Shown piece after piece: positions 1-64,000 of a stretch of 64,000 nt of DNA. Within the stretch, counting starts at the first letter, position 1; the number at the start of each line of letters is the position of its first letter. Location: assembly GCA_032821775.1 (NCBI GenBank), contig JAVLRN010000003.1, forward strand, positions 3,162,001-3,226,000. Direction: 5' to 3'. Made by a program: the position numbers and the translations under genes. This stretch comes from Sanguinoderma infundibulare (Eukaryota; Basidiomycota; Agaricomycetes; Polyporales; Polyporaceae). The notes beneath the pieces are model-generated. The model was given only the letters and a program-made list of their open reading frames with translations. It had not been told where the DNA came from and did no database searches.

Positions 1-87
1 AGCCTTACACTCCTGTCGGTGCGCTTTCCCCTGTCCGCCTCTTGCACCTTTCCCCCAAGAGGTCGACCACCCTTCTCCGTCCTCGAC

Positions 88-3000
88 ATGGGAGAGTTTT
101 CAGACCAGGTCCTACGGCTCGCGCGCAGAGCCGCTGCCCCCGAGCAGGTCAGTCTCGCGCTTCTGTGCCTGGGGACTCTCCTCACACCACATCTCCGCAT
201 TAGGCTGGTATTTTTGCGGGTGACAACCCAGCGAACTACAATGCGAGTGACCCGTATCGTCTATGGGTCATCCAAGTCGGTGCGTCTATCCTTGCCACCT
301 AAACTACCCTACCGTCACTCACACGTACCCGTTATCCATGTGTGCAGTCGTTATTATCGGGATGACACAGCTGCTCGCGCTCTTCCTCTCGCGCATCCGC
401 CAACCCCGCGTCATCGCCGAAGTCATAGGCGGCGTCATTCTCGGGCCCTCCGTCATGGGCCGCATCCCCGGTTTTACCAGCACCGTCTTCCCGTCCGCAG
501 GCATGGCCCCACTCAACTTAACGGCCACCGTCGGCCTCGTCCTCTTCATGTTTATCGTGGGAATGGAGATCGACGCGAGCATTATCCGGCGCAACGCGCG
601 CGCGTCCTCCGCCATATCGCTCGCCGGTCTCGTCATCCCGCTCGGGCTCGGCGCGGCCATTGCGGTCCCGATCTACCACGAGTTCACGGACGGGTCGACC
701 AACTTTGGCTACTTCATCCTCTTCGTCGCCGTCGCAGTTGGCATCACTGCGTTCCCCGTGCTCTGTCGGATCCTGACCGAGCTCAAACTGCTGGACACCA
801 CGGTCGGAGTCGTAACGTTGTCTGCGGGAGTGGGGAACGATGGTGAGAGCTGAACTCTACCTTTATTTCATTCGTGCTGCGCGCGCGCGCTCTCGGCGTC
901 CGCTATCGCAAGTCCGTGCCTTAGTGATTTGTATTGACATTGTTTACGTTCAAGTGGTCGGATGGGTCCTCCTCGCGCTCGCAGTCGCGCTGATCAACGC
1001 TTCGACCGGTTTGGCGGCGCTCTGGGTCCTCCTGGCCGGCCTCGGGTTTGTCATCTTCATACTGTTCCCCGGGCGATGGGCATACCGATGGCTGGCGAAG
1101 AAGTCTGGCAGTCTAGACGCGGGCGTGCCGTCTGCGATGATGATGACCGTTACGATCTTGACGGTCCTTATCTCTGGATTCTACACAGACATCATCGGTA
1201 TCCACGCCATCTTTGTAAGTGACACCTGCTGTCGACCGAAAAATGTAATCTCTGACAGATGTTATAGGGAGGTTTCCTGGCCGGTCTTATCATTCCGCAC
1301 GAAAACGGATACGACATCTCTCTGGTCGAAAAGCTGGAGGACCTGCTGTCTATCCTCTTGCTCCCTTTGGTAAGCTCCAAAAACATCTTGTTCTCTTCTG
1401 CTCGGAACTAAAATGAGTTGTCAGTACTTCGCGCTTTCTGGTCTCCGCACCAACTTGGGACTCTTGAACAACGGCGTTACCTGGGGATACACCATCCTCA
1501 TTTGCGTCGTTGCATTCTTCTCCAAGTTCCTTGGATGCGGTATCACAGCCAGGCTCCTGGGCTTCAGCATCCGCGAGTCCGGCGCCATTGGCACTCTCAT
1601 GAGTTGCAAGGGGTAAGTGCCGGCCGTACGCTGCGTACTTCGATTTACGCTAACATTTGTGCAGTTTAGTCGAGCTCATCGTGCTGAACGTCGGACTTTC
1701 GGCTGGCATCCTAGATACGCGCACGTTCTCGATGTTCGTGCTGCACGCGCTCGTGCTCACGTTCATCACCACGCCCCTGACGATCCTCTTTTACCCGCCG
1801 AGAGTCCGTGACCATGCAGGTGATCTGCCTAAACTCCCCACACCTACCCCGGAGGATGGCCACAACGCGCCGGGACACGACGCTCAGGAGACGCTCAAGA
1901 GCCGCTTCGCCATCGTCGTGGACAGGATCGAGCAACTTCCGGCTGTGATGACGCTCACTCAGCTCCTCCAGACTTCTATGGCGGTCGCTGCGCCGCATTC
2001 CGAAGAGTCGAGCATCGACGAAAAGGCTGCTTTGGCAGAAGGCACGCAGGTCTTGACTGCTACTAAAACCCGCAGTTCCGCGGTGACTCCCCGCATTTCA
2101 GTGGCCGCGCTCCGCCTCATCGAGCTCACGGACCGTACATCGGCCGTGCTCAAGTCGCAGGCGGCAGAGTCGCTCGCGCACAGCGACCCCGTGGTGGCGA
2201 TCTTCAAGACGTTCGGCTACCTAAACCGCATGCTAGTCTCCACCGCACTGGCCGTGGTCGGCTACGAGGACTTCTCCGAGAAAGTCAACCAGCATGCGCG
2301 CGCGTCCAATAGCCAGATGGTCATTTTGCCCTGGACGAGCGGCCTCGGCTCCGCTGAAGAGGTCTCGGAGAACGCCAGCGCCGACCCCGCAGCCTCACCA
2401 TCGTCGAGCACGAACCCGTCGCCATTCGACACGCTCTTCCATCAGAAGCGCGAGAAGGACCATAGCGCGGTTGTCGCGCACTCGCACTTCATCCGCCGCG
2501 TCTTCGCGGATGCCCCAGCGGACGTCGCGCTGTTCTGGGATCGCGGCTTCCCGCAGACCCTGGAGGGCGACGCGCAGTACCAGGTATTCATGCCGTTCTT
2601 TGGCGGGCCGGACGACCGCTCCGCGTTGGCGTTTGTCGTGCAGCTGTGCATGCACCCAGCTGTGAAAGCGACTGTGGTGTGGATAAGGAAGGTGGACGGG
2701 CAGGAGCTTCAGCCTATTGACTCGATTGACCAAGTTAAGGCGCATAACACCGTGCACAGCGTAAGTCTACTTAACAGTCCTGCTCGCATCATGGATCAGT
2801 GTTAATCAAATCCTCACAGACCGTCTTCCCCGACACCGTGTACGGCGCGCAGAGCACGCAGACGCGGATGGCGTCCGAGACGGCGGACAACCTGCTGTGG
2901 ACGAAGCTGACGACGGAGAGCGCGCCCGAGCTCGCGAGCGCGTTTGCGCGGATCACGTTCAAGCAGGAGAGCTCGGCGCAGCCGCTGCACGACGCGCTCG

Positions 3001-3233
3001 AGCTCGCGGCGCGGGCCGCGCCCGCGCAGGCGCGCCAGGTGGTCGTGGCGGGGCGGTCGAGGCGGATGGCGGTGGAGTCGCACAAGGTGGAACTGCAGAA
3101 GCTGGCGAAGGAGAAGGAGGCGACGGTCGGGGCGGAGCTGACGAAGACGCTTGGGGAGGTGGCGTGCGCGTTCGTCGTCGGGGGCTCGGCGCAGGCCAGC
3201 TTGCTGGTGATACAGGCGGCGCAGAAGTGGTGA
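88..3233 (+). CDS. KHA1: KHA1-type K+/H+ antiporter (CPA2 family), 8 exons
   Basis: Predicted 896-residue membrane antiporter exchanging K+ (or Na+) for protons, probably on an endomembrane as for yeast Kha1 (873 residues). Exons: 88-147, 204-279, 348-842, 955-1214, 1268-1369, 1425-1612, 1665-2760, 2820-3233; all phases agree. The CPA2 signature follows the first membrane segments (RQPRVIAEVIGGVILGPSVM), then further hydrophobic helices to about residue 430. The long hydrophilic C-terminal half (exons 7-8) resembles the cytosolic tail of fungal Kha1, with an amphipathic end. The start at 88 opens a 20-residue first exon; an in-frame ATG at 19 lies in pyrimidine-rich DNA that looks like 5' UTR. 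The family is clear; ion preference and membrane are inferred. Confidence 0.9.
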
Positions 3234-3980
3234 GGCGCGAGGCGTTGTGCGTATGTTATTCGAGATCTATTATTGTGAGTGATGACCGCGACGACGCCCT
3301 TTTTGCTTCGTGCATACGACTGTTGCTAATGTACATACCTCATGTAAAGACGAGTGCCCTGCCTTGGTTACGCAGGGTGGACGATGATTGTACTATAGAG
3401 ATTGACTTCAAGGACTTGTTCGGGCCCGATGCTCATTGGCGTCATTTTCATTGTCGCTGTTTCACCTCGGAAGCATTTGCAGGTCACTATCACGACACCG
3501 CGTCGATGAGCGGGTGCGGGCTGGGGCTGTGCCTGACGATTGGGGAGAGGCGCCCATTAGCAGTGGCGTTGTGCTTCGAACGCCCGCTGTTGTCCCCGCT
3601 CGCCATCTCTGTTGCGCCCCGTCGCTCGTCGTCGATCCCGCCGCCCGCCGGTTGTGTTTTCGACTCTGGTTGATTGAGCCCTGGTGCTTGCTTCTCGGGT
3701 GAGTGGTATTAAAGCATGCATGTCCTCCTTGATGTCCTCTCGAGCCCTCTGCTCAAGTCTCTCCCCGTGTCGAAAGGGTACGTCTCTCTTTCTCCTGTAC
3801 TGCGCATACCCAATGTGTACACCTTCTTTTCCCATCCGCCTTCATCGTCCCGTGATCTCGCACGGAGCCAATCTGACCTTTCGCTCCTACCACCACCAGG
3901 TAGAATCGCCTCGGATCCGCCATTCAACGCGACGCCCTCCGCTCCTCCTCCCCCCACACGACGACCCCCCAGACCGAGAC
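3234..3980. other. Intergenic; 3' UTR and promoter region, no gene seen
   Basis: No convincing coding sequence. The part before 3981 is rich in C and T, like other promoters in this window. The open frame continues upstream of 3981 to a GTG at 3684 without another ATG-led coding signal. Confidence 0.5.
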
Positions 3981-5048
3981 ATGATCCCAGGATCCTCCAG
4001 GAAGAGGCCCGTTTGCCAGAAGTGCAGCCATCCCATGGCCGGCCACAAGCGGCCGCATGGCATCCCTGTCTGTCCCCGCGACGAGTCCGCGCCATCGACC
4101 CCCCAAGGCTCCCCCGCCCCCCCTGCTCGCCTTCGCCGCCATGAACGACTCTCCCCAGCTACTTTCGTCGTTGAGCGGTCCGCGTCGGGCTACTACCATC
4201 GCGCCAACCCAAACTGGGTCGAGCCCGCCTCGTACGCCAGCCAGCCCCGCCCGCTCGACAACATCCCTCAGCGCCGGCCCAGCGCGCAGTCCTGGGCCAC
4301 TACCGAGCGCGACGACCGTTCGCAGGGCACTCCCGCCCGTCAGCAACGTATGGCACCTGTGCCGGAGGTCATTGACGTTGACGCCGAGGACGATCCTCAG
4401 GAGGCGGGAGGTGGATATGGCGGGTACAAAGAGGTCTCAGTAGCCGGGTCGCCAGGACCCGACTACAACGAGTACGAGCAGGAGTACGAGTATGAGCACT
4501 ACGAGCAGGAGGAGCATGTCGAGGAAGAGCCGGAGGACGATTCCGACACCGCGTCCGTCACGTCCTCGGTGTCGATCCTCAAGCGCATGGGACACCGCAT
4601 CTCCAATGTCATCGGACGCAGCACGCCCCTCGCCTCCGTGTACGCCAGCCCGCGCGACCATGTCAAGACGATCACGTCCGCCGCGCAGGCCGAAGGCCTC
4701 TACACCCGCGTCGTTCACCGCCCCGTCGATGACATGGGCATGAAGGCCGAGCCTTCCACCCCCGTCCGCACGTTCGCCCGCCGCGAGCACTCGTGGATGA
4801 TTGCGGTCGGCCGCGACCGCGGCGCCGTCGACGCGCTGCTCGACATCCCGCCAGGGCCGACGGCGATGCTCCAGCCGGATGGCATGCTGGAGCCGTACGA
4901 CTACGACCGTGGCCTGAACCGCGAGCGGAACGAGCGGGTGGGGTCGTACCCCAACGACCCGCGGTGGATCCGGAACACGTTCTTCGACGTACTCGTCGCG
5001 GGCGCCGTCGGCGGGCTTGTCGTGTTCTACTGCTTGTCGTCGTTCTAG
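3981..5048 (+). CDS. Hypothetical tail-anchored protein with a short Cys/His N-terminal motif
   Basis: Single-exon frame of 355 residues. The N terminus has a compact Cys/His cluster (CQKCSHPMAGHKRPHGIPVC, about residues 12-31) that could bind zinc. The middle is low-complexity, with an acidic Tyr/Glu-rich run at about residues 155-190. A more conserved-looking part follows (SILKRMGHRISNVIG and on). The last 22 residues form one hydrophobic segment (VLVAGAVGGLVVFYCL) ending in SSF, which suggests a tail anchor facing the cytosol. ATG 3981 was chosen because it starts just before the Cys/His motif and follows a pyrimidine-rich leader. I do not recognise the family; a membrane-linked adaptor is only a guess. 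Confidence 0.72.
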   Translation: MIPGSSRKRPVCQKCSHPMAGHKRPHGIPVCPRDESAPSTPQGSPAPPARLRRHERLSPATFVVERSASGYYHRANPNWVEPASYASQPRPLDNIPQRRPSAQSWATTERDDRSQGTPARQQRMAPVPEVIDVDAEDDPQEAGGGYGGYKEVSVAGSPGPDYNEYEQEYEYEHYEQEEHVEEEPEDDSDTASVTSSVSILKRMGHRISNVIGRSTPLASVYASPRDHVKTITSAAQAEGLYTRVVHRPVDDMGMKAEPSTPVRTFARREHSWMIAVGRDRGAVDALLDIPPGPTAMLQPDGMLEPYDYDRGLNRERNERVGSYPNDPRWIRNTFFDVLVAGAVGGLVVFYCLSSF

Positions 5049-5896
5049 TAACGGCGGCGGCGGCGGCATCCCGCCCTTCATCACACCCGGTCAATAACCG
5101 TCTCGGCGATATCGCCCTCCGGTCCCTGCTCGTCGCGCGCGCGCGCGCAGCCGATTTCGCGCGCCCCACGTCGCCCCTCCCCAGTCCGGAACGCTGTCCC
5201 TCCTGCGTTCCCGCCACACAAAGTTGCTCATAAGCACGCACAGACCCGTCGATTGTGTTGTTGTGAAGTGCTTACTGTTCTCTGGTGTTTGTCGCTGACT
5301 CTGCTCCTACTGCTTCTGCTTTCTGAACTGCGCTCGTGCTTTGGTGGTATGTAACCCTCAATATGCACGTATGTACCGTTCCCATGTATTACTCGTCTTT
5401 GAATATGCCACCACCCACTCCCCTCTCTCTCTCTTCTCCGTTATCATTATGCGTATATGCGTATGGTGCGCTTGTGTGGACGCCGCTCGACTCGCCGTCG
5501 CAAGTCGTGAGCGCGTCGCCGAGCGCATCTCGGGCATGTCGCGGTAAATACGTAGTGCGAATATATGTCGATTATGCCCTTTTACCTTTGCTTGTCCCGG
5601 TGTCCTGGTACATGAAAAGTCCCTCTTTGCATAACATAATCTATGCTGAATGGCTTGCGTGCTCACCATTCCTGAAGAGCCCATCATAATCAGCGGGCAC
5701 ACAGATCTTCAAGGTCTTCTCGTCGACCACCGGTCAATCGTAGTGGAATGGGTGCTTCGGACGTTCAAGGTCAGAAAGCTCGGCACATGCGATGAAGTCA
5801 TTTGAACCCACCGGTAACAACGACCCTCGCACGCTTTCCCCCTAAACACTGCATCTATCGTCCAAAGCTCAAGCGCGTTGCGCCGCGTCGACAGCG
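5049..5896. other. Intergenic, no gene seen
   Basis: Downstream of the tail-anchored gene. Contains short low-complexity CT runs near 5415-5445 and no frame with coding character on either strand. Confidence 0.45.
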
Positions 5897-6421
5897 ATGA
5901 CCACGCATCGTACCTCAATCCTTCGTCGCGCGTACGCTATCCCTGTTCCAAGACGATCCCCGCGCAAGCGTCAAGCTCCCCGCCAGCCAGACCTGGACGT
6001 CGCTCTTCCCTTCGCCCAAACCTTGCTCTCCAAGCCCGAGCGGTCTCGAATCTCTCTTGTTTTGTCCGCATCTCCCACCGCTAGCGCGAGCTTCTTGTCG
6101 TTCCGAAAGGAACAAATGATCTACCATCTTTCATCGCAGGCACCAACCCCCCGCCGTCCTAAGAAAGGAAGGAGTACTAGTCGACGCCCATCGATAAGTA
6201 GAACAAAGCAACGCGAGTACCGAATGCGCTCACCAGTACCCACAGAGAAGGATCCGCAGCCTATGAGCGGACCGCGAGAAGCAGCGAGAAGCCGGTCGTC
6301 GTTGATACACACGCACGAAACACGTTGCGTGCGACGCGGAACCTCCGCGAAGCTTCTGAATCTGCTCGATTCGGGCCTGAGCGCCGCAGAACGTCCGTGT
6401 GCGATTCCTCGAGGGCAGTGA
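5897..6421 (+). CDS. Uncertain ORF, basic low-complexity, possibly the 5' part of gene X
   Basis: Intact ATG-led frame of 174 residues, rich in Arg, Ser and Pro (RRSPRKRQAPRQPDL near residue 19). No known domain. It lies upstream of, and on the same strand as, the decayed gene X tail at 7240-7660, so it may be an exon of the same former gene. Between them, scraps such as GIEVMDCTEKWITLGSVH at 6624-6680, followed by a possible donor, also look coding. No continuous spliced frame could be joined, so chance or decay is equally likely. Confidence 0.25.
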   Translation: MTTHRTSILRRAYAIPVPRRSPRKRQAPRQPDLDVALPFAQTLLSKPERSRISLVLSASPTASASFLSFRKEQMIYHLSSQAPTPRRPKKGRSTSRRPSISRTKQREYRMRSPVPTEKDPQPMSGPREAARSRSSLIHTHETRCVRRGTSAKLLNLLDSGLSAAERPCAIPRGQ

Positions 6422-7239
6422 TTTGTTGCCCAGATATCTGTGAAGTGAAGGTCGCGGATTAGCGTAGTGCGAAATACCGAACTAGACAAGCGTCCTACCA
6501 CATCTCCTAACTCATCCTGCGCAACATAACCGAGACGATAATGTAAACCGTCGCTACCTTCGTCCAGCTACTGCCGACTCAAAGCCGACGTCCTCCACCA
6601 TCAACCGCATCGAGCCTGCAGCTGGCATCGAGGTGATGGACTGCACGGAGAAGTGGATCACCTTGGGCTCCGTTCACACCCAAAGTGAGTACAACGCGCA
6701 TATACGGGGCTTCCGCGGTGAACTCACTCGAGAGCCTCTTCATGACCGTCTTGTGCAGGAACTGCGAGTGAGTCCTTTCGGCGGCTTCATCGCGGTATTA
6801 TCCAAGAGTGACGCTATCGTCGTGCTTTGCATAGCTGGTTGCGCACCCTGTAGCCCCGGCGCTGAAGGCGATTTGAGCGACGACCGCGAAACGAAAGGGG
6901 TTCATCCCAATAACGGATAAGCACCCGATTTTGGCAAGGACGAGGGCGAGGAATGTTCGGAGATAAACGGCGACAATATCGCCGCCCGCACGCCACGGTA
7001 GGACGGAGGCGAGGAGGGCTGCGAGAGCGACATGGACGAGGACGTGTTTAGTGCGACGTTGGTCACGTCGGGCATCGACGCCCCCACCAAGACGACGACG
7101 ACTACCCTGACGGCACCACGCTCACCCATCCATGAAAACTTCATTTTTCATGGAGACCACCGGGTCGCGATGAACAGCCCTCAGTTGGACAGATCTGGCT
7201 CCCTCCCCCGGCCGTTCCTTACCTCCGGAATGGCGCTCC
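6422..7239 (+). other. Decayed coding-like stretch between the uncertain ORF and the gene X tail
   Basis: Short coding-like pieces in different frames: one around 6590-6685, and an acidic stretch around 6860-7060 (EGDLSDDRETKG; later DMDEDVFSAT). Stops and frame changes separate them. This reads as eroded exons of gene X, but no intact model can be supported. Confidence 0.3.
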
Positions 7240-7660
7240 GCTTCCTGGAAAGAAGCAGCGCGCGGCGCCGAAATGTGCAGTGTACGACGACAGTTTCACG
7301 CTCGACGTTCCTCCGCGTAAGGCTAGCGCCACTGGCAAGCCCGGTGTCCACCATCGGACTTACGCTTGGGAAGGCGGTGACGACGGCGCAGAGGGGAGCC
7401 TGGTGCTGCTGGCCCTGAGGCAACGCCACGCGTGAAGCCTCGACCCAAGTCTCAACGCGGAGGCAGCCGAGGCACGGCTCGCGTGGCTCAGGACAGCTCG
7501 CGGAGCAGCAGCAGCTGGCCGTGCACCATCCACGCGAACCGTCCCTAGGGAGGGTCCCAAGCCCGTTGTCAAGAAGGCTGGCGCTGGAGGTGCTTCTGGT
7601 GCTGCACCGAAGGCGGTGCCAAAGACGGCGGCAAAGTCTGTTCAGAAGAACGCGGCTTGA
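7240..7660 (+). pseudogene. Gene X 3' fragment, copy A
   Basis: Shares nucleotide sequence with 11960-12286 and with the reverse strand of 25900-26546. In mixed frames it keeps a Ser/Asp patch (YDDSFTLDVPPRKASATGKP) and ends in a basic Lys/Ala/Pro tail (KAVPKTAAKSVQKNAA, stop TGA at 7658-7660). Frame changes between these blocks argue against a working protein. The tail composition suggests a nuclear protein, but the family is not recognised. It stands about 765 bases upstream of the copy A DUF6533 gene and is duplicated with it. Confidence 0.55.
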
Positions 7661-8354
7661 CTGGACGAGCATCAAACACACCTGGTTTCTGGCAGTTTAA
7701 CGTTCAGCATACATTCACGCGCGACACTCGGCATACGGCATACGGCGCTGGGTACACGACATCATCTATAGAACGCATTCATTCATCTTCATCTTTTTCC
7801 CCACACCTAAGTCATTCTCTGTCCATCTCCGCACATACCTGCGCTTCATAGCCTTTCCATGCCTCAACTTTCACACGGCCGGACGACGCGCATACTAACC
7901 GACCGCGATCCGTTCGCGCTTCCGGCAGGATTGTGAGTCCAGAACTCGAGCAGGACTTCTGCACAAACTTGCCACGTAGCTAACGCCTCACGGCATCACC
8001 ACAGTGTAAATTATTAGAGTACACATCTCGCTCGCTATGCTGTATAATGGTTGACTCGGATAGAAGAGAGGCTGACGGATATACATGCCGGCGTGGGCTA
8101 TGCAATCCTGGGCTTCGAAAAGTTGAGTCTACGACTGCGAACTTCGTGATACAAATATCGTAGGCTCAAATGGTAATCCAGTAGGCTGAGCCGACAACGT
8201 GGCGGCGCAATCAGGATCATATAGAGTGACCGCATCCGTCGAAGGGTGAGTGTTCAGTGGCGTTACCGCATCATATCTTGTTGAATACCGGGCTATGACC
8301 GCAGGTTGTCCTAGAGCTTGGATATGATCAATTTCTGCTAGACGGGGACGTCGA

Positions 8355-8361
8355 ATATATA
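8355..8361 (+). promoter_or_regulatory. TATA box of DUF6533 copy A
   Basis: ATATATA inside a block (TCGAATATATAG) shared with copies B and D, 70 bases upstream of the ATG. Conservation inside a diverged spacer supports a core promoter. Confidence 0.55.
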
Positions 8362-8424
8362 GTGGCAGTTAACTTGGGTGCCGTACCCTCCTCAGACAAC
8401 CCACCCTCTGCCTCTCTCCGAACC

Positions 8425-10238
8425 ATGTCGGATCCCAATAACGCTGCGTTGATCGACGAGGTTGATTCCGCGTGAGTGGTTCTCTGCAGCCATGTGACCT
8501 TCTTATACCTTCTCCTCTAGTCAAATAGAAAATTACTTCCTCGCAGTCGCTGCCGGTGAGTGTGCCACAGATTCTGTCTCAGACTCAGCGTGGCGGCATT
8601 CGTTCTGATGTCATCGTCGATGCTGGATAGCCCTTATGGTGTACGAGTTCACGATCACCTTCGACAAAGAGGTCGAGCTCTTTTGGCGGCGGAAATTTAC
8701 CGTCTCGTCCATCTTATTTTTCCTCAACCGTTATGTACCCTTGGCAGTCAACGTGTTGAGAGGGCCATGGCCTAACCCAACGACTCTTGCGGTGCGTGCT
8801 ATTACTTTCTGTCATCCATGCCTGTCAAACTCACATGGTCGCAGAGGTAAGGGATTGGCACGTCTCTGAACAGCACCTTTGGGGCTCACCTAGAACCTAG
8901 CTGTAAAACATTCGGATGGACCCAAGTGATCCTGGAGATCTTTCAATATGTTCCCTGGGCTGGTACGCATCATTCACTAACTTTATATCCTTAACCGCAT
9001 CTACTTTGACACTTTCTCATGTCTCAACAAGCGTTCTCTGGCATACGAGCCTACGCCCTCAGCGGTCGGAGGTGGGTGATCGCCGCCTTCGTCTTCATAC
9101 TCTCTCTCGCACCTGTGGTCATAAACTACGTAAGTCTCACAGGGATCGAGAGGTTTATTGCGGTGGTGAGACCGACACACTCGCGTCTACAGATGAATAT
9201 GGGCTATACAACTATCTTCAATGACCCCGACGTCGGCTGTGGTGCAAATGTCAAGCTCTCTGATGCCATACAGCGCGAGTAGGTCTGATATTGTAAAAAA
9301 TGGTAGACATACTGATACAGTGGATCACTTCTGCTTTAGTTGTACGTACCATCTATACCCAGGTTTTGCAATGCAGTGTGCCAAAGCTCAAGTTCGCGTC
9401 TCCTATTCTATCCAGTCGCGATCGTTTCTCGAGTTGGTCTCATCGCATCGGATCTGCTGGTCGTAGCCATCACTTGGGCTGGAACATACAAGAATGCCAG
9501 GGAGATGAAGTTGCTGGGCCAAAGCACATCGCTGTCAAGCGTCCTCTTCAGGAATGGTAAGCAAAACAGTGATCACTCGGCATAAATCACTGTATTCAAC
9601 ATTTCATTGCTAGGTGTCATGTACTTCATGTACTATGTCCTCCCAGAACCCTTTCCATCTCGTGCTGACTTCGTTCCAGCGTCCTGTTGATCATGAACCT
9701 CCTCCACCTGACGTTCTCCCTGTCTACAGTATGTCCAAACATCAGCGGATTTCCTTTTTACCCGTGCTCAAGTTCCATGTAGATCCTAGTCAACAATGGT
9801 GCTGGTAATGCGAGCAACATCGTAACCTTAATCGAACCGTACGTCTGCCACCCCAGCGGCGTCTTCTTCTCTTTCCCATAATTTGTCCCAGCTCATTGGT
9901 CATCCCCCGTACCTGCGTACAGAATAACCGCCATCCTCATCTCACGCTTCTTCTTTGACCTCGAAGAAGCCGCCAAAGGCAACGCCCACCAGCACTCCCT
10001 CTCGTCTGTTCAGATTCGCAGCCTCAAGTTCAATGCGGTTCTCGGCTCCCTCACTTCTTCGCTTCCCGCCCCAGGGGAAGTTAGCCCGGAGCATGAAGCA
10101 CTCGACGTCAGCTCGGATTCTTCCATCGCCGAAGAAGACAGAGTGAACTTGGAATCGGGGTTGGACGACCGCATTCCCAGTTCAGACCCAGAGGGAGCCG
10201 ATGGACAGGCATCCTCGAGCACGGCCAATTCGTGCTGA
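8425..10238 (+). CDS. DUF6533-type multi-pass membrane protein, copy A (12 exons)
   Basis: Predicted 373 residues. Exons: 8425-8471, 8521-8555, 8631-8791, 8845-8846, 8901-8962, 9032-9129, 9193-9278, 9363-9556, 9614-9629, 9680-9728, 9783-9838, 9923-10238. The N-terminal domain carries the family pattern TFDKEVELFW followed by LFFLNRYVPL. About seven hydrophobic segments follow (for example FVFILSLAPVVINY and DLLVVAITW), then SRFFFDLEEA and an acidic Ser-rich cytosolic tail. Exon 4 is only two bases (AG); without it the conserved upstream and downstream frames cannot join. The frame is open throughout and a TATA box lies 70 bases upstream, so the gene may work. Function is unknown; members are predicted plasma-membrane proteins of mushroom-forming fungi. 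The weakest site is the donor after 9629. Confidence 0.8.
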
Positions 10239-11959
10239 TCGTTGCACAGGTGTGCCATACCTCGTTCTACCCGCGAACATTGCGGTTCACGACCTCGGTC
10301 TATTGATGTACACTAGACGTCGTAGTTCTTGGTAGATATGGCATGCACGCTGGTCCCGAAGGTGCTAGACTCGTGTTCACACTTATCCTCGAGATGACCG
10401 GAATGCGCTAGATGGAAATGTGTTTCTGTCCGTGTTATCCCCCAGTATAGAGTTTTCTTGGGTGGCTGCTCTGAATGACCACATAACTGATGGCAGGCCT
10501 GTGCGCTTTAGAATACAATCCCTTCTTGTCAATTCGAGCGCGAGCGCTGTGTGTGTGTGGGTCCCCTTGCGGCTCACTTGTAGGGGCCGTGAGAAGGGCC
10601 GGGTTGAGTTGTGGCATACAGATAGTATATCCCTTTTGCGGCGTAGTTATAGTTCAGTACGTATTGTGGACCGCACTGTTACTTTGGGCGGTCCTAATGA
10701 GTGGTTCTCCTCACGGGGATATACTATGAGTTATGGTAGGCTTCAAGTTACTACCAGCGTCAGGTCAGACTCGGAGTAGAAGTGCCAGTGAATCCCCCGC
10801 CCGTTGCTCGTCGTCTGAAAAACAGGTGCTCAGGGCCGAGAAAAATGGTCAACATGAAGCACTGGGAGGAGGATGGCAACAAGGAAAGCGGTAGTGCGAC
10901 CCCGGGGTCGACCCTTCAACCGTTTCGGAACAGTATCGGGCTCCGGATCCCGGGCCGTGCCATGTTTGCGGCACTGACCGAACCGAACTGAGTCCCACCT
11001 AACTCACCCACTCCCAATGCTTCCTTCAACTCGACCGTGCTGCCAACTCAAAGCCGCTCTTCGGGACCTGCTCCAAGGCGGCGTCATCTCAATTTCCGTC
11101 TAAGAGAGCGACAATCCCCGGATCTTCAAGACAACGCAGACGTACAAACGCCCACATTGCGGGGAACATTGCGCCTGGACCTGGAAATGAGGTCGACGAT
11201 CAGGACCAGGAGGTTTCGTCGATATTCCCCAGTACGGTGCCGTTATCCTATTCCCTGAATTCGTTCCAAACACCTTAACACGTGGATGACCTTGATGCGG
11301 GATTCCAGTTGTGTCATTCCGAGAGCATCAGCACAACACTGACCGGCCACCGTAACATACGCACATCTTCATGACAGTTATGCGGGCCAGCCATTCAAAC
11401 CTTCATGCGTACCATATAATGCCGCATCCGAGCCTGATCGATGATCACGGTGTCGTGGTATCTGTAATTGTGCCCCGAGATTCCGACCTTGAACCCTTCC
11501 CTCACCAAGCGAATCCCACTTTCGAGCTCGATTCAAGGGACAGTGACCCTCGAGTAAGTCGCCATTACAACGCTCGCTGGATTCCTCAAATCACAACGGC
11601 ATTGCGACTGTCCTCGAACACTTACACGCCCGTCATACACCCACACATGCCGACGCCGACCCCGCTCACAGCGACCATCAAGGACGACTCCGACATCGTC
11701 TGGCCACCGGCACGCCAGGGTTCCCAGATGCGTGTCCCACTCTCTGAATGGGCCAACGACGCCCGCGCGGTCGAAATGGTGTTGGGAGAAGCTCAAAGAG
11801 CAGGGCTCGACGCCCGGGGCGAGCTCCACGCTCACCGCTGCGTCACGCGCAGGGCTCGCGTTTCACCTCTGGAACTGGTACGGCACCACAGTCATGCACC
11901 AGGCGTTCCCCTCACACGCGTGGGCGACGTCGCAACGATCATGGCGCACCACGTTCAGA
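10239..11959. other. Shared 3' flank of copy A, then poorly conserved DNA
   Basis: 10239-10590 is the conserved 3' flank of the repeat. 10590-11959 holds broken frames only. A short match around 11040 (CTGCCAACTCAAAGCCG) resembles 6570-6586, so remnants of upstream gene X exons may extend here, but no gene model is supported. Confidence 0.4.
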
Positions 11960-12286
11960 GCGCGGGCGGGCTGTCCGGGAAGATGGCGACGATGACGCGG
12001 AGGGCGGCGATGCTGCTGATCCTGAGGCAAAGTCGCGAGTCGTCAAACCGCGGCCCAAGCCTCAACGCGGAGACAGTCAAGGCACTATTCGCGGGCACTG
12101 ACGAGGCGCAAGCGCAGCTCGCGGAGCAGGAGCAGCTGACCGTGCACCGCACCGTCCGCACGAACCGTCGCCCAGGAGCGTCCCAAGCCCGTTGTCAAGA
12201 AGGCTGGCGCAGGAGATACTGCTGGTGCTGCACCGAAGGCGGTGCCAAAGGCGGCGGCAAAGCCTGTTCAGAAGGACGCAGCTTGA
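11960..12286 (+). pseudogene. Gene X 3' fragment, copy B
   Basis: Close match to 7370-7660. It preserves an acidic block (EDGDDDAEGGDAADPEAK) followed by KPRPKPQRGDSQG, and the basic C-terminal tail with stop TGA at 12284-12286, but these blocks lie in different frames. It reads as the duplicated 3' end of the same unknown gene, not an expressed protein. Confidence 0.5.
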
Positions 12287-12944
12287 CTGGACGAGCATCA
12301 AACATACCTGGCTTCGGGCAGTTCAGCATACATTCCACACGCGACACTCGGCATACAGCATACAGCATCCGGCGCACGAAAACATCTATAAAATGCATTC
12401 ATTCATCTTCATCTTCTTCCCATACCTAATGAATTCATCTCCGCACATACCTACGCTCCATATTCCCACCCCAGCACTTGTTGACGACGCGGATACGGAC
12501 CGCGATCCGTTCGCAGTTCCACTTCCGGCAGGATTGTGAGTCCAGAAATCGAGCAGAACTGATTCACCATCCAATAGCTAACCGTTCACAGCATCATTAC
12601 ATCGTAAATTATTAGAATACACATCTCGCTCGCTATGCGGTATAATGATTGACTCAGATAGAAGAGATGGTGGCGGAGATGCATGCCGGCGTGGGCTATG
12701 CAATCCTGGGCTTCGAAAAGTTGAGTCTACGACTGCGAACTTCGTGATACAAATATCGTAGGCACAAGTGGCATTCCAGTAGACTGAGCCGACAACGTGG
12801 CGGTGCAATCTTGATATAGAGTGACCGCATGCGTGGAACGGTGAACGGTGTTCAGTGGCGTTACTGCATGTTGAACACCGGGCTATAACCGCAGGTTGTC
12901 CTAGAGCTTGGATATGATCGACTTCTGCTAGATGGGGGCGTCGA

Positions 12945-12951
12945 ATATATA
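12945..12951 (+). promoter_or_regulatory. TATA box of DUF6533 copy B
   Basis: ATATATA in the same TCGAATATATAG block as copy A, 56 bases before the ATG at 13001. The shorter distance reflects deletions in the leader. Confidence 0.5.
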
Positions 12952-13000
12952 GCGGGAGTTGACTTTGGTGCCGTGCTCGCTCTCCAACTCTCTCTGAACC

Positions 13001-14826
13001 ATGTCGAATTCCGATAATGCCGCGCTCGTCGCTGATATTGATTCTATGTGAGTGGTTCTCTGCAGCTTTGTGATCTCCTTATACCTTCTCCTCTAGTCAA
13101 ATAGCAGCTTGGTTCCAAACAATCGCTGCCGGTGAGTGTGCCGCAGATTCTGTCTCAGACTCATCGTGGGCGGGTTCGGGCTGATGTCATTGTCGATGCT
13201 GGGTAGCCCTTATGGTGTACGAGTTCGCGATCACCTTCGACAAAGAGGTCGAGCTTTTCTGGAGGCGTAGAGTTACCGTCTCGGCCGTCCTATTTTTCCT
13301 CAACCGTTATGTGCCCTTGGCATATAATGTGTTCGGAGGGCCATGGCCTAACCCAATGACTTTTGCGGTGCGTGCTATTCCTTTCTGTCATCCATGGCTG
13401 CCAAGCTCACATGGTCGCAGAGGTAAGGGTTTGGCACGTCTCCGAACAGCACCTTCTGGGCTCACCTAGAATGCAGCTGTAAATCATACTTTTGGAGTGT
13501 AGAGATCGTGAACATCTTCCAATACCTTCCCTGGGCCAGTACGCACCCGGATTGGCTAGCTTTTCGTCCTTCACAGTATCTATGTTGACGATTTCCTATG
13601 TCTCAACAAGCGTTCTCTGCCTTACGAGCCTACGCGCTCAGCGGTCGGAGATGGGCGATCGCCGCCTTCGTCTTCATACTCTCTCTCGCACCTGTGACGG
13701 TCTTAAACTATGTAAGTCTCACAAGGATTGAGAGGTTGATTGCGGTGGTGAGACTGACACACTCGCGTCTAATGAGGTGATTATAGGCTATACAGCTATC
13801 TTCGTAGACCCCGACTTCGGCTGTACATCAGAGGTCAAGCTTACCGATGTCTTACAGCACGAGTGAGTATGGTACTGCAAGAACAATCAGGCATACTGAT
13901 ACAGTGGAACACTTCTGCTTTAGTTGTACGTACCATCTATACCCAGGTTTTGCGATGTGGTGTGCCACAACTCAAGTCCGCGTCTCCTATGCTATCCAGT
14001 CGTGATCGTTGCCCGAGTTTGTCTCGTCACATCAGATCTGCTGGTGGTAACCATCACTTGGGCCGAAACGTACAAGAATGCCAGGGAGATGAAGTTGCTG
14101 GGCCAAACCACATCGCTGTCAAGGGTCCTCTTCAGGAATGGTAAGCAAAACAGTGATCATTCGGCATAAATCATGTTATTCAGCGTTTCATTGCTAGGTG
14201 TCATATACTTCATGTATGTCCTCCTAGAACCCTTTCTATCTCGGGCTGACTTCGTTCCAGCGTCCTGTTGGTCATGAACCTCCTCCACCTGACGTTCTCC
14301 GTGTCTTCAGTAAGTTTAAAGGTCAGCGGATTTCCTTGTTCAATACCCGTGCTCAAGTTTCATGTAGATCCTGGTCAGCGGCGGACCCAACGTTGTGTCC
14401 GCGAGCAACATCGTATTCCTTACCGAACCGTACGTCTGCCCCAGCGCTGCCTCTTCTCTTTCCAATAATCATAGCCCAACTCATTGGTCATCCTCCACAC
14501 TTATGTACAGAATAACCGCCATCCTCATCTCACGTTTCCTCATCGATCTCCAAGAAGCTGCCAACGGCAACGCCAACCAGCACTCCCTCCCGTCTGTCCA
14601 GATTGGCAGCCTCAAGTTCAATGAGGTTCTCGGCTCCATCACTTCTTCGCTTCCCGCCCCAGGGGAAGTAAGCCCGGAGCATGAAACAATCGACGCCAGC
14701 TCGGATCCCTCCATCGCCGAGGAAGACAGCCCGAACTTGGAATCGGGGTTGGACGATCCCAATGCCAGCTCAGACCCGGAGGCAACCAATGGACAGGCAT
14801 CCTCCAGCGCGGTCAATTCGCGCTGA
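13001..14826 (+). CDS. DUF6533-type multi-pass membrane protein, copy B
   Basis: Paralog of copy A with the same exon plan and an open predicted frame of similar length. The N-terminal motif reads TFDKEVELFWRRRVTV then LFFLNRYVPLAYNVFG. The 2-base exon is 13421-13422, between introns 13368-13420 (53 bases) and 13423-13476 (54 bases). The exon after the NY donor must start at GTG 13780 (acceptor ATGAG), because the site used in copy A is gone; the next AG would bring a stop. The C-terminal part (AILISRFLIDLQEAANGN) and acidic tail end at TGA 14824-14826. No disabling change was found. Function unknown. Confidence 0.78.
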
Positions 14827-15356
14827 TCGTCGCACAGGTGTGCCATACCTCGCTCTAACCGCGAAGATTGCGGCTTACGTCCTTGGTCTACAGATGTATG
14901 CTAGATGTTGTCGTACTTGGTGGATTCTGGCATGCCACGCTGCTCACGAAGCTGTTAGACTCGTGTTCGCACCGCGGAGTGGAATACGCTAGATGGAGCG
15001 CGTGGTATCTTCCGATTGCGACTCTGTTCTCTAACTAGTGTAGAGTTTTCTTGGATGACTGCTCTGAATGACCATATAACTTATGGCAGGCTGTTGCGCT
15101 TTGGAAATACAAACCCTTCGTGCCAATTCGAGCGAGAGCACTGCGTCTGTGTGATTCGTCTCGGGTCCCCGTCAAAGAGGCCATGCCCTCCCAGTTCCAG
15201 TACAATAGCGCTGCAACACCGTGCACATCGACGACGACGACCCTGTCCTACCATTTACAATACATTCTCCTAATGATACACATAGCATCGATGACGTGCA
15301 ATTGGAAAGCGATGATCAGCGACTTGCGTTCCGAATTCTGCGCCCACGCAGACCTT

Positions 15357-16010
15357 CTACTCCGCCTTCCTCTTGCCCTTGCGCGCGGCGGACAGCGACG
15401 GGTCTTCTTCCTCTTCGGCGAAAATCGACGGCAACGACACCTTGACGGGGAGCAAGCCGCCTGTTGACGGAGAGGGGAGGAACGACACGCATAGTGAGGA
15501 CGAGAACGTTTCATTCATTACGTGTAGACGTAGATCATATAGCCGAGGTCGGAAAAAAGCCAAACAAGAACAGCCCACTCACCATCCTGATCCCTGAACT
15601 GGACGAACACCGGGTCCCAGTTCGCGAGCACGTTCTTGAGCTGCGCGTTCGCCGCGAGCTGCTCGTATCGCCCCGTCGGCCGCCCCTTTTCCTTGACCTG
15701 CCGCGCGAGCTCGAAGTCGTCGGTGCTCGCGACCTTCGGCACCTCCCACTCCGCCGGATCCGGGTCGTCCTCGTCCATCGCGACGTCTGCGTCTGCGTGC
15801 GGATTCGGGGCCTCCATCACGTTGGACTGGAGCGCCTCCAGCGTTTCCGCCTTGACGTCCTCGACCGTCGCCGTGCTCGGGACGTTGAACAGCACGGTGA
15901 GCTTGTGCGTCTTGACGAGCAAGATGAAGACTTTTGGTACCGCTCGCGGTGGCTGGCGTAACCAAATCATCTCAGTTCCAGCCCCCGCGAAATAGGGTGT
16001 CGCTCACCAT
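15357..16010 (-). CDS. Small protein with ubiquitin-like N-terminal fold, start codon alone in exon 1
   Basis: Predicted 158 residues from exons 16008-16010, 15583-15952 and 15357-15460 (reverse strand). The opening (VFILLVKTHKLTVLF followed by STATVEDVKAETLEAL) has the strand-strand-helix spacing of a ubiquitin-like beta-grasp domain. Then come an acidic linker (DEDDPDPAEWEVPK), a region with RPTGRYEQLAANAQLKNVLA, and a basic C terminus (AARKGKRKAE). The first exon would be the ATG alone, directly followed by GTGAGC; an in-frame ATG at the start of MIWLRQ is the alternative start if that intron is kept. I recognise the fold type but not a named family; there is no C-terminal diglycine. Confidence 0.7.
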
Positions 16011-16212
16011 AGTAATCCGTCCTCAACTTTTTCCGTATCTGAACCTGAACACGATGTGGTCGGGAGCAGGACGCGACAGTGGCGGCTCAAGCAGGTCGCG
16101 TACAGACGCCCGCATTGATGGTGCGTGAAGCGCCCACGCACGACTGTGCCCGTCACGGCGTTCCGGCGGTTACCGTCGTTCATCTCCCTCGTCCACTCGC
16201 CCGTCGGCCGCC

Positions 16213-17068
16213 ATGAGCAGATATCTCGACCCCGAAGAGTCAGCGAAGCCCTACAGGGACCCAACGCCGCTCCCGGAGAACATTCCGAAGGTCAAGGAGC
16301 TCGGCGTGACGAGCGCACCGCTCAAGAGTGCGGCCTTCTTCCTCGGGGCGTTCTGCAAGGACTACAATGGTGCGTGTTCCCTCCGAGCTTTTCCAGCGTG
16401 TGTTGGATGGGAGGAACAAGGCAGGCTGTTATTATGGGGGGAGGGGGTTAGAGTTTGAGCAGCGTGCATGCTGGTTCGGAGGTATCTTGGGACAACCCCG
16501 AGCTGACTTCTGGGCACACAGAGGACTTCATGCTCTGCAAGGCGGAGAACCGGGATCCTGCCCACTGTCTGAAGGAGGGCCGGCGAGTGACGCGCTGCGC
16601 GCAGGACCTGTACGTGCAGAGCTCCCACCCGCTCCTCGTCTTTCGCTCATCCTGACCCACCACTCCCACACGGCGGGAATCGACATATTCTGCCGGCGTT
16701 GGCATGCGCCCGAAAAGGATCGCAAAGCTTCGGGAGAACTGCTTGTCCGAGTTCGAGAAGCACTGGAACTGCTTAGAGTACAACAACCAGGCATGTGCTA
16801 TTCACTCTGTGTGTGTACGATTTACACCGTCATGCTGATCCGGCGTGCCGCGTGAACAGGAATACTACCATTGTCGGAAGGACGAGCGCGTACTGAACAA
16901 GTGCGTGTTCGAGAAGCTGGTGAGCGGTCGTTTCCTTTACGGTTGCTGACGCAGATACTGACTTAAGTGTCTGCCCAGGGCCTCACGAAGACCATTCCTG
17001 GCACACCAGAGGGTAAAACGCCGATTCATGAGGTCAAGAACCCCGTCTTCACCGGTGTCCAGAAGTAG
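16213..17068 (+). CDS. NADH:ubiquinone oxidoreductase (complex I) subunit NDUFA8, CHCH protein
   Basis: Predicted 155 residues from exons 16213-16369, 16522-16609, 16718-16790, 16860-16919 and 16979-17068. It is an accessory subunit on the intermembrane-space side of mitochondrial complex I. Twin CX9C-type cysteine pairs are visible: CKDYNEDFMLC, then CLKEGRRVTRC, then CLSEFEKHWNC and CRKDERVLNKC. This is the PGIV/NDUFA8 pattern, and proteins of this type are oxidised and trapped by the MIA40 pathway. Exon 3 ends CAG followed by GCATGT, so intron 3 must be a GC-AG intron to reach EYYHCRKDER in frame. Length fits fungal orthologs. Confidence 0.92.
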
Positions 17069-17455
17069 TCTTTCGCCATCAATACACCTTCTGTACACTC
17101 TGTGCACAATCCCTTCATCCGCTTCTGATCGTCATGCTGGCTTTCGGATCGAAACGGCACGCCATCGGCATCCGTTGAAGGAAAATACAACGATCAAATG
17201 GAACACGACGGTTGCCTATAGCACAACGATAAGTCGTATGTGTGTTAGCATGGTGCATACTGAATGCTAAGAACACGAAATGTAAAGACATGTAGTGTGC
17301 CTTAAAACGTCCCAGGTTGTCCGTTAAGTTGAGTCACCTGCAGCCGCTCCTACCCCGAACCTTTCCTCCTCACTCGGCGTGCTGGGATCGGCCGATAGGT
17401 TCACGGATGGAAGGACCGACAGCGCCCCCTTGGAAGCGGAATGAGGGATCACCGT

Positions 17456-18069
17456 TCAGGGGCTCGAATTGGGCTCCGAGAACCTCAAGACGAAATTGAT
17501 AATAATCGCCACTGGAAGAGCGGTCAGAGAAGCTCTCTGAATGCATAGGAAGAACCTTACCCAGCAGCGCAATACACAATATGGTCTACATAGAAGTGGC
17601 ATAAGTAAAATATTCACCCCGAGAGCGGAAGGGACTTACGGGGCCAACTCGGTCGTCGTACGGTCCACGACCGCCGCGACGGATGGAATGAGCGCGCCAG
17701 TGGTAGGTCCACAAAGCGTAGACCATAACTCCCATAGCTGAACAGCGCGAGGGTTTGCTCAGACACCGCCTATGATGTCACACGACCAGAAAAAACAGAG
17801 AGACTCACCGACGACGGAGAACATTGCCGCGCTAATCCGCCCAACCTAAAGCCGCACACACGCATGAAACGGGGTATCAAAATACAGAGAAGCGAACGGA
17901 CCTTATCGCCGAAGTTGAGGAGCCCGACCGCGAGGCCTCCGAGGACGACGGTGAAGTGCAGCCATGAGAGGAAGGTTCGCTCGTTGGCGAACGCGACCTT
18001 GGGCTCGACCTTGACGGGGAGCGCGATGCGTTTTGCGGCGGTGCGCTGGAGGAGGGGCTGGGTGGACAT
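17456..18069 (-). CDS. VTC1: Vacuolar transporter chaperone VTC1 (polyphosphate polymerase complex)
   Basis: Predicted 128 residues in five exons on the reverse strand, matching the 129 of yeast Vtc1. Exon 1 (17902-18069) encodes the conserved start with [19 protein letters not shown] and first membrane segment ([16 protein letters not shown]). The next exons give [22 protein letters not shown], then [19 protein letters not shown], and the last segment is [17 protein letters not shown]. Vtc1 is the small three-helix subunit of the VTC complex, which makes polyphosphate while moving it into the vacuole; the SPX-bearing subunits are elsewhere. It is head-to-head with THOC7, with 311 bases between the start codons. 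Confidence 0.94.
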
Positions 18070-18380
18070 GGCGGGGGAGTGGGGAGGAGATGTGGGCTGG
18101 ATAAGGCGCGAGAAGGAGGAGGCAGAGGAAGCTGTCGCGCTCTGGGCAGGATGTATGCGCTTGGACGATGGCCAGTCCCGCACGAACGTGCTTGCCGTCA
18201 CTCGTCCCTGCACCCGGCGTCTACCGGGACGTAGTGCGGGGACTTCATTAGTTAATCCGCCTCGTCACGTGGACTCTGTCACAGCGTCCCGCGATGGGCG
18301 CTTGCAGCGAGGACCATCGCCGGTGGCGCGCTGAGCTTGTTTTCTGTACCAACATCTCTCTCGACCGCACTCCATCCAAA

Positions 18381-19656
18381 ATGGCTGAAGCGACTGCAGA
18401 GTACATCTCTCCGTCTCTTACTGTGCAACAAGAAGGTACGACGCCCGTCTGCCTGCAGGTAAGCTGTATGTGTATGCTCACCGCTCCCTCATCCAGACGC
18501 AATCATACACACGCGTATTACGAACGACGAGAAGGCCCTCCGCCGTGTGACCAAGAAGTTCCATTCCTATGCCTCCGTCGCGTACACTCCCCTCGTCCCC
18601 CTCTCGCCCTTGACGTCCTCCTCCGTCGACGATGCCCGCGAAGCCTTCCTTCTCGAGCTCGCGTCCTTCCAGCTCTCCCTCAAGAAGAGCTTCATGGTCT
18701 GCGAGGCCGAGACGCGCCAGGTGGAAGAGTACCAGCACGAACGCGAGCGAATAGGTGAGTTGCCCCGCGCCATGCCCTTCTTAATTCTGGACCCACCGCC
18801 CCCGTGATCAGCCGACGAACACAGCCGGCTGAAGGACCAGATCGAGGAGCTCAAGGCGACCCTCGAGCAGGCCCAGCTCGAGCGCAAGCAGAAGATCGAG
18901 TACGACGTGATCGCGGAGAAGGTCAACTCATTACCGAGCAGGAACGAGCTCGAGCAGTGCGTATCGCGTCCTTCTCCGGCCTCTCCCTGCGCATACATGT
19001 GTCTGACGTGCGCGCACGATGATCTTCTATCGTGCTGTAGGTCAATACAGTCCCTCGAGAACGACATGGCCGCCATCCGGGCCGAGCACGAGAACCAGAA
19101 CCGCACGCTCCAGGCGCAGAATGCCGCGCTGGACAACGTCATCCAGGATATCAGCACCCTCAGGCTCATGGGCAAGCAGGATGCCGCCGAAGACGCCACC
19201 CCGGCGCCCGAGACGCAGCCTGCCGAGGAGGATGTGGAGATGGATGGGACGGCAAGCGTGCGCACGCGCGAGGAGTCTGGTGAGCTCAAGGAGGACGATC
19301 CTTCTTTGTCGCGGCATTCGAGTGGAGGGAGCGGGAAAACGGCCGAGGATGGCCAGGAGTCGGAAGAAGACGTGCCGTTGGCGAAGACCGTTCTCAATCC
19401 TGCCGCGAGATCCTTCGTGCCGTCGAAATCAAATACGCCCATGATGCCCATCCCGCGCGGTACGCCTACCCTGCCCACAGTGAGTATCCCCGAAGAGGAT
19501 GATATCGAAATGGGAGAGATTGGGGAGGAGGAACCGAAGGATGTGAGGGACGCGAGGGACGTCAGGTCAGTCGGCAAGAAGATGAGGAATGAGGAGTTGG
19601 AAGAGGGCGAAGCTACAGACGAGAGCAGTGAGCTCTCAGAGCCACCAGACGACTAG
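18381..19656 (+). CDS. THO complex subunit 7 (THOC7-like)
   Basis: Predicted 357 residues from exons 18381-18435, 18497-18754, 18812-18956 and 19041-19656. The N-terminal 200 residues have the THOC7 layout: TRITNDEKALRRVTKKF, then a helical LLELASFQLSLKKSFMVCEAE, then a coiled coil (EYQHERERIADEHSRLKDQI and on to ENDMAAIRAEHENQNRTLQ). THO couples transcription elongation to mRNA export and guards against R-loops. The C-terminal half is an acidic Ser/Glu/Pro tail, longer than in animal THOC7 but usual for basidiomycetes. It ends close to the convergent tRNase Z gene (82 bases). Confidence 0.88.
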
Positions 19657-19738
19657 TTGCTGACTTCTACAGGGCTGTTGTTGTCTTGCTACTGTACATA
19701 CACACCGGTTTCTATCTGTATCGCTATGGTTGTCCTGG

Positions 19739-21038
19739 TCATTTCGTCTGCGGTCCAACGTCGAAGCTCATCAAGTCCCGCGCGCAGACGACCTCGTTGC
19801 CATACGTGCTCTCCGCAAGCCCTCGTATCCCTCCCATCACCTGCCGCGCCTCCTCGTTCACGTCGTCATTCCCAGGATATCTCGCCGAGAAGTGGTTTAG
19901 CACCAGCTTTCTTGCTCGTATTCGTTTCGCGAACGCGCCAGCCATCTGCGGCGTCGAATGCCCCCTTGCCTTCGCACGTTCCTCCACGCTCTTGTGCGTG
20001 TCCGCCTCTTTCGTATCCGGATCGACCCCAGGCAGATGGGCGTTCGTCGCTTCATGGATGAGCAAACACGCATTCTCTGCAAGCCCCGCGATCGGCGACG
20101 GATCATACGTGTCCCCAAGGATGACGATCTTACGCCCAGGCTTGCGTGGGGGCCCATGCAGCACCGTCCCGTCCGACAGCATCACGGATTCGCCCTGTTG
20201 CAGCCGGCTCATGGCGGACATGGGTGTCTTGGTCCTCTTGAGCTCAGGAATATACTTCTTGGGATCGATCTTGCCCGGGATGGGGAGCTCGTCCACGACG
20301 TAGCCGACGCACGGGACGGAGTGCAGGATCGGCGCGGCGGACACGCGCACAAGCGACCCTTTGAAGATCTCGGGCCACACGCCGTCCGTCTGGGCGATGT
20401 TGCGCCCCGGCCGCTCCATGCGGTGCGGTGGGAGGGAGGTGTGGTCGCCGTCCGGGGGGTCTGTGGGGAAGCGGAGCTCGTGCACGACGTAGGGCGCACC
20501 GAGGAGGGTGTGGGTGTACGTGAGGCCGTTGCGGACGTACGCGCGCGTGCCCAGGGGGCCGTAGATCTCCAGAGGCTGCCGGGGTGAGGGTGAGGGTGAG
20601 GGTGACAAGGCGTTGAGCGAGACTCGGTAGTGCGCGGGCAGCGAGGGGCACTGACTGGTACATCGTCGGCGTCCGATGGAGATGCAGCTGCGCGCGGGTC
20701 TGCGCCGTCGACCGTGCCTCCCGCGCCGTTCAGGCGCATCGCGAGGACGGGGAGGAGGCCGAAGATGTGGTCGCCTGCAAAGGGTGAGGCGCATGCTTCG
20801 CGCGAGCACATGGAGAGCGTGAAGGGGACCGACCGTGCGTGTGGGTGATGAATATCTTTTGGACCTTGCCCATCTTCACGGGGCTCTTCTGGATCTGGTG
20901 CTGGGTCGCCTCGCCGCAGTCAAAGAGCCAGACATCGCCGTCCAGACGCAGGGCTAGCGCAGAGTGGTTGCGGGTGGACGAGGGCTGGGCGGACGCGCTG
21001 CCGAGGATGGTGATGTTCACTGAGGACAGTGCGCTCAT
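19739..21038 (-). CDS. tRNase Z, short (ELAC1-like) form
   Basis: Metallo-beta-lactamase endonuclease that cuts the 3' trailer of pre-tRNAs. Exon 1 is 20834-21038 and opens with VNITILGSASAQPSSTRNHS; the zinc motif HTHGDH (about residues 66-71) straddles the first intron. A second intron starts at GTCAGT after ADDVP and removes a TCACCC-rich stretch before PLEIYGPLG. Further family landmarks are ILHSVPCVGYVV, KIVILGDTYDP (motif III Asp), LIHEAT, ARGHSTPQMAG and LNHFSARY. The stop is at 19739-19741. Length fits the short form. The gene starts 114 bases from a tRNA gene; any link is coincidental. Confidence 0.93.
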
Positions 21039-21151
21039 ATGTGCTGACTCCGGACAAGTCGTGCGAGCCCACATCAACTAATGTGAGGTATGCAGAATGG
21101 GGACATGTTTTGATCAGGTCATTGTATAGCTTAATATTCGCCGAACCTTCG

Positions 21152-21233
21152 GTCCCTGTCGATTAGTGGTTAGATCATCACGTTGTGGCAACACAGAACC
21201 GTGAAGACGCAGGCTCGACTCCTGCCCGGGACA
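21152..21233 (+). tRNA. tRNA-His (GTG) with a 10-base intron
   Basis: Folds as a tRNA: acceptor GTCCCTG/CCGGGAC with one mismatch at pair 6-67, D stem GATT/GATC around AGTGGTTA, anticodon stem TCACG/CGTGA with loop TTGTGG-C, and T arm GCAGG-CTCGACT-CCTGC. Anticodon GTG is at 21185-21187. Ten extra bases (21189-21198) sit just after position 37, the standard place for nuclear tRNA introns, and removing them gives a normal 7-base loop. The first T-loop base is C instead of T. The position-1 guanosine of tRNA-His (G-1) would be added after transcription. Discriminator base is A. Confidence 0.85.
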
Positions 21234-21300
21234 CTTTCCAAGATCAGAGTACCTTTTGTTTCAAGTTTGTACTGCTGTAATCGACTTGGCAAACATCTCG

Positions 21301-22916
21301 ATGGGGCCCACCACACGTTCCGCCGCTCGGCCCAAGGCATCCTCTAGTAAACACACGCTTGACCACGAAGAGTCGCCTCCAGGTAACGATGAATTGGCAG
21401 CTTCAGAAAGGGCAGAGTCCAAAGCCGAAACCACGCTTCAGGTTCGTACATCAGGGCCCGCCGTTGAGTTGATTGTCAGAAAGGACCTTGTTCACGCCCC
21501 AATCTACTGTGTAGAGCTTGCTCGAGAGAGCACTAAAGGGAGCCAAATGCATCGAGCGGGAGAATGCCGCCCTGCGCAAGAAAGTGACCGCACTCCAGGA
21601 CAAGCTGGACAGGCTGCAGGACTCGGACGACGCCCCGTTGCGCCCGAAGAGAACGCAGAGGGCGGCGGCGAGCATGGCGAGTTTGCAGGGTGAAGTGAAG
21701 AGGTTGAAGGACCGGGTGCGCAAGCTCGAGAAGGTGCGTCTGTCCGGTGTGCTTATGTCTGCAGCATGGCTGAGTCTCAAGCGTGTGTTCCGTGCCACAG
21801 TCCAAGGAAAAGTACAGGCAAAGGCTGCATGAGGTACGCGTAATCCACCGTTCAGCCTTGCCGATCCGTCGAGGCTATGTTGTCCCTTAGTCGAGCATGC
21901 GAGAAATCAAGACGGAAGCCGACGAGTTGGTGGACGACGCGGAATTCGAAGTGGGCGACTCTGCATACGAGATGCGAAAGGTAAGATGGAGTGAGCTGTG
22001 CGTTTGCCTCGCGTTTCACGCGGTCCGTTATTCCAGCTTTTGTGGAACTTCCACGATCTCATGGTCATAAACTCCTTAGAGGAGGGGCAAGAAGAGTGCG
22101 CCATATGCATGGACGCGCTCAAACCCAAAGAGTGCCAAAGGTGCGTCACGTCGACCCCGAACAACGCGAGTACTGCTCCTCTCATCTGCCACGATCACAG
22201 CCTACCATGCCAACATATCTTCTGCAATGACTGTTCGAAGGAACTCCGACCCGTCGCTGGAGAAGATCGCGACATCGAGTATGTCTCTTGCCCCCAGTGT
22301 CGCAGCGTGTGCCAAAGGGACGAGCTGGAGATCATCGAATACACCGCGTCTGGACAATGGGACGCCCTGCTCGACGTTGCCAAGCGGTGGGCGAGGATGG
22401 ACACGCGTCGAGCGGAAAGCACCAGCGAAGAGGAGGGTGAAGAAGAGTTTATTGACGATGGTGAGAATGAGACGAGGTAGGGGATTCTACCTAGACTCTG
22501 TGCCACTAGTCACTCACTCCTTCTAGCACCACGGTCTCGGAGCCTGCACCGACCAACCCACTGGAAACATCGCCGGAACCGGAGGTGAAAGTTGATCCTA
22601 GGGCAGAACCTCACACCCCTTCACGGTTGCGCAGGCGGATCGTGATGGAGACCCCGCGGACTTCGCCCGATCCGGAGCGTCCAGAGTAAGCCCGGTTTGT
22701 GCCTTCTGACCCACGCTGTCTTACACGCATACACCTGTGTTCAGGCGGACCAACAGTCCTCGACAGGAAGAATCAGCTGACCCCGAGGCCAGCGAGCCCC
22801 ATACACCTCCACAGCCCAGACCGTCCACTCAGACGTACGCCCAAACTCCAACGAAAGACAAGAGGAAAATGCTTGAGGATATGGCGGCAGCTCGATCCAA
22901 GAAACGTCGACTTTGA
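21301..22916 (+). CDS. RING-finger protein with N-terminal coiled coil (putative E3 ubiquitin ligase)
   Basis: Multi-exon gene of about 400 residues. The N terminus is disordered (GPTTRSAARPKASSSK). A coiled coil runs from LLERALKGAKCIERENAAL through LKDRVRKLEKSKEKYRQRL. The RING finger begins CAICMDALKPKECQ and continues after an intron with LPCQHIFCNDC and SCPQCRSVC, giving the C3HC4 ligand order C-C-C-H-C-C-C-C. The C terminus is acidic and Ser/Pro-rich, ending in a basic stretch (ARSKKRRL) that may be a nuclear signal. A substrate cannot be guessed. ATG 21301 is the first in frame after pyrimidine-rich leader. Confidence 0.82.
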
Positions 22917-22984
22917 GCTGAAGGATAACAGTCTGTAATCAACGATCATGGAGCATTTCGTCCCGCATCATGAGTATGTCACTG

Positions 22985-25900
22985 GATTGGAAAACACTGT
23001 ATACATACACATGACGCTTCCATGCCGAATTGACAAGAAGCCTTTGTATTCCAACCGCACCAGCCTGTCATAAGTTATATCGTCATTCAGAACAGCCGTC
23101 CAAGAAAACTCAATACTAGAGAACAGAGCCACATTCGAAAGACACCACACGTTCCATCTAGCGTATTCCACTCCGCGGTGCGAACACGAGTCTAACAGCT
23201 TCGCGACCAGCGCGCATGCCAGAATCTACCAAGTACGACAACATCTAGCGTACATCTGTAGACCGAGGACGTGAGCCGCAATCTTCGCGGTCAGAGCGAG
23301 GTATGGCACACCTGTGCAACGATCAGCACGGATTGACCGCGCTCGAGGATGCCTGTCCATTGGCTGCCTCCGGGTCTGGACTGGGATTGGGATCGTCCAA
23401 CCCCGACTCCAAATTCGTGGCGAGTCCCTCGGCGATGGAAGGATCCGAGCTGACGTCGAGTGCTTCATGCTCCGAGCTAACTTCCCCTGGGGCGGGAAGC
23501 AAAGAAGTGATGGAGCCGAGAACCCCATTGAACTCGAGACTGCCAATCCGGACAGACGAGAGGGAGTGCTGGTTGGCGTTGCCGTTGGCAGCTTCTTGGA
23601 GATCAAAAAAGAAGCGCGAGACGAGGATGGCGGTTATTCTGCGCATAGGTGCGGAGGATAATCAATGAGTTGGGACATCATTACGGGAACGAGAAGAAGG
23701 CGGCGCTGGGGCAGACGTACGGTTCGGTAAGGAATATGATGTTGCTCACGCTATCAGCGTGGACGTTGCCGTCGACTAGGATCTACATGGAAGTTGAGCA
23801 CGGGTAATAAGGAAATCCACTGACGTGTAGACGTACCATAAACAGGGAGAACGTCAGGTGGAGGAGGTTCATGATCAGCAGGACGCTGGAACGAAGTCAG
23901 CCCGAGATAGAAAGGGTTCTAGGAGGACATACATGAAGTAGATGACACCTAGCAATGAAATGTTGAATAACATGATTTATGCCTAATGATCACTGTTTTG
24001 CTTACCATTCCTGAAGAGGACCATTGACAGTGACGTGCTTTGACCCAGCAGCTTCATCTCCCTGGCATTCTTGTACGTTCCGGCCCAAGTGATGGCTACG
24101 ACCAGCAGATCCGACGCGATAAGACAAACTCGAGAAACGATCAAGACTGGATAGAATAGGAAACACGGACTTCAGTTACGGCACACGGCATTGCAAAAAC
24201 TGCCAATAGATGGTACGTACATACGGTACGACTAAAGCAAAGATGTTCCATTATATCAGTATGCCTGCCTTGCCTTACAATATCATACCCACCCTAGCTG
24301 TACAGCATCAGAGGGCTTGAGCTCTGCCGTACAGCCGAAGTCGGGATCTTCAACGACGACTGTATAGCCCAGCCTCGTCTTTTGACGTGAGTGTGTCAGC
24401 TTCACCAACCGCAACGAACCTCTTTATACCTATGAGACTTACGTAGTTTATGACCACAGGTGCGAGTGAGAGAATGAAGACGAAAGCGGCGATCGCCCAT
24501 CGCCGACCACTGAGCGCGTAGGCTCGTAAGCCAGAGAACGCTTGTTGAGACATAGGAAGTTGTCAAAATAGATGCGGTTAAGGATATAAAGTTAGCGAAT
24601 GATGCGTACCGGCCCAGGGAACATATTGGAAGATTTCCACGATAAATTGGGTCCAAACGACGGAAATACAGCTGGGCTCTAGGTGAGCCCCGAAGGTACT
24701 GTTCGGAGACGTGCCAATGCCTTACCTCTGCGCTCATGTGAGTTCGGCAGCCATGGATGACAGAAAGTAATAGCATGCACCGCAAGAGTCGTTGGGCTAG
24801 GCAATGGTACATTATTTGCCAAGGGCACATAACGGTTGAGGAAAAACAGGATGGTCGAGACCGTAATTTTACGCTTCCAGAAGAGTTCGACCTCTTTGTC
24901 GAAGGTGATCGTGAATTTGTACACCATAAGGGCTATCCAGCATCGACGATGACATCAGAGCGAATGCCGCCACGCTGAGTCTGAGACAGAATCTGTGGCA
25001 CACTCACTGGCAGTGACTGTGACGAAGTAACTTGCTATTTGACTAGAGGAGAAGGTATAAGGACGTCACAGAGCTGCAGAGAACCACTCACATAGAATGA
25101 AAATCAGCGACGAGCGCGGCATTATCGGAATCCGACATGGTTCGGAGAGAGGCAGAGAGTGGCTTGTCTGAGGAGGGCACGGCACCCAAGTCAACTGCCA
25201 CTATATGTTCGCCGTCCCTATCCAGTAGAAGTCGTTGATGTCAAGGCTCCAGGACAACCTGCGGTTATAGTCCGTTGTTCAACAAGATATGTGGCACGAT
25301 GTAACTGACTACTTACCACACAGTGGATGAGGTCCTATCGGCGGAACCACATTCTGATTCCACCGCGACGTCTTCGGCTCAGTCTACGGGGGTTTGCTAC
25401 TCGTGCCTGTGATATTTGTATCGCGAAGACGGGAACGCTTCGCAGTCGTCAACTCCTCTTTTCGAAAACCACGATTTCATGGCCCACCACCAACATCCAT
25501 CTCCGCCAACCTCTCTTCTATCAGAGTCAATCATTATAACGCATGGCGAGCGAGATGTGTACTCTCATAATTTACACTGTGATGATGCTGTGAAGCGTTA
25601 GCTACGTGGTGAGTTTGTCCAGAAGTGCTCGAGTTCCAGACTCACAATCCTGCCGGAATCGCGAACGGATCGCGGTCCGTTAGTATACGCGTCGTCCGGC
25701 CGTGTGCAAGTCGAGGCATGGAAAGGCTATGAAGCGGAGGTATGTGCGTAGATGGACAGAGAATGCGTCAGGTGTGGGGGAAAAGATGAAGATGAATGAA
25801 TGTGTTCTATAGATGATGTGGTGTGCCGAGCGCCGTATGCGGAATGCCGTATGCCGAGTGTCGCGTGTGGAATGTGTGCAGAACGTTGAACTACCAGAAG

Positions 25901-26480
25901 CCAGGTGTGTTTGATGCTCGTCCAATAAAGTCGCGTCCTTCTGAACAGGCTTTGGCACCGCCTTGGGCGCACTGGAAGCAACAGCACCTCCAGCACCAGC
26001 CTTGACGACGGGCTTGGGACGCTCCTCGGCGACGGTGCGCGCGGATGGTGCACGGCCAGCGGCTCCTGCGGCTGCAACTCCGCGAGCTGTGCTTGCTCAT
26101 CGATCGTCTGCGCCCGCGAATCGTGCCCTGGCTGTTTCCGCGTTGAGGCTTGGGCCGCGACTTGACCAAGCGTGGCTTTGGCTCGGCCAGCTGCAGCATC
26201 GTCAACCTCCGTGGCGTCGTCCCCGTGCCTCCTTCCCGCACGTCCGTCCGATGGTGGACACGCGAGAGCTAGGCCCAGCGGGTTTGCTAGTGGCGCCAGC
26301 CTTACGCGGAGGGACGTCGAGAGTGAACCTGTCGTCCTCCGAGTCCCCTGCATATTTCGGCGTGAGGCGCTGCTTCTTTCCACCGAGCGAACCGCTGTCC
26401 GAAGACAACGATCGAATGGTGCCGGTGCGGAACGAGGAGCCACCATCGGTCGTGGTGAGGGCTGTCGATCGCGTCGCGGC
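22985..26480 (-). repeat. Dispersed repeat unit, copy C (inverted)
   Basis: Reverse-strand copy of units A and B. From right to left: gene X tail, spacer with the imperfect GGCATAC repeats (25800-25870), an element reading GGCGAACATATAG in place of the ATATATA box, the DUF6533 pseudogene, and the 3' flank (22985-23320). The unit extends almost to the amidohydrolase stop codon at 26547. Confidence 0.75.
23323..25138 (-). pseudogene. DUF6533-type gene copy C, broken by a nonsense codon
   Basis: Same exon plan as copies A and B, start at 25138, 2-base exon at 24726-24727 between introns 24728-24780 (53 bases) and 24672-24725 (54). The membrane exons are well kept (KVELFW region reads EVELFWKRKITVSTILFFL). 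In the exon beginning DFCNAVCRN the next codon is TGA where the other copies have TCA, near 24165, which would truncate the protein at its middle. There is also an in-frame deletion in the NVFGGPWPNP segment, and the TATA block has a T-to-C type change. Downstream exons remain open, so the loss looks recent. Confidence 0.72.
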
Positions 26481-26546
26481 GCTGTCCACACCAAGCCGAC
26501 AGATATATGCTACATCGACACAAGCTCCGAATCCCCGCGTAGTCAC
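25900..26546 (-). pseudogene. Gene X 3' fragment, copy C (longest)
   Basis: The best preserved gene X fragment. On the reverse strand a frame ending near 26202 reads TTTDGGSSFRTGTIRSLSSD, then GGKKQRLTPKYAGDSEDDRF and TLDVPPRKAGATSKP. The homologous acidic/basic blocks follow in other frames. The stop at the end of the tail is lost (TGA region reads TTTA), so that frame would run on to 25680. It begins one base past the amidohydrolase stop codon on the same strand. Family not recognised. Confidence 0.5.
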
Positions 26547-29500
26547 TTATAGAACTTCCACCAGGCCCCTCGCCGGAGCGACAATCGCGACCGGCTTACT
26601 GCTGAAATCAAGCGCGCTTCCCCCGTCGTACGCAACGAGTTCCCCCATCTCTCCCACCCGCCCTTCCAGGTCGAGCAGCTTCTCCAGGTTTGTCGTCATA
26701 AGCTCGTACGCTTGCTTCTTGCTGATCCGGCCACCGGACTCCAGCAGAGCCTAATGCCTACAGTGAGTACATGTATGATGAGATGAGATGAGATGACACG
26801 AGAGGACGCACCCAACCGACATCGAACCGTACTCCTTGGACATGAGAGGTGTCCCAGGTGCCCAGGCCGACCAGAACGCCATTCTTCAGCAGCGTGGCCA
26901 ACGCCGTGTGGTTTCCCAGCGGAGGGCCGGGGAGGCTATGAGGTCCGTTAGCTTCAAGAGACACATAAGCGAGGGCGAGTACGCAAGGCCATACACTCTA
27001 CGTTCGTCCCACGACCACGGGAACTGTCTGCTAGGGCTCAGAATGACGCCAATTTTCGAGCGACCTGCAAAACGTTGTGAGCGCCATCCCACTCTGGTCT
27101 CAAACGACGAAGCGCGAACCAATCTCGTTCGCGAGCAGATACGCCTCCGTCGCGCGCGAGAAGATCATCCGCATATACGACCCGCGCTTCTCCTCGACCT
27201 CGTTCTTGAGCCGGATGAGCGTCGCCATGACGTCCGCGTTCGAGACGTCGATGACGAGCGGGATCTCGCCGTTTGCCGCCTTCTTGAACCACTTGCCCGT
27301 CTCGGTGTGCTCGCCCTCGCCGTTCAGCAGCAGACGGCGCAGCGTCGCGATCTCCGTGCTCACGCTCGCACCCGGAGACGGCGAGAAGGGAAGCGACCGG
27401 CCGATCGCGACGTGCAGCGCAGTGACGGACTTGATGAGCGCGGCGCGATCCAACATGCTCGAGGCTCCAGTGCGGAATGTGGCAGACAGGCCTCCCATGA
27501 AGCTTCCCCGAGCATACGCCGCCGGTCGAAGGAAGGAGGTCGTCGCGTACGTCAACCCAGCGCGGTGTGCAACCCTGCCCGTCCTCGGTGAGCTTCACAT
27601 CGTCCCCAAGAGAGAACAAGACAACACCCACATAGCGTTTCTCGTACCGAATTGGAGCGCGTCGCTCACCCTCACCAGCGCACCGACGTCTCCCATCACC
27701 TCCGGCACGTTCCCCTTCAGCGGATCGAACCTAACACCATCACCCGTGGACGGCTCTCCCTCGATCTCCTCCAACCCCAGTCCTGGCCCAAAATGCATCA
27801 TCCCAGGGACGAGCGCGCCCCCGTGCAAGTCCACGACGACGTCCGCGTTCTCGCCCTCGCACACCCGCCCGATGCACGTCACCCGGCCGCGGTCGACGAT
27901 GACGTTCATCAGCCCCTCGTACCCCTCCAGCCCAAAGTGCGCGTAGTCCCCCCGCTCGCGCGTGAAGAGCTCCATCACGTTCTGGAAGACTACCCGGCCG
28001 CCGACGGTGCTGTTGGGCCGCAGCGGCGGGAGCCCCTCGAACCGGACCGCCTTCTCCTTCTCGGCGTCGAAGTCGGGCACCTTCGGGGCCTCCTTCATCA
28101 CCGGGTCTTTCTTCAGCTTGTTGACGGGCACCTGGACGCGGTCCGCGTCGACCTGGAGGATGCCGTCGATCCAGACTTTGCGAGGCGTCGCGCCGAGCTG
28201 GAGCGGGTGAGAGTCCCAGAGGACTAGGTCTGCATCGGCGCCCTCGCGGAGGATACCGATCCGATGTGAGAGACCCGCTGCGAACGCGGGCACGGCTGTC
28301 ACGGCGGTCAGAGCCATGTTAGGCGGCAGGCCTATAAGAACCTGTGTAAGCGAGCGACTTTCAGCCAAGACAAGCGTGGATGTACCGTAGTAATGCGCCA
28401 ACTGAGCCTCGAACATCAAATGCCGTCCATTGCGCGCCGGGTATTCGGTCTGCACAATCCCAATGTTAACGGCACGACTTTCCAGTATGTTCGCGCATAT
28501 ACAAACCTTCATGGCGATGGGGAACCCATTCTCTGCAAGGACCCTCGGCGCAAACTCCGAGCCCCGGTACGCCTCGCGCTTCGCCTTCGAACCATCGACG
28601 GAGAGCGCTATCGTCGCAGGACCTGCATAGCTGTGCGCGCGCCCTGTCAGGCCGGATCTTCCGACTCGGCGCGTGTATACGACGACGTCACTCACGTTCC
28701 CTTGAGGATTTGCGGTATGAGGTACCCCTCGAGCGCGGAATGGATCGACGCGATTGGGATCTTGAACTCCTGCGACAGCTGCATACCGTACACGAACCGC
28801 CGCCCGCCGTCAGTCTAAACGTCCGGGCACCCCAAACCGCACCAGGCACGCCGGGGCACGCACCCTGACCATCGCGTCCAAGTCGACCGCCTCGTTGCAC
28901 TGCACCGACACCTGTGATTGCGCCACGCGCCCCTCAGGCCTCAGTTCCCGAATGGCGCACTGACAGTTAGCTGCACGCGCGCGCACCTTGACGCGTCCAC
29001 GGAGGACCTCGACGAGCGCCTCCCACCTGTAGTCCTCCGGGTACGCCTGAGTAGTCTGGGTCTGGGCCCCGGAGTCCCACAGGCCGGCCTCGGCGCGCGC
29101 GCAGAACGCGTCCTGCGCGTCGCGGAACCCACGCGCGACCGCAAATGCCGCGCGAAGCGCCCATATGTTGTCCATGCGGTTGCCGTACGCCCTCGTGCCC
29201 TCGCCGCACGCCATCCTGTACAAGCATGAGTGGTGCGATCGTGACGTGTAGCAGGCGGAGGGGGTGAAGAAGTCATAGAACACGTATTTTGGAGACGGGA
29301 GGAATGGAAGGAGCGACAAGTGTACACCCGAAACGCGACGGGCGAGGAGCAAGAGGTCATAAGAACAAGAGGCGAGACGTACATGAGGTGCCTCCAGCGC
29401 GGCTCATAAGGGTCTCGCCTGCTTCCGTTGAGCGTCGGCGGAGGTTCGATGACCATCGAGGTCGGCGTGCGGAGCGAAGTCTTGCGCAGCTTGATCATGA

Positions 29501-30431
29501 ATGCTTGGCCGCCTGCACGAGCACACCACCATCCGGTCAGCGCGTCAGCCGTTGGGTGGTAACACGCTTCGACCCTCGCTTCCGCTTCTGGTCTCCGATT
29601 CGGACGTACCGATGGCGTTGTGCCCGCTGTCGGGAAGCACCTGCACCGTCGTCACGCCTCCGGCGATGGCGTGCGCAAAGGAAGCGTCGTGCGTGTTGAG
29701 CGCGTCGATGCTTCGTAGCCAGGGAAGCACAGGCCCGTTGGGCGAGTCGAGCTCGAGCGCGCCGGCCGTCACAGGCGCGCTGATGAGCCCGACGTGCGAG
29801 TGCAGGTCCACTGTTGCCCCGTTCGTCAATCGTCAGCCCGACCGAAAACGCTTAACGCCACAGCAAAGGACGAGAACCCACCGAGCCCAGGAGTGACCCA
29901 CCCGCCCTCGGCGTCGACGACGTCCGTGTCGTACCTGGAATAGTCCCATTCCGGGATGTATCCGATCCCTTGGATGAGACCCTTGTCGAGCAGGATGTCG
30001 CCATACACGATCTCGGTCCCGTTCCGCGCGCCTGTCCAGAGCGTGACGTTCTTGATGAGCGTCGCGCGGGTGCCGACCTCGAACCTGTCGTTCACATCGC
30101 GACTAAGAAGTAGGAGATTGTCCGGAGATCTGGGGGCGGCGTCGCGACTGGCGCATCGGCCGAGGAAGTCTTCCGCGACAGGCGAGAGGCCTTGTGGGTG
30201 TATGCGGCGGGTGTTGAGGGATGAAGACAACGAGATGGAGACTCCGTACAATGCCAGCGCGGCGAGTAGGACGGTGAGGGCCCTATGGGGCAAACGTCTG
30301 CGCCTCCAGTTCTGTAAAAGATTGCTGCGTTCCTCGCGGTGCATCAACGGATGCGGCTCTGGTGAGGTGGAGCTAGCGATGAGGGTTATGGGATGTTTCT
30401 CCCTTCCAGTCGTGGTCATGGCTGTGGCCAT
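26547..30431 (-). CDS. Membrane-anchored amidohydrolase (CE9-like)
   Basis: Multi-exon reverse-strand gene of roughly 900 residues, with about 11 introns rebuilt in phase. An N-terminal signal anchor (LTVLLAALALYGVSISL, near residues 45-61) suggests a lumenal or extracellular enzyme. The fold starts with LIKNVTLWTGA and DILLDKG; the metal motif VDLHSHVG lies after intron 1. Later landmarks are AIAGGVTTVQVLPDSGHNAIG, IASIHSALEGYLIPQ, RIGILREGADADLVLWDSHP and, near the end, KNGVLVGLGTWDTSH. This is the amidohydrolase barrel of fungal proteins often filed as carbohydrate esterase family 9 (N-acetylglucosamine-6-phosphate deacetylase relatives); the true substrate is unknown. The last intron holds GAGAT repeats. 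Stop TAA is 26547-26549. Confidence 0.85.
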
Positions 30432-30996
30432 CGTCGTAGGCGAAGGAGAGGAGTTTGTCACCCTTGCTGGGGAACTGTATGCTTATAGACCGACGGTGAT
30501 GAACACCTCGCTCATCGCGCGTGGCCACGGCGAACCCTCTCCCCAAACTCAGTTTCTGTGCCAGGAAACCACAAGGAGGTAACAATCCGCTCGAAAGTCG
30601 AAACCGTGGACAATCCAACTTGTGGCCTCGGGCTCTCGAGGACGGCCGGGCACCAACTCGGATGCCGTAGAACGCGACAAGATAGTGAAGATTCAGATCC
30701 CACTCTGTGGGAATAAAGCGCTATTGAGCACGAGGAAGCAACCATGCACCTTGCACTTACTGTACAGTGTACAGCACGGGTCCGCATTTTCTCCCTCGGT
30801 CATTTAAACGCGTAACATACTTGCAACGTGCGCCTTGCACAGCTAGATCAACGGGGATTCAGCGTTCCCGGACGTCCCTGCGCAGGGGACGGAGATAGAC
30901 ATGGCGAGGACGCACGAATCCTGCTGACCAACCAGGGTGTCGCTGGCAGGAGCCGGAGATAATGTGCTGGAGGGCATTTGATTGCACGAATAAAAG
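30432..30996. other. Intergenic, amidohydrolase promoter region
   Basis: Between two reverse-strand genes. No coding frame with support and no recognisable regulatory site. Confidence 0.4.
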
Positions 30997-31444
30997 TCAT
31001 ACGACGCCTACACCGAGCAGAGCCGCACCACTTTTGATACCGCGCCCTCGCGCCGCGGCGAGGCTGATACAAAGACAGCTGAGCAGGAACCCCGTGAACC
31101 TACATAGACAACCATCCATCAGCGTTTCGAAACAAGGAGGACAGTCGCGCGCAAGTAAAGGGATAGCGTTTGTGTCAAAGAACGCACCTAAAGAACGCTA
31201 CACGCGATAGGGAGCGCTCCTCCAGTGCGGTCCTTGATGATGCGAATATGGACCTGAGCACCGCGGGCGTCACAGGTATGCGGCTTCGGTTCGGGGAAGA
31301 GGGAGGGAGGCCCGCACTTGGAGGCGTGTCTGGCCCCGAGCCGTTGCGCACGGTGTAGACTGAGTTTGGGTGGGTCGCGGTGGGGGTGTTATGGAAGGTG
31401 GAGGGCGTGGGGGTAATGGAGGACGAGGATGAGATGTTGCTCAT
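30997..31444 (-). CDS. Small predicted tail-anchored protein
   Basis: Two exons (31188-31444 and 30997-31099) joined over an 88-base GTGCGT...TAG intron give 119 residues. The N-terminal 60 residues are Ser/Thr/Pro-rich (TPPSAGLPPSSPNRSRIPVT), followed by a short helical stretch (VLRSIFASSRTALEERSLSR). The exon 2 frame opens straight into a hydrophobic segment (FTGFLLSCLCISLAAARG) and ends GAALLGVGVV. Such a layout predicts a single C-terminal membrane anchor. Phase agreement and the hydrophobic second exon support the model. No family is recognised. It is divergent from the LRR gene, with 360 bases between the starts. Confidence 0.55.
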
Positions 31445-31804
31445 CTCTGCAAGTCGTCAACTAGCAGCTGCGTGGCTGAGGTCGTCGTGGTTAAGCATAC
31501 AAGTACTTGCGCGACGCTCCCTCCTCCAATCCCGCCACGCACTGTGGGCGTCTGCGGCGGCTGCGCGGACCGTGACTGATCCGCACTTGACGGAGCTTGT
31601 TTGAGGGTAGGGTTTGGATGCGCACGCTTTGGGAGCACGCTTGTCGACTTGGGTTCCTGCAACGGTCAAAAGCCTGAGGTCAATCGGACGCTTTACCTTC
31701 CAGCTTGGTCGTGTCAGGTCCCACAATGCTTTCCCAGCGTGCATATAACCCGCCTACCGCCCTCCCTCCGTCGCCTTTTCTCGTCACCCGCCGCCTCCGC
31801 CACG

Positions 31805-33375
31805 ATGGAGTACGTCAACCCCCTCCCCACGGACGAGGAATCCTGCTACTATGCCGAGTACCTCGAATTCCCCGTCGTCCGGTACTCCGATCCTGTTTTC
31901 TCCGACGACGACCTCGCCGCCATCCTTCCACGCTGCCCCAACGTCATCTCTGCCCGCCTCAACGGCATCCGCGATTTGTCATCCCGAACGCTCATCCTCC
32001 TCGCCGAGCACGCAGATGAACTGGAATGTCTCGATCTGTCCGGGTGCGCGGACGTCACCGATCTCGGGCTGAGGGCTATCGCCACACACTCGACGTCCCT
32101 CCGCACGCTCTCCATCAGTCGGACTTTCAGCACCACAGACGGCGCGATAGCGGCCCTCGTCCGCGGCCTACCACACCTCCAGGAGCTCGATATGGACCTG
32201 CTGCCGCTCGTCACCGCCTTGTCGACCCGGGACGTATGGACGTACGCCAAGAAGCTCAGGCGCTGGTCTCTCTCGGGCTGCAAGAACGTTACTGACTCGG
32301 GGTTTCCGTGGACACCAGAACGGGGGCAGCTCGAGTTCCAAGTTTCACAAGCGCAGGGGGCTCGGTACAGGTCCTGGATGGAAAGCTTACCGCCGCTCAA
32401 CCTGTCCCCGATATACAAACTCAACGACCTACGCTTCCTCGACCTTAGCCACTGCACGCGGTTAACGGACGCGGCCATCTTGGGGCTCGTCCCTCACGCG
32501 CCTCGGATAGCCCACCTTAACCTCTCCGGATGCATCGAGCTGACTAACAGGGCGCTGTACAAGCTGTGCGAGCTCGGACAATACCTCGTCGACCTTGACG
32601 TCGCCGGGCTCGACAACATCACAGATGCCGGCATATGCGCGCTTGCTTCTGCATGCACACGGCTTCGGTCTGTTGACATAAGCTGTCAGTCTACTCTCTC
32701 CTATTCGCCTGCCCATGCCAATCATCCGCTAACACGGACCCTTCCTTGCTCGATGCTCACACGCGTCGTGCTCAACGCCGTTTCTAACCCGGGCCAGTTA
32801 TGCCACGCTTGACCGATCTCGCCCTTGTCGAGCTGGCTTCCCTGCCCCGGCTCGAGCGGCTGGCCGCGGCAGGATTGGCCAAGGTGACGGACCAGGCAGC
32901 GTTCTTCCTCGCAGAACACGCGTTCGGTCTCGCGCACCTCCACCTGGCCTACTGCGCTCGCCTCACGCTCGACGGCGTGCGGGCGTTGCTGCGGCGGCTG
33001 ACCAAGTTGACCTACCTCGGGCTGTCTGGGGTGCCGGCGATGCAGCGGCGCGGGGTCCGCCGGTTCTCTGACCGGCCGCACGAGGTGAGTGGCGGTTTCG
33101 ATTTGGCATCCGCGATCGCGTTCGCGTCCTGCGAGCGAGTTGTGGATGGTTGGTGTTCGGGATGAAGCTGAGAAGGGGACGTCCGTGCCGTCACTACCGC
33201 TCGATCGGGCCAGGGGAACGACGCACGGAAGCAGGCAATGCATCGCGTCTTTCGTCGGGAGAACATTCGGGCGCTCTGCGCGTTTCTGGAGAAGGAGGAG
33301 TGGCGTAAGCGGGAGGCCGAGCGGCTTAACATCCTCTTCGAGGCGAGGGGGGACGACTCGCGGGCGCTGTACTGA
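31805..33375 (+). CDS. AMN1-like leucine-rich-repeat protein
   Basis: Predicted 442 residues from exons 31805-32684, 32798-33084 and 33214-33375. Repeats of the cysteine-containing LRR type follow one another: LECLDLSGCADVTDLGLRAI, LRRWSLSGCKNVTDSG, LRFLDLSHCTRLTDAAILGL, IAHLNLSGCIELTNRALYKL, LVDLDVAGLDNITDAGICAL, and so on. This is the arrangement of Amn1, Grr1 and Pof2. No F-box precedes the repeats; the N terminus reads EYVNPLPTDEESCYYAEYLE. So it resembles Amn1, which acts in mitotic exit, more than an SCF receptor. The C terminus is a charged helix (ALCAFLEKEEWRKREAERLN). Confidence 0.8.
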
Positions 33376-34322
33376 AAGCGTCGAGCCACGGGGTTGAGAC
33401 GAGGTGAGCGTTTGTGTGCATACGATCTCCTGTGCGGTACATTACGGGGTTTGTAATGGTTCTCGGTATGTCTTTATTCGAGTCGAGTGCGCGTCACTGC
33501 CGTAAATACGCCTTGTACGGACTTTAGGGCTGCATGTCAGCATCGAGAAGATGACAGCTAAGTTCCTCTGAGTGGATAAGGTTGGGCGTTGTGGGGCGTT
33601 TATAACGACACCGGACGCCGTGGGCTGGTTGATCGAACGGCTGCGTGTGCGTGCGATGCAACGGAGGAATATTGACGACGACGTATGTGGCGGCGTCAGT
33701 GTCTGCTGGGCGTCCCAGTGTTCCGATCAAGTGGAGAACATACCGATATGGCAAAGGAGTTGCCTTAGCGGGTATTGAATAGTCGGGCCGGGAAACGAGA
33801 TATATAGCCTATGGCGTCACTAGGAACTTGCACAGGAGCAGGAACAGGAGCACCACAGGAGACTGCCCTAGCTACCGTCGTACTCGCCCCGACAGTCGTC
33901 CCGGACGCGCCCAACGCGCTGAACAGCGACGGTGAGCACCTGTCTTGTAAGCTCGGCCGAGGAGCTGATGGCGACGTCATGGGAAGGGCGGGCGTTGTGC
34001 AATCCATCGCGAGGGAAGTGCATTGACGCGAGATAGCGCGGTCGGCGGCGTGTCTACGAAACCGGCGACCGGGGAGCGCCATTGACAGCGAGCAGAAGCT
34101 CTTCTTGGTCGCCATTTCTCGATTTCTGCAGACGGTTTCCCTCGCCGCGCCCTGCATTCTCTCGCCCGCGCCTCCTTTCCCATCCTCTCTTTTACTCCCC
34201 CGTCCGTCCCCAGCCCCTCGCTCCTCGCCGCCGCCGCTGCGCCCACCGGGCGCTCCCCACCCGCATCCGTCGCGTACGCCCCGGCTGATCTCGAATGCGC
34301 GAAGCCGAACGTGCACGCCGTC
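33376..34322. other. Intergenic, promoter of the large Rho GEF
   Basis: No supported gene. The last 200 bases are strongly pyrimidine-rich. A GTG-led extension of the Rho GEF frame to 34311 has no ATG before 34323. Confidence 0.45.
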
Positions 34323-37300
34323 ATGCCAGCCGCTATCATGAACGTGCCTCCCCTCCGGCCCTCCTTGCTCGACCGCCGCGCCGCCAGCCACAACCCCGCC
34401 GTCCCAGACCATCTCTCTCTCTCCGTCCTCGACCCCACTCCGCTCCCGGGTCCCACAAACCCACCTCTTCGCGCCAACGCCAGGCGACCGTCCGCAGGTA
34501 TCTTGTCCTTCACCCCGCTCACGCCCATCATGGCCTCGCCCACGCTCACCCCAGAGCCCCCCCACGCGTCCACGTCTGCTGCGGTGCTCGACACGGCCGC
34601 CCGCACGATCGCGCCGGGCCATGCCATTAGCAGCACAACTGCACCTGCACCTGCACCTCCTCCTGCCCAGCCACCTGGAGGCGACTCGGACTATGTCAGT
34701 CACCAGCCCCCCTTTCCGCCCAATCCCACATGGACAACCTGCCCGCCCACACCGCCGCCCAAGGGCTCGTCCCTGCGCCTTGCCTCGTCCACGACCCCTT
34801 CCCCTGCGCGCGCGGGCGACCGGGGCGCTCTCACGCACCGCGCGTGTCCTCGCCGAGCCTCGGAGTCCCTCGCGTCCCCCCAGGCCCGGCCCTCCGCGTC
34901 AGCCACCTGCCCATCGCTCTCCAGCACTAGTACCAGGGCTGGTGCGCCCAGTCGCACGCGGGCCTCGATGCGTCGCACATCTCTCCCGGGCGACCTCTCG
35001 AAACCTCTTCCGCCCCGACCGGGGCGTCGCGCGGACGGAACGCCCAAGGACCTGCCTCCGCTCCCGGACGCGCTGATCGACAGGGAACAGGACGAGGGGG
35101 GCTCGCTTCTTCCGAGCTTATCACGTCGCCCGCCCATGATTCGGGCTGCAAGCCTCAGCTCGCGTGCGGCGCTAGAAGGAGCAGGGCCGGCCGGACGTGA
35201 AATGGGCGTGGGGAGGGGGGTGGGAAGGAAGCTGTTTGATCTCGACGCGGACGAAGGTGACGCATCGGACGAGGACGAGGCGGAGCTGCACGAGCGCGGG
35301 CCGTATAAGGAGGAGAAAGGGCCGGCGAGGGAGGGGGAGCAGGCTGACCGTGCGTACCCGGACCAGGACCGCGACCGCGAGACTGACCTGGAACGTCAAC
35401 GTGAACGCGATCGCGAAGCAGAGATGGGACGCGCACGGGCTCGAGAGCAGCAGAAGGAGCGGGCGGAGAGGCTCCGCCGCTACCATGCCCTCATGGAGCT
35501 GCTCACGACCGAGGTCGGATACCTTCTGGACTTGCGCGCGCTGGTTACGGTGCGTCCTTTCTCTATCTCCGTCCCGTCGTTGCCGGTATTGTGCCAACAT
35601 CGCGCTGCGCGATTGTTGCTGAGCCTTTGTACCCTTCTTCAGGTGTATCTCGACCAACTCCTCCTGCTCTCTGCGCCCCCTACGCCCCCGACGGCTGCCG
35701 GGCCCTCGTCCCTCGCTCCTCCCCTTCCGGTGGGTTCCCAGCAATGTCTCGACGTGTCCTCGCACAGTCGGTCGTCGTCGACGTTCTCTGCCCTCTCGAT
35801 CCCTTCGATATTCCCCAGCTCTCGATCGTCCTTCCTTCAAGCTTGTCCTCTCCCGGTACCATCCATCAGTGCTCCAGATTGCATCTCCAACTCGTCCAAC
35901 TCGGCCTCGGAGTGTGGCTGCCTGCAAGAACGCGAACGACACACCTCTTGTCCACCGGCCACTGTGGATAGCGCGCCTAGGGAACGGGAAAAGGAGACAT
36001 CGAGTCGCAGACTCACCCTCAGGTCCAGCAAATCGCGGACGTTTTCGCCTCTGCCTCTCTTGTCCGAGCAGGAGGTCCGAGCGATATCCAGAAACGCCCA
36101 AGAGTTGCTCAAGTACCATGAGCGCTTCGTGAACGAGTTGCGCGACACGGTGAGCGTGACGAGCTTCCGTGCGGCCTTCGACCAGGGCAGTCGGGAGAGG
36201 ACACAGAGGGCGGATGAGGTGGCATTGGGGGAGGTAGAGCGGGCGGTGGAACTCGCTGCGGCCAAGTTTCTCGACGAGGTGTGTTCACATGATTCTCCGC
36301 TTGTAGTTCCCATATGTGGTGCGTGTCTGATTCGCGCCTTGTCGCTCACAGGCGGCTGCATTTGGCATATATGAAGCGTTCTGCCCCGGGCACAACGCTG
36401 CCGGCGACATCGTGCGGCGCGTCCAGGAGCGCTCGCCTTCTGCTTGGGACGCGTACGAGCAACGGTGCGCGTTGCTGGCCTCGAATGTCTTTCCCGGTGC
36501 GCACCCCGACGAATCGAAGGAAGACGCTGACCTCTCGCTTACCTCTCCTACGTCGGAGCTCGAGGATGCCTCGACTTTTGAGTCCTTCTCGGGGTTCGCA
36601 AAGCGGCGACATTCGACTCCCGTTGGCTTCCCCTCTTCTGGATCATGCACCATAGAGGCCGCGCCGCGGAGCCATTTACCCTTTCCTACTTCCAGTCCTT
36701 CATCGGGTACTGTTCCTTTGTCGACCACAGAGAGAAAAGTGCGATGGTCTGGGCACAAGCTCAAGCTCACGGACTACCTCATCAAGCCCGTGCAGAGGAT
36801 ATGCAAATACCCCCTCCTCCTCGACCAGCTCAGGGCCAGGCGCGTAGCACGGAGTGCGTCCGAGGACGAAGATACCCCCACGGACGCGACCTGGACGGAC
36901 CCCACTGGCGATGCCCTGCGGAGAGCGACAGAGGCCATGCGCGAGATGACCAGCCGCGTGAACCGCGCGAGTGAGAAGGAGGCACATAACCTCCGCTCGG
37001 CCCTCATCCACTCGCGACTCCTCTTCTCGAATCTCCCGCCCCAACCCGGTCCGACCTCTTCGCCTACCTCGCCCGGCTCGACGTCTCCCTCGTCAGAATA
37101 TGCCTCGTCTTCCCACGGGCATTCGAACTCGACGTCCTCGTGCTCGGCGATGTCCACTGCACCAACTTCCCCTTCATCCGCGGGAACGCCTACACCCTTG
37201 CCGGCGGTCGCCCCTGTCCCCGCGCCGCGCGCAGCTCACTTGACGGCGGACTTCGTGGCGTCGCTTGGGCCGTGCCTGCTTGCTGGTGCGTTGGACGTCG

Positions 37301-39270
37301 TCCAGCATCCGGTGCAGCGCTCGAAGTACCTCGGTGCGTTTTTGTACGCCGGCGGGTACTGCATCTTCGTCAAGGTTCCCAAGGGCGGCCGGGTGTACGA
37401 GCCCCGACACTGGTTTGCGCTGACCGAGGTCGAGGTGGTGGATATAGAGGAGGACGATCGTAAGTCTTCACATTTGCGTTCAAAGAAAGACACGGAGCTG
37501 AGCGCTCAGCGACACGACTTTCCGCGCGTTTCGTGACGCGATGCAGCATCATACCCGTATACCTTCCGCGTGAGCGGGTACGGCCATCACCTCCAGCTCG
37601 CGGCGTCGTGCCCTCAGGAGAAGGCGATCTGGATGGCGGCGATCAACGACGCGTTGTCGACGAAACGCGCCTGGGCGCGCGAGCCCCTCTCGAGCCTCCA
37701 GCTGGACAAGACACCGGTGGCGGAGGACCCGCTCCCGGACGAGTCTTCGCGCCGCCTGTCAACCATCCAGTCCAACTCGGAGCTCGAGAAGGAGTGCGAG
37801 ATGAGCATCGAGACGGTGTCGACGGCGCCTTCGGCGACAAAGCTGCGGTACTCGAAGACGATGTTCAGGCTCGACGGCATCGCGACGAAGCCGGAGCACT
37901 ACTCGCAGGTGCCCACGTTCTCCGCGGCGCTCAGCAGGCGGTCGTCTACCGCGTCCGTGAAAGCGTTCTTTGCGCCGATCGGGTTCGACTCGAGGATCGC
38001 TCGCCCGAATTTGCAGATCCGAGGGCACGTCGAGGGCGGTCTCCACGACGTCTTCTCCGAGTCTTGTCTCGCGGTTCGGGCACAGGCTCAGATGCGTGGC
38101 GAGGAGCTTTTCCAGGTGCGGGTCCCGGGGACCGGCAGGAGCAGACAGCAAGCTACGGTCCCTCGTTCAAGCTCGGGCATCAGCCTGGCCGGCATGGGCT
38201 TCTCCGCGGCGAAGCGCAAGTACGATAGCGTGCGCAGGAAGAGCTCGGTGGACCTCGACATGCCCGCTCCGCCCGTGCCCCCCTTGCCAGGTTACGCCAT
38301 CCACACGATGCCTGACGCAGGTGGACCCACAAGCTCCGAATCCAGTGGGCTGACTTTCCGGTCCAAGACCCTAGCTGCGCGGCGGCAGCGGAGACCGCCA
38401 GGCTCAATTGCACCTGCGATATCGACGGCCATCGCGCAGATGAACGCCGATCAGCAGCAGGACCAGCCCTCCGGTCCAGTCCTCCAGAGCCCCGAGCCGC
38501 TCTCGCTCGACTCCCCTCCTGACGTCTCGCGCTGCTCTTCCGTCTCGTCTGCCCTGCCAAGCCCCGTGGAGACGTCCCCGCTTCCGATACCTACCCCCGG
38601 TCTGTCGCCCAATGGGACTGTGCGGCTTCCTGACCACAGTCCTGGCCCCGTTCGCGGCAGGGAGGCGATGCCCAAACGCTCGCGCTCGGTCGTCAGCAAT
38701 GTGCGTTCGCTGTTCCACCCCCCGATCTCCCTCTCGCGATCTACGTCGTCCTCGTCCGGTCGGGCCTCTCCCAGCCCTGCGCTCCCGCCGACGGATAGCT
38801 CGCCGTCGTCGTCGGACTCGTCAAACGCGATCATGCAATGGTTCAGACGCACTTCGCTGCGCGGCCGGACGTCCCGCTCGTCGTCTTCCGCCAACTCGCT
38901 CATCGACGGCTGCTCTGATCACGGGGAGCTTCGGCGTCCGATGCCCACGAGGATGTCGACGGACGGCGTGGGGATGCGCACCCAGTTCCTCGACGTGCCC
39001 CGGCCACGCGGCGCTCGAGACTACAGCAACTACTCGAGTCCGAAGCGGCACCGGTCCCTGTTCGTCTCATCCACGTCGCGCTCGCGGGCCACGTTCCTGG
39101 ACGATAGCATGCGGGACAAGAGCTCTCGCGTTCCTTCGAGTCTCGGGGCGTCGGCGACGAGCGACGGCAGCATCTCGGCGAAGCGATCGTTGAAGAGGCT
39201 GCTGCTTTTCCAGCGTTCGACCGCCATGACCCCCGTTGTCCCCTCGCACACGCACAGTCACAGTCGATGA
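34323..39270 (+). CDS. Large Rho guanine nucleotide exchange factor (DH-PH)
   Basis: Predicted 1564 residues from exons 34323-35549, 35643-36278, 36352-37459 and 37547-39270. The first 380 residues are Pro/Ser-rich, with a charged segment (DRDRETDLERQRERDREAEM). The DH domain begins RRYHALMELLTTEVGYLLDL (about residue 387), carries large Ser-rich insertions, and ends with the diagnostic KLTDYLIKPVQRICKYPLLL. A PH-like region follows at about 910-1045 (YEPRHWFALTEVEVVDIEE, then YPYTFRVSGYGHHLQLAA and KAIWMAAINDAL). The rest is Ser-rich with a putative phospho-rich tail. DH-PH proteins load GTP on Rho/Cdc42 GTPases. ATG 34323 is the first in frame; 34338 is possible. Intron 1 is 93 bases without a stop, so retention would keep frame. 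Confidence 0.87.
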
Positions 39271-40225
39271 TGGCCGGCCGCCCCCCTCCTCCCCTCCTCC
39301 TTTACCCCCTGCATACCTCCGCATCACCATACACCATACCGCATACCGCAATACTGTCCATGCATACCGCATTCCCCCATATCGTTCGATCAACATTATC
39401 ATTCCCCATATACGTATATTCATACTGTCTCCCTTGAGTTCACATTCACATTTCTCCACCCCTGTCACGTCGATCACCCATATATTCCTGCTGCTTGCAC
39501 ATCATTCCCCCCTCATGATCATGTTTTAGACAGCCTTGACTTTCGCCGGGAACTGTACGATGTCCACGAGAGCGTCCCGTCCACGACTTTTGCCGCCGCC
39601 GTTTATCTTAAGGCCTTAACATTAAGCGTCGCACGTCCCCCGTCCTGCATCTCCATCTCACCATCATACTCTATAGTTTCAGTTTCCTGGACTCGGATAC
39701 ACACATACACTGGCACACGCGCATGCATGCACTTCTGTCCTCCTCCTCCATCGTCGCAACTTGCTCTTATCCCCCGACTCGAGCCGTGAACTTTCCGGCT
39801 AGACTTGCTATGGTATCGTAGACGCACCCCTGCAATATCATTGCGATGCTAAAAACATCCTTTTGGAGGATCGATGGAGATCATGAGAGTATAAGGTAGA
39901 GTAGGGCTGCTCGAGCCTCGCACCAACGTAAAACACAAAATGCCCACGGTCGCCGGATCGAGAACAGACGAAGGGCTTGAACTTGCAGGGTGCCGAACCC
40001 GTCCTGATGTGTACGCACGGAGTACTAGAGAGCGATTCGAGAATGATTCATGTGAGGGTAGAACCGCAAAGGATCAGAAACGAAAAAATATCCCGTATTC
40101 TAGCGTATTTCATCGGATGCGCGAGATGGAAGAGGGGCGGATTGGAAGGGCGAGGATGGACGCCTCTAGCAACGCTCATGCCCTCGGAATCCGACAAGGT
40201 CCATAACATGTATATTACATGGGGC
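39271..40225. other. Intergenic, 3' region with CATACCGCA-type repeats
   Basis: Holds an imperfect run of CATACC/GCATACC words at about 39305-39375, just after the Rho GEF. No gene is supported. Confidence 0.45.
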
Positions 40226-40400
40226 CGAGAACGTGAGCCAGCGTGTCCGCGATGCGAGCTAGGTATGGCACACCTATGCAACGATCAGCGTGAATTGACC
40301 CCGCTCGAGGACGTCTGTTCGTCGACTGTCTCTGGGATTGGAATCGCCCAACGCCTGTTCCAAGTTCGTGCTGCCTTCCTCAGAGCCCGTACAGATTCTC
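40226..40400 (-). pseudogene. Fragment E: 3' end of a fifth DUF6533 copy
   Basis: Matches the last coding bases of copies C and D (reverse strand of GGTATGGCACACCTATGCAA and onward through the ELTALEDAC-type antisense block), but breaks down after about 140 bases. It lies in the same orientation as copy D and is directly followed by D's distal 3' flank. This suggests a collapsed tandem array, with E the stump of a second copy. Confidence 0.6.
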
Positions 40401-40633
40401 CGCAGGGGAATTACCGATAGGAAGTCAGTCACGTGCACACGCAATACCCGCGCTCGAATCGACACGAAAGGGCTCGTATTCCAAAAGCGCCGGGAACCAG
40501 CCCGTCATAGGTTATATATAGTGATTTAGAGCAGCCATCCAAGAAAACTCTATGCTAGTCAAGAATAGGGAATCGAAAGATACAACGCACTCCGTCTAGC
40601 GTATTCCAGCCCGCTCGAGGGAAGGGGCGAACA

Positions 40634-40860
40634 CATCAGTAAAGCCGGATTTTGCTTAACGGCTTAACAGCTTAACGGAAAGTAGCCATCTTCCCCCCCG
40701 GATTTTGATGGATATCCTGGTCGTCGATGGCGGAACTTACGGGCGCTTAGATACCTACTTACGGCTTATCTGCTTACGGTGCTTAACGGCAGCTTAACGT
40801 GCTTAACGGTGCTTAATGGCCTCGTTAAGCACCGTTAAACAATTTCCGGAAGTACTGATG
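40634..40860. mobile_element. MITE-like insertion, 227 bases with 29-base imperfect terminal inverted repeats
   Basis: Absent from the matching place in copy C, where GCGAACACGAGTCT runs on uninterrupted. Left end CATCAGTAAAGCCGGATTTT and right end (reverse complement) CATCAGTACTTCCGGAAATT continue into GCTTAACGG and GTTTAACGG; 23 of 29 positions match. Flanks give a possible CA duplication (40632-40633, 40861-40862), or CAC if the outer C is host DNA. The inside is packed with GCTTAACGG-type words in both orientations. No coding sequence, so it would be non-autonomous. Superfamily unknown. Confidence 0.72.
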
Positions 40861-40999
40861 CACGGGTCTAGCAACTTCGCAAACCAACGCGCATGCCAGA
40901 ATCTACCAAGCACCACGACGTCTAGTGTTCATCTATAGACCGAGGACGTGAGCTGCAATCTTCGCGGTTAGAGCGATATATGACACACCTGTGCAACGA

Positions 41000-42801
41000 T
41001 CAGCACGAATTGACCGCGCTCGAGGATGCCTGTCCATTGGCTGCCTCTGGGTCTGAACTGGGATTGGGGTCGTCCAACCCCGATTCCAAGTTCGGGCTCT
41101 CTTCCTCGGCGATGGAGGGATCCGAGCTGACGTCGAGTGCTTCATGCTCCGGGCTGGCTTCACCGGAGGCGGGGAGCAAAGAAGTGACGGAGCCGAGAAC
41201 CCCATTGAACTTGAGGCTGCCAATCTGGGCGGACGAGAGCGAGTGTTGGTGGGCGTTGCCGTTGGCGGCTTCTTGAAGGTCAAAGAAGAAGCGCGAGATG
41301 AGGATGGCCGTTATTCTGTATGCAGACGCGGAGGATGGGCAACGAGTTGAGACATCATGATGGGAAAGAGAAGAAGTCGATGCCTGGGACGGACGTACGG
41401 TTCGGTAAGGATTACAATGTTGCTCGTGTTCGAAGTGGTAGCGTTTTTGTCGACCAAGATCTACATGAAACTTGAGCACGGGTAATGAGGAAATCCGCTG
41501 AGGTTTAGAATTACAAAAGACAGGGAGAACGTCAGGTGAAGGATGTTCATGATCAGCAGGACGCTAGAATGGGGTCAGTACGAGATGGAAAGGGTTCTAG
41601 GAGGACATACATGAAGTACATGACACCTAGCAATGAAATGTTGAATAACATGATTTATGCCGAGTGATCACTGTTTTGCTTACCATTTCTGAAGAGGACC
41701 CTTGACAGTGATGTGCTTTGACCCAGCAACTTCATCTCCCTGGCATTCTTGTATGTCCCAGCCCAAGTGATGGCTACAGCCAGCAGATCCGATGCGATGA
41801 GACAAACTCGAGAAACGATCACAGCTGGATAGAGTAGGAGACGTGGACTTGAGTTCTGGCACACCGCATCAAAAACTGGCGATAGATGGTACGTACAACT
41901 AAAGCAGAGATGTTCCACCGTATCAGTATGTCTTCCATTTCTTACAATATCAGACCTACTCTTGCTGTACGACATCAGAGAGCTTCAACTCTCCATCACA
42001 GCCGAAGATGGGGTCTACGGAGAAAGTTGTATAGCCATACCTCGTCTGTAGACGCGAATCTCACCACCGCAATAAACTCTCGATCCCTGTGAGACTTACG
42101 TAGTTTATGACCACAGGCGCGAGAGAGAGTATGAAGACGAAGGCAGCGATCGCCCATCTCCGACCGCTGAGCGCGTAGGCTCGCAAGCTGGAGAATGCTT
42201 GTTGAGACATGGGAAATTGTCAAAATAGATGCGGTTAAGGATATAAATTTAGCGAATGATGCGTACCAGCCCAGGGAATATATTGGAAGTTCTCCAGGAT
42301 ACATTGGGTCCAAAGGATTGAAATACAGCTGGGTTCTAGCTGAGTCCCGAAGGTGCTGTTCGGAGACGCGCCCAATCCCTTACCTCTGCGACCATGTGAG
42401 TTTGGCAGCCATGGATGACAGAAATAGCACGCACCGCAAGAGTCATTGGGTCAGGCCATGGCCCTCCGAACACATTATATGCCAAGGGCACATAACGGTT
42501 AAGGAAAAATAGGATGGTCGAGACCGTAATTTTACGCTTCCAGAAGAGTTCGACCTCTTTGTCGAAGGTGATCGTGAACTCGTACACCATAAGGGCTATC
42601 CAGCATCGACGATGACATCAGGACGAATGCCGCCACGCTGAGTTTGAGACAGAATCTGTGGCATACTCACCGATAGCGACGGTTTGGAACCAAGCTTCTA
42701 TTTGACTAGAGGAGAAGGTATAAGGAGATCACAGAGCTACAAAGCACCACTCACATAGAATCAAATTCAGCGACGAGCGCGGCATTATCAAAATCCGACA
42801 T
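41000..42801 (-). pseudogene. DUF6533-type gene copy D, frameshifted
   Basis: Same exon plan as copies A-C from ATG 42801 to stop TGA 41000-41002, with the 2-base exon at 42384-42385 between introns 42386-42434 (49 bases) and 42329-42383 (55). The exon that opens FCNAV in copy A here starts TTTTTGATGCGGTG, two bases shorter, so the phase from the previous exon no longer fits and a stop follows at once (around 41873). All other exons are open and close to copy A (for example LIASDLLAVAITWAGTYKNA). An unusual splice site could in theory rescue it, but none is visible. Confidence 0.7.
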
Positions 42802-42864
42802 AGTTCAGAGAGAGACAAAGGGTAGCTTGTCTAAGAAGGGCACGGCACCCAAGTCAACTGCCAC

Positions 42865-42871
42865 TATATAT
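42865..42871 (-). promoter_or_regulatory. TATA box of DUF6533 copy D
   Basis: Reverse strand reads TCGAATATATAG, identical to copies A and B, about 65 bases before the ATG at 42801. Its survival beside a frameshifted gene supports recent decay. Confidence 0.45.
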
Positions 42872-42923
42872 TCGACGTCCCCATCCGATAGAAGTTGATG
42901 ATGTCCAGGCCCCAGGACAACCT

Positions 42924-43311
42924 GCGGTTATAGCCCGGTGTTCAACAAGATGTATGGCAGTAATGCAACCGAACACTTACCGTTCAACAGACGGGGTCGC
43001 TTCGGCAGAACAACATCCTGATTCCACCACCACATCGTCAGCTCAGTCTACGGGGGTTGGCTACTCGTGCCTGTGATATTTGTATCGCGAAGACGGGAAC
43101 GCTTCACAGTCGTCAACGCGGTTGTAGTCCGGTGTTGAACACGATATGTGGCACCGATGTAACTGGCCACTTCCCACTCATTGGACGAGGTCCCATCGGT
43201 GGAACCACATCCCACCGCGCGACGTCGTGGGCTCAGTCTACCGGGCATTGCCACTTGCGCCTATGGTATTTATACCGCGAGACAACGACGCTTCGCACTG
43301 GTCAACGCAAC
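42924..43311. repeat. 194-base imperfect tandem duplication upstream of copy D
   Basis: 42924-43117 and 43118-43311 align from GCGGTTATAG / GCGGTTGTAG to the GTCAACGC / GTCAACGC ends. Both contain CTCAGTCTAC and a TATTTRTACCGCGA-like block. Copy C has the segment once (25260-25460). The two arms have diverged clearly, so the event is not recent. Confidence 0.6.
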
Positions 43312-43672
43312 TCTCCGAACACCAGCACCTCATCGGGCACCGCATGGCTCACACCCACACGCATCGCCGCCCGCCTCTCTTCTATACGAGTCAATCATGA
43401 TACCGAATGTCGAGCGAGACGTGTACTGTGTGGTGAATTCCTGCGGAAGTCCTGCTCGAGTTCTGGACTCACAATCCTGCGCAGTCGATGCCCGCGTCCT
43501 CCGCAAGTGCGGTGGCCGAGGATGAAAGATAGAGGACACTTTGCGTTAATGAGCGTAGCTCCTTCCGATCAGCAGCACCGGCGAATGATGGAGCTTCGCA
43601 TTTGTCCATCCAACTCATTCTGCCATGTATGATCTATGAGACCTTGAGCTCCGATGTCATTATCTCTTGCGA

Positions 43673-44337
43673 TCAGGATGGAGGGGCGTCCCGCCATTTC
43701 TGCAGTGTTAGAGGGAGAAGAGTGGCTGCAACACGTCGCCCGTCCTCGGCAAGGGGGTTGTATGCCGAACACGCGTTTCGCTGTGCGGCGTTGAGAAAGA
43801 CAACAGCGAGGATTGAAAGGAGGTACAGCTCACCGTATGCATGATGCCAACCTGGATCCCACTTCTGCCGGATGGCAGTGGGCATCATCTCGACTCGCTG
43901 TCCCATAGCCACGAGAAGAATCTCTGGTGCATTCAAGTATTCGTGTCAAAGCCAACGCCCTCCGCGCGATTGTGGGGCATTACATACCTGGTTTCTGTAC
44001 GACCGTGCCAAATATCTCGAAATGCTCCCGGCGTCCACCCGTCCAAAGTCTTCTCCGGTACGTTCCATAGAAACACCTTTCCGTTCAGGAAGATGCAAGC
44101 CCAATGGAACACGAGTCTGTCCGCAAGCTGGATGCCGTTCGCGGTGATTGTCTTGACCTGCAGTGACCTACACCGCAGGCGCGTCCCCGCGAGAAAGGAT
44201 GTTGGTCAGGCCGCCGTCGCTGAGCAGTTCCTTCGAGCGTTCGCAAACCGCCAGGTGAGACACAATGAAGGGGCTACACGGGCAGATTGTCTGAGCACAG
44301 AGAACGCAGCGGGACGGAAAGCTGTAGACAGCATCAT
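43673..44337 (-). pseudogene. NDUFAF3-like (Mth938 domain) complex I assembly factor gene with two frameshifts
   Basis: Four exons can be placed on the reverse strand: 44249-44337, 43988-44167, 43834-43923 and 43673-43780. Exon 1 is a mitochondrial presequence (LSTAFRPAAFSVLRQSARVA). Exon 2 gives ITANGIQLADRL, FLNGKVFLWNVPEKTLDGWT and, after a frame change, EHFEIFGTVVQKP. Exon 3 gives EILLVAMGQRVEMMP and, after another change, GIQVGIMHT; exon 4 gives RNACSAYNPLAEDGRRVAAT. The blocks follow NDUFAF3 order. Exons 2 and 3 are each one base off the length the flanking phases demand (for exon 2, an extra G in CCGGGAGC). It is either a pseudogene or carries two sequencing errors. It abuts repeat copy D. 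Confidence 0.7.
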
Positions 44338-44733
44338 GGTGAGCGTGAGAGTCTGGTTTCCGAGTCGTGGAGGATGCTCGCTTGGTATGTCACGGCATGT
44401 TTGGAGGCGACAGTCTTCGACGTGGGTGATGAGACGCGATGACGGCCTTGGACGCGAGCGAATGCCGAAAACATGATGCCATTGAACAAAAAAAAACGAT
44501 CGCGAGAAAAATCCATACAGTACAAATAATACACGTGTAAATCCAGCAGATGATGCATGCGAAAGATATCATAGTTGGAGTAGAATACCTAATTAGTCGT
44601 GAAGCCACGAGTCCATCCCCAAGCCTGTCACGAAATGAGTCCGTTCTCTCGAAGCAACGTCTCAAACCTATCGTTCCAACGGTCACCGCATTAGCACAAC
44701 GTCGCAAGACGCTCTCTTTTTAAGAATCGACAC

Positions 44734-47700
44734 TTACTGCTCGTGTTTTAGCTCCAGCTCCGCGATCCGAGTCTTCAGTTGTCTGCAGATGGGCGACGAG
44801 CCGTCAGCGGCGCGATCTTACCGAGGGCATCCGAGGGCATGTATGGAAAGAAGGAAACAACGAACGAGTTCTCGTGCTCCGCCTTCGCCTTGCCCTGCTG
44901 CGCCTCCTTCATCTTGCTCGTCATGGCCGCCCAGGCGTCGTCATCGTCCAGGTTTGCCGCGTTGAACATGCCGTCGAGCTCCTCGTTGAAGAACTGCATC
45001 GCGCGCGTCAGCTCGCGTGTCGAGGACGAGGTACGACAAGACGACGGGAGGGTCACCTGGTAGAGCTCGTTGACCTCTTGCTGGCTGTTGGTCAGCAGCT
45101 GGTTCACGACCTCGTATTGCCGCTTCCAGTTCTGGGCCTCGAGCCCGCTCTTGTGCAGCTCGCTCGTTTTCTGGAGTCCGGCGTCATGTCAAAAACGTGC
45201 CGACGACTAGACCACAGTTAACTATTAAATTCAACGTGAACTCACCTGGCGCAAGAGCTGAACGAGCACCCGGATCTCAGAAGTGACCGACTCCTGGTTC
45301 TTCAGAGCATGCTCCAGCTGTTGCTCCGCCTCCTCCGCCAAGCTGTCAACGGTACGCATCGCGTCTTCGCCGACCACACTCCGCGGGCTGCCACCGTCGC
45401 TTGCGACAGACGAGGCCGACGACGAGGTGTGGAACGCTGTTTGGACGTGCACGCGTGGACGGCTCAGTCCGCTGCTGTCCCCATTCCGCTTCCCGATGGC
45501 GTGCATCATCTCCGCAAGCCGCGCCTCGGCTTCCTTCGTCTGCAAAACAGCGTTGAATCATCCTGGAGCAGGGAATGCAAAGTATATGTGCGTACCAAAG
45601 CAGGCGGGACGCGCTGCGGGGTGCGCTTGACGGGCGAACCCGTCGGCTTCGCTTCCCAGGTCGCCGCAGTCGCACGGACGGGAGTGGACGAGTTCGCCTT
45701 CTGCGTCTCGAGCCTGATCCTCTTGACCGCGCGGTGCGAGTTCTCGATCTGCAACGCAAATCCATGTTCAACCTCGGCTCGCATAACAGATACAAAGCGC
45801 ATGCATATGCTCACATCCATCTTCGTAGCCTCCGCCGCCCGCTTCAACCGCCCCTCGGCCTCGTCTGGGTCGACATCATCACCCCCCGAAAGCGCCTTCG
45901 TCGTGCGCTGCCCCGACACCCTCCTCGTCCCCGCGTTCGAGAACGCGCTCTTTCCGATCGGCGACGGTCGGCGCGTCAGCGTCAGTGATGCCTTCTTCCC
46001 GGACCCCGGCGAACCAGAGCTCGCGCCGGTCGACAGTGCGGCCGGGGCGTTGGTGCGCACCGACGACCGCTTCTTGATCGAAAGTGGCTCGATGATGCTC
46101 GGCGGCTTAACCAGCTCCGACCCATTCAAGCTGGCATTGGCCTCTGCCTTGGCCTTTGGCGTCGTCTCAGTGTTGAGCACGCTCGTGGGCTCGAACGGCT
46201 GGCGCTTGCTCCGGGGTATGGGCGTGCGTGGGTACACCCGGTGCGTGGGCGTCGTGGGGAACGCGGCGTTGACGAGTGTCATCTCGGTGTCGGTGTCGAG
46301 TGAGGGTAGCTGGTGAGCGGCGTTTCGAGGGCTCGGGAGCGGCGAAGGGCTGCGGGGGCCCATGGGCCGACGTTCGGACGACTGGTTCGAGGAATTTCGG
46401 GAGAGCGGCCGCGAGTACGGCTCGATGGTGCTGGGGGCTGGCGAGAGTGCACGGAACGTGGATGGGGTCCCCGACCTCTGGCTCTCGTAATCGTAGTCTT
46501 GCGGAGGGTCGGGCAGGGCTCTTGAAGCCCTCGACGCCCTCGACAGTGGACGCTGCGGTAGGGGAGGATCATCTACAGCTCGCTCAGCATACCGCAAGCT
46601 CAAAATCGAGCATGGCAGTTTACCTTCGTATATCGTCTCCTCCGTTGGCTCCTCCATTGCAGTAGAATTATACTCACGCCCATGCTGGTTCTTGCTATTC
46701 CGCCGCGCCAACTCCAGCCGCATCGCCAAGTCCCGCTCCGAATCGTCCACAGGACCGTCGAACATGGGCGGCTCAGACTTCGCCCGCTTGAACCAGTCCT
46801 CGCCATAAGAACGCGACCGCGGGTGGTGAGAAAAGGGCCCAGGGCTGTCGTCATCATCATCATCCGTGTCCTCGCGCTCGCTCATGAACGGCGACTTCGC
46901 CCGCTTCACGAGCTTCTTCGCGCCCTTGGACAGCGAGCGCGACCTCGAGTTCCGGCTGCCCTTCGACATCGACGCCGAGGACTGCTCGTCGTCCATGACC
47001 GACGTAGCCGCCGTGTTCGTCGAACTGCGGGACAAGCGTGTGGAGCTGCTCCCTGAGGTGCTCGCGGTTCCGGTCAGCGTTGAGTTACGGCTGTCCGTCG
47101 TCCGCGAGCGGCGATGGCTGTTCATCGAGCCGCCGAAGAAGTCTGTCATGCTCGCCGCAGCGGAGCGAGAGCCGAAAAGGTTGCGCGAGATGACGTCTAG
47201 ACCGAAGATGGCTGCGCGGGAGCGGTTGGCGGTGGGTGTGGTAGGACGGCTGGACACCGTGTTCGTCTTGAATTTGAACAAACCATACTGGTGAACTAGA
47301 AGCGAGGGTCAGCCCTGCCGTGCGCACCAAACTGGTTGTGACGAAAGGATACACACTGGTCTGGACGATGCGCTCTGGGATGCGGCTCGTCTGCATGATG
47401 TCTTCCTCGGTCTCCTCCTCGTACGTGGACGTGACGCTGTACCTTGCAAGTTCACCTGCCATGGGCTGTACTCTGACGACGACATACGGGCCGTCGACGT
47501 CTCCAAATGGTATGGGATCTGCAACACCCTCCTGGTCGATATGCATAACAATCTTCGTCTGTGAACACGAATGGACGTAAAGATGAGTGCATGAGACACA
47601 TGAAGTCAAAACAAACATGACGTGCCTTCTTGGGCTCTTGCAAAAAGTTCATCCGCGTATAAACGTTGAAATACGCAAGCGCATTCGTAGCATATCCACC

Positions 47701-49535
47701 TCGATTCTCGACCTCGCGCTCCTCGCCCTTGAGAATGATCGACCGCTCCATCCTCGTGCGGACGCGAGCTTGAGCGGTCCACAGATGGTCGAGGAAGCGC
47801 TGCTTCTCGTTGTCGGTGCGCAACGGGTCCAAGTATACCGCCGCAGGCGGGAACACGACCGACAGCGCGCGGAACTGGCGGCCGCCCCATCGCTCAGGCT
47901 GGTCGAGGAGCGCGTTCTCGAGGAAGATGTGGAAGTCTGTGCCTCCGTTAGCTTGGCGAAAAAAGCAGGATCGTCGCAATGATTACATACCGGCTCCGCC
48001 GACATCGGTCGCGTTTACGTCGGTGACGTCCAGAACGCCCTTGCACACGAGCCCGTTCTTGCGCATGCTGGAGAGCATCCCACCCTTGACGACCTTATCG
48101 AAGTAGGGAGGATCCAGCCCCGCAAGGGTCCTGCCGCTCTTCTCCGCGGGCCGCTTGACGATCATGACCTTGTCGTCAAACAGGAAGAGCGTGCAGTGCA
48201 GCGTGCCCGCGGGCCCGCTCGACGAGATCGGTGCGTGTGGGTCTGGGCCGATGACATCCTGGACGTCGATGCAGTCGACGAACTGCCTGGAGTTGGAGAT
48301 GAGCGAGACGGGGAAGTCCTCGATCGACATCGAGAGACAGTGCATGATCGCCATGCGCTTCGTCTCCGCGTCCGTCTCGGCCTTGGCGATGACGGTCGCG
48401 TACTGGATCGCTTCCTCGAGTGGGGCGCGCTGGGGGTGGTTCATGGCCATGTGCTTGAGCATGGTGTTGAAGAGGAGGGTGTATCGGGGGATGCGCTGCC
48501 ATGGCTCGGCGATGAGCTGGTTCAGACCGAACTTGTTCCTGGAATCGAGAGCTGTGCTATACCTCACGCGCTGTCGGCACACGGGCGCAAAGTCGAAGAC
48601 GGATGGATGAGACGGGAGGGATGCGGGACGAAGGAGAGCGCAGCAGCCACAGACGGACGTACCTCGATGTACTCCGTAAACCTCGAGTTCTTCTTCTGTT
48701 CCTGCTCCAAAAGCTTCTGCACCTCCTCGTGCTTGGCGAAGTACTGCCCGTACTTCTCGAACCCCTTGAGTTTCTTGAAGTGCTTGAGCGCGACATCGCC
48801 CACTCCAGGACTCCCGTTTCCGTCGCGGTCCATCTTCTCGAGATCGGCGAGAAAGGCCTCGTTGACGGGCAGGAGGTGGTCAATGTTCCCGAATAGGGTC
48901 TTGGCCTCGTATGGGCCGATGATGGCGGTGTGCTTGTCCTTTGCATACGAGCGGAGAGGGTCGGCGTAGTCGGTCTTGAGGATGCGCATCTTCTTGACGT
49001 AGTTGCGCTCGGTCGCGATGAGTTCCTTGACGAGATCGGCGTACGCGGACGTATTCGTCATCGCTCGCCTTCGTGTAGCCTAAAGACAGTATCGGAGTAC
49101 ATATCTGCAAGGTTTGGAGGTGCTCAAACATTGAGACACTGGGGTAATGTACGTACTGCTTGGGCATCTTCGTTAGCTTGAGTTGGTGAGGTTTGTATTG
49201 GCTCTGACACCATATCCACGCCCTCGCCGAGAGACGCAATGAGATCTTGAACATCTACATACCAGGGGCGACGTTAGACATCACAATGAGAGTGTCCACG
49301 CACAAAACAAATGCGTCTTCCCGTGGGACAAGTCCATAGTGTCCTAGAAGCATCCGATGATAACTCGGCACGCACCTTGGGGAAGCTCGCGTCCATTCTC
49401 CGTCCCTTCTACTACGACTCCGCAGAAGAACACGCGTCTGGTTACGCTGGACTGTATGGACCTCGGTTTGGGCCTGGGCACGTGTTCGTCCTCGCGGGCA
49501 AGCGGCACCTTTCTTGGAGTCTGAGAGAGCGCCAT
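44734..49535 (-). CDS. Bud3-like Rho guanine nucleotide exchange factor (DH-PH, coiled-coil C terminus)
   Basis: Reverse-strand multi-exon gene. Exon 1 starts at 49535 (MALSQTPRKVPLAREDEHV) and exon 2 gives DVQDLIASLGEGVDMV. The DH domain follows: YADLVKELIATERNYVKKMR, then FKKLKGFEKYGQYFAKHEEV, and KFGLNQLIAEPWQRIPRYTL, the conserved H8 helix. A PH-like part (LHCTLFLFDDKVMIVKRP) comes next. The long middle exon encodes a Ser-rich disordered region with basic patches (KGAKKLVKRAKSPFMSERED). The C terminus is a coiled coil (QLKTRIAELELKHEQ, stop TAA 44734-44736). Proteins of this layout act on Cdc42/Rho in polarity and septation. The last intron uses the weak donor GTTCGT. The Bud3 label is by architecture. 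Confidence 0.82.
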
Positions 49536-49847
49536 GTCGGCGGGACCGAGCTGGGCACGGGGCGAAGGGAAGCGAGACGTAAACAGGCGGCAGAAGGAGA
49601 AGATAAATAGCAGTCGGGGACGGCGAGGCGGATGTACAGAGAAAGCACTGGGGCCTGGGCGCAGGGCGGATATCAACACTCCCTGCCATGCTCCCTTCCG
49701 CTTTTAGCCTCGGTCGCTAGTCGCGTCTCTGCCGTCACGTGGCCGCGTCGGGCGACTCGCACAAAGGAACTCAGCACTGGACACTCAGGAGCACACAGCA
49801 GACAACGCAGGGACAAGAGAGCTTTGTTACATGCAACTCCTCAACTT

Positions 49848-52372
49848 TTAACTCACCGAGGCCAACGTGCCTGGCCCGCTGCTCGACCCCGCCTGCGGCT
49901 CCTCCTCCATCTCGACGTCATCAACATCGTTCACCGCCTCCGCGCTCAGGTACTTGCTCTTCTTCTTCCGGCTCGACGACGACGGCGGTGGCGACTGTGC
50001 CTTCTTTGTCTTCAATATCTCCATGATCTCTGCGAGGCACAACATCAGCTAATACCCAGCAGCGTAAACCTCCGATGACGTGACTCGCCCGCATGCGACA
50101 TCTCCTCGAAGCCCTTGATGCTCCGTTTCATTGTTAGCCAGCGTCTCTGCAACGAGTGCGCGCTCCAGATGTTCCAGTTCTCGTCCGGAAGCAGCTTCCA
50201 GTCGATCTCCGTGTCGTCTCGTACGTTCATTGAATCAACCCTGCTCACTACTTCAGCAGACGACTCGCGATCCCTTCGCCAAACACGCACTTGTGCACAA
50301 GAATATACGCGTCCATCGCACTCCATCGCGGTCTTTCCCCCGTATTCTTCAGCTGTGGAGCCAAAGAGTCCGTCCTACCGATAAGGTTGTCAGTGGCACT
50401 TTAAACTACCGACAGCGATGTTATGCACCATTTTATTCTGCATTGTTGTCGACCGCGCTTGCCACCCATCCGTTGGCTCACGACGCCCCAGAAAATGTCG
50501 TTGTCCACGTCTTTGCCCTGGCTGACCGTCATCTCCGTCACGATCCTTGTCAGCTCTTCTTCCTCTTCCTTCGACCATGCTCCTGCGGAAACGGTTCAGT
50601 CGGGCATAATGACTGCTTAGAATTCGCCCTATCTACGCACCGGTGTGCCGGACGTCGCGGTCCTGCAGATGGTTTCGGTATCGATCACGACAGTCCGCCG
50701 CCGTCCGCTGCACAACGTCGCTGATCTTTTCCCATTGTTGACCAAGGTCTCGGACGGACTGGAGCAGTAACTCATCCTCGGTTTTCGTCCAGGTGCCTTT
50801 GCCCGCATACGGATGCCTCATCCGCCTCACATGATGGTAGACCGCGATGATAGGACGCAACTGCAAGGAAGACGCTAAAGTCGTCCGTCAAGACTCCCGT
50901 ACCTTCGCCAAGGTCAAAATGACGCACTGATCTCCGACCAAAACGTCTCATGCCCCTTCTCCTTCCCAACCTTGTTCGAGAAGATGATCTGGTCCAACTC
51001 GACCTCAGAGAGGCCCTTCGTCTGCAACACGACCGCGTCAGTCGTCGTATTGCGGCACCTCCACCGCATATACTCACGACGCGGTACCGCTCTATCGCCT
51101 CAGCAATCTGCCCATCCTCCGTCGCAGAGAACTTGCCCTTCTTGTACACCAGACCTTCGCGCCACAATTTCAGCATCCACGTCTGAGCGCATATCTCACA
51201 TACCGACGGAGCAAAACACAAGACCGACCTTCCGTCCTGACGAGTTCCGCGAGCTTCGACGCGTTCATCCACACGTTCGCGAGCATATGCGCATGGTCCG
51301 GATTATCCGGCTGTGGCGGCGCCGCCTCCGCACTCCCGCTCCCAGCTTGCCCGCCCCTCCCTTTCTTCTGCTTCGGCGGCCGGCCCAAAATTGCCTCCGA
51401 CCCTACCGGCTGCTGCTGCACGGACGGCGGGGGCGGGGGCGGCTGGACGAACATCGGCGGCGCGTTCAGGTGGATGTTCGCAGCGGCGGCCGCCTCGCCC
51501 AGCGTCTTGAGCACCGTCACGACTTTCGAGATGTCGAATTCCTGCAGGCTTCTCAGCAGCTCTTCGCTCGACGCGATGTTCAGGTCGGGGCCGAGGATGC
51601 CCGTCATGTCCGGGAACGGCGCCCCAGGGAACGGCTGCCCGTGCGGCGGCGGCGGATGCGCCTGAGGGTGGTGGGGGTGAGGACCTGGTGGAGGACCGTG
51701 GTAGACATACGGGTCGAATTCTGGGGGCGGGTACGCCATGTACTGTTGCATTGCCTGGTCGAAAGACTGCCCACCCTGAAGCTGCTGCCCGGCGGTCGCC
51801 GAGGCGGCCGCGACGACGGCGGAAAGGAAGTCCGCAGAAGACGTCGCGAGGTCCATCGGAGCCCCGCTCTGCATCGCGGTGTGGGGGTGGGCTGGACCCG
51901 GAGCGGGTGCGGCCGCGACTGGGACGACTTCATGGATGGCCTGGGGAAGAGGGGCCACCGAGACGGCCTGGGGGTGGTCGTCGTGCGCACGCTCCTTGCC
52001 TTTGCTCTTCTTCTTCTTCCTCGCAGACGCGCCGTCCGCGCTCGATCCTCCACCGGGTCCCGTCCCAGGAGTGGGCTCGTTACTCGAGCTCGAAGTCGCC
52101 GAAGTCGTCTCGCTCGCGCTCGCGCCTAGGTGATCCGCACTCCCACTCGCATTGGCGTCTTCATGCGTTTTCGACTTTTTCTTCTTCTTCACATGTCCAT
52201 TCCCCTGCTCCACCTCATCCCCATCGTCCCTCTGGCGTTTCGACTTCTTCGCCTTGCCGGTGGCGACGGCAGCGGCAGCGTCGTTCGCGTCGCCGACGGC
52301 CTGCTGAAGGGCCCGTTGGATGTCGTCGGACAAAGCGGTCACCAGGGCTGAGGCAGAGGAGGCGGAGGCCAT
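49848..52372 (-). CDS. Reb1-like Myb DNA-binding protein
   Basis: Reverse-strand multi-exon gene from ATG 52372 to stop at 49848-49850. The N-terminal half is disordered with basic Lys runs (GHVKKKKKSKTHEDANASG) and Pro/His-rich stretches. A charged helical module includes KKGKFSATEDGQIAEAIERY and SEVELDQIIFSNKVGKE. Two Myb/SANT repeats follow: GTWTKTEDELLLQSVRDLGQ with WEKISDVVQRTAADCRDRYR, and AWSKEEEEELTRIVTEM with FWGVVSQRMGGKRGRQQCR joined over an intron to IKWTDSL. A further Trp-rich unit reads WKLLPDENWNIWSAHSLQRR. This order is that of Reb1/DMTF1/TTF1 proteins, which bind DNA at rDNA terminators and promoters. The C-terminal tail is acidic. Targets are inferred only. Confidence 0.84.
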
Positions 52373-52692
52373 GGAATCGTCAGTGCCGCGTATAGAGTGG
52401 TGCGCGTGCTGCGATTGTTTAGGGTGGGTCGGGAGACAGATGAGGGGAGGCAAGTTCGCGTCAAGCGCCCAATCTCCCTCATTGGGAAGGCGGTGGCTGA
52501 GATAAGGTTTCGGCCCCGACGGTACCGCAATCGGCCCGACATTACACGGACTTGGAATTTGTCAACTTCAAGTTCTCACTGACTGACGATTGCTCCTCTC
52601 AAACGTACATTCATATAATCTATCCCATCCACAGCTGAGTATGCAATGCATATATTCAAACCCAGTCAAAGTCGCAAAACCCTCTATCTCCT

Positions 52693-55204
52693 TTACACTG
52701 ACTCCCCGAAGAAGTCGCGCACCACCTCCCCGAGGATCTTAACAGCTTTCTTGAAGTCTTCTTCCTGTAACCCAGGAAAGACGTGAGCATATTGCCAAGA
52801 CATATCTTTTCTATGCAACACTCACTGAAGCATAGCTAAAGCTAATCCGGAAGTGCCCTTCGACGGGGGTCACTTGCTCCTCGTCATACGCAAAGAACGA
52901 ACCAGGCCCGACAAGGACGCCAGCCTCGGCGAGCTTCGTCCACAGCCTAACCTCGATCGTCTCTTCGTCTCCCTTCTTGAACCCCGGCACGTTCTCCAGG
53001 TGCAGCTTCAGCCACACGAACATCCCCGCCGACGGCGGCACGAGGCTGAACAACGGTTTACCCCCGCTGGCAAACAGCGCCGCCTTCTCCGACATGGCGT
53101 CGCCGCGCTTGGGCTTCGCGGACGCGGTGTAGACGGCGCTGCCCCTCCACGAGCCGGCCGTGCCGACGGACACCCGCATCTCGAACTCGTCCTGGAGCGC
53201 ATCGATGAACGCGTCGCGGCGGGACGAGTACTGTGCCGCCAAGCCTGATCGGCAGAACGACCAAACGCAAGCACATGCGTATGTGCAACACAGCCAGACC
53301 CAGAACGCAGATGCGCATGATCAGCGGGACCGAAGCGGGCGCAGGGCTGACGCTCACCCTGGAGCCATCTCGCGTAGCCATCGAACGTCCATGCGGTCAG
53401 GAGTTGCGTGATGAGAGACTGCGCGAGCCCGGCCATCAGTTAGCCTTCTCCCCTCGTGAACGTTTGAACCACGGCGTGTCCCACACAGAGGGCCCGCCGC
53501 GGGGTATGGGGTATGGGGATGGCGAGGGCGACGCACCTGACCGAAGCCGCATGGGGCCTGGGTGGACGTCTCGCCGATGCGCTCGAGCCGTTCCGCGAAG
53601 CGAGGGTTGCAGGTGAAGAAGCCTAGGCGGGCCCCGGGCGCGATAGTCTGCAGGAGCGCGCGGGCTAGCGTGAGTTCGATTTCGGGCAGATGGCGTGCGC
53701 CGCTGCGATAGGCACACCTTCGAGAACGTGTCGAGGCGGATGACCCGTCCCTGGTAGTCGACCCTGATCCGGGCCCACGTGAGCACGGAAAGACGAAGAT
53801 GCCGACGGAATAGATGCCTACTTGACAAAGCTCGGCACCAGACTGGCGAGCCAGGCCGCGGGGTCGGCGTACGCTGCGTGAGGAGCACGGCCGGTCTTGG
53901 GAGTGAATTGGCCCATCTGGAGGAAGTAGTAGGGGTCATCCTCGACGATGATGACGTCTGTTGTCAAATAGAGCGTGCCCCACGGTCAGTTACAAGCTCC
54001 GAGTCGAATATATCTGGAAGGAAAGCTAACCGAACTCGACGCAGACATCGTAGATCGCCTTCTTTCTCTCAAGGCCCATAGTCTAAGGTAAATTGAGGCT
54101 AATGAGCAACGTCCTAATAGCACCCGGCTTGGAAACGAATAACTCCTTACCACGCCCGTTGGGTTCTGGCCCACGGGGACCGTGTACATGACATGGGGGC
54201 TTCAGCAAACCGATCAGCGAAGCGCAATCAAGGGATCCATAAAGGACGGATCAGAACAAACTGCGTACCGCTTCGCTCCTCGTGCAGCCTCGTCCCATTC
54301 AATTAACACCTTCCGAAGCTCGTCGGGACGCATGCCTTGATCGTCCATGGGCACGCCGACCGGGTGTAGGCGGTAAGGAAGACTGCCCGCGAGGGCCGAA
54401 GGATAGGTCCAGTCCTCGGTGATGAAGGCTTCTCCCGGGTTGCACAGCAAGTTGACGCACCTCCCCCATCTATGAAGCCCGAGATGAGCACCCTGCCGTA
54501 TAAATGACCTCGCCGGCGAATGGGCCACAAAGAGAAAAGGGAACTGCCGAGTACTGACCCGTCCGTGTTGCCAGTGTCCACGAGTGTCGTCCAGTCCGAA
54601 CACGCAGGCTGGTAAACTCTTTCGACAAACTCGGTGATGAACTTCTTGAGCTGGGGCAGGCCCTGTGCTGTCCCATACTGGAGGGCCTGGCGGAGGTTGA
54701 CGTCTCCAGGGTTGACCGGGTATTTCGGAATGGTGACTGGGGTCGTTTTCTCCTTGCGAGTGGCTCCGAAGAGCTTCCAAAACCAGGAAACCGGTTCTTC
54801 GAAGTGGTCGCTTGAGGTCGAGAACGACTCGGGTCTGAGCACTGTTGCAACAAGGTCAGTTGGGTTCGTCACTTGACGGCAAATGGACTGATAGAACAGA
54901 TTCAAAGGACCTATGTGACACTCACCGTCGCCAGAAATGGAAGCGAACGGAAAGTAAGCCTCGTTCGGCGTCCCTGCAAGGTGTGGCGATGAATACTACG
55001 CCTCGACAGTATGCATGACATCGGGAACCATCGTCCACTTTGCATCGGTGGGCGCGTACCTCCTGACAACGAAATTATGCCTGGGCGACCGAAGTACTTG
55101 GCCAACCCTTTGAGCGGCGACAATACACGTGCGCGCGAGACATCGGAGAGGTGGTGGGCCAAATCAATGGCCTTGGACGTCGACTGCTTCTCCTCGTATG
55201 GCAT
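52693..55204 (-). CDS. PLP-dependent aminotransferase, aromatic/2-aminoadipate type (ARO8-like)
   Basis: Reverse-strand multi-exon gene of roughly 520-540 residues, start 55204 (MPYEEKQSTSKAIDLAHHLS), stop TAA 52693-52695. Class I/II aminotransferase landmarks in order: GIISLSGGTPNEAYFPF, then YGTAQGLPQLKKFITEF, FITEDWTYPSALAG, YTVPVGQNPTGV, IYDVCVEFDVIIVEDDPYYF and, with the PLP lysine, IRLDTFSKTIAPGARLGFF. The C-terminal part has GHFRISFSYASEEDFKKAV. These enzymes swap amino groups between aromatic amino acids or 2-aminoadipate and 2-oxoacids in the cytosol. The long insertion with VSWFWKLFGATRKEKTTPV is usual in fungal Aro8 proteins. Substrate range is inferred. Confidence 0.9.
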
Positions 55205-57411
55205 GTTCCTCCTAGATGACTGTGACAGTACTGGTCCTGGGCGGTCGTGGTCGAGTGCAAAAAAGCAACGACTAGCGAGTTGTTCGATACGAGCGTAGTG
55301 TACGCAGCCCATGCCCATGAGTCAGCAACACGGGCTGCGATAAGCGGAGCCTGTTCCTGGGAATATTACACATGGAAGTGAGATGTCCTTATTTTACGCC
55401 ATACTTCCTACAAGTCAAATATACACGCCACACCCACACGAATCACTTGATAAGCACTAGGAGGGCAGTCGGTATGCTGGACATGCTCGACGACAGTTGA
55501 TTGAGTAGCACAGTAAACCATTTTGGAAGAACGCACCAAGCGAAAATAGCTGAGCATATACATGTGCCTTCCGCATTTGAACGTCCCGAACCGACGCGTC
55601 GCCGCTGGGTAAGCATTTGTGAAGGTAGTCACCCCAGCGATGTCGCTTTTGGGAGCCAAGTTCGAGAACGGAATACACGAAGTGAAGGCCTAGGGTGGCT
55701 GTACAGTCCGGACGGTGCTGAGACAGCGATCCTTATGCGGTATGTTGTCCCTTTCCAGCAGTCTTCCAGGTCGCTTATGCGATTTGAACTTTGTTTGCCG
55801 CCTACTTCGTGGAGGGCATGTACGTAAATTCATTTGGCTTGACACCCGTCGTCCGAAGCCGAGATGTTGGCGTCTCAAATATACAGAGGCAACTCACTCA
55901 GATTCTGCCCCAATGCAGACCCGTCGCGTCGAGCGGAGATGTACCAATCTAACGACGCGAACTGTTCCTCTATTGTCCAAACTGATCAGACATATTCTAG
56001 GGGAAGCGGTCGCAGTTAAGGTACAGGGAAGACTGGTGAACGGAATGTATCGAGAATAAAGATACTGCCTGACCCCAAAACAGTCAGCAAGGTCAGAGGG
56101 ATGGAGACACAGACGCACAGACCGACGACGTGCATACCGTCAAGTCCCCTACGCGGCCAGGGTGCCCGCCCTTTCATGCATAGTACACATACTTCGCGCG
56201 CTCGTTACTACGCGTCTTGCTGGGCTGCGCATACTGCTTCGCAGAAGCCTTGAGCAGATCTGCGGGGGCAATCTCTTAATCGCTGAACCCAATCTAGAGG
56301 CGTCCACGGCAACGCACCTTAAGCGAAGCGAATGTTCAACCTAACAAGAAGCGCGATGGATGCGGGTGGGCGGAGTGCGGATATACGCTGGAAGGTCGCT
56401 CGGGTTTGCGAGGGTTACGAGCACCCTGGACACAACGGTGGAGGGTCAATGAACACTGGTGCACGTACGGGACGGCCGGCATCGCAGCTGGAAGCGCAGA
56501 AGGGACATACCTGGACGCGGGGACGCGCTGGGGAAGAAGAGATGCGCCCGGACGGAAGAAAATGTCACACCAGGGCTTATAAGGTCTTGTCGGAGATTCG
56601 GATCAAGATAAAAAATCAGCAGAGCCGCTGCTAGCTCTCCAATTGGGCCTAGGATGGTCGAGCGTTTTCAGCTTTTCCAGCTGCCGCAGTCGCGACTAGT
56701 CGTGAGGAGCACGTGTGGGCGATTCTGGGAGGCGGGCAGTGTGGGCTGACAATCGGCTTGAATGAATGGGGCGCTCGGGCAGCGGGTGAGCCCTACTCAT
56801 TCTGCAATGAGGAGCTGGCATTTGAGTGCAAGGTGGCTCGATGAACAGGTACGGGGCTCCACATACCGCTTCGTATAATGGATTTTCATTACGGGCGGCG
56901 AAGACCCCTTGAAGCATGGGAAGCCCCGGGGAGAAGTCGTTCGGCTTGGCTCCCGGTGGGGGTCAACGCGGCGCAGGCCAGGCTGAGAGGCTGCAGATCT
57001 GGCAGGGAAATCTGCCATGTGTTTGCAACGCTTCCTCTGAACGCACTGGGCTGGAACGTGGACTGGATACGGGCGTCGGGGCTCGCATTGCGCGCCCCAG
57101 CGTCGGGAGGGTGCCGGCTGGACGTCGAGAACAGCGACGGCGCGTAGCTGGCGCGTAGGCAGCTTGTTAACGCACCTGCCGGATTAGGCAGGAAGGCCGG
57201 CCCTGAAGCAGCGCCGCCAATGGCCGACTCCACCTCTCCTCTGTCTTTATCGCCATCGCCCATCTCACTCGTCGCCGGTCCTATCCTTACGAAGGAGGAG
57301 GGTTGGAAAGGCTGGGTTTGTAGGAAGAGGGAAGAAGCGAGGTACGCTAAACTTGCGCATACACGAACCTCTCGGTAACCCCTGCACTAGGTACAGGAAT
57401 TTCAGGTCAGA
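55205..57411. other. Long intergenic stretch, no gene recognised
   Basis: Over 2.2 kb with only short frames on both strands. None shows conserved motifs or a convincing splice pattern. The last 200 bases hold the pyrimidine-rich promoter of the CNBP-like gene. No similarity to the DUF6533 repeat or to a recognisable transposon was noticed. Confidence 0.4.
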
Positions 57412-58185
57412 ATGGCGTATCAGTTCAGTAGGAAGGGGTGCTTCAAGTGCGGGAATTGTGCGTCACTCTGCCATTTTCTGAACGTATTCTCATGATCCAC
57501 ACCGTCTTCTGTCTCCAGTGGGGCATATCGCTGAGAACTGCTCTTCCGAGCAGCGTCTCTGCTATAACTGCCGCCAGCCTGGGCACGAGTCGGCTGGTTG
57601 CCCGTCGCCCCGCTCAGTTGCTGCGAAGCAATGCTACTCTTGTGGGGGCGTAGGCCACATCCAGGCCGAGTGCCCCAGCCTCCGGCTTCAGAATGCCGGT
57701 TCGAAGTGCTACGTGAGTCCCCCATAGTCGGCTCCGGTCCCCCGCATGTTCTGAGCATGTCCATCCATCAAGAATTGCGGTCGGTTTGGACACTTCGCGC
57801 GCTCCTGCCCTAACGGCTCTGGTGGCGCTTTCGCTTCTCGTGCGCCGCCTCCCGGACGTGGGTTGAACACGTCCACCCTTCCCCCGGTCAAGTGTTACCG
57901 TTGCGGTGGGCCCAACCATATGGCAAGGTGCGTGCGTTTATCTCAAACTCCGCCCATCAATACTCACCCTGGTGCGCAACGCAGGGACTGTCTTGCTGCT
58001 CCCGGCACCACTGTGGCCGACTCTGGCGCTCCCGTCGGCAACCCTAACAAGAACAAGACTTGCTACAAGTGTCAGCAGGAGGGCCATGTAATTCGTTGTC
58101 CACCTGTCTCTAAGGTTGAGACCCAGACTGATCGGCTCCTCAGATCGCTCGCGACTGCCCGGAGAACGCTGACTATGCCACTTGA
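57412..58185 (+). CDS. CNBP/GIS2-type zinc-knuckle nucleic-acid-binding protein
   Basis: Predicted 179 residues from exons 57412-57457, 57519-57712, 57773-57927, 57985-58087 and 58144-58185. It has six CX2CX4HX4C knuckles: CFKCGNLGHIAENC, CYNCRQPGHESAGC, CYSCGGVGHIQAEC, CYNCGRFGHFARSC, CYRCGGPNHMARDC and CYKCQQEGHIARDC. Several are completed only across introns; the last is finished by a 42-base exon ending ENADYAT. Gis2/CNBP proteins bind G-rich single-stranded nucleic acid and mRNA, and affect translation in the cytoplasm. A Gly/Arg/Pro linker lies between knuckles 4 and 5. Length fits CNBP (about 177). It is a cellular gene, not retroelement Gag: no protease or reverse transcriptase lies nearby. 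Confidence 0.93.
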
Positions 58186-61100
58186 TTCTGTGCCGACACC
58201 CCATCCGACCGTTCCGATACCATGCAAGTGTGTAGGTTGCTCGGTGTATGAAGTCCGCAATTGTACGACGGCTTGTATCGACATAATTTGCTCTATTTAT
58301 CAGCTGCTATATCCGTCGTCGTGTATGAATATCAGTCTAGCTGCAAAACATACCTGTCCATTCGATCCAGTGTGCCTTCCCTTCAGCCTTCGAATCCTTC
58401 GCACCACGCACGCATGCCGAACCAGCGCAGTCTGATCAACCTATCGTAAGAGCCCTCAATGTCATCTCTGCGGCGAGGCTAACTGACAGCTATCGGTTTC
58501 TAGCAGGAGGCTGGCTTGTGAAGGCCAAGGATCAGCCCCGGGGCCTCGGCAGACTCCTTCGGACGGCCATGCGTGCGCTGTCTCTGAGTTCTGTCATGCT
58601 TCCAGGGATCGAATGGCAGGAGTCCTTAGGAGGCACGCGGCAGTCGCGTGGGACCGTACATGGAAGTGAAGCCCCCAATTCCAAAGTCAATCTTGCTGCG
58701 GCTTCGATGTCGGACTATATCGTGCTCCGCTCGCGCCCTTTCCCCGGGCCATGGCTCTCTCACTCCCCCATCCCGCCGTACTGCTGGTGTCGACACCTTC
58801 TGCCACGGATGTCGAAAGCGTCTGTGATTTCGCATGCCAGTGCTGGGCTAGGCTGCTGGAACGTTCTGTGCCTCGGAAATTGGGGTGGTTGCATCCCCTT
58901 CCAAGCCTGGTCTCTGCTGTATTGCAATCCCTGTGTTGCACACAACCCTCGGCACATCCAGCCGCTGTCACTCTCCATGCCAGCGCGATTGCGGGGATCC
59001 TTCCACCCCAGGCGTTCCGTGGCTCTATGTTGGTGGCCCACCAACAGGCGCCCAAGACGGCAACCGGCAGAGTGTTGCTTCCGCACGGACAGTTCGTACG
59101 ACACGTCGCGGTACGCCTGCACATTTTGATTCTTTGAGGCATGACCGTTGATGATATATTGCAGATAGGCGTACTGGGTTGCTTGCTATGCGCCGGATTA
59201 CGTGTCCGACATCGTTCCCAATCAAGATTTTTGTTGGGTTCCACTTCTTTAATAGCGAGGGAGCCGTACAGAAGCGCGACCTCCGTGGTCATCACACTCG
59301 CCCGCTCGGACGATCTGTAAGTATGGACGCACATGACTTTTCTCTTGCGTGTCTGAAGGACCTGAAGCTCTCCTTCTGCCCCTTCTCGCAGTCCTCGTGC
59401 ACGCCCTGGCGGTTATTCATTCCACCCCCAGTCACAAACCGCGAGAAAGTCTTTACAGAAGCGGCTTGTTCGCGCTGGGCGACCAAAAATCTGAATGGCT
59501 AGGTGCGCCCCGTTTTCTGTCCTTCGCATCCCTGGGGCCTATCGGATCAGACGAGAACGATCCTATGCGTTGGCTTCGCTAACGGTGTGTGGCGCTATTT
59601 GTGTCCTAGAAACGGCTTCTTATGTAGTGAGTAGGATCGTCCCCGTCTCGATATGTCGCCGCGCGTTTAGTCGACGCCTTGCACAGTTCTAGCCCTGTCG
59701 GTGTTGGAAAGCCTCGCAAGCTTTTGTTAGAGAGCGCTCGTTTTCCGTCACGAACGAAACATCCATGCTAGCGGTGTTCTAATCTTGATAGCCACCCAGA
59801 GAAGGGGCTTGGCTTGCAAGGCTCGGCCCAAATCGCGGTGGGAGCCCTCAGCTTCGGACCGTAGTCGTTCGATCGTTTTCTTCCTGCATCCCTTCATGCC
59901 TCGGGGAGTCCAACGCAATGTACGCGGACAACTCGGGGGTCTGCCCCCACGGCGACAGGTGTTCCACCTTCCTTCCTGCTTATCGCGCCAAGCTCCGAGA
60001 TCGGTTCGTTATTGCGGGCTTCCGGGACGCCGCAGGGCTGAACTTTGTGGAACGGAATTCTGGATGGCGGTCATCGATCAAGATACAGGTTCTATCATGC
60101 GAGTCTGCAGGTGAGCGCCATGGTCACGGCATAATTGACGTGCTGACGTCCCCGAGGGAAAAGCCACTCCAGGGTTTGCATAAATGTACGGCACTCACTG
60201 CAGCACAGTGTCAGCAGGGCCCCCGCCTCTCTCCCTCAGGCGGTCCTCCGTCAAGCCCCACTACTGCCTCCCAAGCCGCCTGGAGGTACGTGTCTCCATT
60301 CCCGACTGCACGCTCTATTCGCAGATTTTCATCACTGCGGAACGCTGACGACTGGCGCCTTCCCATTGCGACAACTAGGGCTCTTTGTGCCAGCCCCCGC
60401 AGCGGCAGCAGCAGCGTGATTGCGTGCGCGTCTCCAAACGCAACAGCTCCCTCACGTTTCTGCGCATTCCATCAGCTTCTTGTAAGGCTGCTCGATGGCC
60501 TCGACTGGGGTGAGTCTCTCCATCCACACTCTCACGCGCCCTCCTGCCCTGCCACCCTCACCGGCATCTCGCCTCTGAACGACTCGTTTCTGACCGTCTC
60601 CTGTCCTTTTCGTTCTGTTCGCATCAGCAGGGTCATTCCTACATCGAGCTCCTCTCTCAGCCAGCAGGGAAGCAGGCATGCGTACAGACTTGGGTGATCT
60701 ACCAAGTTGTGGAAGTAAGGCTCCCATTCCCTTACCCTTCCCGACCCGTTGCTCATTCGCTTCTCGTTCGTCGCCGTTTTACGCGCGCTGATGCATCCTT
60801 TGATTTGTGTGAAATGCAGACGGCATCGACAAATAGCGTTTGATGGAATCGAATCTGACTGGACCCTGTGAAGTCATGCCCGCCCCGGGTGCAGTCGATG
60901 GCAGGTCAGAGCTCTAGGCGGCGATGTGCTGCTCATGTCATGCACGTCTGTACTTTGTCCTGTACTTTTCACTACGGACCTGGCCTTCAATCGTCACGGA
61001 CTTGTACTTCGGGGAAATCAGCGTTAACCCCCTGCGCCGTCGCATAAGCTCAGGCGTTCGAACTCATTGTGGGCCGCGGGTTATGGAAGGCATGCTTTGA

Positions 61101-61537
61101 GGGTTCCCTACCAATACAGGTGTCCGTCCCGCACCAGGGCTCTCGGAAGCTGCCGCGTTGAATGGCGCGAGGCACCACTGGTTGGTGGGTGGCCATGCGT
61201 GCCGTAACTGATGCCCGGATTGGAGCGGCTCGCGAAAACAAGCCGGACTTGAAAGTCATTTGCCACTGCTTCCCAGAGAGCGTTAAGGCGTTGTGTCTGA
61301 CGCCAACAGCCGGAGTTCATATACAACGCCTGGGTTGAGGGCAACCGCGTCATTCGCCGTTCTTGGGGACGCCGATTCTTGACGAGTCCCACCGAGACGC
61401 CACAACGGATGAGACGCGGGGTTAGTAACCTAGATACGTCCATGAAGAGCTGGCGAAAGAAGTCCGAGTAACAATTAAATGACACATGTCAGAGCGTCCT
61501 GGATTGAGTGTCCGAAAAGTACAATGTGCCGGGAGGC
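58186..61537 (+). other. Unassigned 3.3 kb, with a possible unrecognised multi-exon gene at about 58.5-60.85 kb
   Basis: No family recognised. On the plus strand some stretches look like exons: KIFVGFHFFNSEGAVQKRD before a GTAAGT near 59320; MYADNSGVCPHGDRCSTFLP from 59918; and a final pair, GHSYIELLSQPAGKQACVQT ... VVE with donor GTAAGG at about 60716, then TASTNSV and a stop near 60840. I could not link these into one open spliced frame, so a decayed gene is equally likely. 60850-61537 holds nothing supported. Confidence 0.25.
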
Positions 61538-62336
61538 CTACGCCTTTCCTTGGCCGTAGATCTCCAAACATCGTTCCTCGAATGCCTTAACCATCATCTT
61601 GGACACCTGGCCGAAGAACGTGGCAGAGACAGCGGCGTGTACGGGATTGGCGAAGGCAAAGGACAAGTCTAGCGTTACGAGCGTTGGGCAGACGTCCGCC
61701 GTGGTAGCTGGCAAATGTGCTGCGGTAGGCGTTTTAGTTGGGGCTGAGGCTGAAGGCGATCCAGCGGCCGGGTGCGGCGATTGCGCGGAGGCGGGTTGGA
61801 ACCGCCAGATCGTGTTCAACGACTTGAACATGGGCGTGGAGGATGCCGCCACAGCCTATCAACGCGGTAGCGTCAGCGATGAATACGAGCAGCGTGCGAC
61901 GCGGAGCTCACCTCGACCGACTCGTACGGCCTGCACGTCACTTTGCTCACGTAGCTCTCCGTGAAGGACATGAAGCCGACGGTGAGCTCGACGTCCATGT
62001 TCAGGCGTACATGGCGTTCGCTAGGATCGGGCTGCGTGTTCAGCACACGGGCACTGGTGCAGAACGGGAGGAATCGAGGGTAGGAGGACGCGTCGGCCAC
62101 CAGCTCGTACAGCTGCTTCTGCGTGTAACTGCGAATAAAGTCCGCGCTCAGCCGGAGCGTGCATCCGGATGCCATACGCACGGGAATATCTTGCGTTCAT
62201 GGTACACCTGAGGACCCGAGCCACTATTGTCGCTCTGGCCAGAGAAGGGCGATAGCGACGAGATGTCCGGAAGGGTGAATATCCGTCTGGATAGCGAGGG
62301 GGTCGAGCAGTGGACGAGGCGGGGGAGAAGGGCCAT
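61538..62336 (-). CDS. COQ10: Coenzyme Q-binding protein COQ10 (START/polyketide-cyclase fold)
   Basis: Predicted 229 residues from exons 62182-62336, 61912-62128 and 61538-61855 on the reverse strand; all phases agree. The N terminus (ALLPRLVHCSTPSLSRRIF) is a mitochondrial presequence. The mature part starts ERKIFPYTQKQLYELVADAS with SYPRFLPFCTSARV, the START-like opening of Coq10. It continues with LNMDVELTVGFMSFTESYVS and ends in the conserved SFAFANPVHAAVSATFFGQV and MMVKAFEERCLEIYG. Coq10 binds ubiquinone in the inner membrane and helps its delivery to the respiratory chain. A low-complexity Pro/Ala insertion (about residues 145-165) is unusual but common in basidiomycetes. It is divergent from the gene at 62740. 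Confidence 0.93.
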
Positions 62337-62739
62337 TCCAGAGTCGGCGAGGGCAAACCCAGTGAGTCGCGATTGGTTCCGCGATGCTCACGCTAGCAGT
62401 AGGCGCTCGACAAGCGCTCGGGCGCGGTGTCCGTACAGCGTCCGCAAAGGTAAACTCAGTCTGCTGGCGACCCTTGTTCCCAAGAAATCTTCCTCCGCTG
62501 CGCACTCGCCCTTGTCGCCTGCGCTATGCCCTCTGCTTCATCCTAGATCTCGTCTATTGTATCACCTAGGCTCTTCGCGCACAACGCTCTCTGTATACAT
62601 ACCAACAACCAACTCTTTTCGAACTGGTGTCGTCATCGTATCTACCTAGCCTAAGGCTACGGCTGTAATACTTGCTCTGCTAATACGCGCGCATTCCGAC
62701 GATCTACTGCAGCAACATACCCCTAACTCCATACCATAC
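62337..62739. other. Shared promoter region between COQ10 and the coiled-coil gene
   Basis: About 400 bases between divergent start codons. No coding sequence and no clear TATA box. Likely holds both promoters. Confidence 0.4.
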
Positions 62740-64000
62740 ATGAACATGGCCGATCAGCTCAGAATGCGTCTCTCAAACAGTTCTGATGAGTGAGTTGACT
62801 TGTCCCTTGGAACGCTCCCATACCGATCCGTCCTAGCTCTCCTCTTCAGGAAGATGTCTCTGATAGCGAGCATGATACCGGGCCCCTCGAAGAGGACGTA
62901 GAAGAGGCGATCGAGACCCTCAATCCTCGAAACTCCCAGCTCTCCCTCCACTCCGCCGCAGGCAACAGTCTCAATGACCGCCGTAATTCCAAGCGGAGAG
63001 CAGACTATGATCGCTTCAGCCTCACTCATCGCGTCAAATACCTCGTCGACGAGACAAAGGAGGCCAGGAAGCTACGCAAGGTCCTGCACGCCGCGCTCGA
63101 CAGGCTTGACTCGGAGACCCGACGAGCCCAGGAGGCGGAGCGGCGCGCGCTGGAGCTTGCTCAGCGTTTCAAAATCGTCAACGAGGCGCGCATTGCCGGT
63201 CAGCAGGAGCTGGACCGCACCCATGCCGAGCTCCGGATGTACAAGGTCCAGCTGGACAACGCGCAGAGGGAGATCTTGCGAGGCTCCGACTTGCTCAAGG
63301 ACATCGAACACCAGCGGGACAGCGCCGAGGCGGCAGCAGCCAGGGCGCGATCGATGGCGAGGAAGCTGAAGGAGGAGCAGCTGGTGATGAAGGCCAAGGA
63401 GGAAGGTCGCCGGGAGGGATACCAAGAGGGTCTCCGGCGGGGTTATCACCAGGCGCGTGGGGTGAGTCTCATCGAAGGTGCCCTCGATATACCCCCAGCA
63501 GGCGTCGGCCCATTGGGCGACATCATTGGCGAAACCCCTGCTGCGACTCTCCCTGCAACCGACCTCGGGCGTACAGATCCCTTGGATGGCCTGTCTATGA
63601 TGAACCTAGGTAGTCCGCCACCGGAGAACATTCCGCTCGCGTCCGCTTTCGCTCAGGATGGCGCGGGAGTTCAGGGTTCCCGCTTCCAAGAGATCATGGC
63701 CACTCCATCCACTCTTCGGTCAGCTCCTTTAGCGAGTGCCTCGCAGGCAGCTGGCCCATCGGGTTGGCCTGCGTCACTGGATGAAGAAGTCCCCTACATT
63801 CGTCCGACCTCGGTGCACAATAGGCCGCCCTCTGCCGCCCACGCAGACTACTCCATACCCCCGGATGGTTATATTCCTGCCGCCATTGGTCCTGACAACG
63901 TCATCTCCTTACCTCCTCCCCACGAGATGCACCGGCAGCCGTCCTTAGTAAGTGCACAACCAAGCACACTTTCTGACGCTCCTCGACCTGCCTCCACCCT
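62740..64000 (+). CDS. Coiled-coil protein, 5' part only (runs off the window)
   Basis: Exon 1 is 62740-62789 (MNMADQLRMRLSNSSDE); exon 2 begins 62837 and stays open to the window end. Phase demands the acceptor TCCTAG at 62836; the nearby CTTCAG would bring a stop. A long helix starts near residue 80 (RFSLTHRVKYLVDETKEARK) and runs with heptad character to KLKEEQLVMKAKEEGRREGY. A disordered Pro/Ser region follows. The type resembles conserved basidiomycete proteins with a central coiled coil, but I cannot name it. At least 400 residues are visible; the 3' end is missing. An internal GTGAGT at about 63461 could be a donor, but reading through stays open. Confidence 0.72.

Follow-up and report, generated by a model that had tools for sequence, protein, structure and literature searches.

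A predicted pair of two-nucleotide coding exons in the DUF6533 genes of Sanguinoderma infundibulare

Can an exon of only two nucleotides be a regular part of a protein-coding gene? The question is raised by a stretch of 64,000 nt from the genome of S. infundibulare (hereafter, the window), which contains four DUF6533 genes. The initial annotation had placed a 2-nt exon, AG, at positions 8845-8846 of the first of them (copy A), had seen the same block in all four copies and had considered the two bases necessary for the reading frame. Our analysis leads us to hold with high confidence that the DUF6533 genes of this genome share a plan of 12 introns and thirteen coding exons, two of which measure only 2 nt.

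Models with 13 exons fitted all four window genes best, and each is open from ATG to stop, with a length of 355-359 aa (355 aa in copy 24727 and 358 aa in copy 42385). All four exceed the Pfam cut-off of 24.1 bits for PF20151 (DUF6533), with scores of 54.4 (A), 50.3 (B), 47.1 (24727) and 52.3 (42385). The motif [CT]AG-AG-GTAAG occurs four times on the two strands of the window, at 8842(+), 13418(+), 24730(-) and 42388(-), each time inside a DUF6533 gene. The features are as follows, with exon 4 at site 1 and exon 8 at site 2.

8425..10238, + strand: copy A gene, 13 exons, 356 aa, ATG to stop
8845..8846, + strand: copy A exon 4 (site 1), 2 nt, AG; flanking introns of 53 and 54 nt; profile-guided model
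9340..9341, + strand: copy A exon 8 (site 2), 2 nt, TT; flanking introns of 61 and 74 nt
9614..9629, + strand: copy A exon 10, 16 nt, the third very small exon of this gene
13001..14826, + strand: copy B gene, 13 exons, 359 aa, ATG to stop
13421..13422, + strand: copy B exon 4, 2 nt, AG; flanking introns of 53 and 54 nt
13924..13925, + strand: copy B exon 8, 2 nt, TT; flanking introns of 61 and 74 nt
24726..24727, - strand: copy 24727 exon 4, 2 nt, AG; flanking introns of 53 and 54 nt
24230..24231, - strand: copy 24727 exon 8, 2 nt, TC; an 11-nt alternative is also in frame
42384..42385, - strand: copy 42385 exon 4, 2 nt, AG; flanking introns of 49 and 55 nt
41897..41898, - strand: copy 42385 exon 8, 2 nt, TT; flanking introns of 61 and 72 nt

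The models came from a spliced alignment of a protein profile against the DNA, in which any exon length was allowed and every intron was charged. They reproduced the AG exon of copy A with the position and splice sites originally described, the block in all four copies, and the intron pairs of 53 and 54 nt (A, B and 24727) and 49 and 55 nt (42385). What the initial annotation had underestimated was the extent: its single 2-nt exon per copy, in four copies, holds as exon 4, but the feature is family-wide and a second such exon, exon 8, had been overlooked. The modelled junctions of copy A are ...CTTGCG-AG-CTGTAAA... across exons 3-5 and ...CGCGA-TT-TCGCGATC... across exons 7-9; the TT of exon 8 yields the protein sequence QRD-F-AIVSR, which resembles QQN-F-TIISR in public proteins. 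In copy B, the alignment placed an extra 129-nt intron in the tail, which is superfluous for the ATG-to-stop model. Copy 24727 has a doubled donor region at site 2 (24230-24231, - strand), where the frame is kept with either 2 nt or 11 nt; the public profile alone chose 11 nt, and the public profile combined with our own models chose 2 nt. A zero-nucleotide recursive site, with an acceptor AG abutting a donor GT, was not found at the blocks; two bases that the frame needs lie between the two. By eye, copies A and B lie within two similar direct segments (8001-10240 and 12580-14840), with the upstream flank partly repeated.

The reading frame places a clear demand on both sites. With exon 3 ending in phase 0 and the following long exon beginning with N-TGY, 2 nt (mod 3) must be supplied if the GT donor is used. 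Exon 4 provides the first two bases of the codon preceding a conserved Cys, and exon 8 completes one codon with its first base and opens the following codon, usually that of Phe or Leu, with its second. When exon 4 was skipped, a stop followed after 1 (A), 1 (B), 69 (42385) and 62 (24727) codons, so the frame argument of the initial annotation applies to all four copies; when exon 8 was skipped, the stop followed after 77 (A), 127 (B), 101 (42385) and 78 (24727) codons. Across 60 units with the exon at site 1, skipping it led to a stop within 70 codons in 50. Since omission of either exon shifts the frame, both are needed for the full protein, and their inclusion looks obligatory.

The four window copies are close paralogues and therefore not independent, so that the weight of the argument comes from distant paralogues in the same genome. 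This genome (48.9 Mb in 87 contigs) has at least 150 PF20151 matches, found on scoring 150 of 243 candidates. We sampled 80 fetched stretches and two further loci, which gave 89 units out of the 150 matches. The profile consisted of 16 public proteins from other species and none from this genome; site 1 corresponds to profile position 85 (accepted range 82-95) and site 2 to position 169 (166-171). Among the units that span the respective site, the alignment placed a 2-nt exon in 60 of 83 for site 1 and in 65 of 80 for site 2, and 52 units have both. Exons shorter than 15 nt with any other length numbered only five among 976 (3, 6 and 11 nt at the two sites; 9 and 11 nt elsewhere). For copy A, the model with 12 introns and two 2-nt exons scored 328.7 bits, versus 304.8 bits for the best model without exons shorter than about 9 nt. 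Over the 53 units with a small exon at both sites, one of them with 11 nt at site 2, the corresponding gain had a median of 18.9 bits and a minimum of 3.5 bits. Among the 58 units scoring above 200, the exon was present at site 1 in 48 and at site 2 in 56; at the place of exon 10 (profile positions 217-222), both introns were counted 58 times in these units. When our own models were added to the profile, the counts became 67 of 89 (site 1), 71 of 89 (site 2) and 62 (both), although this profile is circular and served for sorting only.

These genes have diverged widely. Pairwise identity among the 52 proteins that have both sites ranges from 24 to 100% (median 38%), and 147 of the 1326 pairs fall below 30%. 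The bases at site 1 in the 60 units are AG (34), GG (15), AT (3), GA (2), AA (2), GC (2), CG (1) and GT (1), and those at site 2 in the 65 units are TT (26), AT (21), TC (7), GT (4), CT (2) and five others once each. The residue begun at site 2 is Phe in 43, Leu in 17, Val in 2, and Met, Cys and Ser in one each; Phe, Leu, Val or Met is thus found in 63 of 65.

We also applied a simple rule to site 1, which asks for an exon end in phase 0, then AG-NN-GT, and then a YAG-N-TGY exon open for 14 codons. It fits 67 of 89 units, of which at least one is spurious (C2:4076692, with a single intron) and another is doubtful (C2:2869699). The 22 units that it misses comprise 10 with a 2-nt block, where the acceptor differs (AAG, GAG) or the Cys is not at its place, 7 with a single intron, and 5 that are broken or unclear, including C13:481937, which gave no usable model. 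At site 1, the public-profile alignment in turn left 22 of 83 units without a 2-nt exon: 13 of these have the block according to the rule or inspection by eye (6 of them also in the own-profile alignment), 8 have a single intron, and one, C4:822301, is without the stretch. In several of these misses, the alignment had dropped the Cys and taken TGTAAG as the acceptor. Of the 13 misses among 80 units at site 2, three acquire the 2-nt exon under the own profile and three have a single intron (C2:3194260, C2:4076692 and C2:1148504). A further 21 matches, available as short stretches, showed the 2-nt exon at site 1 in 15 by script and in three by eye (L112, L113 and L117); two that look like alleles (L109 and L114) have a single intron, the two bases being joined to the upstream exon, and L104 has none. 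Site 1 was thus classified in 110 of the 150 matches as a 2-nt exon in 93, a single intron in 10 and broken or unclear in 7, a tally that mixes alignment, rule and eye, with 11 of the 93 resting on rule or eye and on neither alignment nor script. Part of the matches probably represent alleles located on separate contigs, which makes the number of genes smaller than that of matches. On C16, several matches are near-identical to ones on C6, as though C16 were an alternative haplotype.

A search of the genome for YAGAGGTAAGN{20,50}YAGCTGT gave 11 hits, versus none in the reversed control. One stretch (C7:696020-696240) carries YAG-AG-GTAAG...YAG-CTGT with no PF20151 match listed close upstream and may be a chance hit or another gene; no DUF6533 gene was recognized when the surroundings of the hit at C7:696141 were read. 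No relatives turned up in scans of viral_contigs and genome_contigs.

The paralogues with a single intron show where the two bases go when one flanking intron is missing. One phase-0 intron is present in C2:4076692 (...SLD-SCNVTTW..., with the bases fused downstream), C2:1659844 (...AND-SLCSVV...) and C2:1661706 (...SDQ-TCGRI...), and one phase-2 intron in C6:3015591 (...MTDK-KCALG..., with the bases fused upstream). The existence of both fused forms indicates that the two bases can belong to either neighbouring exon. Five loci on C2 (1646699, 1692132, 1681343, 1676149 and 1719513) form a subfamily that has a single phase-0 intron at site 1 and no Cys in the usual position; this condition could be either the older or a derived one. 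On a tree of 79 proteins from this genome and 4 public proteins, the states '2 nt' and 'single' require two changes at site 1 and four at site 2, though the tree is a quick one, with weak deep branches, several long rows and no inferred root. P0010 (Ganoderma) and P0017 and P0033 (Lentinus) fall inside the large 2-nt clade, and P0054 (Obba) falls outside. Because the Ganoderma and Lentinus proteins are nested among genes with 2-nt exons, the feature is probably older than the split from those genera.

As a control, we shuffled the stretch from the outer donor to the outer acceptor with dinucleotides kept. A 2-nt exon arose in 35 of 900 shuffles for site 1 and in 176 of 975 (18%) for site 2; real windows trimmed to equal size gave one in 59 of 60 and 59 of 65, respectively. 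Any exon shorter than 12 nt arose in 75 of 900 (site 1) and 346 of 975 (site 2). Some repair of the frame is therefore sought by the alignment at both sites in shuffled DNA; exons of 5, 8 and 11 nt also arise in shuffles, but almost never in real genes.

Could site 1 be explained without so small an exon? The first alternative is a single intron of about 107 nt that begins at a GC donor two bases further in. In copy A this reads ...GCG GT/gcgtgc ... ag/C TGT (slashes mark the cuts), which keeps the frame and replaces Ser with Val, and the donor is exactly the one used by the best copy A model without exons shorter than about 9 nt, which is complete and in frame (304.8 versus 328.7 bits). GC is found at this place in 22 of 60 units, including the window copies; however, it is missing in the other 38, which still have the 2-nt exon block. 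The intron would also be nearly twice the median of 59 nt, the single-intron paralogues have Ser, Thr, Leu or Lys and not Val before the Cys, and site 2 would be left unaddressed. We consider this reading very improbable overall; for the window copies, where the donor is available in frame, it stays a minor competitor. Other in-frame GT donors within 16 nt of the end of exon 3 occur in 29 of 60 units, which is about what chance would give (estimated from 11 positions at 1 in 16).

It is even less probable that these genes are decaying paralogues with frameshifts, in which the block is a leftover intron fragment. Decay certainly exists in the family: C3:3384993(+), C3:2957780(-), C4:822301(-) and C2:4483109(-) are plainly broken, being rearranged, truncated, without the micro-exon stretch or interrupted just after exon 3. 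However, the 13-exon models of the four window copies all read from ATG to stop without interruption, both sites are kept in proteins down to 24% identity, and three of four public proteins of other genera are nested among these proteins on the tree. Least probable of all is recursive splicing through a zero-length exon at AG/GT, with the block as a stepping stone that adds no bases: the block does resemble a back-to-back acceptor and donor and splicing is likely to be stepwise in any case, but joining the outer exons at those sites without the two bases breaks the frame in each of the four window copies, the identity of these bases follows the codon that they complete, and the single-intron paralogues keep coding bases there. 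The reading with 2-nt exons is backed by the profile-guided models and by dozens of diverged paralogues.

Public proteins from other species bear indirect traces of the 2-nt exons. We examined 61 public proteins (P0001-P0061); the 16 profile rows were excluded from the junction counts, as were P0065-P0097 (named NCBI records from a third protein search). Net indels of at least 3 aa were seen in 27 of 45 proteins at site 1 and in 33 of 44 at site 2, although the loop that contains site 1 varies in length, and some of the indels there may be natural. The eight other junctions gave 1 of 30, 0 of 34, 9 of 45, 9 of 45, 15 of 43, 14 of 42, 12 of 42 and 2 of 41. These counts suggest errors at two constant positions in many public DUF6533 proteins. 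P0062, P0063 and P0064 read through introns and thus derive from genomic DNA. After ...LS, the first two continue with V-S, 18 codons in all, and then with A-E-V or I-E-V, which is what gcAG-AG-GT or atAG-AG-GT would encode if these were the codons; P0064 has I-G-V one to two codons earlier. P0038 (353 aa, contig of 1279 nt) and P0051 (371 aa, contig of 1568 nt), both of them profile rows, are open through both sites, and since their full-length frames lie on contigs too short for a gene with 12 introns, they are probably cDNA. P0038 has only weak matches in the S. infundibulare genome (best E 5.9e-6), and so is without a clear orthologue there. Conservation of the micro-exons is therefore observed among the paralogues of one genome; for other species the traces are indirect and the exons are presumed to be present.

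How could such exons be spliced? Exons 4 and 8 would each be flanked by two ordinary GT-AG introns of normal length. The 887 model introns have a median of 59 nt (5-95% range, 49-84), and introns 3, 4, 7 and 8 have medians of 53, 54, 61 and 72 nt in the 52 two-site genes. For introns 3, 4 and 7, the branch-like motif CT.A[CT] had frequencies of 78, 82 and 92%, versus 38, 30 and 32% after shuffling, and for intron 8 it had 37 versus 33%; this enrichment is also missing from three ordinary introns. For introns 3, 4, 7 and 8, CT[AG]A[CT] gave 36, 32, 77 and 37%, versus 15, 14, 14 and 16%, and [CT]T.A[CT] gave 94, 88, 96 and 42%, versus 61, 51, 56 and 55%. From this enrichment, introns 3, 4 and 7 look able to splice alone, and intron 8 is mixed. 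Because a 2-nt exon could hardly hold two splicing complexes at once, we infer that the flanking introns are recognized through intron definition and are removed in succession. Once the first has been cut out, the two bases would already belong to a normal exon, and both 2-nt exons would be included in the mRNA. Successive removal of introns under intron definition has been proposed for APC11 (PMC4674806).

We also considered a broader speculation, which we regard as rather unlikely: the pair might be ancestral to most polypore DUF6533 genes, with about two hundred 2-nt exons per genome, and obligatory stepwise splicing might act as a built-in gate. If this were true, failure at either step would frameshift the transcript, and a family predicted to be receptor-like could be switched off through splicing efficiency.

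Little is understood about how the spliceosome handles exons as short as one to three bases, and the published cases that we found concern individual genes or small sets of genes. In the genome studied here, dozens of natural variants are available at the two sites, with differences in dinucleotides, splice-site strengths and intron lengths, together with sister genes that lack one flanking intron and have the bases joined to an adjacent exon. The order in which the introns are spliced, and the sequence needs, can thereby be tested directly.

Our literature search, which had most subscription papers outside its scope, found no fungal 2-nt exon and nothing on micro-exons and introns in the Agaricomycetes; the phrases '2 nt exon' and '2 bp exon' matched only papers on HLA-F and rare diseases in the text searched. 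Single-nucleotide exons are mentioned in the literature on fungal mitochondria. Four systems can be compared with ours. SNB1 of Coprinopsis cinerea, a protein with seven predicted transmembrane helices, shares the DUF6533 domain with the window copies (PMC10949477). Xlr2 of Trichoderma also has a micro-exon in a filamentous fungus, but its inclusion is reported to be regulated (PMC11121469), whereas that of the DUF6533 exons looks obligatory. The plant genes APC11 and VPS55 have 1-nt exons conserved over long times, and, as here, the ultra-short exon is subsumed in a larger exon in some relatives (PMC4674806, PMC8831610); however, these are 1-nt exons in one or a few copies in plants, as opposed to a pair per gene in a large paralogous family. 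A further parallel in fungi is CYP621A of Fusarium, whose single-nucleotide exon occurs in 20 members in Fusarium species and, as its authors report, is confirmed by RNA reads (PMC12940212). Both are ultra-short coding exons of a filamentous fungus that lie inside an apparent double-length intron, are needed for the frame and are hard for annotation. The CYP621A exon is 1 nt long and RNA-confirmed, whereas those of the DUF6533 genes are predicted to be 2 nt long and to occur twice per gene in dozens of paralogues of one genome.
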